A stretch of DNA of 64,000 nucleotides from Pelobacter propionicus DSM 2379. Its GTDB lineage: Bacteria > Desulfobacterota > Desulfuromonadia > Geobacterales > Pseudopelobacteraceae. Where the stretch lies: NCBI RefSeq assembly GCF_000015045.1, contig NC_008609.1, positions 744,001 through 808,000 on the forward strand, read 5' to 3'. Positions within the stretch are counted from its first letter, which is position 1. Each line of letters begins with the position of its first letter. Of this stretch, positions 1 to 64,000 are shown piece by piece. The notes below the pieces were generated by a model. The model ran no database searches and was not told where the DNA came from. It was given only the letters and a program-made list of their open reading frames with translations. The translations under genes and the position numbers were made by a program.

Positions 1-646
1 CGTCGGCCGCGGTTTCCTCTTCAAACTGAAAGCTCTTTTCGTCGATGGGAACCCAGGGAGAGGCGATCGGTTCCGGTTCCGGCACTGCAAAAGACGTCTG
101 CTCGAGTCCGACCAGGGGGGGCGTTGCCGCCTCTTCGGGAGACGTGGTAAAGGCGTCCCAGATGTTATTGGGGGGAACGATGCTCTCCTCTGCTGAGGCG
201 GGGGAGAAGGGTGCCGTTTCTTGAAGGAGGGATGCCGTCTGCGGCGGTGTCTCAAGTGGTTCGAAGGAACGCAATGCGCTCCGCTCGCACAGTTCGGTGA
301 CCTTGTTGATGATCTGCTGGGATTCAAACGGCTTTGCGATGAAGTCGTCGGCGCCGCATTCCCGCGCCTTTGTCTCGTCGAACGGTTCGAAGGAGCCGGT
401 CAGAAGCAGGATTGGCTTGGCGGCCAGTTCGGGGATCTCGCGGACACGTTGGCATACCTCATAGCCTGACATGCCAGGCATCAGGGCGTCGATCAGCAGG
501 ATGTCGGGAATGACTTCAAGCGCCCTGTCAAGGGCTGCCTTGCCATTGTCCACAACGGTGAGGGCATACTCTTCAGACCCGAAAATGATGCCGATCACCT
601 TCTGGATCGTGATGCTGTCATCTGCAAGGAGAATCTTGGTGCTCAT
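1..646 (-). CDS. Response regulator receiver protein, C-terminus cut off by window edge
   Basis: Reads leftward from ATG at 646-644 with a purine-rich AGGGGAGGGG ribosome site just upstream; the frame stays open to base 2, so about 215 residues are seen and the C-terminus is missing. Residues 1-120 are a CheY-like receiver domain: acidic pair D9/D10, phosphoacceptor D53 in LLIDALMP, T83, and K105 in AKPF. After residue ~125 the sequence changes to a proline-, glutamate- and serine-rich linker (about 90 residues seen) with little predicted structure. The output domain, if any, lies outside the window. It probably receives phosphate from a sensor kinase; partner and output cannot be told from here. 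Confidence 0.85.
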   Translation of the reverse strand, partial: MSTKILLADDSITIQKVIGIIFGSEEYALTVVDNGKAALDRALEVIPDILLIDALMPGMSGYEVCQRVREIPELAAKPILLLTGSFEPFDETKARECGADDFIAKPFESQQIINKVTELCERSALRSFEPLETPPQTASLLQETAPFSPASAEESIVPPNNIWDAFTTSPEEAATPPLVGLEQTSFAVPEPEPIASPWVPIDEKSFQFEEETAAD

Positions 647-735
647 CGGCCCCTCCCCTGATTAATGGCTGCGTAAATGTGATAAACGAGTAAAATACCT
701 AACATACCACCACAGGAGTGTCAAGTTTTCGCTGT

Positions 736-1914
736 TCATCGGCCGGGCTGCCGTACCCCGTTGGCATGCGCGGGTGTGGCATCGTGGAATGCGGCTACGG
801 CGAGCGTGGAGATATCCCCGCGCAGGCGATTGAACAGCCGTATATTCCGGTAGTCAAGGCGTATTGTCAGGACGATCGCGAACAGGTCCCGCTGGGGATC
901 GATCCAGAGCGATGAACCGCTGTAGCCGGTGTGGCCAAAGGACATCTCGGAGAAATAACTCCCCCGGGGGGTTGAATAGGGAGAGGTGATGTCCCAGCCC
1001 AGGCCGCGCACGACCCTGCCGTTACTGTAGAAGTAGGGGGCTGTCATCTGTGCCACGGTGCGCTCTGAGAAAATCCGATGGCCGTCCAGGATGCCACCGC
1101 AGAGTATGAGGCGGGCAAAGCGGGCCATGTCGTATGCCGAGCCGAAAAGTCCCGCATGCCCGGCAACGCCACCCAGGTTGCGCGCATTGGTATCCTGCAC
1201 AACCCCGCTGACGAACTGTTGCGCGTTCGTCAGGGTAGGTGCAACGGAAGTCGACAGCTGGGGCGGTGGGAGGAACATGGTTTCATGGAGGCCCAGCGGA
1301 GCATAGATGTGCTGGACGCAGAAAACGTCCAGGCGCGAGCCGGAAACCCGTTGCACCAGTTCCCCCAGCAGGATGAAGTTGATGTCGGCATAGAGAAAGT
1401 GCTGTCCCGGCTGGCGCCAGGTTTTCTGGGTCGCCACCTCCCTGATGACGGTGGCAATGGGAACCGCGCTGGGGATGGTGATGTCGTGGAGGCCCGATGT
1501 GTGGGTCATCAGGTTGAGGATGGTGATGTCCTCTCGCCCTGACCCTTCGAATTCGGGAAACCAGCGGGTCAACGGGTCCATCAGGGAGATGCGCCCCTCT
1601 TCCAGCAGTTTCATGACCGCCGGCGTGGTGGCCAGCACCTTTGTCAGCGAGGCCAGGTCGAAGAGTGTTGCGTCATCCAGTTGAGCCCTGTTCGCAGTAA
1701 CCGGGATGCGTCCCCGCGCCGTGCTGTGGAGCACGCCGGCGTGGTTGCCGACTACCACCACGCCGCCGGCGATCAGGCCCTGTGATATGGCCTGCTCAAG
1801 GAGGTCGTCGATGGTGGTTGCGTGCCCGGCAAGTGGGAGATCGTCGGAGGCGGAGATGATTAAGGCCCATGAGATGAGGATGATTGTTGTGAAAAAAATG
1901 CATACGGCGCGCAC
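736..1914 (-). CDS. Beta-lactamase-fold serine hydrolase, exported
   Basis: 392 residues. The N-terminus (residues 1-22) is a hydrophobic signal-peptide-like segment, so the protein is probably periplasmic or membrane-anchored. The class C beta-lactamase / penicillin-binding-protein fold is indicated by S89-L-T-K92 (the S-x-x-K nucleophile motif), a YAD tyrosine motif in place of the usual Y-x-N, and an HTG triad near the C-terminus (the KTG box). The Y-S/A-D variant occurs in esterase/amidase-like members of this family, so peptidase, esterase or amidase activity on cell-wall or ester substrates is more likely than true lactamase action. It lies downstream of argJ on the same strand, separated from it by an intrinsic terminator, so it is probably transcribed separately. 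The substrate is unknown. Confidence 0.85.
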   Translation of the reverse strand: MRAVCIFFTTIILISWALIISASDDLPLAGHATTIDDLLEQAISQGLIAGGVVVVGNHAGVLHSTARGRIPVTANRAQLDDATLFDLASLTKVLATTPAVMKLLEEGRISLMDPLTRWFPEFEGSGREDITILNLMTHTSGLHDITIPSAVPIATVIREVATQKTWRQPGQHFLYADINFILLGELVQRVSGSRLDVFCVQHIYAPLGLHETMFLPPPQLSTSVAPTLTNAQQFVSGVVQDTNARNLGGVAGHAGLFGSAYDMARFARLILCGGILDGHRIFSERTVAQMTAPYFYSNGRVVRGLGWDITSPYSTPRGSYFSEMSFGHTGYSGSSLWIDPQRDLFAIVLTIRLDYRNIRLFNRLRGDISTLAVAAFHDATPAHANGVRQPGR

Positions 1915-1943
1915 GGCTGGCCTCCGCGGCTGTTCAAAGGACG

Positions 1944-1972
1944 TTAAAAAAGCCCCCTCGAGAGGGAGCTTC
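1944..1972 (-). terminator. Rho-independent terminator after argJ
   Basis: On the minus strand AGCTCCCTC and GAGGGGGCT pair across a 2-3 nt loop and are followed by a run of six T. It sits 30 bases past the argJ stop codon, before the serine hydrolase gene. Confidence 0.75.
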
Positions 1973-2001
1973 TGAAGGAGATGAGACTCTCTACGGCAGG
2001 G

Positions 2002-3183
2002 TCAGGTGCGATAATCCGCGTTGATGCTGACATAATCGTGGGAAAGATCAGACGTGTAGACCGTGGCGCTGCCGTTGCCCAGGCCCAGGTCAACGCTGAC
2101 GGTGAACTCTCGCTTCCTGAGTACCTCGGTGCCGCGCTGCTCGGCATCCCCGCCAGCGAAGATGCCGTTGCGTGCCATGAGGACGCCATCGAAGCTGAGT
2201 GAGAGCAGCGACTGATCCACCTCGGCGCCGGAGTAGCCGACAGCCGCAAAGATGCGTCCCCAGTTGGCATCCTGGCCGTAGAATGCGGTTTTTACCAGGC
2301 AGGAATTGGCAATGGCCCGGGCCGCCAGTCTGGCGTCGTCGTCGCCGCGGGCACCGCTGACGCGCACCTCCACGAACTTGGTGGCGCCCTCGCCGTCCCT
2401 GGCGATCTGCTTCGCCAGGGAGAGGAGCACGTCGTTGAGAAGTGCCTCGAAGGCGTCTCCCTCCGCTGTTCCCTCCCTGATGAGGTCGTTGTCCGCCATG
2501 CCGTTGGCCATGAGCAGACAGGTGTCGTTGGTGGACATGTCGCCGTCAACGGTGATGGCGTTGAAGGATTGGGCCACCGCTTTCCGGAAGGCCCTTTCCT
2601 GGAAGGCCGGTTCTACGGCTGCATCGCTGATGATATAGGACAGCATGGTGGCCATGTTGGGCATGATCATACCGGAACCCTTGGCAATACCGGCCACCGT
2701 GTAGCTTGTGCCACGGACCTCTGCTTCGCGGGCCTCCATCTTGGGGAAGGTGTCGGTGGTCATGATTGCCTGGGCAACGTCATCCAGCGTGCCGCTAGAG
2801 AGCCCTTCGATGAGGGGAGGGATCGCGTCCCGGATGCGTTTCATCGGCATGGGTACCCCGATGACGCCGGTGGACGAGACCTGGACCGCCTGGTCGGAGA
2901 TGCCCAGGCCCTGGGCGACCAGGTTGGCTGTCTCGCGAGCCACGATCATTCCCGCATCACCGGTGCAGGCATTGGCGTTGCCGCTGTTGACAACCACCGC
3001 CTGGGCGCTGCCGCCTTTGATATGCTCCATGGAGAGCAGCACCGGCGCGGCCTTGACGGCATTGACGGTGAAAACGGCGCAGGCGCTGGCGGGAACTTCG
3101 GAGAAGATCAGGGCCAGATCCTTGCGCCCCGGCTTTTTGATGGCGGCTTCAACGGCCGAGAAGCGGAAACCTTTGATATCCAT
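2002..3183 (-). CDS. argJ: Bifunctional glutamate N-acetyltransferase / amino-acid acetyltransferase ArgJ
   Basis: ArgJ moves the acetyl group from N-acetylornithine to glutamate, recycling it in arginine synthesis; bifunctional forms also use acetyl-CoA. About 393 residues from the ATG at 3183 (MDIKGFRFSAVEA), which matches the family N-terminus and has GGGA nine bases upstream; an in-frame ATG at 3198 would add five residues but lacks a ribosome site. Visible marks are the STGVIGVPMP oxyanion-hole loop and the KGSGMIMPNMATML motif, where self-cleavage between Ala and the nucleophilic Thr (Thr179 from this start) makes the alpha and beta chains. Length is normal. No other arg gene is adjacent, so the pathway genes are dispersed. 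Mono- versus bifunctional status cannot be read from sequence alone. Confidence 0.95.
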   Translation of the reverse strand: MDIKGFRFSAVEAAIKKPGRKDLALIFSEVPASACAVFTVNAVKAAPVLLSMEHIKGGSAQAVVVNSGNANACTGDAGMIVARETANLVAQGLGISDQAVQVSSTGVIGVPMPMKRIRDAIPPLIEGLSSGTLDDVAQAIMTTDTFPKMEAREAEVRGTSYTVAGIAKGSGMIMPNMATMLSYIISDAAVEPAFQERAFRKAVAQSFNAITVDGDMSTNDTCLLMANGMADNDLIREGTAEGDAFEALLNDVLLSLAKQIARDGEGATKFVEVRVSGARGDDDARLAARAIANSCLVKTAFYGQDANWGRIFAAVGYSGAEVDQSLLSLSFDGVLMARNGIFAGGDAEQRGTEVLRKREFTVSVDLGLGNGSATVYTSDLSHDYVSINADYRT

Positions 3184-3554
3184 GGATGCACATCCCATAT
3201 GTGTATTCTAAAACCGGCGGAGCTGAGTCAAACGCTCGCCTGAGCAGAACATTACTCCAAAACTTCGGCCGGTAGCAAGCCTATTTGACGCTGCGCTGCG
3301 TCTATCCGGCGTCTTCGCCCTCTTCCTGGCTCTCTCCCTGACGTGGTATTCACGTTTCATGCGCATGCATTTTCCCCCTGGATTGTTACAATAGGGCAGT
3401 CGTTCCGCTTGCATGGTCGCACCGGTGGCATCCTGCGGAGAGGTCCGGAAGAATATAATTGCTTTTGCTTTATAAATGTCAAATTATGGCATGCACATGG
3501 AAGTGTTTTGCATGCTGTTTTGAAGAGGCTTTTTCTGGTTATGCGGAGATTCTG
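3184..3554. other. Intergenic region between argJ and a hybrid kinase
   Basis: About 370 bases between divergent genes, so it must hold two promoters, none of which I can place with confidence. The only regular structure I see is a pair of GCATGC palindromes at 3489-3494 and 3510-3515, 21 bases apart centre to centre, 40-65 bases before the kinase start codon. Short open frames here lack ribosome sites and are not called. Confidence 0.5.
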
Positions 3555-6227
3555 ATGAAGATACCATCCCGATATAACGGGCTCCTGGAGAGAATTCGCA
3601 TCGTCGCCATCTACGCCCTGTTCGGTTCCCTCTGGATCTACCTCTCCGATACGGTTGTGGGATGGCTGATACATGATCCCCTCGTCATCACCCGCCTCTC
3701 CGTTTACAAGGGGATTCTGTTCATCGCTCTCACCTCAGGCCTGCTCTACTTCCTGATCGCGCGCTATCTCTCGCGCATGGCGGAGTACAACCGGGAACTG
3801 GTGAAGAGCGAAGAGCGCTTCGTCTCCATCTTCAACAACATGTCGGACGCGATCTTCATTCATGACGCAGGTAGCGGCGCCATTGTGGATGCCAATGAAT
3901 CGGTGTTCAGGATGTTCGGCTATGATCGCGACGAAATGGTCCGGCTTCAGGTCGGTGACATCAGCCAGGGGGAGGCGCCCTATTCCCAGACCGACGCGTT
4001 GCAATGGCTCCGCCGTGCCGCCGATGACGCGTCGCCGCTCACATTCGAGTGGCGCTGCAGGAGAAAGGACGGGAGCCTGTTCTGGGTAGAGTGCACCATG
4101 CGCAAGGCGCTGATCGGGGGGGGGGAGTTCATCATCGTTGCGGTGCGCGACATCAGCGAACGGAGAGATGTTGCCGAAGCGTTGCGGCGATCGGAGTACA
4201 CCAACACAACTTTCAACAGGATATCCAGAATCTTTCTCACCAGCCTCGATGACGAGGATATGTTCGATTCCGTGCTCAAGGTTGTCCTTGACGTCATGGC
4301 CAGCCCCTACGGTATTTTCGGTTACATTGACGAAAACGGTTCCATGGTCTGTCCCTCGATGACCAAGGAGATCTGGAGCGAGTGTCAGATGAACCACAAG
4401 AGCACTGTCTTTCCCGAATTATCCTGGGGTGACAGCATCTGGGGTGCAAGCCTGAGGGACGGCGAGTCGCGCCGCGTGAACCAACCGTTCACGGTACCGG
4501 AGGGGCATGTCCCCATCCAGCGCTGTCTCTGTGTGCCGCTGGTGTACCAGGGGAACGCCATTGGCCTGTTTATCGTGGCCAACAAATCCACCGACTATAC
4601 CGACGAGGAGCTGCGGGCGCTGCAATCCATAGCCGAACATGCCGCGCCGGTGCTCTACGCCAGGCTCCAGCAGCAGAAGGCAACCAGGGCCTTGGTGGAG
4701 AGCGAAAACCGGCTGCGGGTGATCTTTGAAGCCAGCCCGGCCGGGATCATCATGACATCCCCCTCCGGCGCGATCAGCTTTGCCAACCAGCGTATGGCCG
4801 AGCTGTTCGGCTACTCCCTGGGGGAACTGGTTGGAACCTCCTACCTATCCCACGTACACTCTGAGCAGTGCGAGGCCGCAGAGCATGAGATTCAGCGTCT
4901 TGTCAGCGGAGGGATCGGTTCCACCAACACCGAGCGGCACTACATCCGTGCGGATGGGAGCGATTTCTGGGGACATGTCAGCAGTCGCCGCTATGAGGAT
5001 ACGGATGGTGTTCTGGTTTCCATCGTAGCGATCGTTGCCGATATGACCGAACTGAAACAGGCCGAGGAACAGCGCCGCAAGCTGGAGCAGCAGATGCTCC
5101 ACGTGCAGAAGCTGGAGAGCCTTGGGGTTCTGGCGGGCGGCATCGCCCATGATTTCAATAATATACTGCTGGCCATAACCGGGAATGCCAGCCTGGCCTT
5201 GATGCGTCTCAGCCCGGACTCTCCGGCGGTGCATCACCTGCGGCAGATCGAGAAAGCGGCCGACAAGGCGGCCGACCTGGCCCGCCAGATGCTGGCGTAC
5301 TCGGGCAAGGGGCGTTTTGTCGTCGAGGCCCTGAACCTGAACCAGGTGGTGGAGGAGATGACCAGCATGCTGCACGTCTCCATCTCCAAGCGGGCCACCC
5401 TCCGCTATCACCTGGCCCCGGAGCTGCCCGCCATCGAGGCCGATGCGACCCAGATCCGGCAGGTTGTCATGAATCTGGCCATCAATGCCTCCGAGGCCAT
5501 CGGCGACAGGGATGGCGTCATCTCCATAGCCACCGGCAGCATGGAATGCGACCAGAGGTACCTGCGCGAGACCTGGCTGGACCAGAGTCTGAGCGAGGGA
5601 TTCTACGTCTATCTGGAAGTGGCGGATACCGGCTGCGGCATGAGCCGTGAGACCATGGAGCGGATTTTCGACCCCTTTTTTACCACCAAGTTTACCGGCC
5701 GCGGCCTGGGCATGGCCGCCATCCTCGGTATTGTCCGCGGCCACCACGGGGCTATCAAGATCTACAGCGAGCCGGGCAGGGGGAGCTCCTTCAAGATCCT
5801 GCTCCCGGCCAGCCAGCGCCCCGTGGAGCGACTCCACGAACCGCTTGCCCCTGCCCATTGGCGGGGAGATGGCCTTGTGCTGCTGGTGGACGACGAGGAG
5901 ATCATTCGCACCATCGGCACGGACATGCTCACGGAACTGGGATTTGATGTTGTGACCGCCCAGGATGGCCGCGAGGCGGTGGAACTGTTTCGCCGAGACC
6001 CGGGCGGGATCACCTTTGTCGTACTGGACCTGACCATGCCGCACATGAGCGGTGAGGAGACCTTTCGCGAGATGCGCCGCATCGATCCGGCGGTCAAGGT
6101 GATCATGTCCAGCGGCTATAACGAATATGAGGTCACCCAGAAGTTCGTGGGCAAGGGGTTGGCCGGTTTCATTCAGAAACCGTACTCGCTGTCCATCCTG
6201 ACGGACGTGATCCGCAACATCCTCTGA
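3555..6227 (+). CDS. Membrane-bound hybrid sensor histidine kinase (PAS-GAF-PAS-HisKA-HATPase-REC)
   Basis: 890 residues from ATG 3555, chosen because GGAG lies six bases upstream; longer in-frame starts have no ribosome site. Order: two N-terminal membrane helices (about 16-40 and 55-74) with almost no periplasmic loop, PAS with PAC (about 90-215), GAF (about 220-375), second PAS (about 385-505), HisKA with phosphoacceptor H532 in GGIAHDFNN, HATPase_c with N, G1 (DTGCGM) and G2 (GRGLGM) boxes, and a C-terminal receiver with phosphoacceptor D825 in VLDLTMP. With so little outside the membrane, sensing is probably cytoplasmic through the PAS and GAF domains. The GNAT-ATPase fusion starts 65 bases downstream on the same strand and may be co-transcribed. 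No DNA-binding response regulator is adjacent, so the output is unknown. Confidence 0.93.
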   Translation: MKIPSRYNGLLERIRIVAIYALFGSLWIYLSDTVVGWLIHDPLVITRLSVYKGILFIALTSGLLYFLIARYLSRMAEYNRELVKSEERFVSIFNNMSDAIFIHDAGSGAIVDANESVFRMFGYDRDEMVRLQVGDISQGEAPYSQTDALQWLRRAADDASPLTFEWRCRRKDGSLFWVECTMRKALIGGGEFIIVAVRDISERRDVAEALRRSEYTNTTFNRISRIFLTSLDDEDMFDSVLKVVLDVMASPYGIFGYIDENGSMVCPSMTKEIWSECQMNHKSTVFPELSWGDSIWGASLRDGESRRVNQPFTVPEGHVPIQRCLCVPLVYQGNAIGLFIVANKSTDYTDEELRALQSIAEHAAPVLYARLQQQKATRALVESENRLRVIFEASPAGIIMTSPSGAISFANQRMAELFGYSLGELVGTSYLSHVHSEQCEAAEHEIQRLVSGGIGSTNTERHYIRADGSDFWGHVSSRRYEDTDGVLVSIVAIVADMTELKQAEEQRRKLEQQMLHVQKLESLGVLAGGIAHDFNNILLAITGNASLALMRLSPDSPAVHHLRQIEKAADKAADLARQMLAYSGKGRFVVEALNLNQVVEEMTSMLHVSISKRATLRYHLAPELPAIEADATQIRQVVMNLAINASEAIGDRDGVISIATGSMECDQRYLRETWLDQSLSEGFYVYLEVADTGCGMSRETMERIFDPFFTTKFTGRGLGMAAILGIVRGHHGAIKIYSEPGRGSSFKILLPASQRPVERLHEPLAPAHWRGDGLVLLVDDEEIIRTIGTDMLTELGFDVVTAQDGREAVELFRRDPGGITFVVLDLTMPHMSGEETFREMRRIDPAVKVIMSSGYNEYEVTQKFVGKGLAGFIQKPYSLSILTDVIRNIL

Positions 6228-6292
6228 AATCACGGAAGAGCGAGCAGGCAGTCGGACGCAGCCGATCCGGCGACAGGGGGCAAAGGCAGACT

Positions 6293-8269
6293 ATGCGGTG
6301 GCAGAACAGCAATTTTCCCTACATCAGGAGCTTGAACCAGGAGTATGAGAAGGCGATACGTCAGAGCACGCTCCTGAATATCGACTCCCTGGTGATCCCC
6401 TCCCCCTATATCCTGGACAGGACCATCGATATCGACTACGAACACAGCCTGGTCTGGGATGAGGAGGGGGAACTGCTTGGCTACCTGCTGGTCTACGCCA
6501 CCCCCGACAGCAGGAAGCTCCATATCTACGAACAGGTGACCAGCCCTTTCGGCAGGGGAAAGGGGATCGGTTCGGCCTTCCTGGAATACCTGGCCAACAG
6601 TGTTGACGAAGATGCCCGCATCTACCTGTTCGTCTGGGAGAAACTGATCAGCTCCATCGAGTTCTTCCAGAGCAAGGGGCTGGTGATCGAGGAACTGATA
6701 GTCTACCGCAAGATGCGTTTCCACCGCATGTCCGCCACTGCCGGGACGATCCGGGAAGCCATCGCGCTGACCAAGAACAAGGACTACTCCGTCGTGGAGG
6801 AACTGGGCAAGGTGCGCCATGACGCCAAGAAGTCCCTGAAGGTGCTCTTCGACATGGCCTCCATGCTCTCGGTGGACAACTTCAACAAGGTCACCGAGGA
6901 CATAAACCGGGAAACCACCGCGCTGGTGAACACCCTCAATACCTATGAGGACAAGATCAGGGTTTCCCACAAGGTTTCCATCAAGGAGCTGATCATCGAG
7001 CGGGTGATTCCCTTTGTCGAGGCGGCCAGTTTTCCCTGCCAGATTCGCCTGAACCTGGAATCCAGAATCTCCGCCGTCATGGGCAATTACATGAATTACA
7101 GCCGTGCCCTGATCAACCTCGTTTCCAACTCCCTGGACGCCATCAGGGTCTCCGGCAGGCGGGGGATCATCGAGTTCACCCTGCGGGAACAGGACGACGC
7201 GGTGCTCCTGATCATCCAGGATAACGGGGTCGGCATCGAGCGGGAAAAACTGAAAAAGGGGAGCGACATGCTCCCGCTGTTCGTGGGGAAAACCACCAAG
7301 CAGGGGACGGTGGGCGAGGGGCTCGGCACACGGCAGATCTTTTCCACCTTCGGTCCCGACAGCATCCATGTGGAGAGCAAGGTGCAGGAGTTCACCCGCT
7401 GGACCATCGCCCTGAAAAAGAACAACCAGAAGGATGCTGCGCTTTTGACCAGCCTGGGGTCGCGTTACGTCAGGTTCATCAAAACCACCCAGAGTATCGG
7501 TGTTACCCGGGAGAGCGGCAGGCCGGAGATTTCCCGCTTCATCTGGCAGCTCAGGCAGATGGAGCTGTTCAGCTACAAGCTGCTGTACCAGTTCAGCAGG
7601 TACAACAATGTGCGCGACATTTTCCAGAACATCCTGCTGTACCGCTACGGGGGGAGGAGTTTCGAGCAGTTCAAGGCCGAGCTGCGTCAATGCCGCATCG
7701 ATGACGAGGTAATCAGATCCTGGCTGATGGGGATGATGAGGCGTATTAGCCGGAACGAGACCTGGATCATGCAGAACCTCTCCTTTGACGAGTACAAGGA
7801 CGAACTGCTGCAGAGCTACGGCCAGGCCATCGACCGCACCATGATCTTTACCATGGATCCGGATAACGGGAGGTTTTTTGCCACCGACCGGCGTTTTGCC
7901 GAGCATCTTGATTTCGTTCCCTACCTTGGCCGCGGCCGCGATCAGCTGCTGAGGGGAGAGTTCAGTGGCGACTTCAAGAACCTCACCAGTCCGGTGGTCA
8001 TGGGAGTCTGGAGCGTGAAGGACCTGCGCGACCTGCATGACAAGTTGAGGCTGATCCGGAAGGGGGTGGCGCGGTTGCGGGAGATGGGACTTTCCGGGGA
8101 GAAGCGGCTCTCGTTCTATACCACCACCTACAACTCCATTGGCCGCGACGTTGACATCTTCAGGACCCTCTCCCTCCATGACATGCTGACCATGGAGGAT
8201 GGGGCGCTGGACTGTTTGACCAGGGAGGTCGACAACGAGATGAACGAGATGGTCTTCGCGGCCGGGTAG
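6293..8269 (+). CDS. GNAT acetyltransferase-like domain fused to a histidine-kinase-type ATPase and an unassigned C-terminal domain
   Basis: 658 residues; ATG 6293 has AAAGG about seven bases upstream. Residues ~50-150 read as a GNAT fold, with the acetyl-CoA loop GRGKGIG at 87-93. Residues ~165-375 read as a dimerisation helix plus GHKL ATPase: H176 in VRHDAKK as an H-box candidate, an N box at N275-LVSN-SLDAI, a G1 box DNGVGIE at 310-316, an F-box-like PLFVGKTTK at 328-336 and a G2 box GEGLGT at 341-346. Residues ~380-658 are rich in charged and aromatic residues, have no membrane segment, and match no family I know. It follows the hybrid kinase closely and is followed by a hairpin at 8305-8328. 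Whether it phosphorylates, acetylates, or only binds nucleotide and CoA is unknown. Domain calls are by motif only. Confidence 0.75.
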   Translation: MRWQNSNFPYIRSLNQEYEKAIRQSTLLNIDSLVIPSPYILDRTIDIDYEHSLVWDEEGELLGYLLVYATPDSRKLHIYEQVTSPFGRGKGIGSAFLEYLANSVDEDARIYLFVWEKLISSIEFFQSKGLVIEELIVYRKMRFHRMSATAGTIREAIALTKNKDYSVVEELGKVRHDAKKSLKVLFDMASMLSVDNFNKVTEDINRETTALVNTLNTYEDKIRVSHKVSIKELIIERVIPFVEAASFPCQIRLNLESRISAVMGNYMNYSRALINLVSNSLDAIRVSGRRGIIEFTLREQDDAVLLIIQDNGVGIEREKLKKGSDMLPLFVGKTTKQGTVGEGLGTRQIFSTFGPDSIHVESKVQEFTRWTIALKKNNQKDAALLTSLGSRYVRFIKTTQSIGVTRESGRPEISRFIWQLRQMELFSYKLLYQFSRYNNVRDIFQNILLYRYGGRSFEQFKAELRQCRIDDEVIRSWLMGMMRRISRNETWIMQNLSFDEYKDELLQSYGQAIDRTMIFTMDPDNGRFFATDRRFAEHLDFVPYLGRGRDQLLRGEFSGDFKNLTSPVVMGVWSVKDLRDLHDKLRLIRKGVARLREMGLSGEKRLSFYTTTYNSIGRDVDIFRTLSLHDMLTMEDGALDCLTREVDNEMNEMVFAAG

Positions 8270-8304
8270 GAGCGTCGCTGTCGACGGAGGTTGCGGCCGG
8301 CCGC

Positions 8305-8328
8305 ACCTGTGCTACTGTTAGCACAGGT
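8305..8328. terminator. Perfect 10-bp inverted repeat: terminator or operator before dodecin
   Basis: ACCTGTGCTA and TAGCACAGGT pair perfectly across a 4-base loop. It lies 36 bases past the GNAT-ATPase stop and 31 before the dodecin start. The following bases (TAAACTATTTTC) are only loosely T-rich, so it may end the upstream transcript or serve as a binding site near the dodecin promoter. Confidence 0.5.
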
Positions 8329-8359
8329 TAAACTATTTTCGGTACGAGAGGAGACCACC

Positions 8360-8581
8360 ATGTACGGTGCGGACAGGATTTACAAGAAAGTCGAGATTAT
8401 CGGCGTTTCCAAGATCAGTATCGAGGCCGCCATTGAAACGGCCGTGACCAAGGCGCGTGCCTCCTTGGACAAACTCTCATGGTTCGAGGTGCAGGATATC
8501 AGGGGCCATATCGGTGATGATGGCAAGGTCTCCGAATACCAGGTGGTGCTCAAGGTCGCCTTTCAGTTGAAGGGAGAATGA
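8360..8581 (+). CDS. Dodecin, flavin-binding protein
   Basis: 73 residues from ATG 8360 with a GAGAGGAG ribosome site. Dodecins are small dodecameric cytoplasmic proteins that sequester FMN, riboflavin or related flavins between paired tryptophans and protect the cell from free flavin. The start YKKVEIIGVS, the flavin-stacking tryptophan W41 in LSWFEV, the following QDIRGHI strand and the closing YQVVLKVAFQL strand are typical, as is the length. A coiled-coil gene starts 38 bases after its stop and may share the transcript. Two flavodoxin-fold reductases lie within 11 kb, but nothing ties them to it directly. Confidence 0.93.
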   Translation: MYGADRIYKKVEIIGVSKISIEAAIETAVTKARASLDKLSWFEVQDIRGHIGDDGKVSEYQVVLKVAFQLKGE

Positions 8582-8619
8582 CGGGAAGCGATCCCCCGCA
8601 AGCGGGGAAGGAGAAAACG

Positions 8620-8907
8620 ATGGACAGGAAAGAAGCATATCGGGAAAAGCTGGATGCCCAACTCAAGGAGCTGAAGGCGAAGATTGATCAGCTGGAGAAC
8701 CGGGTCTCCTCGCTTTCCGCCGATGCAAAGGCCGAGCTGGTCAAGGATATCCACGATCTGCGCAAAAGGAAGATGATCGTGAGGGAAAAGTGGAATGAAC
8801 TGCAGAAAGCAGGCGGGGAGGCATGGGATGCCATGAGGGAGGGGGTGGAAAAGGCCACCGCCGAACTGAAGGAGTCCCTGGAGAAGGTCATCTCACGCTT
8901 CAAGTAG
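8620..8907 (+). CDS. Small charged coiled-coil protein (sll1863-like stress protein family, tentative)
   Basis: 95 residues from ATG 8620, selected because AAGGAG lies six bases upstream; an upstream in-frame ATG at 8578 overlaps the dodecin stop and has no such site. The protein is almost wholly helical and charged, with heptad-like spacing, no cysteine, no signal peptide and no membrane segment: KLDAQLKELKAKIDQLE, then a second helix ending in ESLEKVISRFK. It resembles short coiled-coil proteins annotated as a stress-response family, but that is recall of general pattern, not a search result. It probably shares a transcript with dodecin. Confidence 0.7.
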   Translation: MDRKEAYREKLDAQLKELKAKIDQLENRVSSLSADAKAELVKDIHDLRKRKMIVREKWNELQKAGGEAWDAMREGVEKATAELKESLEKVISRFK

Positions 8908-9014
8908 CCCTTTTTCCCCCACGCCATGTGATCGCCCGGTGGAGGTCGTGAATGAACAGGGGGCTGCGCTGGCAGGCCCCTGTGTCGTATCCGTCTCCGC
9001 TGTTGCCCGGTGTC

Positions 9015-9647
9015 TCACCCCCTCCTGAGGAAGGGGTTGCTGAACAGCTCGATGGCAATGGTCGAGGATGGTCCATGTCCCGGATAGAGCTTGGTGCTTT
9101 CCGGCAGGACGGCAAGGCGCTCACGGATCGAGCGCGTCAGCACCTCCATGGAGCCGCCCGGCAGGTCGGTCCTGCCCACCGAGCCGTTGAAGAGCGTATC
9201 CCCCGTGAACAGCACCCCCGTGCTCATGCTGTAGAAGCAGCACCCTCCCGGCGAATGCCCCGGCGTATGGATGACCTTCAGTCGCTGGTCACCGAACGAG
9301 ATGGTCATGCCGTCGGTCAGGTACTGGTCCGGCTGGGGAGAATTTTCCGTAAGCACCCCGAAACTCCTGCCGGCGTCGGCAGCCATGGAGAGCAGGAAGG
9401 CGTCCCGTTCATGGATCAGAAATTTGGCGCCGGTGGCCTTCAGAAAGGCCCGGTTTCCGCCCACGTGATCGAAGTGGCCGTGGGTGTCGAGAAGGTAACG
9501 TATGCTCAGCTCCAGTTTCGTGATTCGGGCCAGCAGTCTGTCAACATCTCCACCCGCATCGATGACAACCCCTTCACGACTCCTCTCGCATCCCAGAATA
9601 TAGCCGTTGACCTGAAGGGGGCCAACCGGAATGGTTTCAATGATCAT
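9015..9647 (-). CDS. MBL-fold metallo-hydrolase (glyoxalase II-like)
   Basis: 210 residues. The metal-binding motif T-H56-G-H58-F-D60-H61 is intact, followed by HTPGHSPGG (third metal histidine), FTGDTLF (bridging aspartate) and YPGHGP (last histidine), giving a full two-metal beta-lactamase-fold site. The size and the motif VGPLQVNGYILG at the start match the small YcbL-type glyoxalase II-like hydrolases, which cleave thioesters such as S-lactoylglutathione; the natural substrate here is unknown. It stands alone on the minus strand, with a 380-base gap to the divergent FmdB-type gene. Confidence 0.9.
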   Translation of the reverse strand: MIIETIPVGPLQVNGYILGCERSREGVVIDAGGDVDRLLARITKLELSIRYLLDTHGHFDHVGGNRAFLKATGAKFLIHERDAFLLSMAADAGRSFGVLTENSPQPDQYLTDGMTISFGDQRLKVIHTPGHSPGGCCFYSMSTGVLFTGDTLFNGSVGRTDLPGGSMEVLTRSIRERLAVLPESTKLYPGHGPSSTIAIELFSNPFLRRG

Positions 9648-10026
9648 GTCTTTCCTTCCCGTCTGTCGTGATTCTGTCGCTGACTTCCTGGCACCTGCTG
9701 CCAGGATGCCAGAATTAGTGCAATGGTTGTATCCTGGTCAGGCGTTCCTGTGTCGAAGCAGCTGGCATCCTACCTTCGCGGCAGGTAAAGGTCAAGTACT
9801 GCCCGGCCATTGCAACCGGCTACGCGTCTGATCGCACAACCTTGTCGGGCAGGGACAGCTGGCGGCGAAAAAGTGGCCTGCGACGGACAATATGATGCTA
9901 TTATTCCACCCTCAGTTTGTCTCCCCTTGCTGAATGACATCGAGGCAGGGGCGCGGCTGTCAGGGGGGCGTGGCCCGGAAAACGGACCATTTCGCCGCCC
10001 TCCAACCCAAAAAACGAGGTGCTGCC
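9648..10026. promoter_or_regulatory. Divergent intergenic region with overlapping inverted repeats
   Basis: 379 bases between divergently read genes. Three mutually exclusive pairings share one core: CCTGGCA/TGCCAGG (9687-9693 with 9699-9705), CCAGGAT/ATCCTGG (9701-9707 with 9731-9737) and AGGATGCCAG/CTGGCATCCT (9703-9712 with 9772-9781, ten perfect base pairs). This could be a switchable RNA leader or several copies of a protein-binding site. No coding frame here is supported. See the findings. Confidence 0.5.
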
Positions 10027-10521
10027 ATGCCGGTCTACGAATTCTACTGCTCTGACTGCCATACCATCTTCAACTTCCTGTCCCGCCGGGTGAATACGGT
10101 CAAACGTCCCCCCTGTCCGCGCTGCTCCCGGCCGGATCTGGAGCGCCAGGTTTCGCGCTTCGCCTTCTCCAGGGGGCGCACGGATGAGCCCGATGCCGAG
10201 GGGATGCCCGACCTGGATGAGAGTCGCCTGGAAAAGGCCATGATGTCACTGGCCGGAGAGATGGAGGGGGTTGACGAGAACGACCCGCGTCAGATGGCGC
10301 GCTTCATGCGCAAGTTCTCCGACGCTACCGGCGTGGAGCTGGGCGAGGGGTTCCAGGAGGCCATGCGGCGCCTGGAGGCGGGGGATGATCCGGAACTGAT
10401 CGAGCAGGAGCTGGGCGATCTCCTGGAGGGGGACAACCCCTTTGCCAGCCAGGGGATGAAGAGAATCAGACGCAGGTACGTGCCGCCCGCCCATGACGAG
10501 ACCCTCTATACTCTGGAGTAG
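10027..10521 (+). CDS. FmdB-family zinc-ribbon protein, long form
   Basis: 164 residues from ATG 10027 with GAGGTG nine bases upstream; an upstream frame extension lacks a ribosome site. The N-terminal ~40 residues are the FmdB/CxxC regulatory zinc ribbon: start MPVYEFYCSDC, with C8-x2-C11 and C30-x2-C33 as likely zinc ligands. The typical family member is only 60-110 residues; here a further ~120 residues, acidic and helical (SRLEKAMMSLAGEMEGVD and on), extend to a basic end. FmdB proteins are loosely linked to formamidase or amidase regulation, but most have no proven role. The gene stands alone. Confidence 0.8.
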   Translation: MPVYEFYCSDCHTIFNFLSRRVNTVKRPPCPRCSRPDLERQVSRFAFSRGRTDEPDAEGMPDLDESRLEKAMMSLAGEMEGVDENDPRQMARFMRKFSDATGVELGEGFQEAMRRLEAGDDPELIEQELGDLLEGDNPFASQGMKRIRRRYVPPAHDETLYTLE

Positions 10522-10605
10522 AACCGGGCCGCGGGGATGGGCGCAGGGCCTGGCCGCCGGCTGGTGTTACAAGACTGGTCATACATAACCACAAGGAGGA
10601 TCATG

Positions 10606-11241
10606 ATGAAGGTCGTTGCCATTAACGGAAGTCCGAAGAAAGAGGGGAACACCGCCCATGCCATCGGCATGGTTGCTGCCGAACTGGAGAGTGAAGGGAT
10701 AGAGACAGAGGTCATCCATGTCGGCAACCAGACCATCAGGGGGTGCGTTGCCTGCGGCCAGTGCGCCCGGAACAAAAACGAACAGTGCGTCCTCACCGGC
10801 GACGACGTCAACGAGATTATCCAGAAGATGAAGCAGGCTGACGGAATCATCCTGGGGTCTCCCGTTTACTATTCGGCCATCGCAGGGACCATGAAATCCT
10901 TCCTGGACCGGGTCTTCTACGTTTCCGGCGCCAATGGCGGGCTGTTCAGGCACAAGGTGGGGGCGTCGGTGGTGGCGGTGAGGCGCTCCGGCGGCTTGCC
11001 CGCCTTCGACCAGCTGAATAACTACCTGTTCTACTCCGAGATGCTGCTGCCCGGATCAAACTACTGGAACGTGATCTACGGAGCCAAGCCGGGAGAGGCC
11101 GTGCGCGACGGAGAAGGCGCCCAGATCATGCGGCTTCTGGGCAGAAACATGGCCTGGCTGATGAAGCTGGTTGAGCATGGCCGGGGCAGGGTGGCGGAAC
11201 CGGAGCGTGAGGCCAAGATATTCATGAACTTCATTCGTTGA
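10606..11241 (+). CDS. Flavodoxin-fold NAD(P)H-dependent FMN reductase, cysteine-bearing
   Basis: 211 residues from ATG 10606, six bases after GGAGG; the ATG at 10603 is too close to it. The start MKVVAINGSPKKEGNT is the FMN phosphate-binding loop of the NADPH-dependent FMN reductase family. Cysteines C47-x2-C50-x2-C53 and C61 follow, as in iron-sulfur-flavoprotein-like members, and could hold a cluster or act in redox exchange. GSPVYYSAIAGTMKSFLDR is the second conserved block. A protein with the same cysteine spacing is encoded at 18590-19204. Substrate unknown: quinone, flavin, nitro compound or metal reduction are all possible in this family. Confidence 0.88.
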   Translation: MKVVAINGSPKKEGNTAHAIGMVAAELESEGIETEVIHVGNQTIRGCVACGQCARNKNEQCVLTGDDVNEIIQKMKQADGIILGSPVYYSAIAGTMKSFLDRVFYVSGANGGLFRHKVGASVVAVRRSGGLPAFDQLNNYLFYSEMLLPGSNYWNVIYGAKPGEAVRDGEGAQIMRLLGRNMAWLMKLVEHGRGRVAEPEREAKIFMNFIR

Positions 11242-11268
11242 CCAGCGCTTCAGGCCGACAGTGGTTCA

Positions 11269-11293
11269 GAGGGGGAGGCACAGCCTCTCCCTC
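11269..11293 (+). terminator. GC-rich hairpin after FMN reductase
   Basis: GAGGGGGAGGC and GCCTCTCCCTC form an 11-bp stem with one G-U pair and a 3-base loop, 27 bases past the stop. There is no T run, so factor-independent termination is uncertain. Confidence 0.4.
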
Positions 11294-11417
11294 CACCGTC
11301 CCCATTCCGTCTGCAGGCCATCCCATGAACCGTACCGACGAATACGCCTACATTCGGCAGGTGGGGGCTGTCGTTTTCAGGGTCAGCCCTTCGAGCCCCG
11401 AATCAGGGCAGCCGCAT

Positions 11418-14400
11418 TCAGGCGGTTTGCCCGCCCATCTCCCGCGCCAGAAGCCACTCAGGCACTTGCTCCGGCGTGAGTGGCCTTGCGACAAAGTACC
11501 CCTGGATCCCGTCGCAACCGGCGGCGCGCAGGGCACGGTACTCATCCTCCTTCTCCACCCCCTCCGCGATGACCTGCATGTCAAGGGTATGGCCAAGGCC
11601 GATGATGGCCTTGATGATGGCCAGGTCGGCCGGTCGCTCCAGCATTCCCCGTATGAATGACCTGTCTATTTTCAGGCAGTCGATGGGGAAACGGTGCAGG
11701 TAGTTCAGGCTCGAGTAGCCGGTACCGAAATCATCGATGGAGAACAGAAAACCCTCATCCTTGAGTGTTTCCATGACCCGTATGGTCCGCACCGCATCCT
11801 CCATCAGCATGGTTTCGGTCAGTTCTAGCTCGATCCGATGGGGGGATACCCCCTCCTCCCTGACCAGTTGCACCAGATCTTCGACAAAGCGCCTGTCACG
11901 GAACTGGACAGCTGAAACGTTAAGGGAGAGGCAGATGTGGGACATCCCGACCGAACTCCAGCGGGAAAGCTGGCGACAGGCGTTGCGGATGACCTGCTTT
12001 CCGATGGGGATGATCAGTCCCGTTTCCTCGGCTATGGGAATGAACTCCATGGGAGAAATCATGCCGTGATCCGGGTGCTGCCAGCGCAGAAGGGCCTCCA
12101 GGCCGTATGGTTTGCCGGTGTGGAGATCCAGTTTTGGCTGGTAGTGGAGCAGAAGCTCGTTCCGCTCGATCCCCTTTCTCAGGCTGGTCTCGATGCTGAG
12201 ACGCTGCATGGCCCGCGAGTTCAGCTCTTCCGTGTAAAAATGGTAGTTGTTCCTCCCGACCTCCTTTGCCCTGTACATGGCAGTGTCGGCATTGCGCAGC
12301 AGGGTGTCCTTGTCCAAACCGTCCTCCGGGAAGATGCTGATGCCGATGCTGCAGGAACAGTGCAGCTCATATCCCCCCGCGTCGTAGGGCTGGCGCATCA
12401 GCGGCAGAAGCCGGTGTTTCATGATCTCCTCGATCTGATGGGAATCCTCGATGTCGGCCAGAATGATGACGAACTCGTCCCCTCCCAGGCGGCTGACCGT
12501 GTCCCCGTCACGCACACCCATGGAGAGACGGTTGGCCGCCGTGACCAGGACGCAGTCACCCACATGGTGGCCGAGTGAATCGTTGATGTTCTTGAAATGG
12601 TCCAGGTCGATGAAGATCACCGCCACATGCCGTCCGTTGCGATGCGCCTGCTGCAGGGCCAGTATCAGCCGCTCCATGCAGAGCAGGCGATTGGGGAGGT
12701 TGGTGAGGGCATCGTGATGGGCGATGTGCTGGATGCGCTGTTCCTGGGACTTCTGGGCGCTGATATCGGTGAACAGGGCGATGTAGTTGGTTACCGTTCC
12801 CTGCCGGTCATGGACGGTGTTGACCACCATCCACTGGGGTGAAACCTCGCCGTTTTTATGCCGACACCAGAATTCCCCCTGCCATGAGCCGCGCTTTCTG
12901 ATCCCCCGCCAGAGCTGGCGGAAATAGATGCCGTCATGCACGTCCGACCTGAGCGCCAGGGAGGACTGCCCGATGATCTCTTCCGCCCGGTATCCCGTGG
13001 TGGCGCAGAATGCCTGGTTGACGGAGACGATGCGCTGCGCGGCGTCCGTGATCATGATGCTTTCCGAGGTGCACTCGAAGACACGCCCCCACAGCTCCAG
13101 TGTTGCCTCGGCCCTCCGTCGTGCACTGATATCGATCCCCACGGTTATGAGACAATCCTCGCCTCCCAGCAGGAAGAGCCGTGAGGTCAGGAGGTAGATC
13201 TCCCGGGATGAGCTCCCCTGGAGTGATACCTCTGCTTCGGCTGCGCCCCGCCGAAATCCTCCCTGGACCATGGAACGAATCTTCTCCCTCTGGTCCGGCG
13301 GAAAATGGAGTTCGATGGAAGAGAAGGGGGAGCCGGGAGAGGTGGTCTCCCGAAAACGGTCGAAATTCCGGTTGGTGCTGAGAATCCTGAAATCGCTGCC
13401 CAGCATGAAAAAAATGCCGGGCAGGCTATCCAGAGCCGCCTGGGAGAATGCCTTCTCGTTACGCACCCCCTCTTCCAGGTGCTTGCGGAGGTTGATGGGG
13501 GTGAAGAGCGTCAGGAGCGCCTGTTCACCCTGGTAGCTCACCGGGCGTACCGAAACCTGGGACCAAAAGCAGGGAGCGCCGGGCAGCCGCAGGAGCAGCT
13601 CGTATTCATCGATGTTTTTTTCCTCAACCAGGAGCGAGAGAAAGGTTTCACGCTGGTTCTCTCCCGCTATGACGTCAAAGGGGGACCACGACTCCAGGCC
13701 AGCGGCTGTCTGATCCGGCATGAACAGCTCCAGTGCCGGCCCGTTGGCGTGGCGGAGGCTGTGGCCGCTCAGGGAGGTTACCGTGAGCGGCAGGGGGATC
13801 GACTCGAACAGGGCCCTCTGGGCATCGGAGGCGCGGGCAGCTGCCACGAGTTCCTGCTGGGTGATGCGGTCGTTGTTGAGCCGCTCCAGCATGGAGTTGA
13901 AGCAGCTGACCAGTTCGCCGATCTCGTCATTTCCCTCCTTCTTCGCACGCAGGCTGTAGTCGTTTGTCATCTGCACCGCCCCGGCGACGGTGGCAAGCTC
14001 ACGAATAGGGGCGACGATTCTGCGGGCAATGTAGAAAACGGACAGCAGGATCAGCCCCAGCAGCAGACATGCGGTACCCAGGTGCAGCCACATGCGCCTG
14101 AAATACGAGTCGATGCGGTTGTTCAGCAGCAGGTCGAGTTCCTGGGAGCTCTCTTTCCAGCAGGCATGCACGCTGAGCAGGGCATCCCGGTGCGCCTGTC
14201 GTATACGGAAACGGGTGGTTGCTGTCTCTACGCTTTTTGTCCCATATGGCTGGGCGGCAATACGCTGCAGCGAGGAGATCAGCCGGGCATGGCTCTGACC
14301 GAGGCGTTCCTTCAGCCTTCCCGAGGGATCGTTGCGGAATGCGGCGTTGAAATCGGAATCAATGGCCTTTTGTGCCGCTGCCAGCTTTCCCTCCATCACC

Positions 14401-15035
14401 AGGAGTCCGAGCCGGGAGTGCTTATTCCTTGCTCCCGCTGATGCCATGGATTCCTGGGTACGTTCTCCATGGTCCAGCAGCAGTGAAACCATCTCAGGAA
14501 AACGCAGAAGGACCAGGGACATGGTGTAATAGCTGTCCAGATCCGGATCAAGGATCAGGTTTGATTGGTCGCCGATTCTCGCGATCAGTTGCATGGCAGC
14601 GGTGATGGCTTCGGCGTGGAGAGCCCTGGGCTCTCCGGATGCATTGATCTCGTCTTCTGTGATGATCGTGCGGATAGCATGAACCAGTTCGTGCTGGAAC
14701 TGTCCGGTGTGCAGCCCCCTGCCGTAGCGCTCTTCTGCTTCGACAAGGGCTCCCGTCACGCGCTTCAACTCGTCCTGGCGCGCAGCGACCGGCTGCCGGT
14801 GCTCTTCTCTCCTTGCGTCGGCGCTCTCGATTAAAGCGAATACGCTTTCCCTGGCAGCAGCGATGTAGTGGTTGCCGGCGATTTCCTTGCGCGAAAAGTC
14901 TATGGCCAAGTACTTCTCATGGATGAGAATGGTTGTGATGAAGATTACCGCCGAGAGATCCAGGAGGTAGATCAGCAGAAGTTTCTTTGCGACACTGAGG
15001 TTGCTGATGAACCCCGTGATTCGTGATGGCATCAT
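11418..15035 (-). CDS. Membrane-bound PAS-GGDEF-EAL cyclic-di-GMP protein
   Basis: 1205 residues from ATG 15035, which has GGGGAG nine bases upstream; longer frames lack a ribosome site. Order: N-terminal membrane helix (about 20-40), a ~280-residue helical periplasmic sensor region, second membrane helix (about 300-325), HAMP (about 325-378), three PAS-type modules (about 395-490, 520-630, 635-755), GGDEF (about 760-930) with intact RLGGDEF, and EAL (about 940-1195) with intact LEALLRW and DDFGTGYSSL. Both catalytic sites look competent, so it could make and break c-di-GMP; net direction cannot be told. A chemoreceptor is read divergently, starting about 320 bases away. Probable role: coupling an external signal to attachment or motility. 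Confidence 0.93.
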   Translation of the reverse strand: MMPSRITGFISNLSVAKKLLLIYLLDLSAVIFITTILIHEKYLAIDFSRKEIAGNHYIAAARESVFALIESADARREEHRQPVAARQDELKRVTGALVEAEERYGRGLHTGQFQHELVHAIRTIITEDEINASGEPRALHAEAITAAMQLIARIGDQSNLILDPDLDSYYTMSLVLLRFPEMVSLLLDHGERTQESMASAGARNKHSRLGLLVMEGKLAAAQKAIDSDFNAAFRNDPSGRLKERLGQSHARLISSLQRIAAQPYGTKSVETATTRFRIRQAHRDALLSVHACWKESSQELDLLLNNRIDSYFRRMWLHLGTACLLLGLILLSVFYIARRIVAPIRELATVAGAVQMTNDYSLRAKKEGNDEIGELVSCFNSMLERLNNDRITQQELVAAARASDAQRALFESIPLPLTVTSLSGHSLRHANGPALELFMPDQTAAGLESWSPFDVIAGENQRETFLSLLVEEKNIDEYELLLRLPGAPCFWSQVSVRPVSYQGEQALLTLFTPINLRKHLEEGVRNEKAFSQAALDSLPGIFFMLGSDFRILSTNRNFDRFRETTSPGSPFSSIELHFPPDQREKIRSMVQGGFRRGAAEAEVSLQGSSSREIYLLTSRLFLLGGEDCLITVGIDISARRRAEATLELWGRVFECTSESIMITDAAQRIVSVNQAFCATTGYRAEEIIGQSSLALRSDVHDGIYFRQLWRGIRKRGSWQGEFWCRHKNGEVSPQWMVVNTVHDRQGTVTNYIALFTDISAQKSQEQRIQHIAHHDALTNLPNRLLCMERLILALQQAHRNGRHVAVIFIDLDHFKNINDSLGHHVGDCVLVTAANRLSMGVRDGDTVSRLGGDEFVIILADIEDSHQIEEIMKHRLLPLMRQPYDAGGYELHCSCSIGISIFPEDGLDKDTLLRNADTAMYRAKEVGRNNYHFYTEELNSRAMQRLSIETSLRKGIERNELLLHYQPKLDLHTGKPYGLEALLRWQHPDHGMISPMEFIPIAEETGLIIPIGKQVIRNACRQLSRWSSVGMSHICLSLNVSAVQFRDRRFVEDLVQLVREEGVSPHRIELELTETMLMEDAVRTIRVMETLKDEGFLFSIDDFGTGYSSLNYLHRFPIDCLKIDRSFIRGMLERPADLAIIKAIIGLGHTLDMQVIAEGVEKEDEYRALRAAGCDGIQGYFVARPLTPEQVPEWLLAREMGGQTA

Positions 15036-15358
15036 CTCGATCGGCTCCCCTTTGATGACCTGTTCGTGGATAACGTCGAATTTTAATGAAAGCATGAAGG
15101 GTGCCAAGGGTGGATAACGCCCCGATTCCGGCATGGCCGTGCCGGGCTCCGGCAGCAGGGGACACGCAAGTGCCCTGAAATCTGTCATGGATGTCTGTTT
15201 TGTCGGCAGCCCACTGGTCCTGCGGTACTCCGGGCGTAGTGCTGCCTCGCAGGAAACTCATCCATGACTCTTCTTTTCCCTCGTCAGGCCGGAAAAACTC
15301 TCGGGATATGATACGATTCAATCACCATACTGCAAGCTTATCTCGTCGGAGGTGGATA

Positions 15359-16978
15359 ATGAGCAAATTTAGCATCGGAACCCGTCTGCTGGCAGGATTT
15401 TCGTTTGTTCTGATACTTCTGGCCGTTATCATCGCCACAGGGGTCAACAGCCTTAACAAGAGCGAGGATCAGCTGAAGAATGTCAAACGTATCAGCGGCC
15501 TGAGCAACAAGGTAGTGGTTGCGACCATCGCCGACAAAGATATTCAGGAGTTGGTGAAGGGGCTGATAATGGTTGACCTGAGCGCTGAGAGGGGGCGGGT
15601 CGTCGCCAGCATACGCGAACTGGAGCAGAAGTGCGCGGAAGCGGTGGATGTGCTGGACAAAAACACCAAAACACCGGATGGCAAGAAGCTTGTGGCCGAG
15701 GTGAAGGCAGCCCGTGAGGAAGTTGCCAGAGTGGATGAAAAACTCATCACCCTGGCGATCAGTGGTGACAGTGCCGGGTTTAAGGCGATGATGAATGTTG
15801 AAGGAGAAAAGGCGATTGCCAGGTCATCATCGGCGCTTGACGCTCTGCTGTCGTTCTACGACAAACGTGTGGGAGTTCGCGTAGATGATGCGATCGACAA
15901 TGCCGCCTACGCAACCCGACTGATGTTTGGTCTGGGCATCGCAGCCATCCTCCTGGGAATTCTGGCAGCCGTTTTCATCACGCGCAGCATTACGGTGCCA
16001 TTGCACACCTGTGTGGAGATGGCCGACAAGATTGCCGATGGTGACATGTCCATTTCCATGAGAGTCGAAGACGGCAAATGCGAAACGGTGCATCTCATCA
16101 AGGCCATAGCAAATATGGCAGAGAGAATTCGCGATGCCATCGGCCGTGTTTCCCTGGCTGCCGGCGAGGTCTCCGCCGCTGTTACGGAACTGCATGAAAA
16201 TTCGCAACGCATGGTACGGGGGACTGATGAGGTTTCCTCCCAGGCTTCCATGGTTGCCACTGCCGGTGAGGAAATGGCAGCCACATCTCTGGATATCGCC
16301 AACAACTGCAACTCCGCAGCCGAGAGCTCGCGCCATGCCAATCAGCTTGCTACCAGCGGAGCTTCCATTGTCCAGGGGACCGTTGACGGGATGGCCCGCA
16401 TCGCCGAGCGGGTCCGTGCCACGGCGCGCAGTGTCGAGAATCTCGGCTCACGCTCGGACGAGATCGGCGCCATTGTTGGCACCATCGAGGATATCGCGGA
16501 TCAGACCAATCTGTTGGCACTCAACGCGGCAATCGAGGCGGCCCGCGCCGGAGAACAGGGGCGGGGATTCGCGGTGGTCGCCGACGAGGTTCGCGCCCTC
16601 GCCGAACGTACGACCCGTGCGACCAAGGAGATCGGCGGTATGATCAAAGCTATCCAGACCGAGACGCACCAAGCGGTTCTTTCTATGGATGAGGGCGTCA
16701 ACGAGGTGGAGAGAGGTACGCAAGAAGCGTCCAAGTCCGGCAGTGCACTGGAGGAGATTCTTGCGCAGATCAACGAGGTTACCAACCAGATCAACCAGAT
16801 TGCCACCGCTGCGGAAGAACAGAGCTCAACCAGTCGCGACATCAGCAACAACATGCATATGATCACCGGAATTGTCAATGAAACCGCACAGGGAACCCAG
16901 GCAACCGCCAAGGCCGCAGACCAGTTGACGGCTCTTGCCAATGACCTGAAGGTGCTTGTTGCCCAGTTCAGGCTGTAG
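15359..16978 (+). CDS. Methyl-accepting chemotaxis protein
   Basis: 539 residues from ATG 15359 with GGAGGTG six bases upstream. A first membrane helix (about 10-32), a ~160-residue periplasmic four-helix-bundle ligand domain, a second helix (about 185-210), HAMP (about 210-265) and the cytoplasmic signalling coiled coil. The conserved hairpin tip that contacts CheA and CheW is intact: [20 protein letters not shown], then [21 protein letters not shown]. There is no obvious C-terminal CheR-binding pentapeptide; the chain ends in LVAQFRL. No che genes are adjacent, so it works with a chemotaxis or similar array encoded elsewhere. The ligand is unknown. Confidence 0.95.
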
Positions 16979-17088
16979 CTGCACTGGCCGCGATGGGGCA
17001 GGGCGTCTGAATACGGCATATGAACAACCACGGCACACATACAGCGGAACATCCCCGACTTCTCGTCGGATCGATGAAAGGAATCGTT

Positions 17089-17286
17089 ATGAAGGAGAGC
17101 AGACTGACCATGCCGGAGGTGGCGGCCCTTGCGGCCACGCGGGTGGCGCTGGGTGGGGGCCTTGGCCTGCTGCTGGCGGATCGCATCGAGACCAGGCAGC
17201 GCCAGCTGATCGGCTGGACCCTCTTCCTGGCGGGGGCTGTCACCACCGTGCCGCTGGTAAAGCTGGTGTTGGACAGGCGCGGCTGA
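17089..17286 (+). CDS. Small hydrophobic protein of unknown function
   Basis: 65 residues from ATG 17089, which follows AAAGGAATCGTT. It has two hydrophobic stretches, about 11-28 (AALAATRVALGGGLGLLLAD) and 39-58 (IGWTLFLAGAVTTVPLVKLV), separated by a charged turn DRIETRQRQ, so it is probably a two-helix inner-membrane hairpin. I recognise no family. It lies 110 bases after the chemoreceptor and runs toward the FAD oxidoreductase. It may be monocistronic. Confidence 0.6.
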   Translation: MKESRLTMPEVAALAATRVALGGGLGLLLADRIETRQRQLIGWTLFLAGAVTTVPLVKLVLDRRG

Positions 17287-17342
17287 TGTGGGTGGGGGAG
17301 GTGACCGTGCAGCCATGCTCCAGGTCTGGCCTGGGGCGGTTG

Positions 17343-18446
17343 CTAACCGTTGAGTTTCCTGCGAATCGCCTCCACAGCGTGCCAGGCGTCGTTCAGCGCG
17401 GTGTAGATCAGATTGGGGTGCTTCTCCTCCACGATGGCCCCCTCGCTGATCCTCATGAACGAGGGGGATATGGCGCCGCCGATGATATGGATCCCCCTGC
17501 GGGTTGATTCGAACTCCGCGGTCAGAAGCGCCAGCCGTTCACCCTCCTTGCCGATCTTGCAGACCCCGCCGGTACAGGTGATCAACTGGATGCCGAGTCG
17601 TTCGAAGATCGGGCCGGGTCCCTGGGAGCCGATGCAGGCGATGACGTTCTGCATGGGAAAGCTCAAGGCGTGGTACAGGTCGATGCCGTCGGGCTGTTCG
17701 AAGATGTTGATCCGGATCACCAACCGCTCCATACCCTGGCTGTCCACCTCGCCGATGCGGGGAATGGCGCCGGGCAGCAGGCGGATGTTGCCTCCCAGCA
17801 GTATCTCCTCTCCCAGACGCTGGGCGGTCTCCTTGTTGACCCTGAAGGTTTCGGCCCGATGAGCCCAGAAGACCGGGGTGCTGTCGTTAGCCTCGCGTTT
17901 TGCCCTGAGGATGCTGATGATCACGTCGGCAGCGGAATTCCCGCCGCCGATGACCAGCGTCTTGATGCCGATGTACTTCTCCACATCGTCCAGCCCTTTG
18001 GCAACCATCTTGGCGTCGCCGTACACTGTCAGCTCGCGGGGAATGTTGCAGCCGAAGGCCAGAATCACCTTCCTGGCCCGATAGCTCTCCCTGTCCGTGC
18101 GCACCGTCAGAACTCCCCGCTCCTCATGGATGTCCTGAAGGCTTGTCTCGGTCTGGATATTGAGTCCCCCCTGCCGGACAACCTCCTGGACCTTTCGCAG
18201 GTACTCCTCCACCGTCACCGGCTCCTCGGGTGGGCGCAACTCCTCCACCAGGAACGGTTCGGATGCATCTTTGGGAATGGTGGGATAGACCAGCTTTCCC
18301 GCCGGATAGGAGTGGGCGATGCCCTGGAAGGCAGCTTTTCCCGATTCCAGCAGCAGGTGGGAGAGGCCATGGCGTTTGCACATCAGGGCACAGGCCACTC
18401 CGGCCGGTCCACCGCCAACTATAAGGACATCGTAAAGCAAGCTCAT
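17343..18446 (-). CDS. FAD-dependent NAD(P)-binding oxidoreductase (thioredoxin-reductase-like)
   Basis: 367 residues. An N-terminal FAD-binding Rossmann motif GGGPAG (11-16) and a central NAD(P)-binding motif VIGGGNSAAD (about 165) mark a two-dinucleotide-binding flavoprotein of the thioredoxin reductase / YpdA type. The redox-active CxxC of true thioredoxin reductases is missing: near the middle only single cysteines such as AFGCNIP and, later, TCTGGVCKIG are seen, so it probably belongs to the YpdA/bacillithiol-reductase-like or general flavoprotein group. An FMN reductase is read divergently from a 143-base region holding a 12-bp palindrome. Function inferred only at the level of NAD(P)H-dependent electron transfer. 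Confidence 0.85.
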   Translation of the reverse strand: MSLLYDVLIVGGGPAGVACALMCKRHGLSHLLLESGKAAFQGIAHSYPAGKLVYPTIPKDASEPFLVEELRPPEEPVTVEEYLRKVQEVVRQGGLNIQTETSLQDIHEERGVLTVRTDRESYRARKVILAFGCNIPRELTVYGDAKMVAKGLDDVEKYIGIKTLVIGGGNSAADVIISILRAKREANDSTPVFWAHRAETFRVNKETAQRLGEEILLGGNIRLLPGAIPRIGEVDSQGMERLVIRINIFEQPDGIDLYHALSFPMQNVIACIGSQGPGPIFERLGIQLITCTGGVCKIGKEGERLALLTAEFESTRRGIHIIGGAISPSFMRISEGAIVEEKHPNLIYTALNDAWHAVEAIRRKLNG

Positions 18447-18589
18447 GGTCGTACTCCCCTGAATCCGGATTCCCTGCGCCGGTCGCGTGGCCGGCGGGGG
18501 TATGGGTTTAGTATGCCGCTGGTCGATGAATCTTCAACCGCTTCAGGGGTGTTGTTGCCCTGATCCGCATATTCAAAGGAGGAACCACA

Positions 18590-19204
18590 ATGGCTCCAAA
18601 AAAGATCGTCATCATCGAGTCGAGTCCGCGGCACAACGGCAACAGCACGCTTCTCGCCCGGGAGGTCGCTTCCGGCGCGGTCAACCTGGGCGCCGATGTT
18701 GAAACAGTGCATCTGCACGGCATGGACATCAAACCTTGCAGCGCCTGCGACGCCTGCCAGGAGTCGCTGGAGACGGATTGCGTCATCGGCGACGACATGA
18801 AAGCGCTCTATTCCAGGCTGCGCGCTGCGGACGCCATCGTCTATGCCACGCCTGTCTACTGGTTCACCGTTTCCGGCCAGATCAAGCTGTTCATGGACCG
18901 CTGCTATGCCCTTACCTGTGCGGCAACAGTGCCGGGAGAAGAGGGGGGTGAGCCGGTCTATACCCTGGAGAACGATCTGGCCGGCAAGAAATTGGGCATC
19001 GTCCTGACCTATGGGGACGTGGACCCGTTCGTCTCGGGCGCGGTCAACGCCCTGCGCACCTTCCAGGACATGGCCCGCTTTCTGGGGGCCGAGATCGTTG
19101 GTCAGGTGTACGGGAGCGCCCTGACGCCGGGCGAGATAGTCGGTAACAGCGCGTTGATGCATCAGGCATACCAGCTCGGCAGAGACCTGGCAGCAGGCGC
19201 TTGA
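18590..19204 (+). CDS. Flavodoxin-fold FMN reductase, second paralog
   Basis: 204 residues, ATG 18590, ribosome site AAAGGAGG nine bases upstream. The FMN loop is IVIIESSPRHNGNSTLL, and C50-x2-C53-x2-C56 with C64 repeats the cysteine spacing of the FMN reductase at 10606-11241, so the two are paralogs. The block ATPVYWFTVSGQIKLFMDRC is typical of NADPH-dependent FMN reductases. Divergent to the FAD oxidoreductase gene, with which it may be co-regulated in a redox response. Substrate unknown. Confidence 0.88.
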   Translation: MAPKKIVIIESSPRHNGNSTLLAREVASGAVNLGADVETVHLHGMDIKPCSACDACQESLETDCVIGDDMKALYSRLRAADAIVYATPVYWFTVSGQIKLFMDRCYALTCAATVPGEEGGEPVYTLENDLAGKKLGIVLTYGDVDPFVSGAVNALRTFQDMARFLGAEIVGQVYGSALTPGEIVGNSALMHQAYQLGRDLAAGA

Positions 19205-19251
19205 ATATATGAATGAATGATGCCAAACGTTGAAACTTTTCAGGAAAGCAA

Positions 19252-19286
19252 GAAACCGCCCTATCGTTTGCAAACAGGGCGGTTTC
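19252..19286. terminator. Probable bidirectional terminator
   Basis: GAAACCGCCCT and AGGGCGGTTTC pair perfectly (11 bp) across 13 bases, between the FMN reductase and the convergent small membrane protein gene. The T content after the stem is modest on both strands. Confidence 0.6.
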
Positions 19287-19468
19287 ATATTCTGGCCGCC
19301 AGGCGGGGCATCTGCTCTGCAGTGCCGCTTGCCTGAACGTATCTTTGCGCCACACCCCGTGAATCGCCGAGGTTGTGGCGTTGCTTAGCGCCTCGGCTTC
19401 CCATGGATCCGTCTTTTCCCGAATGTAAGCCCTTTTCCTCCCCCAACTGCTCCTCTCCGGTCATCAAC

Positions 19469-19870
19469 TCAGTCGGTCGTGCGGCCGTGAAGCAGGGACC
19501 AGTGCCTGATGCCGCCCGGCATGTGGCTGACCACCACGCCGATCACCAGCGCCGTGGCAACGATCTGAGCTCGGTACTCCGGCCAGAGATGGATCAGGCC
19601 GAGAATTGCCACATGGGCTATGACCATCACCCCGCGTACCTGGTAGGGCCAGTGACGGCTCTGGTTGATCCCCAACAGCACCAGGATGATGCCGCTGGCG
19701 ACCGCGGCCTGGTGCCAGGTAAGCAGACGACTGAACGGCATGGCGAATACCGCGCCGCCGAACAGGACGCCGGTAGTTGCGATATGGGAGGCACGCATCA
19801 GGATGTCGAACGCCCGGATCCAGCCGGAGCGATGCTTCTTTTCTTCTTTGCTTTTCGTGCTTGTTTCCAT
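19469..19870 (-). CDS. Small four-helix membrane protein of unknown function
   Basis: 133 residues from ATG 19870, after GGGGAG. A ~20-residue lysine- and glutamate-rich head (METSTKSKEEKKHRSGW) is followed by four hydrophobic helices at about 30-48, 55-72, 80-97 and 100-120. Histidines fall near helix ends: SHIATTG, TWHQAAV, VIAHVAI, VSHMPGG and IRHWSLL. This recalls membrane-embedded haem or quinone proteins of the b561 type, but the number and spacing do not settle it and no family is recognised. It lies upstream of, and divergent from, the glutamate synthase gene. Confidence 0.65.
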   Translation of the reverse strand: METSTKSKEEKKHRSGWIRAFDILMRASHIATTGVLFGGAVFAMPFSRLLTWHQAAVASGIILVLLGINQSRHWPYQVRGVMVIAHVAILGLIHLWPEYRAQIVATALVIGVVVSHMPGGIRHWSLLHGRTTD

Positions 19871-20098
19871 GTGATGCTCCCCTGAGGTCCTTCCCACGCA
19901 TCCCTTGCGCCCGGCCTGTCCTGTTTTCCCGTTTCCGGCTGTCGTGAAGCAGTGCCGATTCGCCGGCGGAGCACATCTATAGTTCATGCGTCGGATGGAT
20001 GCAAGAACGATTATCATGCGGTTCCGTCAGCAGGACCGTGACAGGTTTCTGTGGCAGGCCGAAGGGCATGGGACGAATACCTGAGCAGGTCGTTGTCA

Positions 20099-20126
20099 CT
20101 GACATTTCCCGCTTCGGGGATATACT
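20099..20126 (+). promoter_or_regulatory. Sigma-70-type promoter of gltB
   Basis: CTGACA (20099-20104), a 16-base spacer and TATACT (20121-20126) match the -35/-10 consensus at 5 of 6 and 5 of 6 positions. The start of transcription would fall about 25 bases before the gltB ATG at 20160. Confidence 0.55.
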
Positions 20127-20159
20127 GGGTACTGTGCCGATACGCACCCGGGGGGTGGT

Positions 20160-23100
20160 ATGAAGAAATACGAGAACGATCCGTCCGGCCTCGTGCCGTT
20201 GGAGCGCGATGCCTGCGCAATCATCTGTTTCATAGCCAAGAACGGGCTCCCGTCCCACGGTAATCTCCAGCGAACCGTCCAGGCGCTGGTCAAGATGGGG
20301 CACCGCGCCGGCGAGATCAACGGCGAGGGGGACGGCTGCGGCATCCTGACCGCCATCCCGCGCCTGATCTGGGGGGAAATCCTGGCCACTGCGGGGCGTA
20401 ACCCGCGGTTGGCGGACTCCCCCGGTTTCGTGGTCGGCCATCTGCTGATCGACCGCAACGACCTCTCCCGCTATCCCGACCTGCGGAAGAATATCCTGCA
20501 GCGTATCCTCCAGGCCGGGCTGGAGCTGCTGGTGGAGCGCCCGGCGCCGGTGCGCAGCGAGGTGCTGGCCGGCCGAGCCCGGGAGGGGGAGCCGCTGGTG
20601 TGGCAACTGGCCCTGCACGACCCGCTTCCCAAACACGATGCCCGCCGCCTGTTCGCCCTGCAGGTTGGGCTGGAAGAGGAGTTCCCGGTGCACGTGGCTT
20701 CCCTCTCCACCCAAGTGGCTGCCTACAAGGTGCACGGCGCGCCGGAGATCCTCAGCCGCTACTACCCGGAGCTGAAACGGCGCGATTTCGTTTCCGATCT
20801 GACCATCGGCCACAGCCGCTACTCCACCAACACCCTGCCCACGGTGCTGCGTGCCCAACCCTTTTCCCTCCTGGGACATAACGGCGAGATCAACACCATC
20901 GCCCGCCTGCGGGAAGAGGCGCGCATGCTGGGGATTACCCTCACCAGGGGGGGGAGCGATTCCCAGGATTTGAACCGCTCCCTGGAGGGGCTGATCTGTG
21001 ACCACGGCCTGACACTGTTCGAGGCCATGGAGATGGTCTTTCCACCAGTGTTCAGCATCATGGACCGCATGGGGGACGGACAGCGCAGCATGTACGGCTG
21101 GTTCCGGCGTTTCCTGACCGCCAGCGCCCAGGGGCCGGCGGCCATTATCGCCCGTTACCGGGATCAGTGCGTGTTCAGCGTGGATGCCATGGGGCTGCGC
21201 CCCCTCTGGGTGGGAGAGACCGACCGGGAGCTGTTCGCCTCGTCCGAGTTGGGGGTGGTTCCCCACGAAGAGATTATGGCCGATCCCAAGCCGCTGGCGC
21301 CGGGGGAGAAGCTGGGGGTTGTGCTTCAGCATGGCCAGCCTCCCCGGCTGCTGCAGCACCACGAATTGCGCCAGGAGGTGCTGAATAGCTTCCGTCGCCG
21401 GATCAGGCTGGAGCCCCACTCCCGCTCCCTGCGCAGAGCTTCGGCGCTGGGCGGGGAGCATGCCGTGCAGCCCGCCTGGGGCAGGAGCGCTGGGCTTGTG
21501 CGGGATAACCTGCTGTCGGCCCTGGCCTGGAAGTCCAGCGACGTGCAGAACGTGGTGGAAATGGCCAAAAGCGGCCGCGACCCCATATCTTCCCTGGGAT
21601 ATGACGGCCCGCTGGCGGCCATCTCTCGCTCGCGCCAGAACCTGTCGGACTACTTCAAGGAGCAGGTGGCGGTGGTGACCAATCCGGCCATCGACCGCGA
21701 ACGGGAGGAGGAACACTTCTCCACCCGGATCTACATCGGTCCCCGGCCGCTCCCGGGTGTCGCTGCCCGTCCCGCCCTGGAGCTGGCAACGCCGCTGCTG
21801 CTGGGCGGCGGGCGCGGTTCGGCATGCATTGACGAGGCAGTTGCCCGCCGGTTCGGGACAAGCAGCCTGGAGGCGTTACTTTCCTGGGCAGGCAGGGGGC
21901 GCAGCCGGATTCTCTCCTGCGCCATGGGGCGCGACGAATCACTGCCGGCCGCTTTGGAGCGGCTGACCCACGAGGCGATCGGCGCTGCCCGGCGCGGCGT
22001 CTGGCTGCTCGTGCTGGACGATTCCCTAATCTTTGGCCGGCGGCAGAGCTTCCTGGATCCCTTCCTGGTGGTGGCGGTGCTGCACAAGGCGCTCAAGGAG
22101 ACTGCCGCTTCCGGCGGCAGGAACCTGCGGCGGGAACTGTCCATCGTGGTCCGCTCCGGAGCCCTGCGCAACCTGCACGACCTGATCTTCTGCCGGGGCA
22201 TGGGCGCCGACGCCCTCTGCCCCTACCTGATGTGGGAACTGGCCGCCGAGCATGACAACGGTGTGCATAACCTGCTGAGGGTGCTGGCCACGGGGCTGGA
22301 GAAGGTGATCTCCACCATGGGTACCCACGAGATCGGCGGCTACGGCAAGTACTTCGCCTCCATCGGCCTCAACAGCTGCCTGGCCGGCTATTTCGAGACC
22401 CCCGATTTCTGCGGCTCCGATTCTGGCGGCCTGACCCTGGAGCTCCTGGAGACGGACAACCGGGAACGTGGCGCGGTTGCCCGCGGCAGACAGGCAATGC
22501 AGCTGCCGACGCAGTTCCGGCTCTATCCGCGCATCTGGAAGATGGTCGGCCAGGTGGCCAGGATGGAGGAGAACTATGCCGACCTGTCGCGCCTGATCCG
22601 CCAGCTGGAGGAGGAACATCCCACCTCCATCCGCCATCTGGTGGACCTGCGCTACACCGGGGAGCTGACCGTGGATCCCGAGGAGGTGGACACGCGGGTC
22701 GGTAAGCACGATCTGCCGATCCTCTTCTCCGCCATGAGTTTCGGCTCCCAGGGGGAGACCCCCTTCCGCATCTACGCCGAGGCCGCCCGCCGGCTGAATA
22801 TCATCTGCATGAACGGCGAGGGGGGGGAGATCGCCGACATGCTGGGCAGGTATCGGGAAAACCGCGGCCAGCAGATCGCCTCCGGCCGCTTCGGGGTCAC
22901 CATGGCCTACCTCAACTCGGTGGACTTCCTGGAGATCAAGGTGGGCCAGGGGGCCAAGCCGGGAGAGGGGGGGCATCTGCCCGGTTTCAAGGTCACCCCC
23001 AAGATCGCCGAGGCGCGTCACGCCACGCCGGGGGTGTCGCTGATCTCCCCCTCCAACAACCACGACATCTACTCCATCGAGGATCTGGCCCAGATTGTCG

Positions 23101-24683
23101 AGGAGCTGCGCACCGCCAACCCGGTGGCGCGCATCTCGGTCAAGGTGCCGGCGGTGGCCGGCATCGCCACCATTGCCCTGGGGATCGCCAAGGCCGGGGC
23201 GGACATCATCACCATCAGCGGCTATGACGGCGGCACCGGCGCGGCCAGGAAGCATGCCATCAAGTTTGTCGGCCTGCCGGCGGAGATCGGGGTACGGGAG
23301 GCCCATTGCGCCCTGGTGCAGGCCGGCATGCGCGACCGGGTTGAGCTGTGGGCCGACGGCGGCGCCCGCACCGGCCGGGACGTGCTCAAGCTGATGCTCC
23401 TGGGGGCCAACCGGGTCGGCTTTGGCACCATGGCCATGGTGATCATCGGCTGCACCACCTGCCGCGGCTGCCACCTGGGGACCTGCCACGTGGGCATCGC
23501 CACCCAGATCGAGAGCCAGGAGGAGGCAGAGCGGCAGGGAGTGAAACGTTTCGTACCACGGGTGCTGGAGAACGGGGTCATCTACGAGACCACCTTCTTC
23601 CGCGGCATGGCGCGGGAGATCAGGATCCTCACCGCCAGGCTCGGCTTCCGGCGTACCCAGGACCTGGTGGGGCGGGCCGACCTGCTGGTACAGAGCCGCG
23701 GCCTGGAGCGGCTGGACCTGTCCGACCTGCTCTCCCCCGTATCCGGGACGGCGACTCCACCACTGGAGCGCGAGGCGCGCATCATCCGAAAACCGCTCAA
23801 CTACCTGACTTCGCTGGTTTCTCGTCTGGTGTCCGATGCCTTTGCCGCGGGCGAGGAACGGGTGCGCTACGATGACGACAGTGCCAGCAGTTCGGACCGG
23901 GCCATCGGCACCCACCTGGCCGGCGCCATGCTGCGCGGCCGACAGCAGGGGCGTTTTTCGGCCGACTGCCAGGCCCAGCTCTGCTTCCAGCGCGACTCCA
24001 TCCCGGGCAACGGCCTGGCCGCCTTCACCATCCCGCGCATCTCCCTGCATGTGGAGGGGGGAGCCCAGGATGGGGTGGGCAAATCGACCTCCGGCGGCGA
24101 GATCGTGATCCTCAAGGGGGAGAACCGCAACGGCGTCAGGGTGGGCGGTTCGGTGGGCAAGGGGCTGGCCTACGGCGCCCAGGGGGGATCTTTCATCATC
24201 CAGGGGGATGCCGACAGCCGCGCCTGCATCCGGCTCTCCGGCGCTGATGTGGTGCTGGGGGGGCGAATCACCCAGCCGTTGGACGACTCCCTGGCCAATC
24301 TGGCCGGCCGGGCCAACCTGAAGGGGTTTGCCTGCGAGTACATGACCGCCGGCCGGGTGGTAGTGCTGGGTGACCCCGGCCCCTGGCTCTGTTCCGGCAT
24401 GACCGGTGGCACGCTCTACTGTCACCTGGACGAAGCCATGGGCATGGACCGGGCCGCCCTGCGCCGGCGGCTGGCCCGGGGCGCCGGGGTGGAGGTTCGC
24501 GACCTGGAGGAGGGGGATGTCTCCCAGCTGGAGGAGCTGCTGGGCAGGTACCATCAGGAACTGCTCCACTCCCACCAGCAGGAAGAGGCTGACTGGCTGG
24601 CAGGGGTTATCGCCCGTTGCCGCAGCGGTTTCGTCAAGGTCGTGCCGGAGAAGACGGTTGTCATGCCGGCCAGCACCGAGTAG
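20160..24683 (+). CDS. gltB: Glutamate synthase large subunit (GltB-type), without adjacent small subunit
   Basis: 1507 residues, the length usual for the family. It makes two glutamates from glutamine and 2-oxoglutarate. The N-terminal glutaminase (class II) starts after a ~18-residue propeptide, with the nucleophile at the start of CAIICF; MGHRAGEINGEGDGCGIL is the glutaminase loop. A central domain links to the FMN-binding synthase domain (about 800-1180), which carries GQGAKPGEGGHLPG and the 3Fe-4S cysteines C-x5-C-x4-C in GCTTCRGCHLGTC (about 1097), with an extra cysteine. The GXGXG beta-helix is near 1310-1420. The FMN domain differs clearly from the standard GltB wording. No gltD lies nearby in the window, so electrons must come from a distant small subunit or ferredoxin. 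Confidence 0.92.
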   Translation: MKKYENDPSGLVPLERDACAIICFIAKNGLPSHGNLQRTVQALVKMGHRAGEINGEGDGCGILTAIPRLIWGEILATAGRNPRLADSPGFVVGHLLIDRNDLSRYPDLRKNILQRILQAGLELLVERPAPVRSEVLAGRAREGEPLVWQLALHDPLPKHDARRLFALQVGLEEEFPVHVASLSTQVAAYKVHGAPEILSRYYPELKRRDFVSDLTIGHSRYSTNTLPTVLRAQPFSLLGHNGEINTIARLREEARMLGITLTRGGSDSQDLNRSLEGLICDHGLTLFEAMEMVFPPVFSIMDRMGDGQRSMYGWFRRFLTASAQGPAAIIARYRDQCVFSVDAMGLRPLWVGETDRELFASSELGVVPHEEIMADPKPLAPGEKLGVVLQHGQPPRLLQHHELRQEVLNSFRRRIRLEPHSRSLRRASALGGEHAVQPAWGRSAGLVRDNLLSALAWKSSDVQNVVEMAKSGRDPISSLGYDGPLAAISRSRQNLSDYFKEQVAVVTNPAIDREREEEHFSTRIYIGPRPLPGVAARPALELATPLLLGGGRGSACIDEAVARRFGTSSLEALLSWAGRGRSRILSCAMGRDESLPAALERLTHEAIGAARRGVWLLVLDDSLIFGRRQSFLDPFLVVAVLHKALKETAASGGRNLRRELSIVVRSGALRNLHDLIFCRGMGADALCPYLMWELAAEHDNGVHNLLRVLATGLEKVISTMGTHEIGGYGKYFASIGLNSCLAGYFETPDFCGSDSGGLTLELLETDNRERGAVARGRQAMQLPTQFRLYPRIWKMVGQVARMEENYADLSRLIRQLEEEHPTSIRHLVDLRYTGELTVDPEEVDTRVGKHDLPILFSAMSFGSQGETPFRIYAEAARRLNIICMNGEGGEIADMLGRYRENRGQQIASGRFGVTMAYLNSVDFLEIKVGQGAKPGEGGHLPGFKVTPKIAEARHATPGVSLISPSNNHDIYSIEDLAQIVEELRTANPVARISVKVPAVAGIATIALGIAKAGADIITISGYDGGTGAARKHAIKFVGLPAEIGVREAHCALVQAGMRDRVELWADGGARTGRDVLKLMLLGANRVGFGTMAMVIIGCTTCRGCHLGTCHVGIATQIESQEEAERQGVKRFVPRVLENGVIYETTFFRGMAREIRILTARLGFRRTQDLVGRADLLVQSRGLERLDLSDLLSPVSGTATPPLEREARIIRKPLNYLTSLVSRLVSDAFAAGEERVRYDDDSASSSDRAIGTHLAGAMLRGRQQGRFSADCQAQLCFQRDSIPGNGLAAFTIPRISLHVEGGAQDGVGKSTSGGEIVILKGENRNGVRVGGSVGKGLAYGAQGGSFIIQGDADSRACIRLSGADVVLGGRITQPLDDSLANLAGRANLKGFACEYMTAGRVVVLGDPGPWLCSGMTGGTLYCHLDEAMGMDRAALRRRLARGAGVEVRDLEEGDVSQLEELLGRYHQELLHSHQQEEADWLAGVIARCRSGFVKVVPEKTVVMPASTE

Positions 24684-24706
24684 GGAAGGAGAAGGGTTGC
24701 GGCGCC

Positions 24707-25174
24707 TCAGTTGGGCGCCAGGTGTCTGCGGAACCCCTCGGCCAGGCAGCAATAGAGCGGTCTGCGGAAGTCGGCCACGCACTCCAGAAGCTGGCCAAAG
24801 GGAATCCATCTCCAGGCGCGGAATTCGCCACCGGCCAGGAGGTCGATGGTTTCGTCGGACCCGCTGAACCTGAACAGGAACCAGTACTGCACCTGTCCCC
24901 GTCCGTTGCGGAGGCTGCGGGCGCCAGGGGGCAGCTCGTAGGCCAGCGGCTGGGGATAGGCTTCCAGCAGTTCCAGCTCCCCGGCCGGTATCCCGGTCTC
25001 CTCCTCAGTCTCCCGCAGGGCCGCGGCCAGCGGCTCCTCTTCCGCGTCCAGCCCCCCCTGGGGCAGTTGCCAGGCACCGGGTATGTCGGCCCGTTCCAGG
25101 ACCAGCACCAGCCCCCTGTCGTTGATGACCACCGCGCCTGCTCCGGCCCGGAAGTACTCTTCTGGCATGCTCAC
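24707..25174 (-). CDS. Nudix hydrolase
   Basis: 155 residues from GTG 25174, which has GGAG six bases upstream and overlaps the stop of the preceding cupin gene by four bases, so the two are translationally coupled. The Nudix box is complete: G-x5-E-x7-R-E-x2-E-E-x-G in GGLDAEEEPLAAALRETEE. The WQLPQGGLD lead-in is like RppH/ApaH-type enzymes and (di)nucleoside polyphosphate hydrolases. It probably cleaves a nucleoside diphosphate-linked substrate; RNA 5'-pyrophosphate removal is one option. Immediately follows the cupin gene and ends 23 bases from gltB, converging with it. Confidence 0.9.
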   Translation of the reverse strand: MSMPEEYFRAGAGAVVINDRGLVLVLERADIPGAWQLPQGGLDAEEEPLAAALRETEEETGIPAGELELLEAYPQPLAYELPPGARSLRNGRGQVQYWFLFRFSGSDETIDLLAGGEFRAWRWIPFGQLLECVADFRRPLYCCLAEGFRRHLAPN

Positions 25175-25509
25175 GGGGTTCTCCTCTCTGGCAGATATTC
25201 TTCCCGCACGGGCGAGAATACCTCGATTGCCACGCTATCCTCCATGATTTCTGCGCCGTGGGCTGCGTCGCCGGGGATGCACCAGCTGTCGCCCGGCTCC
25301 AGTTCCCGGCTTTCCCCGGCGATTGTCAGCCGGATCCGGCCGCTAACCAGGTAGCCGGTCTGCTCGTGGGGGTGGGAGTGCAGCGGCAGAATCGCCCCCC
25401 TTTGCAGCCTGAACTCCACCATCAGGGTGCTGGCGCCATGCACCAGGGTCTTCTGCCAAATTCCATCCAGCGGCTGCCAATACTCTTCTGTGGTTTGTCT
25501 CTGAAACAT
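25171..25509 (-). CDS. Cupin-domain protein
   Basis: 112 residues from ATG 25509 (MFQRQTTEEYW), six bases after GGAG; an in-frame GTG at 25521 is less well placed. It is a single small beta-barrel of the cupin type: HSHPHEQTGYLVSGRI gives the first metal motif (H-x-H-x3-Q), and the second motif is at GDSWCIPGDAAHG. A metal may be bound through the histidines. The gene's end overlaps the Nudix start by four bases. A specific substrate cannot be named; similar proteins are small sugar- or amino-acid-derivative binders or isomerases. Confidence 0.85.
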   Translation of the reverse strand: MFQRQTTEEYWQPLDGIWQKTLVHGASTLMVEFRLQRGAILPLHSHPHEQTGYLVSGRIRLTIAGESRELEPGDSWCIPGDAAHGAEIMEDSVAIEVFSPVREEYLPERRTP

Positions 25510-25565
25510 TCCTGTCTCCACTTCTCTCGGATGCGGTTGTAGCGCACCGTGCTCTCCAACGTCGC

Positions 25566-27032
25566 TCAGCGCCGCCTGCCGGAGCCGCCGAACAGGGAGC
25601 CCAGCACTCCCCGGATGATCTGGCGCCCCACCTGGCTGCCGATGGCGCGGGCGGCGCTGCTGGCGAATGCCCCCAGCAGCGATCCCACCTGGCTGGCGGC
25701 CTGGCTCTTTTTCTCGGGCAGTTGCGCCGCGCTCTCCGCTGCCTGGGTAGCGGCCCTGGCCTGGAGCAACTCGTAGGCCGATTCGCGGTCCAGCTCCTTT
25801 TCGTAGTGTTCGGCCAGGGGGGAGGCGGCCATGATTGCCGTCCGTTCCGGGGGCGAGAGCGGCGCGAAGCGGCTGCGCGGCGGGCAGATCAGTGCCCGCT
25901 CCACCAGGCAGGGAACCCCCTTTGCGTCCAGGAACGATACCAGCGCCTCGCCCACCTCCAGTTCAGTAATGGCCGTTTCAACGGAGAACTCAGGGTTGGC
26001 GCGGAAGGTCTCGGCGGCGGCCCGCACCGCTTTCTGGTCCTGGGGGGTGAAGGCGCGCAGGGCGTGCTGAATCCGGTTGCCCAGCTGGCCCAGCACCGCA
26101 TCCGGCAGGTCGAGGGGGTTCTGGGTGACGAAGTAGACCCCCACCCCCTTGGAGCGCACCAGCCGCACCACCTGCTCGATCTTTTCCACCAGAGCCTGGG
26201 GAGCCCTGTCAAACAGCAGATGGGCCTCGTCGAAGAAGAAGACCAGTTTTGGTTTCTCCAGGTCGCCTGCCTCGGGGAGCTGCTCGAAGAGCTCGGAGAG
26301 CAGCCAGAGCAGGAAGGTGGCGTAGAGCTTGGGGGAGCGCATCAGCCTGTCCGCTGCCAGTATGTTGATCATCCCCCGGCCGCTGCCGTCGGTCTGGATA
26401 AAGTCGTGCAGGTTGAGGGCCGGTTCCCCGAAGAAGTGCTCGCCCCCCTGCTCCGCCAGGGCCAGCAGGCTGCGCTGGATGGCGCCGATACTGGCGGCCG
26501 ATATGTTGCCGTAGGTGGTGGTGAACTGGGAGGCGTTGTCGCCCACATGGCGGATCATGGCCTGCAGGTCCTTGAAGTCCAGCAGCAAAAGCCCATTGTC
26601 GTCGGCCACCTTGAAGACCAGGCTGAGCACGCCGCTCTGCACGTCATTGAGGTTCAGCAACCGGGAGAGGAGCAGCGGTCCCATCTCCGAGACCGTGGTC
26701 CGCAGCGGATGCCCCTGCTGGCCGAAAACGTCCCAGAAAACCACCGGGAAGGGTTCGCAGGCGAAAACGGTCAATCCCATGGCGGTGACGCGCTCCCTGA
26801 GGCGGGGACTCTCTTCGCCGGCACATGCCAATCCCGACAGGTCCCCCTTGACGTCGGACATGAACACCGGCACGCCGATGCTGCTGAAGCGTTCCGCCAG
26901 CACCCGCAGGGTCACGGTCTTGCCGGTTCCGGTTGCTCCGGCGATTAGGCCGTGGCGGTTGGCCATCCTCGGCAGCAGGCAGGCCTCTCTGGTTCCCTTG
27001 GCAACCAGCAATGCAGCTGTTTCACTACCCAT
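25566..27032 (-). CDS. HerA-like ATPase (DUF853 / YjgR family)
   Basis: 488 residues, ATG 27032 preceded by AAGGAGG. The Walker A motif is [11 protein letters not shown] (about 33-43) and the Walker B motif [14 protein letters not shown]. The order of motifs and the glycine/serine-rich end ([13 protein letters not shown]) are those of the HerA-like DUF853 family, hexameric AAA-type ATPases related to FtsK and HerA DNA translocases. The cellular role is unknown; members sit in many bacteria as single genes. A cupin gene follows downstream on the same strand after a 57-base gap. Confidence 0.92.
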
Positions 27033-27144
27033 GACATACCCTCCTTGCTGTGAATGGGATGCAGTACGAGTGTATCAGGCCTTTGAGTCCTGTGTGTCCT
27101 GAATTCAGTGCAGGTCCGCCGTATTCGGCGTGCCAGAGCCCTTC

Positions 27145-27240
27145 TCAGGCTCCATGGCTCGCCTCCTCCATCAGCCGGTCGCGCAACTCCTTCAGGGACT
27201 GGCTGATGGAAACCTTGTAGCGGTGGGGGTTGATCAGGCG
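27145..27240 (-). pseudogene. pncB: 3' remnant of a nicotinate phosphoribosyltransferase gene
   Basis: About 31 codons on the minus strand, ending in a TGA, encode RLINPHRYKVSISQSLKELR, then DRLMEEASHGA. The N-P-H-x-Y-x-V-x-[IL]-S pattern with a following L-x-x-[LR]-R-x-x-L is the closing segment of nicotinate phosphoribosyltransferase (NAPRTase C-terminal domain). Upstream in the same frame the reading loses any resemblance and soon meets the stop of the SYLF gene, and there is no start codon. I read it as the leftover end of a deleted gene. A chance match is possible, but the pattern is strong. The surrounding 27033-27321 holds nothing else I can call. Confidence 0.5.
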
Positions 27241-27321
27241 CAGGCAGCCGGGAGAGCCACGGGCCTCAACTGGCCGGCGCGGCGGAGGTTCGTGGCTCCC
27301 CCGCCGTGCCGGGTTGCTGGT

Positions 27322-28023
27322 TCACTGGCCGGAATTCTTGCCGTACTCGGTCAGCAGGGCCTTGATCTTCCAGATGGTGGGTGAGGGGGAGGTGGGGGCG
27401 CCGGTGAAGATGTCGTTGGCGCTGATGCCCGGCTTTCCGTAGAAGTAGCCGTTCTTCTCGTCGTCAATCTGCAGCGCCGCCCCTTCCAGGGATACTCCGG
27501 CGAAGACCCCCCGGCTGCGGGAGTAGGAGAGAATCTCGGCCTTGAACAGCACGTCGGTGGAGGCCGAGGCGCTCCTGCCCACCGGGCCGGCCGCGACGCT
27601 GGCGTCGGCGCCGATGGTGAACTTGCCCTTCTTGATCCCCTCGATGCTCCTGATACTCTTGAAGATCATGATCAGGTCGGTGGCCTGGGCACCGATCTGC
27701 CAGCCGAAGCTGCCTCCCATCAGGCTGACGAAGCTGGGGTTGCTCCAGGTGCCGTCGCTCTTGTGCACCATCAGGATGCCGGTGCCGTATTTCCCGCCGA
27801 TGAACAGGCCGACCTTGATGGCGTCCGGGACGATGACGATCCCCGATGCGTTGCTCAGCAGGGCCGGGGGAATCCCGGTTTCCGGAATACTGGTGATCTC
27901 CTTGAGCACGTTGTAGCTGGAAGTGATCTTCTCGCTGTCCGTGCCGGCCGAGGCCAGGGGGGCGAACAGGCAGAGCAGAAGCGCCAGGACCGTTGCTGCC
28001 AATGGAATGGGTGTGCGGCTCAT
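27322..28023 (-). CDS. Exported SYLF-domain (Ysc84-type) lipid-binding protein
   Basis: 233 residues, ATG 28023 after GGAGGAG. A clear signal peptide (about 1-26, LAATVLALLLCLFAPLASA) is followed by a SYLF domain: a helical lead, then GIVIVPDAIKVGLFIGGKYGTGILM, SLMGGSFGWQIGAQATDLI, and a final GVFAGVSLEGAALQIDD block. The domain binds phosphoinositide-like lipids in eukaryotes; bacterial forms are periplasmic or outer-membrane proteins of unclear role, often stress-related. The downstream region carries the pncB-like stub. Confidence 0.9.
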   Translation of the reverse strand: MSRTPIPLAATVLALLLCLFAPLASAGTDSEKITSSYNVLKEITSIPETGIPPALLSNASGIVIVPDAIKVGLFIGGKYGTGILMVHKSDGTWSNPSFVSLMGGSFGWQIGAQATDLIMIFKSIRSIEGIKKGKFTIGADASVAAGPVGRSASASTDVLFKAEILSYSRSRGVFAGVSLEGAALQIDDEKNGYFYGKPGISANDIFTGAPTSPSPTIWKIKALLTEYGKNSGQ

Positions 28024-28421
28024 GTGGTACTCCTCCTGTTAGGATCGTTCCGCATCGGGCTGGTGGAGCGCAGAGCGGCTGTTCCAGCCGTAGAATACGG
28101 GATCATGTGGCGCGATTCTACCCGCAATCGGAGCTATGTTCAACCGTTTCTCATGTTTTTGTGATCTGACGCTTGTTGCCGTCAACGCTTCCCCTCCAGG
28201 ATGGGCGAGGTTGGGCAAGCGGCAACAGTGGCGCGTATTCACGGCCGCTTGCCGTCTGAGCTGCGCTGGCCTCGGGATGCCGACGGTACACACGACGAGG
28301 TTGCTCCTGGTGGGGTATGAACCTGGAAACGGTATCCTGAAACTGCCGGACGTGGAATGGCACAAGCCCCGCCGGCATTGATGCCGGCGGGGCTTGTGGT
28401 CTTTACGGGGATGGGGTGCCG
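28024..28421. other. Intergenic region between SYLF gene and serA
   Basis: About 400 bases without a credible gene. An 81-codon open frame from 28136 has no ribosome site and runs into the terminator, so I do not call it. The only structure is the terminator hairpin at 28361-28398. Confidence 0.5.
28361..28398. terminator. Strong hairpin after serA
   Basis: CACAAGCCCCGCCGGCAT and its reverse complement pair perfectly for 18 bp around a 2-base loop, 24 bases past the serA stop. The T run is absent on the serA side, but the very stable stem suggests a terminator or transcript end. Confidence 0.6.
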
Positions 28422-29606
28422 TTACTGGCAGTCGGGGATCAGCCGCACCGCAACGACCCCGTCCACCTGCCGGAGCTTTTCAATCAGCTCGTCGGGTACG
28501 CTGTCGGAGACATCGATGATGTTGTAGGCCACTTCGCCCCTGTTCTTGTTGAGCATCTCGTCGATGTTCAGCCCGTATTCGCCCAGGGTGGAGGTGATGC
28601 GGCTGATGACCTTGGGCACGTTGCTATTCAAAAGAGTGATGCGGGTCTTGCCGGTGGGAGCCATCTCGCAGTTGGGATAGTTGACCGAGTTTTTGATGTT
28701 GCCGCGCTCCAGGTATTCCCGGAGCTGCTCGGCCGCCATGATCGCGCAGTTGTCCTCGCTCTCGGGGGTGGAAGCGCCCAGGTGGGGGATGCAGAGAACC
28801 TTGTCAACCCCCAGCAGCTCGGCTTCGGGGAAGTCGATCACGTAGCCCCCCAGCTGTCCCTCGGCGATGGCCGTCTTGACGGCCGTGTTGTCCACCAGCC
28901 CGGAACGGCTGAAGTTGAGCAGGCGCGCCCCCTTCTTCATGCGGGAGATGCGCTCGGCGTTGAACAGCCCCTTGGTGTCGTCTTTGAGCGGAATGTGGAT
29001 GGTGATGTAGTCCGACTCGGCCAGCAGCATATCCAGATTGGGTGCCTTGATCACCTCGTGGGAGAGTTTCCAGGCCGCTTCCACGCTGATAAAGGGGTCC
29101 AGCCCCAGCACCCGCATGCCCAGGTTGGCGGCGGAATTGGCCACCATTACCCCGATTGCACCCAGGCCGATCACGCCCAGGGTCTTGCCCTGGATCTCCG
29201 GTCCCACGAAGCGGGATTTCCCCTTCTCGATCTGCTCGGGGATGTTTTCGGTTCCCGCCAGGCTGTTGGCCCAGCTGATCCCCTCGTACAGGTTGCGGCT
29301 GGAGAGGAACAGGGACGCGATGACCAGTTCCTTGACGCCGTTGGCATTTGCGCCGGGGGTGTTGAACACGACGATGCCCCGCTGGGTGCAGGCAGGGATG
29401 GGGATGTTGTTGACTCCAGCCCCTGCCCGGGCGATGGCCAGCACGCTGGGGGGGAGTTCCATGGAGTGCATGTCCGCCGAGCGCACCAGGATGGCGTCCG
29501 GGTTGAGTATCTCGGTGGCGGCCTCGTACGTGTCGCGGGACAGCTGGTCCAGGCCGCAGCGCGCGATCTTGTTAAGTGTCTGTATCTTGTACATGGGTCT
29601 GTCCAT
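28422..29606 (-). CDS. serA: D-3-phosphoglycerate dehydrogenase, short form with C-terminal ACT domain
   Basis: 394 residues if the ATG at 29606 is used; the ATG at 29594 (MYKIQTLNKIA) fits relatives better, but neither has a well-spaced ribosome site. First step of serine synthesis: 3-phosphoglycerate plus NAD to 3-phosphohydroxypyruvate. NAD motif GVIGLGAIG, catalytic region LNFSRSGLVD (R), the PEAELLG loop and the IPHLGASTPESEDN histidine are intact. An ACT domain of about 80 residues ends the chain (KTRITLLNSNVPKVISRITS). It lacks the ~130-residue intervening domain of the 530-residue type. Downstream of serC, same strand, 157-base gap. Confidence 0.93.
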   Translation of the reverse strand: MDRPMYKIQTLNKIARCGLDQLSRDTYEAATEILNPDAILVRSADMHSMELPPSVLAIARAGAGVNNIPIPACTQRGIVVFNTPGANANGVKELVIASLFLSSRNLYEGISWANSLAGTENIPEQIEKGKSRFVGPEIQGKTLGVIGLGAIGVMVANSAANLGMRVLGLDPFISVEAAWKLSHEVIKAPNLDMLLAESDYITIHIPLKDDTKGLFNAERISRMKKGARLLNFSRSGLVDNTAVKTAIAEGQLGGYVIDFPEAELLGVDKVLCIPHLGASTPESEDNCAIMAAEQLREYLERGNIKNSVNYPNCEMAPTGKTRITLLNSNVPKVISRITSTLGEYGLNIDEMLNKNRGEVAYNIIDVSDSVPDELIEKLRQVDGVVAVRLIPDCQ

Positions 29607-29763
29607 ACCTGCTTTGGTAGTTTTTTGTCCTGAAACGAGAGTCAGCCACAGAAGTGAAGAACAATCAGTGGAGGCTAGCCGGTATGCCCGGAGGTATGCC
29701 GGCCAGGATTGGCTCTCCGCTGAGAACTCTCGTGTGCTCTGTGGCCAGACGCTCTTTCCGGTT

Positions 29764-30858
29764 TTATGCGCAGCGCGCCTCGAACTCTTTCATGAATGCC
29801 ACCAGGGCCTGCACCCCTTCCAGTGGCATGGCGTTGTAGATCGACGCGCGCATGCCCCCCACGGAGCGGTGTCCGGCAAGGTTGACCAGGCCGGCCGCCT
29901 CGCTCTCTTTGACGAACTTCTTGTTGAGCGCCTCAGCCTTGTCCGCGTCCTTCTCGGTGGTCAGGAAGGGAACGTTCATCAGCGAGCGCACGCTCTTCTC
30001 CACCGGGCTGAAGAAGAGTGAGGAACTGTCCAGGAAGTCGTACAGCAGTCTGGCCTTCTCCTGGTTCTGGCGGTAGATGACCTCCGCACCACCCATGTCC
30101 CTGATCCACTCCTGAACCAGCTTGAAGATATAGATGGCATAGCAGGGAGGGGTGTTGTACATGGAACCGCCGTCCACATGGGTCTTGTAGCTCAGCATGG
30201 CCGGAAGTCCGGCCGGGATGCGCTCCATCATGTCCTTGCGGATGATCACCAGGGTTACGCCGGCCGGGCCCAGGTTCTTCTGTGCCCCGGCGTACAGCAC
30301 GGCGAAACGGGTCACGTCCAGCGGCGCGGAGAGCACGCCGGAAGAGATGTCGCCGATCAGCGGCACGGCGCCCACCTCGGGGATGCTGTGATACTGGGTG
30401 CCCTCGATGGTGTTGTTGTAGCAGATGTGGAAGTAGTCGGCTTCCGGGTCTGCGCCCGTGATTTCCGGCAGGTAGGACCACTTCTTGTCCTTGGAGGAGC
30501 CGACGATGTTGGCCGTACCCAGCCTCTTGGCCTCTTCCGCGGCCTTCTGTGCCCAGGTGCCGGTGAGGGTGAAGTCGGCCTTCTTGTTGATGGTCATGAA
30601 ATTGAGCGGCAGCATGTGGAACTGCAGGCTGGCGCCTCCCTGCAGGAAGAGCACGTGGTAGTCGTCCGGGATAGCCATGTTCTGGCGAACCAGGGCCTCG
30701 GCGCCGGCGATGATGGCTTCGAACGGCTTGGAGCGATGGGACATCTCCATGACCGACTGGCCGCTCGTCTCGTAGCAGAGCATTTCGTCGGCTGCCTTGG
30801 CGAGCACGGATTCGGGGAGCATGGAGGGGCCTGCGGAAAAATTGTAAAAACGCTTCAT
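29764..30858 (-). CDS. serC: Phosphoserine aminotransferase SerC
   Basis: 364 residues from ATG 30858 (MKRFYNFSAGPSML), eight bases after GAGG; an ATG two codons earlier is too close. Second step of serine synthesis, also used in vitamin B6 synthesis: 3-phosphohydroxypyruvate plus glutamate to phosphoserine. The start FSAGPSMLP and the PLP-lysine region YAGAQKNLGPAG, followed by VIIRKDM, are diagnostic, as is the ending region SVGGMRASIYNAM. Directly upstream of serA in the same direction; a probable serC-serA operon with the promoter at 30977-31006. Confidence 0.95.
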   Translation of the reverse strand: MKRFYNFSAGPSMLPESVLAKAADEMLCYETSGQSVMEMSHRSKPFEAIIAGAEALVRQNMAIPDDYHVLFLQGGASLQFHMLPLNFMTINKKADFTLTGTWAQKAAEEAKRLGTANIVGSSKDKKWSYLPEITGADPEADYFHICYNNTIEGTQYHSIPEVGAVPLIGDISSGVLSAPLDVTRFAVLYAGAQKNLGPAGVTLVIIRKDMMERIPAGLPAMLSYKTHVDGGSMYNTPPCYAIYIFKLVQEWIRDMGGAEVIYRQNQEKARLLYDFLDSSSLFFSPVEKSVRSLMNVPFLTTEKDADKAEALNKKFVKESEAAGLVNLAGHRSVGGMRASIYNAMPLEGVQALVAFMKEFEARCA

Positions 30859-30976
30859 TGTCATTTCCTCTACTGTGTGAGATGAAGGGCGCTCCGGTGG
30901 AAACCGGGGCGCCTTCCCGTGGGCACGACTGCCGCTGTGCGGCTGGTGATGCTGTCACGAAAATTTTGAACTGAAA

Positions 30977-31006
30977 AAAATATCATAAAGAAACTTTATC
31001 TGTCAA
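30977..31006 (-). promoter_or_regulatory. Sigma-70-type promoter of serC-serA
   Basis: On the minus strand TTGACA (31006-31001), an 18-base A/T-rich spacer and TATTTT (30982-30977). The -35 box is perfect and the -10 box matches at 4 of 6. It lies about 120 bases before the serC ATG. Confidence 0.5.
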
Positions 31007-31040
31007 CCACCGGGCTGTGTCGACGATGCCGCCCCCGCTG

Positions 31041-31925
31041 TCAGTCACGGTAGCGCTTCAGGATCTCCCCATAGGCGTCGATGCGCCGGTCGCGCAGGAA
31101 GGGCCAGATGCGGCGCACCGTTTCGCTGCGCCCCAGATCCAGTTCCACCAGCACGACCTCCTCCCTGTCCTGGCTTGCCTGGGTCAGGATCTCCCCCTGG
31201 GGGCCGGCGGCGAAGCTGGTCCCCCAGAAGAGGATACCGTTTTCCGGTTTCTCCGTGGATGCCTCCAAGCCAACCCGGTTGACCGCCAAGAGCGGCAGGC
31301 CGTTGGCCACCGTATGCCCGCGCTGGACCGTGACCCAGGCATCCCGCTGGCGCGCCTGCTCCTCGGCGCTGTCCGCCGGGTCCCAACCGATGGCGGTGGG
31401 GTAGATCAGCAGGTCGGCGCCGGCCAGTGCCATCAGGCGGGCGGCTTCCGGGTACCACTGATCCCAGCAGACCAGTACGCCCAGTTTGCCCAGCGAGGTC
31501 TGGATGGGAGCGAAGCCCAGGTCGCCCGGCGTGAAGTAGAATTTTTCATAGAAACCGGGATCGTCGGGGATGTGCATCTTGCGGTACATTCCCGCCATGG
31601 AGCCGTCCCTCTCGAATACGACGGCGCTGTTGTGGTACAGGCCGGGGGCGCGCCGCTCGAAGAGCGACGCCACGATCACCACCCCCAACCTGGCGGCCAG
31701 TGGGCCCAGTGTTTCGCAGGTGGGGCCGGGGATCGGCTCGGCCAGATCGAACAGGGAGGGATCCTCGGTCTGGCAGAAGTAGGGGCCGGTGTGCAGTTCC
31801 TGCAGCACGACAAGCTCCGCTCCGGAGGCGGCAGCTCGGGCGATCATGTCGCAGCTCTTCTCCAGGTTCGCGGCGCGGTCGGCGGAACAGCTCTGCTGGA
31901 TCAGGCCCACCCTGAGCGATTTCAT
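31041..31925 (-). CDS. aguB: N-carbamoylputrescine amidase (AguB), nitrilase family
   Basis: 294 residues; its start overlaps the aguA stop by four bases (31922-31925), so translation is coupled. The enzyme hydrolyses N-carbamoylputrescine to putrescine, CO2 and ammonia. The nitrilase-fold triad is visible: E43 (LQELHTG), K116 (YRKMHIPD) and C153 (VLVCWDQWYPE). The order aguA-aguB and the overlap support the pairing over a general amidase role. Polyamine synthesis from agmatine is the likely pathway. Confidence 0.95.
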   Translation of the reverse strand: MKSLRVGLIQQSCSADRAANLEKSCDMIARAAASGAELVVLQELHTGPYFCQTEDPSLFDLAEPIPGPTCETLGPLAARLGVVIVASLFERRAPGLYHNSAVVFERDGSMAGMYRKMHIPDDPGFYEKFYFTPGDLGFAPIQTSLGKLGVLVCWDQWYPEAARLMALAGADLLIYPTAIGWDPADSAEEQARQRDAWVTVQRGHTVANGLPLLAVNRVGLEASTEKPENGILFWGTSFAAGPQGEILTQASQDREEVVLVELDLGRSETVRRIWPFLRDRRIDAYGEILKRYRD

Positions 31926-32947
31926 GCCAGCACCCCCTGGGGGAGTTGCATGGTGACGCAGTGCAGCGAACCGTGCTGCTTCAGCAGCGGCAGGCAGTCG
32001 ATGGCGATGATCTCGCGCCCGGGAAAGGCCTGGCCGATGCGCTCCAGGGCCAGGATATCCTTCTCCCGGTCGCGGTAGGTGGGGACCAGGACCGCGCCGT
32101 TGATGGCCAGGAAGTTGGCGTAGGTCGCAGGCAGGCGCCGGGCCATGTCATCGAAGCAGGGTCTGGGCCAGGGGAGCGGAATCAGGCTGTAGGGGGAATC
32201 GTCCGGCGCCCTGAAGCTCTTCAACTCTTCTTCCATCAGCTTGAGTTCGGCGTAGTGCTCGTCGCGTTGGTCGTCGCAGGCGGTGTAGACGATCACGTCC
32301 CGGGGGCAGATGCGCGCCAGGGTGTCCACATGGCTGTCGGTGTCGTCCCCTACCAGGGAGCCGTGGTTGAGCCAGAGGACGCGGTGGGCGCCCAGGAGTG
32401 AGGCCATGGCCTGTTCGATCTCGCTTCTGTCCAGTTGCGGATTACGGTTGGGAGAGAGCAGGCAGGCGGAGGTTGTCAGGATTGTACCGATGCCGTCGCT
32501 CTCGATGGCGCCCCCCTCCATGATCAGGCCGATGGTCTGCAGGTTGGGGATGAAGGCTCCCCGCTCCCTGAGCCGCCTGCTGATCAGGTTGTCCTGGTCG
32601 GCCGCGAATTTCAGTCCCCAGCCGTTGAAGCCGAAGTCCAGCAGCACCGGATGGGTGTTGAAGATGACCGTGAGCGGCCCGAAGTCCCGCGCCCAGGTGT
32701 CGTTGCTGGGCAGCTCATGGATGGTAACGCGGCTCATGTCCACACCGGCGCCGGTCAGGGCTGCCCGGGCTTCGGCCTCATGGGGGGCTGTCAGCAAAAC
32801 CCGCTCAAAGCGGGCAATCTGGCGGATTATCTCGATGAAAACCGGACGGACTTCTTCAAGAACGGGGGCCCAGTCGCTCCCTTCATGGGGCCAGGCCAGC
32901 AGGACTCCGTCCTGGGCCTCCCATTCGGCTGGAAAACGTGGTTTCAC
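31922..32947 (-). CDS. aguA: Agmatine deiminase (AguA)
   Basis: 341 residues from GTG 32947, with AGGAG about six bases upstream. It converts agmatine to N-carbamoylputrescine and ammonia. Guanidine-group-modifying fold motifs: NDTWARDFGP, MEGGAIESDG, HGSLVGDDTDSHVDT, and the catalytic C330 in QHGSLHCVTM, eleven residues from the end. Partner aguB overlaps it by four bases. No arginine decarboxylase gene is in the window, so agmatine must come from elsewhere in the genome or from outside. Confidence 0.95.
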   Translation of the reverse strand: MKPRFPAEWEAQDGVLLAWPHEGSDWAPVLEEVRPVFIEIIRQIARFERVLLTAPHEAEARAALTGAGVDMSRVTIHELPSNDTWARDFGPLTVIFNTHPVLLDFGFNGWGLKFAADQDNLISRRLRERGAFIPNLQTIGLIMEGGAIESDGIGTILTTSACLLSPNRNPQLDRSEIEQAMASLLGAHRVLWLNHGSLVGDDTDSHVDTLARICPRDVIVYTACDDQRDEHYAELKLMEEELKSFRAPDDSPYSLIPLPWPRPCFDDMARRLPATYANFLAINGAVLVPTYRDREKDILALERIGQAFPGREIIAIDCLPLLKQHGSLHCVTMQLPQGVLA

Positions 32948-33228
32948 TCACTGCTCCTTTCGCTGTTGCCTCAGTAGTCAGCGCGCCGTTGCCCGCTTCG
33001 GGCACAGTTCCTGCGACCGCTGCGTCGAACGCTGGGCAGGGGGGCTGATCGCGGGGATGAGTATACATGTCCGCGCCATGGTTGCGCAACCACTCTCTGA
33101 GAGGTGGGGAGGCGCTTCCTTGCGCGGCGCTGTTCCTCCGCCCGATCCTCTTTTGGCTTGATTTGTCCTCCCCTTTGCCGGTAGATTGGGGGCGCAAACG
33201 ACTTTTTCAAGAGGAGCGGACGGTTAAC

Positions 33229-34071
33229 GTGAAAAGCCTGACACTCAAAGCCCCAGCCAAGGTCAACTATCTGCTGGATGTCATTCGACGCCGCCCCGAT
33301 GGGTACCATGACCTGCGCATGGTCATGCAGCGGGTCAACCTGTGTGACGAGATAGCCATCGCTCTGACCGACAGCCCGGAACTGTCCGTGTGCTGCGGAA
33401 AAGACGGCGTGCCTGACGGTCCCGGCAATATCGCCTGGAAAGCGGCCCGCGCCATGCTGGATCTGGCCGCCGGCGGACAGGGGGCGACCATCTCCATCGT
33501 CAAGAACATCCCGGTGGCCGCCGGCCTGGGTGGCGGCAGCAGTGATGCAGCCACGGTGCTGATGGGAATGAACCAACTTCTGGAGCTGGGGCTCACGGAT
33601 CAGGAACTGATGCGCATCGGCGTCAAGCTGGGCGCTGATGTGCCGTTCTTTATTTTCAAAAAAACAGCCCTGGCCGAAGGGATCGGCGAGCAGTTGCGGG
33701 CCATGCCGCCCATGCCCGCGCTCTGGGTGCTGCTGGTGAATCCGGGTGTGCATGTCTCGACAGCCTGGGTGTACAAAAATTTGCGGTTGACAAGCCGTGG
33801 CGAGCTGGCTAAACTCCCCCAGTTTTTCAGCACGGTCGAGGACGTTTGCTCCATGCTTTCCAACGATCTGGAGTCGGTGACCATTCCTGCTTTCCCGGTG
33901 ATCGCCGACATCAAGCGCGCCATGCTGGCCAAGGGTGCCCTGGGTGCCATGATGTCCGGCAGCGGCCCCACGGTCTTCGGGCTCTTCCGCGACCGGGAGG
34001 GTGCGGAAGCGGCCCGTGCGGAACTGGTCGAGGGGAGTGGATGGTTCGCGGCGGTGGCTGAGACTCTCTGA
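33229..34071 (+). CDS. ispE: 4-diphosphocytidyl-2-C-methyl-D-erythritol kinase IspE
   Basis: 280 residues from GTG 33229; GAGGAG precedes it by twelve bases, somewhat long, but the protein then begins [18 protein letters not shown], exactly as in IspE relatives. Upstream in-frame extensions lack homology-like sequence. It phosphorylates CDP-methylerythritol in the non-mevalonate isoprenoid pathway. GHMP-kinase motifs: [15 protein letters not shown] (ATP loop), [11 protein letters not shown] and [12 protein letters not shown]. It opens the conserved ispE / tRNA-Gln / prs / rplY / pth / ychF order. Confidence 0.95.
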
Positions 34072-34118
34072 ACCTTCTGAATTACTCCGTTTATTCTAAG
34101 GCGGATGACATAGCTTGT

Positions 34119-34193
34119 TGGGGCGTCGCCAAGCGGTAAGGCACCGGATTTTGATTCCGGCATTCCCAGGTTCGATCCCTGGCGCCCCAGCCA
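34119..34193 (+). tRNA. tRNA-Gln (anticodon UUG)
   Basis: 75 bases including encoded CCA. Acceptor TGGGGCG pairs with CGCCCCA; anticodon stem CCGGA/TCCGG encloses the loop TTTTGAT with anticodon TTG at 34151-34153; T arm carries GGTTCGATCC. A terminator follows directly. Confidence 0.97.
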
Positions 34194-34195
34194 AT

Positions 34196-34240
34196 AAAAA
34201 ACAGGCATTCGAGCCTAATCGCTTGAATGCCTGTTTTTTT
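34196..34240 (+). terminator. Rho-independent terminator after tRNA-Gln
   Basis: ACAGGCATTC-GAG and CTTGAATGCCTGT pair across 8 bases with a run of seven T after the stem; also preceded by A6 on the other side, so it may work in both directions. Confidence 0.85.
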
Positions 34241-34384
34241 ACTGTATAGTAATCAGATTTGATATGCACCATTCCCGTTGTTTGTAGGTAAATGGCTGTT
34301 TCCCCCATTATTTGTCATGTAGTTTCCGTCCCCCCCTTCATACAGAGACTTGAATAATGGAATGTGATTGTCACGAGGGCGTTA

Positions 34385-36481
34385 ATGTCACGGTTTCCTT
34401 CTGTCATGAGCAAGCGCATCCTGATCCTGGTCATTCTGGTGACGGTTGTCTTTGTGGGGAAAGTCCTCTTCGACATCACCTCTGACTACGGGCAGGTCAT
34501 CCTTTCCGCGGAACGCCTGTCTCGCGGATTCGCCACCGCGCTCAACGAGCATGCCGTATACACGTTCAGCAACGCGGAAAACACCCTGGACGACCTCATC
34601 CAACATCTTCAGGAGCGCTCGTCCCGCGCCATGCCCGATGAACGCCAGTTGCATCGCCTCCTCGTCAACTACCGGCTGAAGAGCCCCAACAGCCCCTTCC
34701 TCTTCGCGACCACCGCTGGCGGCCGCCTCCACGCTTCTTCATCCGATTTTCCGGTCCGCGGCCTCAACCTCGTCAACCGCGAGTATTTCCAGCACCACCT
34801 GAACAGCCGGGATACTGCCCCGTATATCAGTCGATCTCCCAACAGCCTGATAGACGGCGACTGGCTCATTTTCCTGACCAAGCGGATCTCCAATCCGGAC
34901 GGCTCGCTGCGCATGATTGTGGGTATATCCATCGACCCGCTCCATTTGAATGATTTCTACCGCTCCATCGAACTGGGCACCCATGACCGGATTTTCCTGT
35001 TCCGCAAGGACGGTGCCGTCCTGACCCTGGAACCGTTCTATAAGGCGTTCATGGATAAGATCATTCCACCAACGGATACGATCAGGAGAGAGCTTGCCAA
35101 GCGTCCCCATGCCGGCACCATCCATATGGAACAGGGGCTTGTGGATGAAACCAGCAGGATCGTGTCCTATCGCTTCTCGAACCGTTATCCGGTGGTCTCC
35201 GTCGTTTCGCTGCGGGAGGATGATGTGCTGGCGCGCTGGAGAGCGCGTTCCGCCAAGAGTGCCGCCGGGGCGCTGCTGCTGGTCGTGCTGGTGGGGACGC
35301 TGGGACTGCTGGTCTATCGTCAGGTCAAGGCGCTGAAGCAGAGTGAAGACAAGTACAGCCTGATCTCCACCACCGCCAACGAGGGGATCTGGATGCTGGA
35401 TGCAGACGACCGCATCATCTATGTCAATCCCCGCGTGGGGGAGATGTTCGGCTATCCCGGCGAGGAGATGGTTGGGCATCCGATAAGCTCGTTCATGTGT
35501 CCGGACCAGCTTGCCGACCATGAAGTTCGGATGAGGTTCCGCAAAGAGGGGGGCTCCGAACGCTATGAGCGCCGCTTCCAGCACAGAGATGGCAGGGATG
35601 TCTGGACAATCATCTCAGCCGCGGCACTCATCGACGACGAGGATGGTTATCAGGGGGTCGTGGCCATGTGCCTCGACATCACTGACCGCAAAATGAGCGA
35701 GGAACGCCAGACCCGGCTGGAAGAACAGTTGCGCCAGGCCCATAAGATGGAGGCGGTGGGCATTCTGGCAGGTGGCATGGCCCACGATTTCAATAACCTG
35801 CTCCAGTCCATCATGGGATACATCTTCCTGGCCAGGATGAGCGTGGAAGCCGACAGCGAGGCACGGGAATATCTGGACGAGGCGGAGAAGATCTCCGGCC
35901 AGGCCAGCGAGCTGGGACAGCGGCTCCTGCTCCTTTCCCGCGGAGGAGTCGCCCTGTTGCGCGCCGCCCCCCTGGCGCCACTGATCCTGCCGCTGGTTTC
36001 CTCCGAGCTGGAGGGGACTGCCATCACCGGCGAGTTCGATCTGCCGGATGACATGCCGCACGTCACCATGGATGAGGCGCTGATGAAGCAGGTCATATCG
36101 CACCTGACGGTCAATGCCGTCGAAACCATGCCCGAGGGGGGCACGCTGCGCATCACCGGCGCAACGTTGACCATCACGGCAAAAAACGGGCTACCGCTTC
36201 CCGCCGGCCGCTACGTTCATATCGCCTTCAGCGATACGGGGGGCGGGATTCCCGCCGACAATCTGCCCAGGATTTTCGATCCCTACTTCACCACCAAGGA
36301 GATGTGGAACCGCAAGGGCATGGGGCTCGGTCTGGCCCTCTGCCATACGATCATACGCAAGCACAAAGGAATGATCAGCGCCACGTCGCCTGTGGGGGAA
36401 GGGGCCACGTTCAATATCTACCTTCCGGTCGCAGGCGAGGATGCCCCGACTCCATTCTCCGCACCCCCTCAGTTCTTCTGA
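34385..36481 (+). CDS. Membrane-bound sensor histidine kinase with periplasmic Cache-like sensor
   Basis: 698 residues from ATG 34385, five bases after GAGGG. A membrane helix (about 8-30), a periplasmic region of ~250 residues with the dCache look (FLFATTAGGRLHASS, LVNREYFQHHL, ISRSPNSLIDGDWLIFLTKRI), a second helix (about 295-318), one PAS domain (about 325-445), HisKA with H467 in GGMAHDFNNLL, and HATPase_c with DTGGGIP, FDPYFTTK and MGLGLALCH. No receiver domain is attached. It is the first of three genes placed between tRNA-Gln and prs. Its cognate regulator is not in the window; the radical-SAM gene starts 22 bases after its stop. Confidence 0.92.
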   Translation: MSRFPSVMSKRILILVILVTVVFVGKVLFDITSDYGQVILSAERLSRGFATALNEHAVYTFSNAENTLDDLIQHLQERSSRAMPDERQLHRLLVNYRLKSPNSPFLFATTAGGRLHASSSDFPVRGLNLVNREYFQHHLNSRDTAPYISRSPNSLIDGDWLIFLTKRISNPDGSLRMIVGISIDPLHLNDFYRSIELGTHDRIFLFRKDGAVLTLEPFYKAFMDKIIPPTDTIRRELAKRPHAGTIHMEQGLVDETSRIVSYRFSNRYPVVSVVSLREDDVLARWRARSAKSAAGALLLVVLVGTLGLLVYRQVKALKQSEDKYSLISTTANEGIWMLDADDRIIYVNPRVGEMFGYPGEEMVGHPISSFMCPDQLADHEVRMRFRKEGGSERYERRFQHRDGRDVWTIISAAALIDDEDGYQGVVAMCLDITDRKMSEERQTRLEEQLRQAHKMEAVGILAGGMAHDFNNLLQSIMGYIFLARMSVEADSEAREYLDEAEKISGQASELGQRLLLLSRGGVALLRAAPLAPLILPLVSSELEGTAITGEFDLPDDMPHVTMDEALMKQVISHLTVNAVETMPEGGTLRITGATLTITAKNGLPLPAGRYVHIAFSDTGGGIPADNLPRIFDPYFTTKEMWNRKGMGLGLALCHTIIRKHKGMISATSPVGEGATFNIYLPVAGEDAPTPFSAPPQFF

Positions 36482-36503
36482 GCTCGTAAAGGTCTCCTGT
36501 TCC

Positions 36504-38375
36504 ATGCGCGTTATCCTCGTTGCCATCCATCCCTATCCATCTCCTCAGGCTGTCCCTCTGGCCAATGGTTTTCTTGCCGCCTATCAGCGGGAATATGCAT
36601 CCTCCCGTAATCCGGTGGACGTGCTGCTGCGTGATTTTTTTCTCCATCAAGATGTTGCCGGGTGCGTTGCCGAACTGCTCTCCCTGAAGCCTGATGTGGT
36701 CGGTTTCTCCCTGTATGTCTGGAATCGCGCCCAATGCCTGACTCTTGCGGAAGAGCTGCGTCGCCTGTTGCCGGGAACGCTGCTCTTCGCCGGGGGGCCC
36801 GAGGCCAGCGCCGATCCCCGCGCCCTGCTGGATGGAGGGGGGCTGGACTTCCTGGTGGCGGGGGAAGGGGAAGTAACCTTTGTGGATGTCTGTCTGGCCC
36901 TTGCCGAAGGCAAGGGGGTGGGTGGAATCCCGGGGGTTGTCGTTGCCGGTGGGGAGGGCAAACTCCCGTCACCCCGCGGTGTGCTGTCTGATCTGGATGC
37001 CATTCCCTCTCCCTGGTTGAGCGGCGTGCTGGATGCGTCCCGCTATTGTGGCGTGCTCTGGCAACTGTCGCGGGGGTGCGCTTTCTCCTGCGACTTCTGC
37101 TACGACGCCCGCGGCGAGAGCGGCGTGCGGCGTTTCTCCCTGGAGCGGGTGGAGGCGGAGCTTCGGTATTTCGCTGCGGCGGAAGTTTCCCAGGTGTTCG
37201 TGCTGGATTCCACCTTCAATCAGGACGTCGGCCGCGCCAAGGCGATCCTGCGGCTGATCAGGAAGATCGCTCCCCGTACCCATTTTCACTTCGAGGTGCG
37301 CTGCGAATTCCTCGATGGCGAGATGGCCCGGCTCTTCGCCGGGATCACCTGCTCGCTGCAGATCGGCTTGCAGAGCGCTGATCCCCGAGTGCTGAGGCAG
37401 GTCGGGCGAAGTTTCAGGCGGGATGCGTTCGCGGCCAAAGTGGCGCTTTTGAACCGCTCCGGGGCGGTGTTCGGTTTCGACCTGATGTACGGCCTGCCCG
37501 GCGACAGCCTGGAGGGGTTTCGGGAGAGCGTCGACTACGCCCTCTCCCTCTATCCGAACCACCTGGACATATTCCCCCTGGCTATCCTGCCGGGAACCGC
37601 CCTGGCCGCCCGTGCGGATGCTGATGGGCTGTGTCACCTGGCCGAGCCCCCCTACACGCTGCTCTCGTCCCCCACGCTCAGTGCGGCAGACCTTGGACAG
37701 GCGCGCCGCCTGGCACTCGCCTGCGACGTCTTTTATACCCGTGGCAAGGCAGTGGCGTGGTTCAACAGCGTCATGGCCGCCCTGGGGGTGAGGCCGTCCC
37801 TGTTCCTGGGGCGCTTCGGCGAGTGGCTGGCACGGGAAAAGGGGCCGGGCATAACCGAGGAGGCTCTGGATGACGGTGATATCTGGAAGCTGCAGCGCGA
37901 CTGGCTGACTGCCGCGTTTGATACGAAAAAGCTAAAGCGCCTGCTGGCGCTGGTGCTCGATCTGGTCGACTACCATCACCACTATGCCGCGGCACTGCTG
38001 GCGCCGTTGGAACCTTCCCCCTTTCGCGGCCTGGGGCGGACGCGGCTGCTGACCCTTCCGGCCCGGTTGGCCCCCTCCACCCGCTTGGCACGGTTCAACT
38101 ACGAGATCCTGGATATCCTGGAGGCTGGCGAACCTGATATCGGAGCCTTTGTCGCCCATGCCCCTTGCAGCGGATCATGGGCCGCCATCTATCCCCGTGG
38201 CGACGATGTCTGTACCGAGTCGCTGATTGAGCCCTACTTCCGGCTGCTTGAAAAACTGGACGGCAGAACTCCCTGCGGCCGTATTGCGGCGAATCTGGGG
38301 GTGCCTGAGGAAGACGCCCTGTCGTTCCTGGAATTTGCCGTTGCGGAGAGGATCGTTATTCCGCAACGGGGGTGA
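36504..38375 (+). CDS. B12-binding-domain radical SAM protein
   Basis: 623 residues from ATG 36504; AAAGG lies 12 bases upstream, and the start MRVILVAIHPYPSPQAVPL suits an N-terminal cobalamin-binding-like Rossmann fold (about 1-135). The radical SAM cluster motif C192-x3-C196-x2-C199 (GCAFSCDFCYD) is intact, followed by a TIM-barrel region with GLQSADPRVLRQVGR and GFDLMYGLPGDSLEGF. The C-terminal ~200 residues carry the DUF4080-type tail (CGRIAANLGVPEEDALSFLE). Substrate unknown: members of this group modify small molecules or act in uncharacterised methyl or ring chemistry. Same strand and close to the sensor kinase. Confidence 0.9.
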   Translation: MRVILVAIHPYPSPQAVPLANGFLAAYQREYASSRNPVDVLLRDFFLHQDVAGCVAELLSLKPDVVGFSLYVWNRAQCLTLAEELRRLLPGTLLFAGGPEASADPRALLDGGGLDFLVAGEGEVTFVDVCLALAEGKGVGGIPGVVVAGGEGKLPSPRGVLSDLDAIPSPWLSGVLDASRYCGVLWQLSRGCAFSCDFCYDARGESGVRRFSLERVEAELRYFAAAEVSQVFVLDSTFNQDVGRAKAILRLIRKIAPRTHFHFEVRCEFLDGEMARLFAGITCSLQIGLQSADPRVLRQVGRSFRRDAFAAKVALLNRSGAVFGFDLMYGLPGDSLEGFRESVDYALSLYPNHLDIFPLAILPGTALAARADADGLCHLAEPPYTLLSSPTLSAADLGQARRLALACDVFYTRGKAVAWFNSVMAALGVRPSLFLGRFGEWLAREKGPGITEEALDDGDIWKLQRDWLTAAFDTKKLKRLLALVLDLVDYHHHYAAALLAPLEPSPFRGLGRTRLLTLPARLAPSTRLARFNYEILDILEAGEPDIGAFVAHAPCSGSWAAIYPRGDDVCTESLIEPYFRLLEKLDGRTPCGRIAANLGVPEEDALSFLEFAVAERIVIPQRG

Positions 38376-38485
38376 GTTGGCAGGGAGTTTTGCATTACAT
38401 TGCTCGAAAAAATGTCTATACTCCATGGCGGTAGTTGTAAGCGCAAGAGGGCAAGCAAGGACGTTACGGACGGAACGGATAAACG

Positions 38486-39769
38486 ATGCGAACAATCCAC
38501 GGAAACCTGAGCCTCATGTCGGTCATGGATATCATCCAGTGGGCCGACAACAGCAAGCGCAGCGGCACCCTGATTCTGTTTCAGGACGATCACCAGAAAA
38601 AAATCTACTTTCAGGATGGCCAGATAATCTTTGTCTGGTCGGACTGCCAGGGTGAGCGTATCGCGGATTTTTTGCAGTTCGAAACGCTCATCAGCCAACA
38701 GAAGCTGCACGAAGTGCTGTCCGACTCGGAGATGCTCGGTCTTCCCTTTATTGGTTACCTCTACTCGGAGGGGATCGTCTCCTTGTCGCGACTGGAGGAA
38801 ATTCTCAGGCTGGTGGCCCAAGCGGCGCTGATCAACGCACTGAGCTGGGAAACCGGACTGTTCGAATTCATCGACGAGTTGCCCGGTTTCGTGCTCAACG
38901 GCCCGGTCAGGCTCAGTTCGACCCAGCTCCTGCTTGAGTCGCTTCAAAAGTTCGACGAAACCCATCAGAATAGCCGTGTGGACAGCGATCGTATCGTGGT
39001 GGAAATCGTCCGCAACATCGAGCACGGCAACCTGGATCTTCCTCCCATTCCCGATATCATGCAGCGCATCGTGTCGAAGATGGACAGCCCCAACGTCTCC
39101 ATTGACGAGATCGTTGAATGCATTACCGACCAGATACTTGCCGCCAAGATCCTCAAGATCTGCAACTCTCCCTTCTATCGGAGAAGCGGAAAGGTGACGA
39201 CCCTGAAGGATGCTGTGCTGTTCATCGGGTTCAAATCGCTGATCAGCATCGTCACGGTCCACTCATTAAGCAGTTTCAGCCCCAGAAACACCGTTGAAAT
39301 CAGGAAAGTCCTGCAGCACTGTCTGGTGTGCGGCATGATCGCCCGCCAGATAGCCCAGGACATGCGCGGAGATTACGAGCGGGCCTTTATCTGCGGCCTG
39401 CTGCACGATATCGGCAAAACCGTTATGCTGGACATGCTCTCCGATTACCTGCTGGAGGACGATGTGCGCCAGAAGCTGATAGATGGTCACCACGCGGAGA
39501 TCGGCTATCTTTTGGCCCGCAAATGGAATTTCGACGAGGCGATTCAGGAGAGTATCCGCTTCCACCACGAGCCGGAGCGGGCCGTCATGCATCGGGGGCT
39601 GGTGGAGATGGTCTACCTCTCCAACATCATGACCTACAGCAGTCAGGCCGGCGACACGCCCGGCGTCAGTTTTGCCGGCATCGACCTGAAGCAAATTAAT
39701 GTGGCTGAGCTCATGGAGCGGGTGGATGGACTCGACGAGGTGGCTGGGGATATTATCAATAGCGACTGA
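38486..39769 (+). CDS. DUF4388 - HDOD signalling protein
   Basis: 427 residues. Residues 1-~110 match the DUF4388 module (start GNLSLMSVMDIIQWADNSKRS, KIYFQDGQIIF), and ~180-400 the HDOD domain, with LPPIPDIMQRIV, then AKILKICNSPFY and an HD pair kept in GLLHDIGK. HDOD proteins bind or sense signals without proven phosphohydrolase action and often tune c-di-GMP or chemotaxis circuits. The combination is common in delta-proteobacteria. The ribosome site before ATG 38486 is weak (GGATAAACG). It closes the three-gene insert before prs. Confidence 0.9.
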   Translation: MRTIHGNLSLMSVMDIIQWADNSKRSGTLILFQDDHQKKIYFQDGQIIFVWSDCQGERIADFLQFETLISQQKLHEVLSDSEMLGLPFIGYLYSEGIVSLSRLEEILRLVAQAALINALSWETGLFEFIDELPGFVLNGPVRLSSTQLLLESLQKFDETHQNSRVDSDRIVVEIVRNIEHGNLDLPPIPDIMQRIVSKMDSPNVSIDEIVECITDQILAAKILKICNSPFYRRSGKVTTLKDAVLFIGFKSLISIVTVHSLSSFSPRNTVEIRKVLQHCLVCGMIARQIAQDMRGDYERAFICGLLHDIGKTVMLDMLSDYLLEDDVRQKLIDGHHAEIGYLLARKWNFDEAIQESIRFHHEPERAVMHRGLVEMVYLSNIMTYSSQAGDTPGVSFAGIDLKQINVAELMERVDGLDEVAGDIINSD

Positions 39770-39906
39770 TTCCCCCCCTCTGTGATTGAGTCTGAACGGA
39801 CTGGCGACCGAAGGGGCGGGGAATATCAAGGCCGGTGAATAGTATGCCGCTTGTTGGCCTTCCGGTCCGCAGTGCCCCTGCCTGGCTGTTTGTTCTGTGA
39901 AAGATG

Positions 39907-39935
39907 TTGCTTTTTTTTGCCTGTTTTAGTATAGC
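39907..39935 (+). promoter_or_regulatory. Possible sigma-70-type promoter of prs
   Basis: TTGCTT (39907-39912), 17-base spacer, TATAGC (39930-39935). Match is moderate (3 of 6 and 4 of 6); the next 60 bases are A/T-rich before the prs ribosome site. Confidence 0.35.
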
Positions 39936-39994
39936 TCTCATTTGCTTTTTTATGATTTATCAGATTATTAGCCGGGTGAAAGGTAGGCAGAATC

Positions 39995-40939
39995 ATGCAG
40001 GATAAGATCAGGGTTTTCAGCGGTAACTCAAATCAGAAACTGGCAATCAGCATCTGCGCAAGCCTCGGCGTCAAACTTGGCGCAGCACGGGTGCGCAACT
40101 TCTCCGACGGCGAGATCATGGTCGAAATTGGAGAAAATGTTCGCGGCCGCGATGTTTACATCATCCAGTCCACTTGCGCGCCAACCAACAGCAATCTGAT
40201 GGAGTTGCTGATCATGGCCGATGCCCTCAAGCGGGCTTCGGCTGCCACCATCACCGCGGTGATCCCCTATTACGGCTATGCCCGCCAGGATCGCAAGGCC
40301 GCGCCGCGCACCCCCATTACCGCCAAGCTGGTGGCTGACCTGATCACCACATCCGGTGTCGACCGGGTCGTGACCATCGACCTGCATGCCGGCCAGATCC
40401 AGGGTTTCTTCAATATTCCGGTGGACAACCTCTACGCCGCCCCGGTCATACTCAGCTACCTGAAGAGCCGCTTCGAGGGGCAGCCGGTTGTCATGGTCTC
40501 GCCCGATGCCGGCGGCACCGAGCGCGCCCGGGCATTCGCCAAGCGTCTGGGATGTACCCTGGCGGTCATCGACAAGCGCCGCACCGGACCCAACGTGGCC
40601 GAGATCATGCACCTGATCGGCGATGTGCGCGACAAGGTCGCCATCATCCTGGATGACATGGTTGACACTGCCGGCACCCTGACCCAGGGCGCCAAAGCGC
40701 TCAAGGAGAACGGCGCCAAGGCCATCTATGCCTGCGCGACCCACGGGGTGCTCTCCGGCCCCGCCATCGAGCGGATAAATAATTCGGATATCGAGGAAAT
40801 TGTTCTTACCGACACCATTCCGCTGGGCGAAAGGCAGGAGCAGACCGACAAGGTCAAGATTCTCTCCGTGGCCGATCTGCTGGCTGAGGCCATCAAGCGC
40901 ATTCACCAGGATGAATCGGTCAGTTCGCTCTTCGTATAA
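39995..40939 (+). CDS. prs: Ribose-phosphate pyrophosphokinase
   Basis: 314 residues, ATG 39995 after GAAAGGTAGG. It makes PRPP from ribose 5-phosphate and ATP for purine, pyrimidine, histidine, tryptophan and NAD synthesis. The start [13 protein letters not shown], the ATP-loop [10 protein letters not shown], the [13 protein letters not shown]-type block (here [12 protein letters not shown]), and the PRPP-binding [15 protein letters not shown] are intact. First gene of prs-rplY-pth-ychF, all on the plus strand. Confidence 0.97.
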
Positions 40940-41039
40940 CCCCCCAGTCCGCACCGGGCGGATTGGCTTGCCACGATTTGACGGAGTTGACAATACAACG
41001 AGTAGGTGGGGATGCCCACCACTAACAGTGGAGGAAGGT

Positions 41040-41639
41040 ATGCAACAGAAACAGATGAACATTGAGCTGAGATCGAAGACCGGAAAGGGCATCAGCCGCA
41101 AGCTGAGGAGTGCCGATATGGTTCCGGGTGTTGTGTACGGCAAGGGGATGGACCCCATGGCGGTGAGCATCAACTACCGTGAACTTCAGGCGGCCATGGC
41201 CGGCGAGGGTGGACAGAACAACCTGATTACCCTGGTCGGGGGGGGCAGCCTGGATCAGTCCATGGCGATCGTCGCCGACCTACAGCGTGACGCCGTCAAG
41301 GGTACCTACAAACACGTCGACCTGCACCGTGTCAACATGAGCGAGAAGCTGCGCGTCACCGTGCCGGTGGTTCTGAAAGGCACCGCCATCGGCGTCAAGG
41401 AAGGCGGTCTTCTGGATTTTGCCCACCACGAACTGCATGTGGAATGCCTGCCGGGCAACATCCCCGACCACATCGAGATCGACGTGACCAGCCTGGCTGT
41501 CGCGCACTCCATCCACGTCGGCGAGATCGCGCTTCCCGAGGGGGTCAAGGTTCTCGACAACCCCAAAACTCCGGTGGTCAGCGTTCTCGGCAGGGTCAAG
41601 GAAGAGGCTGAGGCCGCTGCCGAGGCCGCCGAAGCCTAG
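41040..41639 (+). CDS. rplY: 50S ribosomal protein bL25 / general stress protein Ctc
   Basis: 199 residues from ATG 41040, five bases after GGAGG. The long, two-domain Ctc form: the N-terminal bL25 5S-rRNA-binding domain (about 1-95; [33 protein letters not shown]) and the C-terminal TL5 domain (about 100-185). It binds 5S rRNA. A small hairpin, GGTGGG-GATG-CCCACC at 41005-41020, sits ten bases before the ribosome site and could serve local control. Ends in an alanine/glutamate-rich tail. Confidence 0.95.
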
Positions 41640-41659
41640 TCCGGCCAGCGTCACATTCA

Positions 41660-42241
41660 ATGAGCATGCATATCATAGCGGGGCTGGGTAATCCCGGCTC
41701 CCACTATCAATGGACCCGCCACAACGCGGGTTTCCTTTTTTTGGATCGCCTGGCCCATCTGGAGAATGTCAGCATAACCCGCAAGAGCTTTTCAGGCCTG
41801 GCGGGTGAGTGGAGCCGCGCCAACTGCCGCCATATCCTCCTGAAACCCCAGACCTTCATGAACCTCTCCGGCCGGTCGGTCATGCAGGCGCTTCAGTTCT
41901 ACAAGCTCCCCCTCTCCCAGGCGATCGTGGTTCACGACGATCTTGATCTCCCCTTCGGCACCGTCCGCCTCAAGCAGGGTGGGGGGCACGGCGGCCACAA
42001 CGGCCTGCGCTCCATCATGGAGCAGTTGGGCAAGGGGGACTTCATCCGTCTGCGCGTTGGCATTGGCAGGCCACTCCATGGCGACACGGTAAACTACGTG
42101 CTGGGCAGCATGCCGCCGGAGCAGATGGAACTCCTTCCCCGTATTCTGGATGGCGGCCTGGAAATGCTGGAAATGCTGCTGGATCAGGGGCTGCCGAAGG
42201 CCATGAGTCTGTTCAATAATAGAAATTTCCTGGAAAAGTGA
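41660..42241 (+). CDS. pth: Peptidyl-tRNA hydrolase
   Basis: 193 residues. It recycles peptidyl-tRNAs that drop off the ribosome. Conserved GLGNPG, catalytic H21 in TRHNAGF, KPQTFMNLSG, VVHDDLDLPFG and GGGHGGHNGLRSI are all present. ATG 41660 is 20 bases past the rplY stop; an ATG two codons later is also possible. Confidence 0.97.
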   Translation: MSMHIIAGLGNPGSHYQWTRHNAGFLFLDRLAHLENVSITRKSFSGLAGEWSRANCRHILLKPQTFMNLSGRSVMQALQFYKLPLSQAIVVHDDLDLPFGTVRLKQGGGHGGHNGLRSIMEQLGKGDFIRLRVGIGRPLHGDTVNYVLGSMPPEQMELLPRILDGGLEMLEMLLDQGLPKAMSLFNNRNFLEK

Positions 42242-42266
42242 TTTCCCAGATGAAAGGCGAGTCTTT

Positions 42267-43361
42267 ATGGGTTTCAACTGCGGTATCGTCGGTCTCCCCA
42301 ATGTGGGGAAATCCACCATATTCAATGCGCTGACTTCCGCCGGCGCCGAGTCGGCCAACTATCCTTTCTGCACCATCGACCCCAATGTGGGGATCGTGCA
42401 GGTGCCGGATCCGCGCATGGATCAGCTGTCGGCCATCGTCAATCCGCAGCGTATCCAGCCCACCACCATTGAGTTCGTCGATATCGCCGGTCTGGTCAAG
42501 GGAGCCAGCGCCGGGGAGGGGCTGGGCAACCAATTCCTCGGCCATATCCGCAGCGTTGATGCCATCATCCATGTGGTGCGCTGCTTCGATGACGATAATG
42601 TGGTTCATGTCAACGGACGTGTGTCGCCGGCTGCGGACATCGATACCATCCATACCGAGTTGGGGCTCTCCGACCTGGAGACGGTGGAGAAGAAATTGCA
42701 GCGTGCCGAAAAGGCTGGTCGGAGCGGTGATCGCAAGCTGAAAGATGAGGCCGCCTTCTACCAGCGGGTCAGGGATCTGCTTGATCAGGGCAAGAACGTG
42801 CGCGGCGTGGCGGAAAACGAGGACGAGCGTCTCTGGTTGCGCGATCTGCACCTCCTGACCGACAAGCCGGTCTTGTACGTGGCCAACGTGGCCGAGGATG
42901 ATCTTGGCGGTGAACACCCCTTTGTGGGGCAGGTGCAGCAGATCGCCAGTCTGGAGGGGGCCGGTGTGGTCACCATCTGCGGCAAGCTGGAGGCGGAGAT
43001 CTCAGAACTGGAGGGTGAGGAGAAACAGGCCTTCCTCAATGACATGGGGCTTGCCGAGGCCGGCCTTGACCGGCTGATCCGCAGTGGCTACGAACTGCTT
43101 GGCCTGATCACCTACTTCACCGCCGGGGTCAAGGAGGTGCGCGCCTGGACCATTACCCGAGGGACCAAGGCGCCCCAGGCAGCAGGCGTGATCCACTCCG
43201 ACTTCGAGAAGGGATTCATTCGCGCCGAGGTAATCGCTTTCGACGACTTCATCGCCTGCAATGGCGAGGCGGGTGCCAAGGAGAAGGGGCTGATGCGGCT
43301 GGAGGGGAAGGAGTACGTTGTCAGGGATGGCGATGTGATGCACTTCCGCTTCAACGTCTGA
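42267..43361 (+). CDS. ychF: Redox-regulated ATPase YchF
   Basis: 364 residues, 25 bases after pth. An Obg-related P-loop protein that prefers ATP; G1 is GLPNVGKST, with the non-standard adenine-binding loop (VANVAEDD). A helical middle (about 130-190) and the TGS domain at the end ([27 protein letters not shown]) complete the fold. It acts in ribosome-linked or oxidative-stress control and is usually next to pth. Its end precedes a bidirectional terminator facing lpxC. Confidence 0.97.
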
Positions 43362-43385
43362 CAGTCGGCATAAACATGAGGCAGG

Positions 43386-43435
43386 AAAAAGCCACCCCCG
43401 ATTCCCCGCAACAGCGGGTCGAGGGTGGCTATTTT
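43386..43435. terminator. Bidirectional terminator between ychF and lpxC
   Basis: AGCCACC/GGTGGCT flanking an inner CCCGC-type stem, with A5 before and T5 after. Serves convergent ychF (plus) and lpxC (minus). Confidence 0.8.
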
Positions 43436-43456
43436 TGTGGCGCTACGGGAAAACGC

Positions 43457-44284
43457 TCAGTAGATGGCGTAGTTGGCCGGGTCGGAGAAAAGCTCCCTGA
43501 GGAACAGGTTGTTCAGGTGGTGGCCGGTCTTGTTGGCCTCCACCTTGCCCAGGATGCGGTAGCCGCTGGTGTACAGGTCGCCGATCAGATCCAGGATCTT
43601 GTGGTTGACCAACTCCTTCTTGTAGCGCAGCCCCTGGGGATTGATCACGTCGTCCGCGCCGATGACCACCGCGTTGTCCAGGGAGCCCCCCTTGGCAAGC
43701 CCCGCCTTCTTGATGGCCTCGATCTCCTCCTCAAGGGTGAAGGTACGCGAGTTGATGATGGAGAAGGCGTTTTCCACGTCGGTGACCCGCTTCTTCTGCT
43801 TGCCCACCGGCTGGCGGAACTCGATGGTCATGGTGATGTCCAGGGTGTTGAGCGGTTTCATGCGCACCCAGGAGTCGTTATGACTAACCTCCACCGTTCG
43901 CTGCACCCTCAGGTAGACCCCGCTTTCGGGGAATTCGTAGACCCCCGCCTTCCACATCCCCTGGTAGAACTCCCAGGCCGAACCGTCCAGGATCGGCACC
44001 TCGGGACCGTCGATGTAGACCAGGCAGTTGGTGATCCCGGAAAAATAAAAGGCGGCCATGAGGTGTTCGATGGTGGAGACGGAGGAGCCGCCGGAGGCGA
44101 TCAGTGTGGAGAGTCGCGTGTCAGCAACCATGTCGTAGCGGGCCGGGATCAGGTTGCCGTTATGTACGAAGGCGATGCCGAACTCCCGGCGGGGAAGGAA
44201 TTCCAGGTTGACTTCGCGGCCGGTGTGCAGGCCGATGCCGGTCACCTTGAAGATGCGGTTTATAGTCGTCTGACGCTTTATCAT
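43457..44284 (-). CDS. lpxC: UDP-3-O-acyl-N-acetylglucosamine deacetylase LpxC
   Basis: 275 residues from ATG 44284 (MIKRQTTINRIFKVTGIGLH); no clear ribosome site precedes it, and the earlier in-frame ATG at 44329 would overlap cysE. It removes the acetyl group in the committed step of lipid A synthesis. Zinc ligands and catalytic residues: H74 in STIEHLMAAF, H and D in VNHKILDLIGDLY, and H in KTGHHLNN. It starts 31 bases after the cysE stop on the same strand and may be translated from the cysE transcript. The target supports a Gram-negative host with lipopolysaccharide. Confidence 0.95.
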   Translation of the reverse strand: MIKRQTTINRIFKVTGIGLHTGREVNLEFLPRREFGIAFVHNGNLIPARYDMVADTRLSTLIASGGSSVSTIEHLMAAFYFSGITNCLVYIDGPEVPILDGSAWEFYQGMWKAGVYEFPESGVYLRVQRTVEVSHNDSWVRMKPLNTLDITMTIEFRQPVGKQKKRVTDVENAFSIINSRTFTLEEEIEAIKKAGLAKGGSLDNAVVIGADDVINPQGLRYKKELVNHKILDLIGDLYTSGYRILGKVEANKTGHHLNNLFLRELFSDPANYAIY

Positions 44285-44315
44285 GGGGCGACTATGGCAG
44301 GTTTGGGAGGAGCCG

Positions 44316-45008
44316 TCAAGTGGCCACATCCCGTCGGGAGGCCTCCACGACGTTCTTCAGTTCTTCATGTTCCCTGGCCAGGAGCGCGTACTTGCGCTCC
44401 AGTTCCCGGAGCTGGTCGAACAGGCAGGATATGGCCCTCGCCTCCGGATCGGGCAGGTTGCCGTGCTCCAGGTCGACCCGCCCCTCTTCCCGCTTCTGGG
44501 ACAGGACCGTTCTGCCCGGAATGCCCACAACGGTGGCGTTTTCGGGCACTTCCTTCACCACAACCGAATTTGAGCCGATCCTTGCGCCGCTGCCCACCGT
44601 AAACGGGCCAAGGACCTTGGCGCCGGATCCGACTACCACGTTGTCCCCCAGGGTTGGGTGGCGCTTGACCTTGTCCCAGGTCACGCCGCCCAGGGTTACG
44701 CCATGGTAGAGGGTCACGTTGTCTCCGATCTCGGCGGTTTCGCCGATGACCACGCCCATGCCGTGGTCGATGAAGAACTTGCGTCCGATCCTGGCGCCGG
44801 GGTGGATTTCGATGCCGGTCAGGAAACGGCCCAGGTGCGAGATGAAGCGGCCAGCCAGGAAGCACTTTCTGACCCAGAACCAGTGGGCGATGCGGTAGAT
44901 CCAGAGTGCGTGCAGGCCGGGATAGCAGAGCAGTACTTCCAGGGCGTTTCGTGCCGCGGGATCGCGATCGAAAACAGAGCTTATATCTTCGCGGAGACTC
45001 TTGAACAT
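44316..45008 (-). CDS. cysE: Serine O-acetyltransferase CysE
   Basis: 230 residues from ATG 45008 (MFKSLREDI), nine bases after GAGG; in-frame GTG codons at 45017 and 45020 are alternatives. It acetylates serine with acetyl-CoA, the entry to cysteine synthesis. An N-terminal helical domain (about 1-60) leads to the left-handed beta-helix with hexapeptide repeats: [20 protein letters not shown], then [15 protein letters not shown]. This is the shorter EpsC/CysE form. No cysK is adjacent. A charged helical tail (about 190-225) follows the beta-helix. Confidence 0.95.
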
Positions 45009-45221
45009 GCTGATCACCACCTCGATGCTGAATGACCAAATATTGTTATAGCGGTACCATACTACACAAAAAATATCAAGTTAAGCGTATTCATGGATTC
45101 GGAGCCGTCGGGGTGAATTTACACTCGACAATGAGCGCGATTTTAACTAGTATGCTGCATTGACTATTCGGAAGCACCCTTTTGATGCACATCCACACTA
45201 TCGACGAAAGGAGTTTCACTG

Positions 45222-46847
45222 ATGGCAACACCCGAATTCCAGTACCAGGATCCTTTTCCACTCGCTAAAGACGAGACGAAGTATCGCAAGATCGAGGGCT
45301 CGGAGAAATATGTAACCGTCGAGCAGTTCGCCGGCAAGGATGTGGTGCGGGTCTGCCCCGAGGCGCTCACCGTACTGGCCAACGAGGCCATGAGGGATGT
45401 CTCTTTCTTGCTGCGTCCCGCCCATAATGAGCAGGTGGCAAAGATACTGAGCGACCCCGAAGCGTCCCAGAACGACAAGGGTGTTGCCATGGCCTTCCTG
45501 CGTAACGCCGAAATCGCGGCCCAGCTTGACCTGCCGCTCTGCCAGGATACCGGCACCGCCACGGTCGTTGCCAAGAAGGGGCAGCAGGTCTGGACCGGCG
45601 TCAAGGACGAAGAGTACATCTCCAAGGGGATCTACAAGACCTATACCGAGGAAAACCTGCGGTATTCCCAGACCGTTGCCCTGGATATGTACAAAGAGGT
45701 CAACACCGGAACCAACCTGCCCGCCCAGATCGATATCATGGCAACCGATGGCGATTACTACAAATTCGTCTTCATGGCCAAGGGGGGCGGTTCCGCCAAC
45801 AAGACCATGCTCTACCAGGAAACCAAGGCCCTGCTGACCCAGGAGAAGCTGGAAAAATTCCTGATCGAAAAGATGAAATATCTGGGCACCGCCGCCTGTC
45901 CTCCTTACCACATCGCCTTCGTCATCGGCGGCACCAGCGCCGACGCCTGCATGAAGACCGTCAAACTGGCGACGGCCAAGGAACTGGACGGGCTTCCCAC
46001 CGAGGGTAATGCCCACGGCCAGGCCTTCCGTGACATCGCGCTGGAGAACAAGATGCTGGAAGCTGCCCAGAAACTCGGTATCGGCGCACAGTTCGGCGGC
46101 AAATACTTCGCCCATGACGTGCGTGTTATCCGTCTCCCCCGCCACGGCGCCTCCTGCCCGGTGGGCATGGCGGTCTCCTGTTCGGCCGATCGCAACATCA
46201 AGGCCAAGATCACCAAGGACGGTCTGTTTGTCGAGGAGATGGACCGCAACCCAGGGCGTCTGATTCCCGATCGTTTCCGCGGCAAGCATGAGCACGGCGT
46301 CAAGATCGACCTGAACAAGCCGATGCAGGAAGTCCTGGCCGAGTTGACCAAGCACCCGGTTTCCACACCGCTGCTTTTGACCGGAACCATTGTTGTGGGC
46401 CGCGACATCGCCCATGCCAAGTTCAAGGAAATTCTGGACAGCGGCAAGCCGCTGCCCGACTACCTGAAGAAACACCCGATCTACTACGCCGGTCCGGCCA
46501 AGACCCCCAAAGGCAAGGCTTCCGGCTCCTTCGGGCCCACTACCGCGGGCCGCATGGACTCCTACGTTGACCTGCTCCAGGCAAACGGCGGCTCCATGAT
46601 CATGATCGCCAAGGGTAACCGCAGCCAGCAGGTTACGGACGCCTGCAAGAAGCACGGCGGTTTCTATCTCGGCTCCATCGGTGGCCCTGCCGCAGTTCTG
46701 GCCGAGGAGAACATCAAGAAGGTCGAGTGCATCGACTTCCCGGAACTGGGCATGGAAGCGGTCTGGAAGATCGAAGTGGAGAACTTCCCCGCCTTCATCC
46801 TGGTGGATGACAACGGTAACGACTTCTTCAAGCAGCTCGGCCTGTAA
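45222..46847 (+). CDS. Class I fumarate hydratase (single-chain, iron-sulfur)
   Basis: 541 residues; interconverts fumarate and malate with an oxygen-sensitive 4Fe-4S cluster. Alpha-domain cluster cysteine C107 in LPLCQDTGT, then C in [10 protein letters not shown] and [15 protein letters not shown]; the beta domain begins near residue 350 ([19 protein letters not shown]) and holds [15 protein letters not shown]. It is the one-gene form rather than split alpha and beta subunits. In this lineage it would serve the citric acid cycle in acetate oxidation or, in propionate fermenters, the reverse C4 path; which one cannot be told here. Strong hairpin follows. Confidence 0.95.
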
Positions 46848-46857
46848 TGCCTGAGTC

Positions 46858-46888
46858 GAGCGCCCGGTTGATCGGCAACCGGGCGCTC
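46858..46888 (+). terminator. Terminator after fumarase
   Basis: GAGCGCCCGGTTG and CAACCGGGCGCTC form a perfect 13-bp stem with a 5-base loop, followed by GGATGGTTTTA. T run short, stem very strong. Confidence 0.75.
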
Positions 46889-46975
46889 GGATGGTTTTAT
46901 CACCCCCGTGGTGGATGGGGCAACTGCTGTATCAAGCAAAACGGTAGACACTATTGAAAATCGTGGAGGTGCACC

Positions 46976-47143
46976 ATGCAGGTTAAAGAGGGAGATGTCC
47001 TTGTTTGCAACAACGGAAAATGTCAGCTGGAGCTGAAAGTTATTCGCGCCTGTTCACCGGAGGTGTGCGGTGAAGGGGTGGAATGCGAGTTCGAAGTGCA
47101 CTCCGGTGGTGAGTCGATCATTCTGTACAAGTACGAGAAGTAG
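46976..47143 (+). CDS. Small cysteine-rich protein of unknown function
   Basis: 55 residues from ATG 46976, after a TGGAGG ribosome site; short enough to be missed by gene finders. Start MQVKEGDVLVCNNGKCQLEL, with five cysteines: C11, C16, C26, C31 and C37, spaced C-x4-C, C-x4-C, x5-C. No signal peptide or membrane segment. The shape suggests a small metal- or cluster-binding domain or a disulfide-held beta sheet. It has its own terminator (47171-47197). Family unknown. Confidence 0.7.
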   Translation: MQVKEGDVLVCNNGKCQLELKVIRACSPEVCGEGVECEFEVHSGGESIILYKYEK

Positions 47144-47170
47144 AGTCTCGTCACGAGCGAACAGAAAACG

Positions 47171-47197
47171 GGAGAGCGATACTGCTCTCCTTTTTTT
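47171..47197 (+). terminator. Rho-independent terminator after the Cys-rich gene
   Basis: GGAGAGC and GCTCTCC pair across six bases, followed by seven T. Confidence 0.85.
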
Positions 47198-47253
47198 GTA
47201 TGCCGGTCGTGGCTCATTAATAGCAGATATCAAACCATGCACAGGAGCAGGCC

Positions 47254-48477
47254 ATGATCGAAAACAGTGATCTTGAGAGAACAAGCGAACAGGAGGAGAG
47301 CGAGGAGAGCTTTGCCCAGCTGTTCGAGGAGAGTTGCAGTCGGAAGGGTGGCTGGCTTGAGCCGGGGCAGAAGTTGGATGTACGGGTCCTGAAAGTGAGT
47401 GCAGAATGGGTCTTTATCGATTGTGGCCAGAAGGGGGAGGGGGTCATCGATCGCAAGGAGTTCCTCGACCAGGAAGGCAATTGTACCGTCAAAGAGGGCG
47501 ATTCGATCAGCGCTTATTTTCTTTCGTCCCGCCAGGGTGAGATGCGGTTTACCACCAGGCTGGGTGGGGGCGCGGCGGGAAATGCCCAGCTGGAAGCTGC
47601 CTGGCAGAGCGGGGTGCCCGTGGAGGGGCAGGTCGAGCAGGAGATCAAGGGTGGCTATCAGATCCGGCTGGGGAGCTCTACGCGTGCCTTCTGCCCTTTT
47701 TCCCAGATTGCCCTGCGCCGCAGCGACGATCACCAGTCGCTGGTGGGCAGCCGCCTGACGTTCCGTATCACCGAGTATGGCGAGAAGGGGCGCAACATTG
47801 TGGTTTCCCGCCGTGTACTGCTGGAGGAGGAACAGCAGCGCATGAGGGAGGAGGCCTGGGCCTCCATCAGCGAGGGGATGACGCTGGACGGCACGGTCAG
47901 TTCGCTTAGGGATTTCGGGGCATTTGTGGATATCGGCGGCCTGGAGGGGCTGGTTCCGCTCTCAGAGATCGGCTGGAGCCGGGTCAAGGATGCCGCCGAA
48001 CTGCTCTCCGTCGGCCAAAAGGTGCAAGTGGTCGTCAAGAGCCTTGACCAAGAGAGGAACCGCATATCCCTGAGCATAAAGGAAACCCTGGTGGATCCCT
48101 GGGATCAGGTGGCTGAGCAGCATCCCGAGGGGTCGTTCCAGAGCGGCACCGTGGCGCGCCTGACCCCCTTCGGCGCATTTGTCACCCTGCCCTGCGGGCT
48201 GGACGGTTTGATCCACATCTCCAAGCTGGGCGGTGGAAAGCGGATCAGCCATCCCCGCGAGGTGCTCAGCGAGGGACAGGCCGTGGAGGTCAAGGTCGAG
48301 GGTATCGATCGCGAAAGCCGGCGCATAGCCCTGGCCCTGGCCGGTGCCGCGCGCGCGGAGGAAGAGGAAGCCACCACCCTGGAGGAGTACCGTTCTTCTG
48401 GAGGGTCGTCCGCCGGAATGGGAACGCTGGCCGATGCCATGCGGGCCCGCTCGGAGAGGCGCGGCAAGAAGCGCTGA
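47254..48477 (+). CDS. S1 RNA-binding-domain protein (four S1 modules)
   Basis: 407 residues. An acidic head (EESEESFAQLFEE) precedes four S1-type OB folds at about 37-95, 115-185, 205-275 and 290-360; the third and fourth are the clearest (GTVSSLRDFGAFVDIGGLEG and GTVARLTPFGAFVTLPCGLDG). The C-terminus is basic (RARSERRGKKR). It resembles ribosomal protein S1 but is shorter than the six-module E. coli form (557 residues), so it may be an S1 paralog or a stress RNA-binding protein rather than the main RpsA; the window holds no other S1 gene. Confidence 0.85.
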   Translation: MIENSDLERTSEQEESEESFAQLFEESCSRKGGWLEPGQKLDVRVLKVSAEWVFIDCGQKGEGVIDRKEFLDQEGNCTVKEGDSISAYFLSSRQGEMRFTTRLGGGAAGNAQLEAAWQSGVPVEGQVEQEIKGGYQIRLGSSTRAFCPFSQIALRRSDDHQSLVGSRLTFRITEYGEKGRNIVVSRRVLLEEEQQRMREEAWASISEGMTLDGTVSSLRDFGAFVDIGGLEGLVPLSEIGWSRVKDAAELLSVGQKVQVVVKSLDQERNRISLSIKETLVDPWDQVAEQHPEGSFQSGTVARLTPFGAFVTLPCGLDGLIHISKLGGGKRISHPREVLSEGQAVEVKVEGIDRESRRIALALAGAARAEEEEATTLEEYRSSGGSSAGMGTLADAMRARSERRGKKR

Positions 48478-48591
48478 CCCGTTGCGGTGCATGAAAAAAG
48501 GCTCCGTCGGCAGTGGCCCGCGGGGCCGGCTTTCTTTGGACCTCTCGCCGTGCTGAACAGCCGAAACATGGGAAATTGCGCTATTTTTGCT

Positions 48592-48621
48592 TTGACAGCC
48601 GGTACGCTAATACTGTATACA
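48592..48621 (+). promoter_or_regulatory. Strong sigma-70-type promoter of the DUF815 gene
   Basis: Perfect TTGACA (48592-48597), 18-base spacer, TATACA (48616-48621). The predicted transcript start is about 45 bases before the ATG. Confidence 0.65.
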
Positions 48622-48674
48622 CTTTTCCTTAATGTGGATGTTGAAAAACCAACAAACAGAGAGAGAAGACCACT

Positions 48675-49565
48675 ATGAATCTGAAGCCTGAACTCATTGC
48701 CCAGCTTGAACGTGTGCTCAGCTCGGTGGAAATGCTGCTGCCACGGGCAATCCCCGCCATTGACTGGTCCAAGTCCCATGCCGCCAACTGGCGGCGACAC
48801 TCCTTCTCCGGCTATCTGGAACCGGTAAAGTTTACCGATACTACCACCCTGGACGAGTTGCTTGGCGTCGAGGAGCAGAAGACCATCATGATTAACAATA
48901 CGCGCCAGTTTCTGGCCGGCCTTCCCGCCAACAATGCCCTGCTGTGGGGGTCGCGCGGTTCGGGCAAATCATCCCTCTGTAAGGCGCTTTTGAACGAGTT
49001 CGCCCACCAGGGCTTGCGTTTCATTCAGGTGGAGAAAGAAGACCTGATCTATCTCTCGGAGATATTCAATGCAGTTGAGCACGAACCCTACCGCTTCATC
49101 CTGCTCTGCGACGACCTGACCTTCGAGGTGGGAGAGTTGAGTTACAAGATGCTGAAGAGCGCCCTGGACGGTTCTGTCTATTCGGCGCCGGAGAATGTGC
49201 TGATCTACGTTACCTCCAACCGGCGTCACCTGCTCCCCGAATACGAAACCGATCATCTGGGTGGCAAGTTTGTCCGCGGCGAACTGCAGCAGAGCGAGGC
49301 CATGGAGGAGAAGGTGTCTCTCTCCGACCGTTTCGGCATCTGGGTTGCGTTCTACGCTTTCTCCCAGGAGCGCTACATCGACGCGGTCAGGCTCTGCATT
49401 GCCCGTGAGGCCCGTCAGAACAAGATCGAAATTCCCTGGTCCAGCGAACTTGAACACGAAGCCATCAAGTGGGCCCAGGAGAAGAGCAAGCGCTGCGGCA
49501 GGACCGCCTACCAGTTCTCCCGCAACTGGGTCGGCCACCATCTGCTCACCATCAGGGGGGTGTGA
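48675..49565 (+). CDS. DUF815-family AAA-type ATPase
   Basis: 296 residues; GAGAGAAG precedes ATG 48675. The Walker A motif GSRGSGKSS (about 96-104) and Walker B region FILLCDDLTFE, with sensor-like YVTSNRRHLLPE, place it in the DUF815 P-loop family, a soluble cytoplasmic ATPase of unknown role found across proteobacteria. It has a perfect promoter of its own and ends at a terminator, so it is a single-gene unit. No partner gene adjoins. Confidence 0.92.
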   Translation: MNLKPELIAQLERVLSSVEMLLPRAIPAIDWSKSHAANWRRHSFSGYLEPVKFTDTTTLDELLGVEEQKTIMINNTRQFLAGLPANNALLWGSRGSGKSSLCKALLNEFAHQGLRFIQVEKEDLIYLSEIFNAVEHEPYRFILLCDDLTFEVGELSYKMLKSALDGSVYSAPENVLIYVTSNRRHLLPEYETDHLGGKFVRGELQQSEAMEEKVSLSDRFGIWVAFYAFSQERYIDAVRLCIAREARQNKIEIPWSSELEHEAIKWAQEKSKRCGRTAYQFSRNWVGHHLLTIRGV

Positions 49566-49623
49566 AATCGGTTGCCATGCTGTCCGGCACCGGTCGTGAG
49601 CCTGCTGAACATGCCGTGACAAT

Positions 49624-49650
49624 AAAAAAAGCCTGCGAATGCAGGTTTTT
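49624..49650. terminator. Bidirectional terminator between DUF815 and csp genes
   Basis: A run of seven A, GCCTGC-GAAT-GCAGG, then T6. Works for the plus DUF815 gene and the minus cold-shock gene, whose stop lies 23 bases away. Confidence 0.85.
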
Positions 49651-49672
49651 TGTTTTTGGGGAGGGGGGAGTA

Positions 49673-49876
49673 CTACTGCTTCTGAACCTCTTCGGCCTGT
49701 AGTCCCTTGGGGCCCTTGACGACGTTATACGTGACCTTCTCTCCTTCGGCCAGTGTCTTGAAGCCGCTGCCGGTGATTGCGGAGAAGTGGACAAAGACAT
49801 CGCCGCTGCCGTCATCCTGCTCGATAAATCCGAAACCCTTGCTCTCGTTGAACCATTTGACTGTTCCTGTTGCCAT
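49673..49876 (-). CDS. Cold-shock-domain protein (CspA family)
   Basis: 67 residues from ATG 49876, after AAAGGAG. Start [21 protein letters not shown]1-like KGFGFI and RNP2-like VFVHFSAI are intact. A single-stranded nucleic-acid chaperone that melts RNA structure. The upstream ~170 bases before the pyrophosphatase stop leave room for a long leader, as in many csp genes, and it is near a DEAD-box helicase gene on the same strand, a pairing often seen in cold response. Confidence 0.95.
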
Positions 49877-50052
49877 TTCCTGTTCTCTCCTTTGTTGTCT
49901 GTCATGCCCCTGAACGGCTGATTGCCGGCCAACGTGATCCTCCATCGGCATCCCCTCAAGGAAACTCCCGCTGAAAGATGGTACCTAGGTTACCTCAGCT
50001 TCGCGGCAATGCAACCCCGGGGAGAAAAAAAGCGCAAAAAAGTGTGGAAAAG

Positions 50053-51705
50053 TTAACCCTGCAGGCGGGCCAGCACCTTCAAGAGATGGGGCAGCATCTG
50101 TTTCTTGCGCGACATGACACCCTTGAGTTCATAGAGCTGTGGCTCCAGATGGGGACAGCCCATGACATGGGCCAGTTCCTCAATGCCCTCAGCCAGGAAG
50201 AGGGTTGTTTCGCTGATGATGTCGGTTACCATCAGGCCAGCCAGTTGCAGGCGGTCCTCCTCCCGGATGCGTTTCAGCTCTTCGCGCACCTGTTCCTTCA
50301 GCTCGTGAAATTCGTCAAAACCGACTACCTCCACCTGTCCGATGCCGAACCTGACCTGGTCCTGCGTGAAGTGCTTGAAATCCGAGCGTACAGCACGGTT
50401 CAGCGAAGCATGGGCGGAAAAGCCGCCGCAGGCGGAGAAGATTTCCCTGCCGAAGCGCTGATGGTCGAGACCGGCCAGGCTTTCGAGCCAGGTGACCATC
50501 TCCTGGTCGCGGGGCGTTGTGGTGGGCGATTTGAGGATCACGGTATCGGAGAGGATGCCGGCTAACAGAAGGGCTGCGATAGTGTTTTCAGGCTCAATAC
50601 CCTGCTGGCGGTACAGCCCGGCCACCACCGTGCAGGTGCTGCCCACCGGTGAGGTGATGAAGGAGATCGGCTGGCTGGTGGGCGGGTTTCCCAGCTTATG
50701 GTGGTCGATCACCTCCAGGATCTCCACGGTCTCCGCACCCGGAACGGCTTGGGTCAACTCGTTGTGATCCACCAGGATCAGGGAGTAGGGGATCGGTGTC
50801 AGCAGTGACGACCTGGTGGCGACTCCGGCAATGGTTCCGTTCTCGTCGGTGACGATCACCGCCGGCTGCCCCCCGTGCAGCAGCTTGAGGCGCAGCTGAG
50901 CCAGGGATTCACCAAGCTCGATCTTTTCGAAGTGCGGCTCGAAAAAACATGACAGAGGAGTGGAGAGGCGGGCCAGCCAGGCGGATGTGGCGGTGTCATG
51001 GGGGGTGGAGATGACGGTGACGCCGTTGTTACGTGCCCTGTCCAGGAGTTCCCCGGGGACCGCATAACCGCCGGTCACCACCAGCAGACGTACCCCAAGG
51101 TCGATGGCTGCCTGCTGTATGGAGCGGCGGTCCCCGGTCATGATCATCAGCGAGGAGGTGTCGTAGCCTGCCAGTTGTTCCGAGAATGAATCTTCCACCA
51201 TGGCGCCGATGAAGAGGTGCAGATGCTCCAGTTCGTCGCTTGCCCGGCCGGAGAGAAACTCCCCTTCGAGGCAGCCGCACAGTGAGCGCAGCGATGTGTC
51301 CACACCCCGCTTGCGCCCGGTGCCAGCCACCAGGTATTTTTCCGACAGCTTGAGCAGTGAAGCCATGCCCACCGGCCTGTCGTGCTCATCCACCACCGGC
51401 AGGACCCTGATGGAGTGGCGGTGGAAGAGCTGCAGCACGTCTCTCAGGGGCATCTCTCTCCGGGCGATTATGGGTTGACGCGAGATGATGTCCCTGACCC
51501 TGGGGTGGACGTCGGCCATGCAGAGCGGCGGCTGGAGGCCCAGTCGTTCCAGGATGTAGCCGGTCTGGGGATTGGGCTCACCCGACATGGCGGCGGTCAC
51601 GTTGTCATGGCCCAGGCGCCGCTTCAGCTCTGCATAGGCCATGGCCGATGCGACGGAATCCGTGTCCGGATTCGTATGTCCGATAACATAGATCTGTTGA
51701 GCCAT
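50053..51705 (-). CDS. Manganese-dependent inorganic pyrophosphatase-like protein with CBS and DRTGG domains
   Basis: 550 residues from ATG 51705, eight bases after GGGAGG. The DHH-family pyrophosphatase is split by an insert: N-terminal GHTNPDTDSVASA (metal site), then a CBS motif, a DRTGG domain (about 195-300), a second CBS, and the second half with VIDHHKLGN and the DHHA2 C-terminus. CBS pairs usually bind adenine nucleotides and tune activity, so it may hydrolyse pyrophosphate under energy control. This architecture is known from clostridia and delta-proteobacteria. Follows the DEAD-box gene on the same strand, 41 bases apart. Confidence 0.93.
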   Translation of the reverse strand: MAQQIYVIGHTNPDTDSVASAMAYAELKRRLGHDNVTAAMSGEPNPQTGYILERLGLQPPLCMADVHPRVRDIISRQPIIARREMPLRDVLQLFHRHSIRVLPVVDEHDRPVGMASLLKLSEKYLVAGTGRKRGVDTSLRSLCGCLEGEFLSGRASDELEHLHLFIGAMVEDSFSEQLAGYDTSSLMIMTGDRRSIQQAAIDLGVRLLVVTGGYAVPGELLDRARNNGVTVISTPHDTATSAWLARLSTPLSCFFEPHFEKIELGESLAQLRLKLLHGGQPAVIVTDENGTIAGVATRSSLLTPIPYSLILVDHNELTQAVPGAETVEILEVIDHHKLGNPPTSQPISFITSPVGSTCTVVAGLYRQQGIEPENTIAALLLAGILSDTVILKSPTTTPRDQEMVTWLESLAGLDHQRFGREIFSACGGFSAHASLNRAVRSDFKHFTQDQVRFGIGQVEVVGFDEFHELKEQVREELKRIREEDRLQLAGLMVTDIISETTLFLAEGIEELAHVMGCPHLEPQLYELKGVMSRKKQMLPHLLKVLARLQG

Positions 51706-51746
51706 GCAGCTCACCTCCCGTTATGACGTTGCTGTCCCTCTCGGCC

Positions 51747-53090
51747 TCAGTGTGCCCGTTGTGAACGCTGGGGGCGCCGAACCGCCTGGGCCGGCACGGC
51801 ACTGCCCGGCTTCCCTGTTTTCGGTTTGCCCGCTGCGGCGGCGTTGTCGCGGGGCGCTCCGCTACCCGCCGTGTTTCCCCGCGTCGCAGGTTTTCCGGAC
51901 GCCTGTCTGCCTCCTCCCCGGGGGGGGCGCGGAGGACGTGCAAATTCGCTGTCCTTGTGGGGCGCCGGGACGCTGTAATCGAACTGATCCACGGTCCTGC
52001 GCTCCAGCTCCGCATTGAGTTTTTTCTCGATGGTGCGCACCATGGCGTTGTCATCGGGAGTGACCAAGGTGAATGCGTCGCCGCTGCGGGCTGCGCGTCC
52101 GGTGCGGCCGATGCGATGGATATAGGCCTCGGCCGTGTCCGGGATATCGTAGTTGACCACGTGGGAGATCTGGGATACGTCGATGCCCCGGGCGGCGATG
52201 TCGGTGGCAACCATGATCTGGAAGGTCCCGTCGCGGAAGCCGTCCAGGGCGGCCTGGCGCCGGTTCTGGGAGAGGTTTCCCTGCAGGGAAGTGGCCCGGT
52301 AGCCGGCTTTCTCCAGTTGTTCCCCCAGGCGTTTGGCGCGATGCTTGGTGCGGGCGAAGATCAGTACCGACTCTGTGTCGGTGTGGCGCAGAAGTTCCAG
52401 CAGAAGCGGGGTCTTCAGGTGCTGGCTGACCGGATAGAGGGCGTGGCTGACCGTGACCGGCGGCGCCGTACTGCCGGCCTGCACCGTTATGGGCTGGCGG
52501 AGGATGTCGCTGGCCAGGCGCCGGATGTCGTCGGGCATGGTGGCGGAAAAGAGCAGCGTCTGCCGCTGGGCGGGGAGATGCTTGAGAACCCTGCGGATAT
52601 CGGGCAGAAAGCCCATGTCGAACATCTGGTCGGCCTCATCCAGTACCAGTACCTCGATTCGCGACAGATCGATCGTCCCCTGGTTGATGTGATCCAGCAG
52701 GCGGCCGGGGCAGGCCACGACTATGTCGACGCCGCGCCTGAGCCTTTCGATCTGTGGGTTGACGGATACCCCGCCGTAGACGGTCATGCTCTTCAGGCCG
52801 GTTTTGGCACCCAGTTGGGCGATGGATGTGTTGATCTGTTCGGCCAGCTCCCGGGTGGGGGCGATGATCAGCGCCCTGACTGTGCCCTGTTTTCCCTCCA
52901 TCAGGCGATGCAGGATCGGCAGTGCAAAGGCCGCTGTCTTTCCGGTGCCGGTCTGGGCCAAGCCCATGACGTCGCTGCCGGCCATGACCGGCGGTATTGA
53001 CTGCTTCTGGATGGGGGTGGGGGTGCTGTAGCCGGCGGCGCTGATGCCGGCCGCGATGGTGGGATGAAACTCGAACTTCTGGAAATCCAT
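51747..53090 (-). CDS. DEAD-box RNA helicase (RhlE-like)
   Basis: 447 residues from ATG 53090 (MDFQKFEF), preceded by AAGGAG. Q motif region TPTPIQKQSIP, motif I AQTGTGKT, Ia PTRELAEQ, II DEAD, III SAT, V ATDIAARGIDV and VI HRIGRTGR all intact. The C-terminal ~80 residues are basic, rich in arginine, proline and glycine, typical of RhlE-type tails that bind RNA. It probably unwinds rRNA or mRNA in ribosome assembly or decay. Upstream is a ~400-base gap with an intrinsic terminator in its leader, so its expression may be attenuated. Confidence 0.94.
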   Translation of the reverse strand: MDFQKFEFHPTIAAGISAAGYSTPTPIQKQSIPPVMAGSDVMGLAQTGTGKTAAFALPILHRLMEGKQGTVRALIIAPTRELAEQINTSIAQLGAKTGLKSMTVYGGVSVNPQIERLRRGVDIVVACPGRLLDHINQGTIDLSRIEVLVLDEADQMFDMGFLPDIRRVLKHLPAQRQTLLFSATMPDDIRRLASDILRQPITVQAGSTAPPVTVSHALYPVSQHLKTPLLLELLRHTDTESVLIFARTKHRAKRLGEQLEKAGYRATSLQGNLSQNRRQAALDGFRDGTFQIMVATDIAARGIDVSQISHVVNYDIPDTAEAYIHRIGRTGRAARSGDAFTLVTPDDNAMVRTIEKKLNAELERRTVDQFDYSVPAPHKDSEFARPPRPPRGGGRQASGKPATRGNTAGSGAPRDNAAAAGKPKTGKPGSAVPAQAVRRPQRSQRAH

Positions 53091-53118
53091 AAAACTCCTT
53101 GTCTGTGTGGTGTTACGC

Positions 53119-53145
53119 AAAAAGCCCCGACCTGAGTTGGGGCTT
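53119..53145 (-). terminator. Intrinsic terminator inside the DEAD-box helicase leader
   Basis: On the minus strand AAGCCCC and GGGGCTT pair (7 bp) around a ~13-base loop, followed by five T, ending about 30 bases before the helicase ATG and 20 before its AAGGAG. Nothing coding precedes it on this strand back to secA's start region. Suggests an attenuator, or the end of a short upstream transcript. Confidence 0.6.
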
Positions 53146-53492
53146 GTGTATAGTATTGTTTAATCGTTACTACCCTGACGTGTATTGCCCTGCAGTACGT
53201 TTGTCATCTGTTGACTACACATAGCAGCTTTTCAGGTTTTTGTATGCATAAATAAACGGGAGGTCGAAAAATGGGTCCACCGTTTCCTTCCTGTGTCGAT
53301 TCTGTAAAAGGCATGTGACAACCGGGGCAGGGGGTGTCATGCCATGTCTGCCAGGCTGCTAACTGGTTGAATCCGCGATCGGGGCATTCAGATGGGCCTG
53401 CCGTCTTCCGGCCTTTTCTGTTGAGTACCCCCCTGAATTATGCTAGCTTTATAAGCTATTTTTCAAAAACGTAATCAGCGGGAGCAGACATA
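53146..53492. other. Divergent region between DEAD-box helicase and secA, with a mini ORF
   Basis: About 350 bases. It must hold the promoter(s) for both genes, though no box pair is convincing. A 15-codon frame (MGPPFPSCVDSVKGM) at 53271-53318 follows GGGAGG by seven bases on the secA strand. A hairpin with GGCATG-TGACA and TGTCA-TGCC arms spans about 53310-53343. Whether the mini ORF is translated is unknown. Confidence 0.4.
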
Positions 53493-56183
53493 ATGTTCGG
53501 TTCACTTGTTAAAAAGGTCTTTGGCAGCAAAAACGAGCGTGAGATCAAGAAACTCTGGCCGATCGTGGCGCGCATTAATGAACTGGAGGCGTCGATCTCG
53601 CCCTTGAGCGACGAGCAGCTGCGCGACAAGACGGCCGAGTTCAAGGAACGCCATGGCAAGGGTGAGTCGCTGGACGCCCTTATGCCCGAGGCTTTTGCGG
53701 TCTGCCGCGAGGCGAGCAAGCGGGTACTGGGCATGCGCCATTTTGACGTGCAGCTGATCGGCGGCATGGTACTGCATTCCGGCAAAATATCCGAGATGAA
53801 GACCGGTGAGGGGAAGACCCTGGTGGCTACCCTGCCCGCCTACCTGAACGCCATCTCGGGCAAGGGCGTGCATGTGGTGACGGTCAACGACTACCTGGCC
53901 CGGCGCGACTCTGAGTGGATGGGCAGGCTGTACTCCTTCCTGGGGCTGACCGTCGGCGTGATCGTCCATGGCGTCGAGGACGATCAGCGCCGCATCAACT
54001 ACGCCGCCGATATCACCTATGGCACCAACAACGAGTTCGGCTTCGACTACTTGCGGGACAACATGAAGTTCTCTCTGGACGACTACGTTCAGCGCGGCTT
54101 CAACTTTGCCATCGTCGACGAGGTGGACTCGATCCTGATCGACGAGGCCAGAACGCCCTTGATCATCTCCGGCCCCACCGAGGATTCCACAGACAAGTAT
54201 TATGTCATCGACCGGATTATCCCGTTGCTGAAAAAGGGGGAGGTTAAGGAAGAGGAGGCCAACACCCTTTCGGGCAAGCGCAAGCTCTACACCGGCGACT
54301 TCACCATCGACGAGAAGGCCAAAAGCGCTACGCTCACCGAACAGGGTGTCCTCAAGGTGGAGAAGCTGCTCAAGGTGGACAACCTGTATGACCCGCGCAA
54401 TATCGAGTTTTTGCACCACACCCAGCAGGCCCTGCGGGCCCATGCCATGTACAGGCGCGATGTGGACTATGTGGTCAAGGATGGCGAGGTGATGATCGTT
54501 GACGAATTCACCGGGCGCCTCATGCCGGGGCGGCGCTGGTCCGACGGCCTGCACCAGGCCATCGAGGCCAAGGAAGGGGTCACCATCGAGAATGAAAACC
54601 AGACCCTGGCCACCATCACCTTTCAGAACTACTTCCGCATGTACAAAAAGCTCGGCGGCATGACCGGTACCGCCGACACGGAAGCAGAGGAGTTTCACAA
54701 GATCTACAAGCTGGACGTGGTGGTTATTCCCACCAACCGTCCGCTCCTGCGTCCGGACTTCCCGGACGTGATCTACAAGACCGAGCGGGAGAAGTTCGGC
54801 GCGGTCATCCAGGACATCAAGGAACATTACGCCACCGGCCAGCCCTGTCTGGTGGGTACCATCTCCATCGAGAAGTCGGAGGTGCTGTCGGAACTGCTGA
54901 AAAGGGAGGGTATTCCCCACAACGTGCTTAACGCCAAGCAGCATGAGCGGGAGGCGGAGATCGTCTCCCAGGCCGGGCGTCTGAAGGCCATCACCATCGC
55001 CACCAATATGGCCGGCCGCGGTACCGACATTCTGCTGGGGGGCAATGCCGATGCGCTGGCCAGTCAGTGGCGTCGCGCCAACCCCGAGGCTGGCGAGGAA
55101 GAGTATCAGGCGATCCTGAAGAACTACAAGACCGTCTGTGCCGCCGAGCATGACGAGGTGGTCAGGTTGGGCGGCCTGCACATCATCGGCACCGAACGCC
55201 ATGAATCGCGCCGTATCGACAACCAGTTACGCGGCCGTTCCGGCCGTCAGGGCGACCCTGGTTCGTCGCGCTTTTACCTCTCACTGGAGGATGACCTACT
55301 GCGAATCTTCGGTTCCGAGCGCGTGTCCAAGATCATGGATTTCCTCAAGATCGAAGAGGGAGAAGCCATCACCCATGCCATGATCAACAAGTCCATCGAG
55401 AATGCCCAGAAGAAGGTGGAGGCCCACAACTTCGACATCCGCAAGCACCTGATCGAGTATGACGATGTCATGAACAAACAGCGCGAGGTTATTTACACCC
55501 AGCGCCGCGAGATTCTGGGGGGGCAGGATATCCGCGAGAGTTTTCTGGAGATGCTGGACGAAACCGTGGAAGAGATTGTTGCCAGCTATGCCATCGAAAA
55601 GAGCCCGGCCGAGGAGTGGGACTGGCAGGCGATCAACGAGGCTGTGTTCAAGTGTTTCAACCTGCAGTTCGAACTGCCCCAGGATACCATGGCGCGACTT
55701 ACGCCGGCCGGTCTGAAGGAAATGCTCGCAGAGCAGGCCCATGCCCTGTTTGCCGCCAGGGTGAAGGAGATGGGTGACGATCTGATCGACCACCTGATCA
55801 AGGTGATGATGCTGCAGGCAATCGACACCCACTGGAAAGACCACCTGCTCAACATCGATCACTTGAAGGAGGGGATCGGCCTACGCGGCTACGGCCAGAA
55901 GGATCCCAAGCAGGAGTACAAGAAGGAGGCCTACGAGCTCTTCATGGGGCTGATCATGCGTATCCGCGAAGAGGTGGTGGAGCGTATCTTCTGGGTGCAG
56001 CTGGAGCGGCCCGAGGAGGTGGAGGAGATCGAGGAGGAGCAGCGCAGCAAAAAGATCGTCTTCAATCTCTCCGAAGAAGAGGAGCGGGTGCAGGAACCGG
56101 CCAGGAGCAACCGTGTTGCCGGGAGAAACGATCCCTGTCCCTGCGGCAGTGGCAAGAAGTACAAGAAGTGCTGCGGAAAGTAG
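53493..56183 (+). CDS. secA: Preprotein translocase ATPase SecA
   Basis: 896 residues, normal length. The motor ATPase that pushes unfolded proteins through SecYEG. Walker [51 protein letters not shown] and the C-terminal zinc site C-x-C-x8-C-C ([17 protein letters not shown]) are intact. ATG 53493 follows GGGAG. A terminator ends the gene; the neighbouring acetaldehyde dehydrogenase converges on it. No secM-like gene precedes it. Confidence 0.98.
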
Positions 56184-56229
56184 GCGCCTGATGTTGTAGC
56201 AGCTTTAGGTCGTTGAGCAGTTGACATGT

Positions 56230-56272
56230 AAAACCCCCCTACCCGGGTCGTCCGGACAGGGGGGTTTTTTAT
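56230..56272. terminator. Bidirectional terminator between secA and aldehyde dehydrogenase
   Basis: AAAACCCCCCT and AGGGGGGTTTT pair across 17 bases and continue into T runs on both sides. Confidence 0.85.
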
Positions 56273-56305
56273 TGCAACGTTTTTTCGTTGCTGGGGAGGA
56301 TGTTC

Positions 56306-57661
56306 TTATTCGTCGCGCTCGTAGTCAACCATACGCTGTGCAACCGCCTTGATGCTCATCAGGTCGCGGAAACTGATGTTGTTGCCCAGGTAGTTGCTGC
56401 CGTCGGTGCCGCAACCCAGAGTCAGTGAAGGAGGCAGTTTGTTGTAGATCAGGCCGACGGAGCCGTGAACCGCAGGCTGGTTGAGCAGCAAACGGTTGGC
56501 GGGGATTTCCATGGCATACCTGTCCAGAATGGCCTGGTCCTGGGAGTGAACAACCGAAGTATGTCCGGCGCCGCCCCACAGCAGCTGGGATTTTGCTGCG
56601 GCAATGGCCTCGTCGGTGCCGTTGTAGGCGATATAGCCCAGAACTGGGGAGAGTTTCTCATGGCTGAACCAGTCTTCGGGTCCGATGCACTTGAGGGGCA
56701 CCAACAGCAGTTTGGCGTCTTCAGGAATATCAAAACCGGCCAGCTTGGCGATGAACTGGGGTGATTTGCCGACGATGGCGGTGGCGGGAACGCCGCGTTC
56801 CTTGTCGAACATGACCGCTTCCAGCTTGGCTTTCTCTTCGTCGTTGACGAGATAGGCTCCGCGCTCGACCATCATCTTCACGCCCTCTTTGCAGACGGCC
56901 GGATCGTCAAAGATCATGGACTGGTCGGAGGAGCAGATGGTGCCATTGTCGAAGGTCTTGGAGGCGATAACGTTGTTGATGGCAACGCTGAGTTTGGCCG
57001 ACTTGGAGATGAATACCGGGGTGTTGCCGGGGCCGACGCCGATGGCGGGGTGGCCGGAGCTGTACGCCGATTTAACCATGGCGCCGCCGCCGGTGGCCAG
57101 GACCAGTTTTACGCCGGGATGCTTGAACAGGGCGTTGGTTGCTTCGATGGAGGGTTCATCGATCCACTGGATGATGTCAGCGGGTGCACCGGCGCTGATG
57201 GCGGCATCACGCATCAACTGTGCTGCGTGGACGCTGCACTTCTGTGCGCGTGGGTGGGCAGCGAAGATGACGGAGTTACGGGCCTTGAGGGCGATCAGCG
57301 ACTTGAACATAACGGTGGAAGTCGGGTTTGTGGTCGGTGTAGCGGCGGCGATAACACCGAAAGGTTCGGCGATGTACTTTACGCCTTCTTCTTCCCTGAT
57401 AATACCAACGGATTTTTGATCTTTTTGCCATTCAGCAACAACGTGGGCGCCAAGGTGGTTCTTGATGGCTTTGTGGTCAGCGCGGCCGATGCCGGTTTCC
57501 GCTACAGCTTCTTCGCCAAGGATTACCTCGTTGGCGACGCTGACTGCGTCCATGGCGGCACAAATTTTGTCAACCTGCTCCTGGGTGAAGGTTTTGTAGA
57601 TTTGAGCTGCCTTCGTTGCCTTTGCTACCAACTCATCAATCACTTTAACTACGTCTGCCAT
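56306..57661 (-). CDS. Acylating acetaldehyde dehydrogenase (stand-alone)
   Basis: 451 residues from ATG 57661 (MADVVKVIDE), seven bases after GGGAGG; longer in-frame starts have no site. It interconverts acetaldehyde, CoA and NAD with acetyl-CoA and NADH. It resembles the N-terminal half of AdhE: TNPTSTVMFKSLIALKARN, GVGPGNTPVFI, and the catalytic C243 in FDNGTICSSDQS. No microcompartment-targeting extension and no fused alcohol dehydrogenase. Suited to growth on, or formation of, ethanol. It stands alone between secA and the ribosomal operon, with a long upstream gap. Confidence 0.9.
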   Translation of the reverse strand: MADVVKVIDELVAKATKAAQIYKTFTQEQVDKICAAMDAVSVANEVILGEEAVAETGIGRADHKAIKNHLGAHVVAEWQKDQKSVGIIREEEGVKYIAEPFGVIAAATPTTNPTSTVMFKSLIALKARNSVIFAAHPRAQKCSVHAAQLMRDAAISAGAPADIIQWIDEPSIEATNALFKHPGVKLVLATGGGAMVKSAYSSGHPAIGVGPGNTPVFISKSAKLSVAINNVIASKTFDNGTICSSDQSMIFDDPAVCKEGVKMMVERGAYLVNDEEKAKLEAVMFDKERGVPATAIVGKSPQFIAKLAGFDIPEDAKLLLVPLKCIGPEDWFSHEKLSPVLGYIAYNGTDEAIAAAKSQLLWGGAGHTSVVHSQDQAILDRYAMEIPANRLLLNQPAVHGSVGLIYNKLPPSLTLGCGTDGSNYLGNNISFRDLMSIKAVAQRMVDYERDE

Positions 57662-58516
57662 TACATACCTCCCATGGAATAGTGTTACTGCACGCAACAG
57701 CGTTAGACTGTGCGAAGCATTTTGTTGCCAAATATAACAATGTGATTTTTGCACGTGGCGTCAGTCTGGAAACAAGCCTTGACAGCCGTGTTAGATCGTC
57801 ATTTTCCTTAGAACGATTATGATGATAACGGAGCCGAATATATCAAAATAAAACAGCTTGTCAAATACTTTCTTTGTGGATTGAACAGGCTTGCCGGTTG
57901 CCGTGAGTGAACGTCTGGAGCTGGTTTTTGGTGCGGCGCAAACGTCAGGACTATCGTTATATGTTGCGATACGTGGTGTTGTCTGTCTGTCTGGCTTAAA
58001 AACTACCATCGTATTGTTTGCGGCTGGGACGCCATGGCTATTCAGCGCTATGCGGGCTGGATTTCGGCGGAGGTGCGCCTACTTTAGCGCATCTCAATTC
58101 ATTAAAAAACAGGTTTTGAAAATGCTATTTTATGTCAAGTTTTTGCTGCGGCATTGAGAGGCGCGGAGAGTTGGATTTAACCGCCGGTGAGCTGGCAAAA
58201 GTGTAACGTCTTTTTAGGTTGCTTTGGGTGCTGTCTGGTGTGAGAGCTGGCCTCGGTTTTCTTCGTCTTTTGGTGCGTGCGGGTTGTCGTTGCAGGGGGG
58301 TGGCGGGGTGGCGCCGTGCTGAAAAGCGACTGTTGTCGGCGTGTTGCATGGGCTGGTGGGAGTGTCTTGGATGTCGGGCCGGTTTTCAGGGGTACTATTC
58401 TGTTGCGCTTGCCGGGAAAATATAGTACAAAGTCCGTTCTTGTAAAGACGGCTTTGGCCGAATCTCCTTGTTCCGGGCAAGACCGGGACTGGAAAACCGT
58501 GAGGAGGAAACACACA
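57662..58516. other. Long intergenic gap with T/G-rich block upstream of rpsF
   Basis: 855 bases between divergent genes. The left half (to about 58140) is A/T-rich. About 58200-58400 on the plus strand is strikingly T/G-rich and A-poor: by hand count 58201-58380 has about 14 A and about 59 T in 180 bases. An 88-codon frame at 57891-58157 lacks any recognisable motif and is not called. A TATAGT box sits near 58420, about 95 bases before the rpsF ATG, with no good -35 partner. Confidence 0.5.
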
Positions 58517-58906
58517 ATGAGGAAGTATGAAACGATTTACATCCTCCAGCCGGACCTGAGCGAAGACGATATCAAGGTCGTTGCCGACAAGGTCCAAGAC
58601 GTTATCACATCCTACAAGGGTGACTTTCAACGCCTGGAAGACTGGGGCATCAGGAAGCTGGCTTATCCCATCAACAAATGTGCCAGGGGGCGCTACCTCT
58701 ATCTGCGCTACGACGGCGGACGGGAAATGATCGCCGAGCTGGAGCGTCGTCTCAGGCTGGATGAAAAGGTTCTCCGTTTTCAGAGCGTCAACATCACCAA
58801 CCAGCCCGAGAAGCCGGTTGTTGAGAAGAAACCGGTGCCTGTTGAGGCCGAGGCGGTGGAAAGCGCCGAGGCGGTTGCTGCTCCCGCTGAAACGGTTAGC
58901 GAATAA
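58517..58906 (+). CDS. rpsF: 30S ribosomal protein bS6
   Basis: 129 residues from ATG 58517, nine bases after GAGGAG. Start MRKYETIYILQPDLSEDDIK and the NQPEKPVVEKKP-type alanine/glutamate tail are typical; the tail is a little long. bS6 pairs with bS18 in the 30S platform. First gene of rpsF-rpsR-DUF2232-rplI. Confidence 0.97.
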   Translation: MRKYETIYILQPDLSEDDIKVVADKVQDVITSYKGDFQRLEDWGIRKLAYPINKCARGRYLYLRYDGGREMIAELERRLRLDEKVLRFQSVNITNQPEKPVVEKKPVPVEAEAVESAEAVAAPAETVSE

Positions 58907-58927
58907 TTTCCTGGAGGATAGAATACC

Positions 58928-59212
58928 ATGGCCAACGAAAGACCCACATCACAGCAGAGACCCGCGGGCGGACCGCGCAAGAGACGTCCCTTTCAGCGCC
59001 GGAAAGTATGCCGGTTCTGCGCCGAGAAGAACCTGACCATCGACTACAAGGAGCCGCGTACGCTCCGTTACTTCATTACGGAGCGCGGCAAGATCGTTCC
59101 CCGTCGCATCTCCGGCAACTGCTCCGCTCACCAGCGGGAGATCACCGAGGCGATCAAGCGCGCCCGCAATCTGGCGCTGCTGCCCATAGCTTCGAATCAT
59201 ACGCTCCCCTAA
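58928..59212 (+). CDS. rpsR: 30S ribosomal protein bS18
   Basis: 94 residues, 21 bases after rpsF, with GGAGG upstream. Core [16 protein letters not shown], then [21 protein letters not shown] and [11 protein letters not shown], is canonical. The RRKVCRFC / GNCSAHQ cysteines mark the zinc-ribbon-like C+ form. A short arginine-rich head precedes the core. Confidence 0.97.
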
Positions 59213-59221
59213 GTACTTCGA

Positions 59222-60190
59222 ATGAATGAGAACGCGCAGGCCGGCAGCGTCGCGACGCATCTTGTTGCAGCCGGAATCGGGGCGGCTTTGTCCTCCCTGC
59301 TGTTTTCCCTCCATATGTTGATCCCGCCGGCAGGCCTTGTTTTTGGCCTGCTGGCGCCGTTTCCGGCCATATTCTTCCGACTCCGCCATGGCCGGGGGAC
59401 TGCGCTGATCATCACGCTGGCTGCCACCACCCTGCTGACCGCGGGGTTCGGCTTCCAGGTGGGCGGGCTGTACCTGGTTCAGTGCGGCGTGATCGCACTG
59501 CTGCTGCCGGAACTGCTCCTGGCGGGTTTTGGGGCGGCCCGGAGCATCGCCTGGACAACGGCCGCCAACCTGGTGGTGTATCTTCTTGCTGCCCTGACAT
59601 TCATGCTGGTCAGTGGCAGCGACCTGCGTGAACTCCATGACCTTGCTGTCAGGGAGATCAACAGCAACATGGGGCAGGCCCTGACCATCTATGAGAAGGC
59701 CGGTGTCACGGGGGACGATCTCGTCGAGGTGAAGCGGGCAATGACATCCGCTGCGAGCCTGTTGCTCAGACTCTTCCCGGCCCTGACGACGCTGATGCTG
59801 ATGGTCATGTCTGGCAGCAGCCTCGTGCTGGTGAAACGCTGCTCTGCCCGCTTCGGTTTTGACCTCAAGATCGGAGAATTCCGGGATTTCAGGAACCCGG
59901 AGCCGATGGTCTGGCTCCTGATACTCGCCGGTTTCGCGATGCTGAGCGATATCGGCACCATCACCACGCCCGCCCTGAACCTGCTCGTGCTGCTGGGAGC
60001 GCTTTACTTCCTGCAGGGAATGGCGGTCATATCCAGCATGCTGCTGCGGTTCGGCTCAGCCGGTCTGCTGCGGGTGGCGTTCTGGTTGCTGCTGATTGCC
60101 CAGCCCTATGTGGCGGCCCTGGTGGCTGCCATCGGAGTATTTGACCTGTGGGGTGATTTTCGCACCCCCAGAAAACAGGAAAACCTGTAA
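59222..60190 (+). CDS. DUF2232 (YybS-like) membrane protein
   Basis: 322 residues, 9 bases after rpsR. About eight membrane helices: clusters near 10-55, 62-80, 85-130, 180-205, 228-275 and 280-310. The YybS/DUF2232 family is commonly found in this very spot between rpsR and rplI in delta-proteobacteria and in Bacillus. Function unknown; a transporter-like or membrane-maintenance role is only a guess. Confidence 0.88.
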   Translation: MNENAQAGSVATHLVAAGIGAALSSLLFSLHMLIPPAGLVFGLLAPFPAIFFRLRHGRGTALIITLAATTLLTAGFGFQVGGLYLVQCGVIALLLPELLLAGFGAARSIAWTTAANLVVYLLAALTFMLVSGSDLRELHDLAVREINSNMGQALTIYEKAGVTGDDLVEVKRAMTSAASLLLRLFPALTTLMLMVMSGSSLVLVKRCSARFGFDLKIGEFRDFRNPEPMVWLLILAGFAMLSDIGTITTPALNLLVLLGALYFLQGMAVISSMLLRFGSAGLLRVAFWLLLIAQPYVAALVAAIGVFDLWGDFRTPRKQENL

Positions 60191-60214
60191 AACAGGCTTG
60201 AAAGGAGAGAATTC

Positions 60215-60670
60215 ATGAAAGTTATTCTCAAGGAAAACATCGATACCCTCGGCCATATCGGCGACATCGTCAAGGTAGCCCCCGGTTACGCCCGCAACTA
60301 CCTGCTGCCCAAGGGGCTGGCTGTGGAGGCAACCGAAAAGAACGCCAAGGCGCTGGAGCATGTCAAACGCCAGATGGCCTACCGCAAGGATAAGGTCACC
60401 CAGGCCGCCAAGCTGCTGCTCGCCAAACTGGAAGGGATTACCGTGGAACTGGTCCATCAGGCCGGCGTCGAGGGCAAGCTGTTCGGTTCCGTGACCAACA
60501 TGGAAATCGCCGCTTTCCTGAAGGAAAAGGGTGTCGACATCGATCGCAAGAAGATCGCTCTTGCCGAGCCGATCAAGCAGGTGGGCGAGTACAGCGTTCC
60601 GGTCAAGCTGCACCCGGAAGTGACCGCCAGCCTCAAGGTCAACGTGAGCGCTCCCGCGGCGGCGGAGTAA
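60215..60670 (+). CDS. rplI: 50S ribosomal protein bL9
   Basis: 151 residues, 24 bases after DUF2232, AAGGAG site. N-domain MKVILKENIDTLGHIGDIVK and KVAPGYARNYLLPKGLAVEAT are canonical; the central helix and C-domain (AFLKEKGVDIDRKKIAL) are full-length. Closes the operon, with a terminator 36 bases past its stop. Confidence 0.98.
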   Translation: MKVILKENIDTLGHIGDIVKVAPGYARNYLLPKGLAVEATEKNAKALEHVKRQMAYRKDKVTQAAKLLLAKLEGITVELVHQAGVEGKLFGSVTNMEIAAFLKEKGVDIDRKKIALAEPIKQVGEYSVPVKLHPEVTASLKVNVSAPAAAE

Positions 60671-60705
60671 TCGTTTCTTACGCTTTAGCAATCGGCATTA
60701 TTTTG

Positions 60706-60745
60706 AAAAGAGCCTGTCGGAGCCATCTGACAGGCTCTTTTCGCG
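60706..60745 (+). terminator. Rho-independent terminator after rplI
   Basis: AAAAGAGCCTGTC and GACAGGCTCTTTT pair perfectly (13 bp) across ten bases, with the stem ending in a T run. Confidence 0.85.
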
Positions 60746-60872
60746 TTTGGGGCGCCGCGCGTTCTGCGGGACCGGTGCCATCCGGCATGGCCAAAGGGGA
60801 TAATTGTCGGAACCTGTGGTTGACATTCTCCAATGCAAAGGTGAAAATGCCGCAATTCCTGGGGAGGTAAGC

Positions 60873-62174
60873 GTGGATTCCATTCTGCTGGAAGTGCTGG
60901 TTATCTGTCTGATGATCGTACTGAACGGCTTTTTTGCCTGTTCCGAATTCGCCATCGTATCGGTGCGCAAGAGCCGCATTGCCCGTCTGGTGTTGGATGG
61001 GGACGAACGGGCGCGGATCGTCGAGACGCTCCAGCAGGACCCCCACCGGTTGCTGGCGCTGGTGCAGATCGGGGTGACAGTGGCCGGTTCAGCCGCATCC
61101 ACCGTCGGCGGCATCATCGCCATCGAACACCTGCGCCCCTTCTTTGCTACTCTCCCCTGGCCCCTGATACAGAAATCGGCGGAACCGCTGGCCGTGATCA
61201 CGGTGGTGGTCCTGGTGTCCTATGTCTCACTGATTGTGGGTGAGCTGGTACCCAAAGCTATCGGCCTGCAGTACGCCGACGCTATTGCCCTGCGGGTTGC
61301 GCGTCCCATCGACTTCCTCTCACGGGTGGGGTCCCTGGCGGTGAGTGTTTTGACCATCTCCAGCAAGGCGGTGATGAAGTTACTGCGTGTCAGCGGCGAC
61401 CGCCAGGGGTTCATCACCCGCGAGGAGTTACAGCATTTCGTTGCCGAGGGACGCGAGAGCGGGGTTTTCAGCGAGACCGAGACGGAATACATCCACAATG
61501 TTTTCGAATTCACCCACACCTGCGTACGCGAGGTGATGGTGCCGCGCACCCGTATCGTGGGGCTCGAGCTGGGCACCTCCCGTGATCAGGTCGTGTCGGT
61601 GATTCTGGAGAACATGTACTCCCGCTACCCGGTCTATAGCGGGACCATAGAAGACGTTGTCGGCGTGGTGCATGGCAAGGATCTGCTGGGCCGGATGGTG
61701 GCCGGCGAGCCGTTCGATCTCGCCGCCACCATGAAAGCGCCGGTATTTGTTCCGGAGAGCAAGATGGTCAACGAACTGCTCAAGGAGATGCAACGCAGCC
61801 AGAACCAGATGGCGATGGTGGTGGACGAGTATGGCGGCCTGAATGGCCTGGTTACCTCCCAGGATTTGATCGAAGAGCTGCTGGGCGAGATCCGCGATGA
61901 ACACGATACCGCCGAGACCGCCGGCATTCAGCGCCTGGCGGACGGCTCCCTGCTGGTTGACGGCTTCTTCTCCATTTTCGACCTGGCTGAATTCCTTGAG
62001 ATCAGACAGGTCGCGGATCTCCCCTACGATACGGTCGCCGGAATGATCCTGGACGCCCTGGGTCGCTTCCCGCAGCGTGGTGAAGGCGTGGTCTGGCAGG
62101 GGTACCGCTTCACCTGTGAAGACGTCACCAGGACGGCCATCCTGCGGGTGCGGGTCGTGGCGGCGGGGGAATAG
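60873..62174 (+). CDS. CNNM/CorC-HlyC family membrane protein with CBS pair
   Basis: 433 residues from GTG 60873, five bases after GGAGG; an in-frame ATG at 60804 would add 23 residues without a site. Order: CNNM (DUF21) membrane domain (about 1-190) with start SILLEVLVICLMIVLNGFFACSEFAIVSV, two CBS motifs (about 205-330), and the C-terminal CorC_HlyC domain (about 345-430). The family is called hemolysin-like by history, but many members export or regulate magnesium and cobalt. Followed 7 bases later by an AsmA-like gene. Confidence 0.9.
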   Translation: MDSILLEVLVICLMIVLNGFFACSEFAIVSVRKSRIARLVLDGDERARIVETLQQDPHRLLALVQIGVTVAGSAASTVGGIIAIEHLRPFFATLPWPLIQKSAEPLAVITVVVLVSYVSLIVGELVPKAIGLQYADAIALRVARPIDFLSRVGSLAVSVLTISSKAVMKLLRVSGDRQGFITREELQHFVAEGRESGVFSETETEYIHNVFEFTHTCVREVMVPRTRIVGLELGTSRDQVVSVILENMYSRYPVYSGTIEDVVGVVHGKDLLGRMVAGEPFDLAATMKAPVFVPESKMVNELLKEMQRSQNQMAMVVDEYGGLNGLVTSQDLIEELLGEIRDEHDTAETAGIQRLADGSLLVDGFFSIFDLAEFLEIRQVADLPYDTVAGMILDALGRFPQRGEGVVWQGYRFTCEDVTRTAILRVRVVAAGE

Positions 62175-62181
62175 CGCAACC

Positions 62182-64000
62182 ATGCTCAAGCGTCTGCATA
62201 TCCGCCTGCCCGCGCTCCTGCTGCTCTTCCTGGTTTCGGGGCTGATCGGGCTGGCACTGTTCCTGCCGCGCCTGATCGACGTCAACGCCTACCGTGACGA
62301 TATCATCACCTCCCTGCGGCAAGAACTCAACCGCGACGTCAGCTTCGGGCGCGGCACGTTTTCAATGAAGTTCGGCCCCACCTTCACCTTCGATGACCTG
62401 TCCGTCCGGGAGAAGGGGGGCGGGGATTTCCTCAGGGCCACACGCGTCAGCGTTCACCTGGCCCTGCTGCCGCTCCTGGAGAAGCGTATTGTTCTGCGCA
62501 CTGTTGTCGTGGAAGGGGCTGATCTGCGACTGGAACGGGATGCTGCCGGCAGGCTGAACATCGACGATCTGCTCGTTCCTCGCCCTGGTGCATACAAGCT
62601 GCAGCTACGAAAGGTGCAGGTCAACGGAGGAGTGCTCCGCTGGCGCGACAGGAGTGTCGCTAAAGATGGTTTTCAGGCCGAGGCGCGCATCTCCACCCTG
62701 CTGCTCAGCGGCATCCGCCCCGGAAAGAGGGGAACCGTGAAGCTGGAGTGTAGCCTGCTCGCGCTGTCAGGCGCTCCCGGCCAGATTTCCCTGTCCGGGA
62801 GTGTCAGGCTTCCCGACAGCGGCAGGCCGCTCTCCACGCTGGAACTGGATATGGACGCCCATATCCGGCGCTTCGATGCAGGGCGTTTCTGGCCCTACTA
62901 TGGCAGCCACATCCCCTTTGGTCCCACCGGGGGGCGGCTGGATATATCCACCAGCTTCAAGGGCACACCGCGGCAGTTCAGCGCCAGGGGTACGCTCCGC
63001 CTGGCCGGTGTGTCCGTGAACTGGCCGACGGTCTTCCACCACCCGGTCAATCCGCGCCTGGCGCAGCTCCAGTACGAGCTGAAGCGGGAGAAAAACGTCA
63101 TCGACATGCCCCTGCTGCACTTTTCCGCCGATGGCTTCACGGTCAGGGGGAGCTGCCGGATCCAGGATGTCAACGGCCCGGATCCGCGCATCACGGCCAG
63201 GGCCTCCTCGGAGCCGTTCCAGCTTGAAAGGGTGCGCAACTGGATCCCCTACGGCATCATCGCCGACGATGCCTCCCGGTATATCGAGGAGCATATCACC
63301 GGCGGCCTGTTCCGGCTGGAGAACGGCCTTTTGGACGGCAGGGTCAGCCAGATCGCCCACATGGAGAGGGGTACCAACTACAACGTCCTGCGCATCAAGG
63401 GGACCGTTGAGCGGGGAATCGTCAGCTACGGTCCCAACGTGCCCGCCTTCTCTAACATCCGGGGGGGGCTGGATCTGTTGGGCAAGGACTTTATCCTCAG
63501 TAAGGTCACCGCCAGCTTCGGAGGCTCGCCCTTCCGCCTGGAGGGGAGGATCACCGACTATCCGCTGCTGGCTCCCTGCAGCTACCCCTTCCAGATGGAG
63601 ATCAATCCCCGGCCGGCCGAGGTGGCCTGGCTGGCGCGGCTCGCCGGTTTGAGCGGGCTGGAGTTTGGCGGCACCTCGCAGCTGGTGCTGAAGGGGAGCG
63701 GCATGACCTCCTCCTATGCCCTTTCAGGTGAATGGGACCTGAAACCGGCCTCCTACTCATTCCCCGGAATCATCCGCAAGCAGCCGGGAACCGTCAACAG
63801 CCTCTCCTTCAGCTCCCTGCTGTCACCAACCGCCACACGGCTGAACAGCCTGACCTATTCCCTGCCCCCGCTGGCGCTCTCGGCCGCCGCACGGCTCGAC
63901 TACGGCGTCAAACCCCGTCTGACGTTCGAGGTTCAAACCAACCAGTTCCTGCTCAACGAGGCGCTTCCCATCCTCTCCCGCTGGCGTTCGTACCATCCCC
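62182..64000 (+). CDS. AsmA-like exported protein, cut by right window edge
   Basis: Starts at ATG 62182, 7 bases after the CorC gene, and stays open to base 64000 (606 codons seen, C-terminus missing). A membrane anchor at about 10-28 (LPALLLLFLVSGLIGLALF) is followed by FLPRLIDVNAYRDDI, the AsmA-family lead-in, and long beta-rich sequence with DLSVREKGGG and repeated amphipathic strands. AsmA-like and DUF748-type proteins span the periplasm as lipid-transfer bridges; an inner-membrane anchor with a periplasmic body is likely. No repeat count is possible on a partial chain. Confidence 0.75.
   Translation, partial: MLKRLHIRLPALLLLFLVSGLIGLALFLPRLIDVNAYRDDIITSLRQELNRDVSFGRGTFSMKFGPTFTFDDLSVREKGGGDFLRATRVSVHLALLPLLEKRIVLRTVVVEGADLRLERDAAGRLNIDDLLVPRPGAYKLQLRKVQVNGGVLRWRDRSVAKDGFQAEARISTLLLSGIRPGKRGTVKLECSLLALSGAPGQISLSGSVRLPDSGRPLSTLELDMDAHIRRFDAGRFWPYYGSHIPFGPTGGRLDISTSFKGTPRQFSARGTLRLAGVSVNWPTVFHHPVNPRLAQLQYELKREKNVIDMPLLHFSADGFTVRGSCRIQDVNGPDPRITARASSEPFQLERVRNWIPYGIIADDASRYIEEHITGGLFRLENGLLDGRVSQIAHMERGTNYNVLRIKGTVERGIVSYGPNVPAFSNIRGGLDLLGKDFILSKVTASFGGSPFRLEGRITDYPLLAPCSYPFQMEINPRPAEVAWLARLAGLSGLEFGGTSQLVLKGSGMTSSYALSGEWDLKPASYSFPGIIRKQPGTVNSLSFSSLLSPTATRLNSLTYSLPPLALSAAARLDYGVKPRLTFEVQTNQFLLNEALPILSRWRSYHP

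Follow-up and report, generated by a model that had tools for sequence, protein, structure and literature searches.

Gene structure and coding evidence

The window analyzed, i.e., the 64,000-nucleotide stretch of Pelobacter propionicus DSM 2379 covering positions 744,001 to 808,000 of contig NC_008609.1, bears at 6293..8269 on the forward strand a complete coding sequence for a protein of 658 aa, in which a GNAT-like head, a DHp-like hairpin, a GHKL ATPase domain and a new C-terminal domain follow one another. The extent and length of this reading frame as well as the positions of the GRGKGIG loop (residues 87-93) and of H176 agree with a preliminary description of the locus. The start Met is found at the same or nearly the same position in the homologues, and a putative ribosome-binding sequence, AGGGGGcAAAGG (6275..6286, forward strand), can be read from the sequence 6-12 bases 5' of the ATG.

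Full-length homologues sharing 53-77% identity are widespread in the Desulfuromonadia, the class to which P. propionicus belongs as a fermenting member, and occur in about 50 species. Comparison with the nearest relative results in a dN of 0.136 and a dS of 1.27 for the whole gene, corresponding to a dN/dS of about 0.11, while values of 0.17 and 1.33, respectively, are obtained for the tail alone, and this low dN relative to dS indicates purifying selection on the tail as well. The frame at 6293-8269 is a single genuine gene subject to such selection and, considering both the substitution pattern and the full-length homologues, the domain content of its product is far beyond chance. On the reverse strand, an antisense ORF of 649 residues (6230-8179) mirrors the kinase gene and is probably a composition artefact, as are other long mirrored ORFs of the window. 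In a 19-residue Kyte-Doolittle scan, the hydrophobicity of the 658-aa protein peaks at a mean of 1.2 and no stretch is hydrophobic enough for a transmembrane helix, which fits an intracellular ligand.

Distribution and co-occurrence of the three parts

Within the class, the tail profile matches in 51 of 277 Desulfuromonadia genomes and the GNAT-head profile in 50 of 271, the latter matches lying in frames of 590-752 residues save for one decayed remnant. When the tail profile was run against an even sample of the phylum (395 genomes), confident matches were obtained in only two genomes, both belonging to the class Desulfuromonadia; further weak matches across the phylum (best E 0.004 over 56 residues) were taken as chance. 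Apart from extra pieces resembling genes split at contig ends, the gene is present as one copy per genome. Of 49 loci checked, 44 are essentially full length; another four are truncated where their contigs end, and the remaining one (genome G265) is a TIR fusion. Profile searches of the class and inspection of these loci thus answer in the affirmative the question, raised in the preliminary description, of whether the three parts always occur together: head and tail are practically always encoded in one chain, the exceptions being the decayed remnant and the TIR fusion, and head, kinase and tail therefore are a near-obligate unit within the class Desulfuromonadia.

In the TIR fusion (L112:4348-5862), the C-terminal half of the family protein, from about residue 302 and hence with the ATP lid and the tail, is fused in frame to a TIR domain of some 145 residues; this may reflect disruption of the gene by a defence-type insertion or else an assembly artefact. 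The decayed remnant of genome G187 (L111, about 3021-3190) comprises only the N-terminal ~58 head residues, from which a short internal segment is deleted, followed by a stop, and is evidence of gene loss. The gene tree broadly matches taxonomy, requiring nine changes of family label versus a minimum of six, with a few probable transfers. A mobile or phage origin was rejected, as no match was found in plasmids, phages and IMG/VR. Beyond the phylum, the searches covered plasmids, phages and viral contigs as well as a scan of 84,980 species with single-sequence patterns able to detect close relatives only, and with this coverage relatives of the family elsewhere are possible.

The GNAT-like head

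The first 149 residues (6293..6739, forward strand) constitute the head, with a GNAT region extending from about residue 44 to 149. PF00583 (GNAT) matches residues 44-127 at an E value of 2.9e-8 and with 34.5 bits versus a curated cut-off of 20.7, and both GNAT and HATPase_c are matched in 44/44 aligned homologues (Pfam, E <= 0.001). The structural model of the head shows a GNAT-like order of helices and strands, at a pLDDT of mostly 51-88 over residues 51-149 and lower values over 21-50. The acyl-CoA loop GRGKGIG (residues 87-93; 6551..6571, forward strand), corresponding to motif A (R/QxxGxG), aligns with the RGxGxG of RimI; K90, G91, I92 and G93 are invariant in all 44 family members and R88 is present in 42 of them. 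With a Pfam score exceeding the curated cut-off and motif A present as R88-G-K-G-I-G93, the head possesses the features of the GNAT superfamily, in line with the initial assignment. Outside the family, the only matches to the head in the phylum sample are two weak ones (E 1.4e-6 and 6.5e-5), which are RimI-like by eye.

While the loop is kept, the catalytic residues are not. In an alignment of the 44 family members with seven RimI proteins from the same order, three catalytic positions of RimI, corresponding to residues 113, 118 and 125 (6629..6667, forward strand), are replaced: Glu103, Asn108 and Tyr115, each found in 7/7 RimI proteins, are exchanged for Tyr/Phe113 in all 44 family heads, Leu118 in 43 and Phe125 in 43, respectively. 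Hence, the active RimI-type set of a general base Glu, a loop Asn and a general acid Tyr is absent from the family heads, which have Y/F113, L118 and F125 instead. Glu103 is the general base of RimI, and Tyr acts as general acid in all E. coli protein acetyltransferases compared but YfiQ (PMC6199490), while the GNAT PA4794 loses its activity upon a Y128F exchange (PMC4964394). Due to the combination of a kept CoA loop with replaced RimI-type residues, the simplest reading of the sequence is that the head might be a pseudo-enzyme with retained coenzyme pocket, i.e., a sensor.

It is also conceivable that the head is an active acetyltransferase of an unusual kind, modifying a protein or a small molecule and being switched by the kinase module or by its own phosphorylation, as YfiQ is an example of an active GNAT without the canonical Tyr (PMC6199490) and GNATs differ in where the base is located. 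Such an enzyme could build a different active site from the conserved aromatic and polar residues Y68, Y79, Y111, W115 and K117, and both the intact CoA loop and the Pfam score well above cut-off would suit it. However, all three catalytic residues of the nearest enzyme type (Glu, Asn and Tyr) have been exchanged family-wide, with the Tyr being substituted in the same way that inactivates PA4794 (PMC4964394), and the domain order is opposite to that of the type III regulated enzymes, where the regulatory domain is N-terminal to the GNAT domain (PMC8556138), rendering catalysis by the head improbable. The family-wide loss of the three RimI residues from a head that has kept its CoA loop accordingly weakens the earlier suggestion that the protein acetylates a target, and its counterpart, acetyl-CoA sensing with signaling through H176, is preferred.

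The kinase core

Following a short linker (residues 150-166), which is the least conserved stretch of the protein, residues 162-377 align with the histidine kinase HK853 (4jas_A) at an E value of 3.4e-7 when the family profile is used. The first part of this region is a DHp-like helical hairpin (residues 160-225; 6770..6967, forward strand), supported by the profile alignment with HK853, whose helices 167-189 and 197-223 are predicted at low confidence (pLDDT about 30); in the full-length fold, which was computed from 10 sequences and reached a pLDDT of 64, the DHp part is poorly modeled, and no Pfam HisKA model matches it. Conservation across the whole protein peaks in these same helices. As DHp helices dock the response regulator, their conservation hints at one conserved partner and suggests that the same response regulator is used in all species.

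H176 (6818..6820, forward strand), embedded in VRHDAKKS, is the predicted phospho-acceptor. Its counterpart in the HK853 alignment is His260, and 44/44 members retain it along with R175, D177 and K180, substantiating the DHp-like H176 motif noticed initially. The Thr or Asn at position +4 after the phospho-acceptor His serves phosphatase activity in other histidine kinases. In the family, the usual phosphatase T/N (or Q) at +4/+5 is absent, with K180 occupying +4 in 44/44 members and S, A, G or T being present at +5, and this Lys in place of Thr/Asn makes it likely that the enzyme is biased toward kinase activity. A protein can be a histidine kinase even if it lacks this phosphatase residue.

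The GHKL/HATPase_c catalytic domain comprises residues 226-377 (6968..7423, forward strand), of which 270-375 are matched by PF02518 (HATPase_c) at an E value of 7.5e-9 and with 36.4 bits versus a curated cut-off of 26.4. The ATP-binding boxes (7127..7330, forward strand) include N279, D310-N-G-V-G314, PLFVG at 328-332 and GEGLGT at 341-346, and their key positions are invariant in 44/44 members: N275 and N279, DNGxG at 310-314, P328, F330, V331 and G332 of the F-box, and G341, G343, G345 and T346. The ATPase claimed in the preliminary description is thus borne out, whereas its motif set, there called near-complete, is in fact complete. By VIA-align, the model of this domain superimposes on ZraS (9jfj_A) with Z 17.9 and an rmsd of 2.9 over 143 residues and on HK853 (2c2a) with Z 17.4 and an rmsd of 2.5 over 139 residues. 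Best NCBIfam matches are AtoS (E 3e-13) and ZraS (E 2.7e-8), both far below the model cut-offs. Accordingly, the sequence and fold features of a histidine kinase are present, i.e., a GHKL fold including the N, G1, F and G2 boxes and a His in a predicted DHp helix preceding the ATPase domain, and the kinase core of the family is ordinary. Membership of the ATPase in a common family, named at the outset as a finding that would diminish novelty, applies to the catalytic domain, which is HPK4-like, but not to the H-box and the flanking domains, which are unusual.

Human PDK structures also align with the ATPase domain (Z about 16), and PDKs are known to respond to acetyl-CoA. The GHKL module might then be another type of ATPase or a PDK-type protein kinase acting on the tail or on a metabolic enzyme, with H176 staying unphosphorylated. 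The unusual H-box RHDxKK, with Lys at +4 where T or N is normal, would be compatible with such a role, as would the citrate synthase gene just upstream in 6/6 members of one genus. However, this neighbor is limited to that genus, bacterial histidine kinases rank above the PDKs in the structural comparison, and H176 is both invariant and profile-aligned with the HK853 phospho-acceptor; a PDK-like function is consequently thought to be hardly probable.

The C-terminal tail

In agreement with the preliminary description, which had left the tail from residue ~380 unassigned, this part of the window protein has no Pfam match. It consists of a helical subdomain with six helices (residues 378-512; 7424..7828, forward strand) and an alpha/beta subdomain (residues 513-645; 7829..8227, forward strand). 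Folded alone (residues 376-658; AlphaFold2, 49 sequences), the tail reaches a pLDDT of 90.5 and a pTM of 0.85, the model showing the six helices at 377-510 and then the alpha/beta domain. The tail profile has no sequence match in the PDB at E <= 10, and Foldseek revealed nothing significant among PDB structures (best E 0.1, Stay-Green 7y5y) or among viral models in BFVD (best E 0.018, probability 0.23). VIA-align gives Z values of 6.8 at most (helical bundles) and, for Stay-Green, Z 6.4 at an rmsd of 4.2 over 116 residues, both in the range which the tool calls common, while gelsolin and ADF-H are at Z 4-5. Scattered Pfam matches of single members (E 0.0017 or worse) were treated as chance. 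The protein thus adds a conserved domain of ~280 residues without clear structural relative.

Two conventional assignments were rejected. A REC domain, as in hybrid kinases, is at variance with the lack of a Response_reg match in any tail and with a model that does not show the REC-like alternation of strands and helices; an HPt domain is contradicted by the missing Pfam match and by a helical subdomain (378-512) devoid of invariant His, the sole invariant His of the tail being H538 inside the alpha/beta part.

Invariant residues of the helical subdomain are W418, R421, E424, N439, R441, D442, R451, R468 and W477, whereas the alpha/beta subdomain bears the invariant motifs FTxDP, EHxDF, RGExxGD, GxW and FYxxTxN; among its invariant residues are D522, R533, E537, H538, D540, R554, E556, D560, K604 and N614. 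As these are mostly charged or polar, their pattern suggests that the tail forms a ligand or active site and is not a plain spacer. The dense set of such residues would also be expected if the C-terminal domain were the real sensor of the kinase and the head, devoid of RimI-type catalytic residues, a mere structural or protein-binding module or the receptor of another ligand. In most histidine kinases, however, the sensor is placed N-terminal to the DHp domain, and a mere scaffold would not need the CoA loop K90-G-I-G93, invariant in 44/44 members, so that assigning the sensor role to the tail appears rather unlikely, albeit not far-fetched.

Gene neighborhood

Across 29 neighborhoods compared, neither a conserved neighbor gene nor a conserved adjacent response regulator was found. 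In the window, a hybrid histidine kinase of the architecture PAS-GAF-PAS-HisKA-HATPase-REC (3459..6227, forward strand; Pfam) is encoded 65 bp upstream of the gene and is a possible partner of the 6293-8269 kinase. The nearest relative has a shorter PAS-HATPase-REC kinase 56 bp upstream, and elsewhere such a kinase neighbor is not adjacent. In 6/6 members of one genus (L083, L086, L087, L088, L100, and L101), a citrate synthase gene is located directly upstream on the same strand, possibly a metabolic hint at the use of acetyl-CoA. In two distant genomes, an HDOD-histidine kinase followed by a REC-PAS-GGDEF-EAL protein is encoded upstream of the family gene (L040:2641-7031 and L075:5635-9979), these neighbors being 28-39% identical to each other. 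The upstream neighbors relate to phosphorelay and to acetyl-CoA metabolism; given their small number they do not constitute evidence, and gene neighborhood was dismissed as a guide to function, the partial patterns being too few to build on.

Downstream, a dodecin (8354-8581) is directly followed by a small coiled-coil protein (8578-8907), and this pair is kept together in the nearest relative (L033), where other genes separate it from the kinase. Farther away, a 1256-residue HAMP-PAS-GGDEF-EAL protein is encoded on the reverse strand (11418-15188), and additional signaling genes of this part of the window are located at 15191-16978, 34364-36481 and, with an HDOD domain, at 38486-39769.

Proposed mechanism

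The model that we favor, and to which we give about an even chance, is that of a cytosolic histidine kinase in which a pseudo-GNAT head serves as sensor of acyl-CoA or CoA and not as working acetyltransferase. It starts from the observed domain content, the intact ATP-binding and H-box residues, the kept CoA loop, the replaced RimI-type residues and the co-occurrence of the parts. The degenerate head would bind acetyl-CoA, another acyl-CoA or CoA as signal, and its occupancy would be relayed via the 150-166 linker into the DHp hairpin. There, the signal would gate the step in which the GHKL domain uses ATP to phosphorylate H176 and would set its rate, and the phosphoryl group would then presumably be passed to a response regulator whose gene is unlinked to that of the kinase. 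The C-terminal 280 residues may act as a dedicated regulatory or output domain, probably engaging a further ligand or a partner protein.

Acyl-CoA is a key indicator of carbon and energy status, particularly in the Desulfuromonadia with their fermenting and metal-reducing members, and to our knowledge no bacterial histidine kinase has been described as a direct reader of acetyl-CoA or another acyl-CoA. If the model is true, the cell reads its acyl-CoA level directly via a phosphorylation switch and the GNAT fold has been reused as a signal receptor. Moreover, CoA binding as well as H176 phosphorylation could then be measured in one tube with a soluble protein made of a single chain. The wider notion of a new class of cytosolic two-component sensors, in which a histidine kinase is driven by an acetyltransferase that has lost its activity and directly detects acyl-CoA, or the acyl-CoA/CoA ratio, with a C-terminal domain of new fold serving either as second sensor or as a novel type of output, is put forward tentatively and judged less probable than not.

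Comparison with known systems

The combination of head, kinase and tail as well as the fold of the tail match nothing in the libraries searched, and the N- and C-terminal domains correspond to no described histidine kinase in the sources consulted, which is consistent with the non-standard design postulated earlier. For the combinations of GNAT and histidine-kinase terms searched, the open-access library consulted yielded no matching paper but only loosely related ones, and the term 'histidine kinase' is absent from an extensive review on the acetyltransferases of bacteria and the domains that regulate them (PMC8556138).

Three known systems are nevertheless close in parts. Type III regulated protein acetyltransferases, in which a cAMP-, ACT- or NADP-binding domain is linked to GNAT, likewise combine GNAT and a regulatory module in one chain (PMC8556138). 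There, the regulatory domain precedes GNAT, whereas the order is reversed in the family, the other module is a histidine kinase and the GNAT domain itself appears to be the ligand-binding part. RimI-type GNATs share the fold order and the acyl-CoA loop RGxGxG with the family head but employ Glu103, Asn108 and Tyr115 in catalysis, where the head has Y/F, L and F, and they differ from the family in that its head is fused in front of a kinase. HPK4-like kinases (AtoS, ZraS, and KinB, with HK853 as structural reference) have in common with the family a GHKL domain with all ATP boxes and a helical hairpin with conserved His, aligning at Z 16.6-17.9 over about 140 residues. In contrast to these kinases, the family has no membrane, PAS or GAF sensor, bears RHDxKKS as H-box in place of HExRNP/T and PLFVG as F-box, and adds a GNAT-like head and a C-terminal domain of 280 residues.

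Follow-up and report, generated by a model that had tools for sequence, protein, structure and literature searches.

A conserved terminator in the leader of an RhlE-type DEAD-box RNA helicase gene: a probable gene-specific transcription attenuator

The RhlE-type DEAD-box RNA helicase gene of Pelobacter propionicus DSM 2379 is preceded by an intrinsic terminator, and the leader that carries it is probably, judging from sequence comparison, a gene-specific transcription attenuator controlling this one helicase. The position of the element, its conservation, its association with the helicase and the covariation of its 5′ box are evident from the aligned leaders: a conserved 5′ box, a terminator and, after the U run, a strand covarying with that box are shared by many RhlE orthologs within the class and by some in other parts of the phylum. 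As in attenuators that work by intrinsic termination, the terminator in many relatives lies between a promoter pattern and the start codon, and it accompanies the gene from species to species. Few bacteria have been shown to have RNA helicases that feed back on their own leaders.

RESULTS

The hairpin and its gene neighbourhood

The window, that is, the whole 64 000-nt stretch of DNA that was analysed, contains the features listed in Table 1. The hairpin reads AAGCCCC-AACTCAGGTC-GGGGCTT on the minus strand from 53145 to 53122, followed by TTT to 53119. The original prediction of a stem and five T some 30 bases before the helicase ATG was borne out: the stem has 7 bp and the loop 10 nt, two of the five T are part of the stem, and the last T lies 28 nt from the ATG (53090). 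With an energy of −12.2 kcal/mol, the hairpin is weaker than the median of 56 representative leaders (−17.85 kcal/mol). It was absent from a terminator consensus scan because that scan takes loops of 3–8 nt. Folded as a whole, the 216-nt leader in the window was no better than its shuffles (z = −0.63). Of the 39 crudely called genes of the window, 4, the helicase among them, have a similar terminator no more than 75 nt from the start.

Table 1. Features of the helicase gene and its leader in the window
Feature	Position	Strand	Basis
RhlE-type DEAD-box RNA helicase, 447 aa	51747..53090	minus	Pfam DEAD and Helicase_C
Shine-Dalgarno AAGGAG	53095..53100	minus	sequence
Leader element, end-to-end match to model R1	53091..53187	minus	28.9 bits, E = 6.8 × 10−5 in the window
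Intrinsic terminator in the leader	53119..53145	minus	sequence; ortholog comparison
GTAGTAACGATTAA, possible degenerate 5′ box	53160..53173	minus	R1 alignment; like stretch in congener L002
Weak candidate promoter CATACA, 17 nt, TATGTG preceded by TG	53218..53246	minus	by eye, L001/L002 comparison

The best NCBIfam models for the helicase were RhlE and RhlE2, with scores under their cut-offs, and a place for the gene at ≥60% identity was found in 68 of 77 relative genomes. Upstream of the leader, secA is divergent (53493–56183, plus strand), and the next long minus-strand ORF, setting aside those antisense to secA, is at 56306–57754. Thus, no gene on the same strand obviously needs this terminator, in line with the original remark that no gene lies upstream on that strand. 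A nearby csp gene had also been claimed; it is a real cold-shock gene with a CSD domain (49673–49876, minus strand) in the same cluster, although it lies ∼1.9 kb downstream of the helicase stop. Closeness to csp is not general, as a loose motif places a csp-like frame close upstream of the helicase in 10 of 109 relatives. Between the two, 32 nt behind the helicase, is a gene with DHH, CBS, DRTGG and DHHA2 domains, so that helicase, DHH-type gene and cold-shock gene share one strand over 49673–53090. In the related loci L054 and L062, the apparent end of the same DHH/CBS/DRTGG/DHHA2 gene is instead found directly upstream of the helicase leader.

The terminator is conserved before helicase orthologs

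Upstream DNA was collected for 67 of the 68 orthologs at ≥60% identity in the 77 relatives, one gene at a contig edge (G075) being left out and nine genomes having no such place, and 42 further loci were added, kept from 80 after 38 were removed as identical to others. One region with only 23 nt upstream (L125) was dropped, reducing the set for the terminator count from 109 to 108, many of them closely related to each other. A strong terminator with its T run starting within 75 nt of the start codon was found in 87 of these 108 regions, compared with 6 of 324 dinucleotide shuffles; the helicase-leader terminator is therefore not a chance hairpin. The search for the same hairpin upstream of orthologs, which had been suggested with the prediction, thus gave a clear positive result. 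The T run starts a median of 35 nt from the start codon (interquartile range 32.5–37). Some regions scored as misses do carry the leader further upstream (L005, L009, L013, L022 and L044), and in another (L062) the start was set wrongly.

In the relatives, the parts of the leader follow a regular order: a promoter pattern, the 5′ box, the hairpin and its U run, then a short spacer and finally the ribosome site. Isolates that carry the leader include Trichlorobacter thiogenes (L099, identical to L024) and Geobacter argillaceus (L084, identical to L017). A TTGAC/extended −10 promoter pattern is present upstream in 63 of the 108 regions. The 5′ box, of which GTAGTAACGATTAA in the window may be a degenerate counterpart, takes the form GTTCCnGGA or GTACCGGATA, with examples such as TTGTTGTACCGGATAGCAC, GTTCCCGGATAAACA and TGTTCCAGGAAGATCAC, and a typical hairpin is AAGCCCCGGAA..CCGGGGCTT plus a U run. 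Among the leaders fetched from more distant genomes (see below), GTTCC[ACT]GG is found in 21 of 38 from the class and 6 of 11 from the phylum.

The leader element is linked to one helicase gene

A leader model, R1, was built from 39 leaders (alignment A1), with the window and its congener excluded; the E-values it gives are rough. The leader in the window is the top one of the four R1 matches listed in its genome (E = 0.0045). In the 77 relatives, all 42 listed matches with E ≤ 3.8 × 10−6 are upstream of helicase orthologs, though many of these, or their close kin, were used to train R1. The 16 weaker matches that were read in detail, from among those listed, comprised a further rhlE (L188) and fifteen hairpins at other places, of which four follow csp genes.

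Across the class, R1 had a match at E ≤ 1 × 10−4 in 138 of 277 genomes, representing 51 of 82 genera, and no match at this threshold in the other 139, which include the genome of the window. By count from the match table, 59 of the matching genomes fall outside the order. Forty class matches were fetched, 39 from outside the order and one from inside. The helicase, at 68–77% identity, is downstream in 38 of these, the two exceptions being L276, where the hairpin follows a csp gene, and L284. The helicase start lies ∼25–230 nt beyond the R1 match in 17 of these 38 cases, which is why a terminator within 75 nt of the start was found in just 21 of the 38. In a phylum sample, 19 of 395 genomes had an R1 match at E ≤ 1 × 10−5 and 376, again including that of the window, had none. 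All 11 matches outside the class have the helicase downstream (60–74% identity), in two cases ∼320 nt beyond the match. Apart from L276 and L284, the strong R1 matches that were checked thus belong to a single helicase gene.

The copy in the window is a divergent member of this family, with a degenerate box, a weaker hairpin, a short U run, an uncertain promoter and a closing helix (described below) that is not evident. In the R1 alignment the hairpin is its best-matching part, and a separate sequence alignment puts GTAGTAACGATTAA at a different place. The pairing of box and post-terminator segment shows no excess in the window leader (−7.3, against a row mean of −7.5).

The 5′ box covaries with the segment after the U run

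The 5′ box can pair with the segment directly after the U run, for example TGTTCC with GGAACA, CGTTCC with GGAACG, GTTGTAC with GTACAAC and AAAGCCG with CGGCTTT. This pairing was assessed by a swap test, which compares pairing within a leader (cognate) with pairing between leaders (non-cognate). Cognate pairing was better in 45 representatives of the first collection, thinned from 83 usable leaders (p = 0.00025), and in 56 representatives, thinned from 104 (p = 2 × 10−5). For 64 phylum-wide representatives it was −9.45 kcal/mol compared with −8.17 kcal/mol for non-cognate pairing (p = 4 × 10−5), and p was 3.4 × 10−4 with the two strongest removed. The 36 of the 39 A1 leaders that were used gave p = 0.0014; the choice of the A1 leaders preceded any test of the helix in them. 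The effect is modest, a leader's own partner being among the best tenth in only 7 of 45 leaders. Significance was not reached when the 22 representatives from outside the order were taken by themselves (p = 0.09), nor in 16 leaders that have no standard promoter (p = 0.18); with the two strongest removed, 27 promoter-type leaders gave p = 0.04.

The helix was also examined in a sequence-only alignment of 41 leaders (A3), comprising 26 of the 30 script-found leaders from outside the order (L254, L273, L281 and L295 were omitted), 13 leaders of the first collection, L001 and L002. Over all 41 leaders, 82.3% of the cells pair, a value that 1 of 500 shuffles reached (shuffle mean 78.3). Both-side changes occur in 5 of the 6 pairs, as many as in 39 of 500 shuffles, and in 11 cells, a number reached by none of the 500. 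The covariation score of 0.228 compares with 0.172 for shuffled and 0.063–0.081 for slid versions. The 13 rows from the first collection were hand-picked, partly for a visible helix, and were counted apart; they hold one both-side cell. In the 26 rows from outside the order, 130 of 155 cells are paired (reached by 7 of 2000 shuffles), and 10 cells are changed on both sides, a number that none of 2000 shuffles reached (mean 2.9); pairing is far poorer in slid versions. Kinship among the leader sequences inflates all these shuffle controls. The closing helix can form only in RNA that extends past the terminator; as one of its strands is transcribed later than the U run, the decision to terminate cannot rest with the helix itself.

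Candidate mechanisms and known elements

Several other ways in which the leader might work were considered and rejected. An antiterminator formed by the box and the 5′ arm of the terminator is seen in many single-sequence folds, yet cognate and swapped pairs did not differ (p = 0.18); for the box with the 3′ arm, the swap test gave p = 0.04. The swap tests thus gave no mutually exclusive antiterminator structure in the leader. Some attenuators rely on proteins in place of such a structure. An extra small hairpin between box and terminator was not supported (mean fold z = +0.33), and a leader-peptide attenuator was dismissed, with one candidate short ORF with a ribosome site among 113 leaders. 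Control by CsrA was discarded, the CsrA family being matched in 8 of the 77 genomes (7 over the cut-off); genus g6, in which the GTACCGGATA box is frequent, had no such match in its 13 genomes. Mimicry of LSU rRNA was likewise set aside, as 45 leaders shared no excess of words with LSU rRNA pieces (8.29 compared with 8.24). At the gathering score, Rfam recognized tRNA alone in the window, and E-value searches with 13 distinct loci gave only matches below gathering, for example L20_leader in L291 (21.9 of the 58.7 bits needed).

Other DEAD-box genes and csp-linked loci

The genome of the window has further DEAD-box genes, two of which have leader hairpins with U runs. A paralog of 45% identity (L148; upstream of G000:C3:2746859–2748037, minus strand) has a terminator-like hairpin, CCACAGGG...CCCTGTGG plus a U run, soon after a promoter-like TATACAT; loci in relatives are L211, L214, L221, L223 and L225. 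Among 20 sampled relatives, a terminator was found within 150 nt of the start of this gene in 11 and within 75 nt in 6. A second paralog, of 40% identity, has a conserved structured leader of ∼155–215 nt that ends 20 nt before the gene (G000:C3:452659–452875, minus strand; L149:2844–3059; related loci L227–L244), with a terminator-like hairpin at the 5′ end, seen by eye, and a long helix. A model of this leader, R3, matched 79 of 277 class genomes, 78 of them once only. Both-side changes occur in 4 of its 32 predicted pairs and it has no Rfam match at the gathering score. In genus g5, an R3 match lies away from the place of the paralog found in the helicase search of the 77 relatives; the neighbours of other R3 matches were compared solely with the places from that search. 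Since paralogs also carry leader hairpins, control at the level of the leader may be widespread among the helicase genes of these bacteria.

A small lysine-rich ORF (MAKPN[FY]QFQK...) follows csp and a terminator in L194 and L196 and directly precedes the helicase in L021 and L026; one copy was tested and had no Pfam match. The leader of a csp paralog in the genome of the window (L157) holds GTTCCGGCATAGCACCGGAG, which recalls the helicase box, possibly by chance, and a weak match to a model R2 in this locus is on the opposite strand and not at the csp leader.

DISCUSSION

A model for control of the helicase

The attenuator predicted in the helicase leader gains support from the conservation and position of the terminator and from the covarying helix around it; the response to RNA structure or cold that was proposed with it is plausible. 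In such an attenuator, transcription would start just upstream of the leader element and many polymerases would halt at the hairpin, releasing a short leader RNA of ∼55–75 nt in the relatives and, provided that the candidate promoter is correct, ∼90 nt in the window. Helicase mRNA would be made by read-through, which would be the controlled step. In the read-through RNA, the 5′ box and the post-terminator segment would pair and so enclose the spent terminator in a stem close to the ribosome-binding site. A signal may perhaps act on the box by way of a protein, not a ribosome or a metabolite. What that signal might be is a guess: since strong matches are almost exclusively before this helicase, and with Caulobacter rhlE as a partial precedent (see below), we would name as most likely the activity of the helicase itself or the RNA-folding state that it relieves, giving autoregulation with expression raised in the cold.

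Several other explanations have to be weighed against an attenuator that serves this gene. Cold-shock proteins could open the hairpin and thereby increase read-through at low temperature, which would link expression of csp and helicase. The csp gene of the window is in the same cluster as the helicase, 10 of 109 relatives have a csp-like frame (by a loose motif, not verified singly) in the 450 nt upstream, and the hairpin stands between csp and helicase in L003, L014 and L015. However, by the same loose motif no such frame is upstream in the other 99, and the box half of the element is unmatched in L003 and L014, so we regard this switch as possible though somewhat unlikely. The same two loci, where R1 positions 46–101 and 46–95 are all that is matched, also bear on a terminator that merely passes a fixed fraction of polymerases and keeps the helicase low, with no signal: the hairpin persists there, with a csp-like gene upstream, despite lacking a matched 5′ half, and an antiterminator could not be shown. 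A conserved box and a covarying helix would be superfluous for fixed leakage, though, and we judge such constitutive tuning unlikely.

The terminated leader itself might be the product, a small RNA acting in trans, with the helicase made by occasional read-through. A short promoter-proximal transcript with a strong terminator and a conserved box does resemble a small RNA, whereas the covariation involves sequence beyond the terminator and, apart from two of the 40 fetched, every strong match that was checked lies with the helicase gene; this explanation seems very improbable. Hardly to be credited is a hairpin without any part in helicase control that ends some other RNA, such as one transcribed antisense from the direction of secA. 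The promoter of the window helicase is admittedly not clear, but among the orthologs the spacing to the helicase start is kept despite differing upstream neighbours, and the promoter pattern noted above is present upstream in 63 of 108 regions. We thus retain the gene-specific attenuator as the best explanation. A broader form of it, a class-wide family in which RhlE gauges folding of its nascent leader and RhlE, or an RNA-chaperone state under its control, decides passage of the hairpin, after which the box closes the stem, and in which helicases are controlled as an RNA-level set, is rather unlikely on present evidence.

A short attenuator that a class of bacteria retains ahead of the same helicase would offer a simple system in which to ask what cells measure when they need more helicase. 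The leader is a candidate RNA element that had no match in the Rfam searches made here with the window and 13 loci. If the broader form were true, RhlE would gauge RNA folding on its own nascent leader, and DEAD-box genes would be controlled as a set at the RNA level.

Comparison with known systems

An attenuator before a DEAD-box gene was not found described in the part of the literature covered, which included PMC5472812, PMC11109978, PMC8632094, PMC2965389 and PMC2864571. A uORF motif is described before hflX, there termed an RNA helicase (PMC8632094). Naville and Gautheret (PMC2965389) treat terminators 5′ of gene families as a mark of attenuation, as we do here; the main text of that paper does not contain rhlE, deaD, DEAD, Geobacter, cold or COG0513. 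The HMP-PP (thiS) riboswitch (PMC6478431) is, by the title of the paper, a terminator-embedded aptamer, so that there too the terminator is part of the sensing unit; however, it is a metabolite riboswitch tied to thiamin genes, whereas the leader here precedes a helicase.

A close comparison is with rhlE of Caulobacter crescentus, likewise a gene of the RhlE family with an RNA leader that affects expression, and one whose fusion is expressed more highly in an rhlE null strain (PMC5472812). The Caulobacter leader differs in being 186 nt long and in raising expression, its fusion had no transcriptional cold induction in the wild type, and a premature terminator is unmentioned in the passages concerned (PMC5472812). 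The Caulobacter cspA leader, as cited in the same paper, is likewise an example of transcription attenuation of a gene for RNA handling in the cold response, though one of a different gene family.
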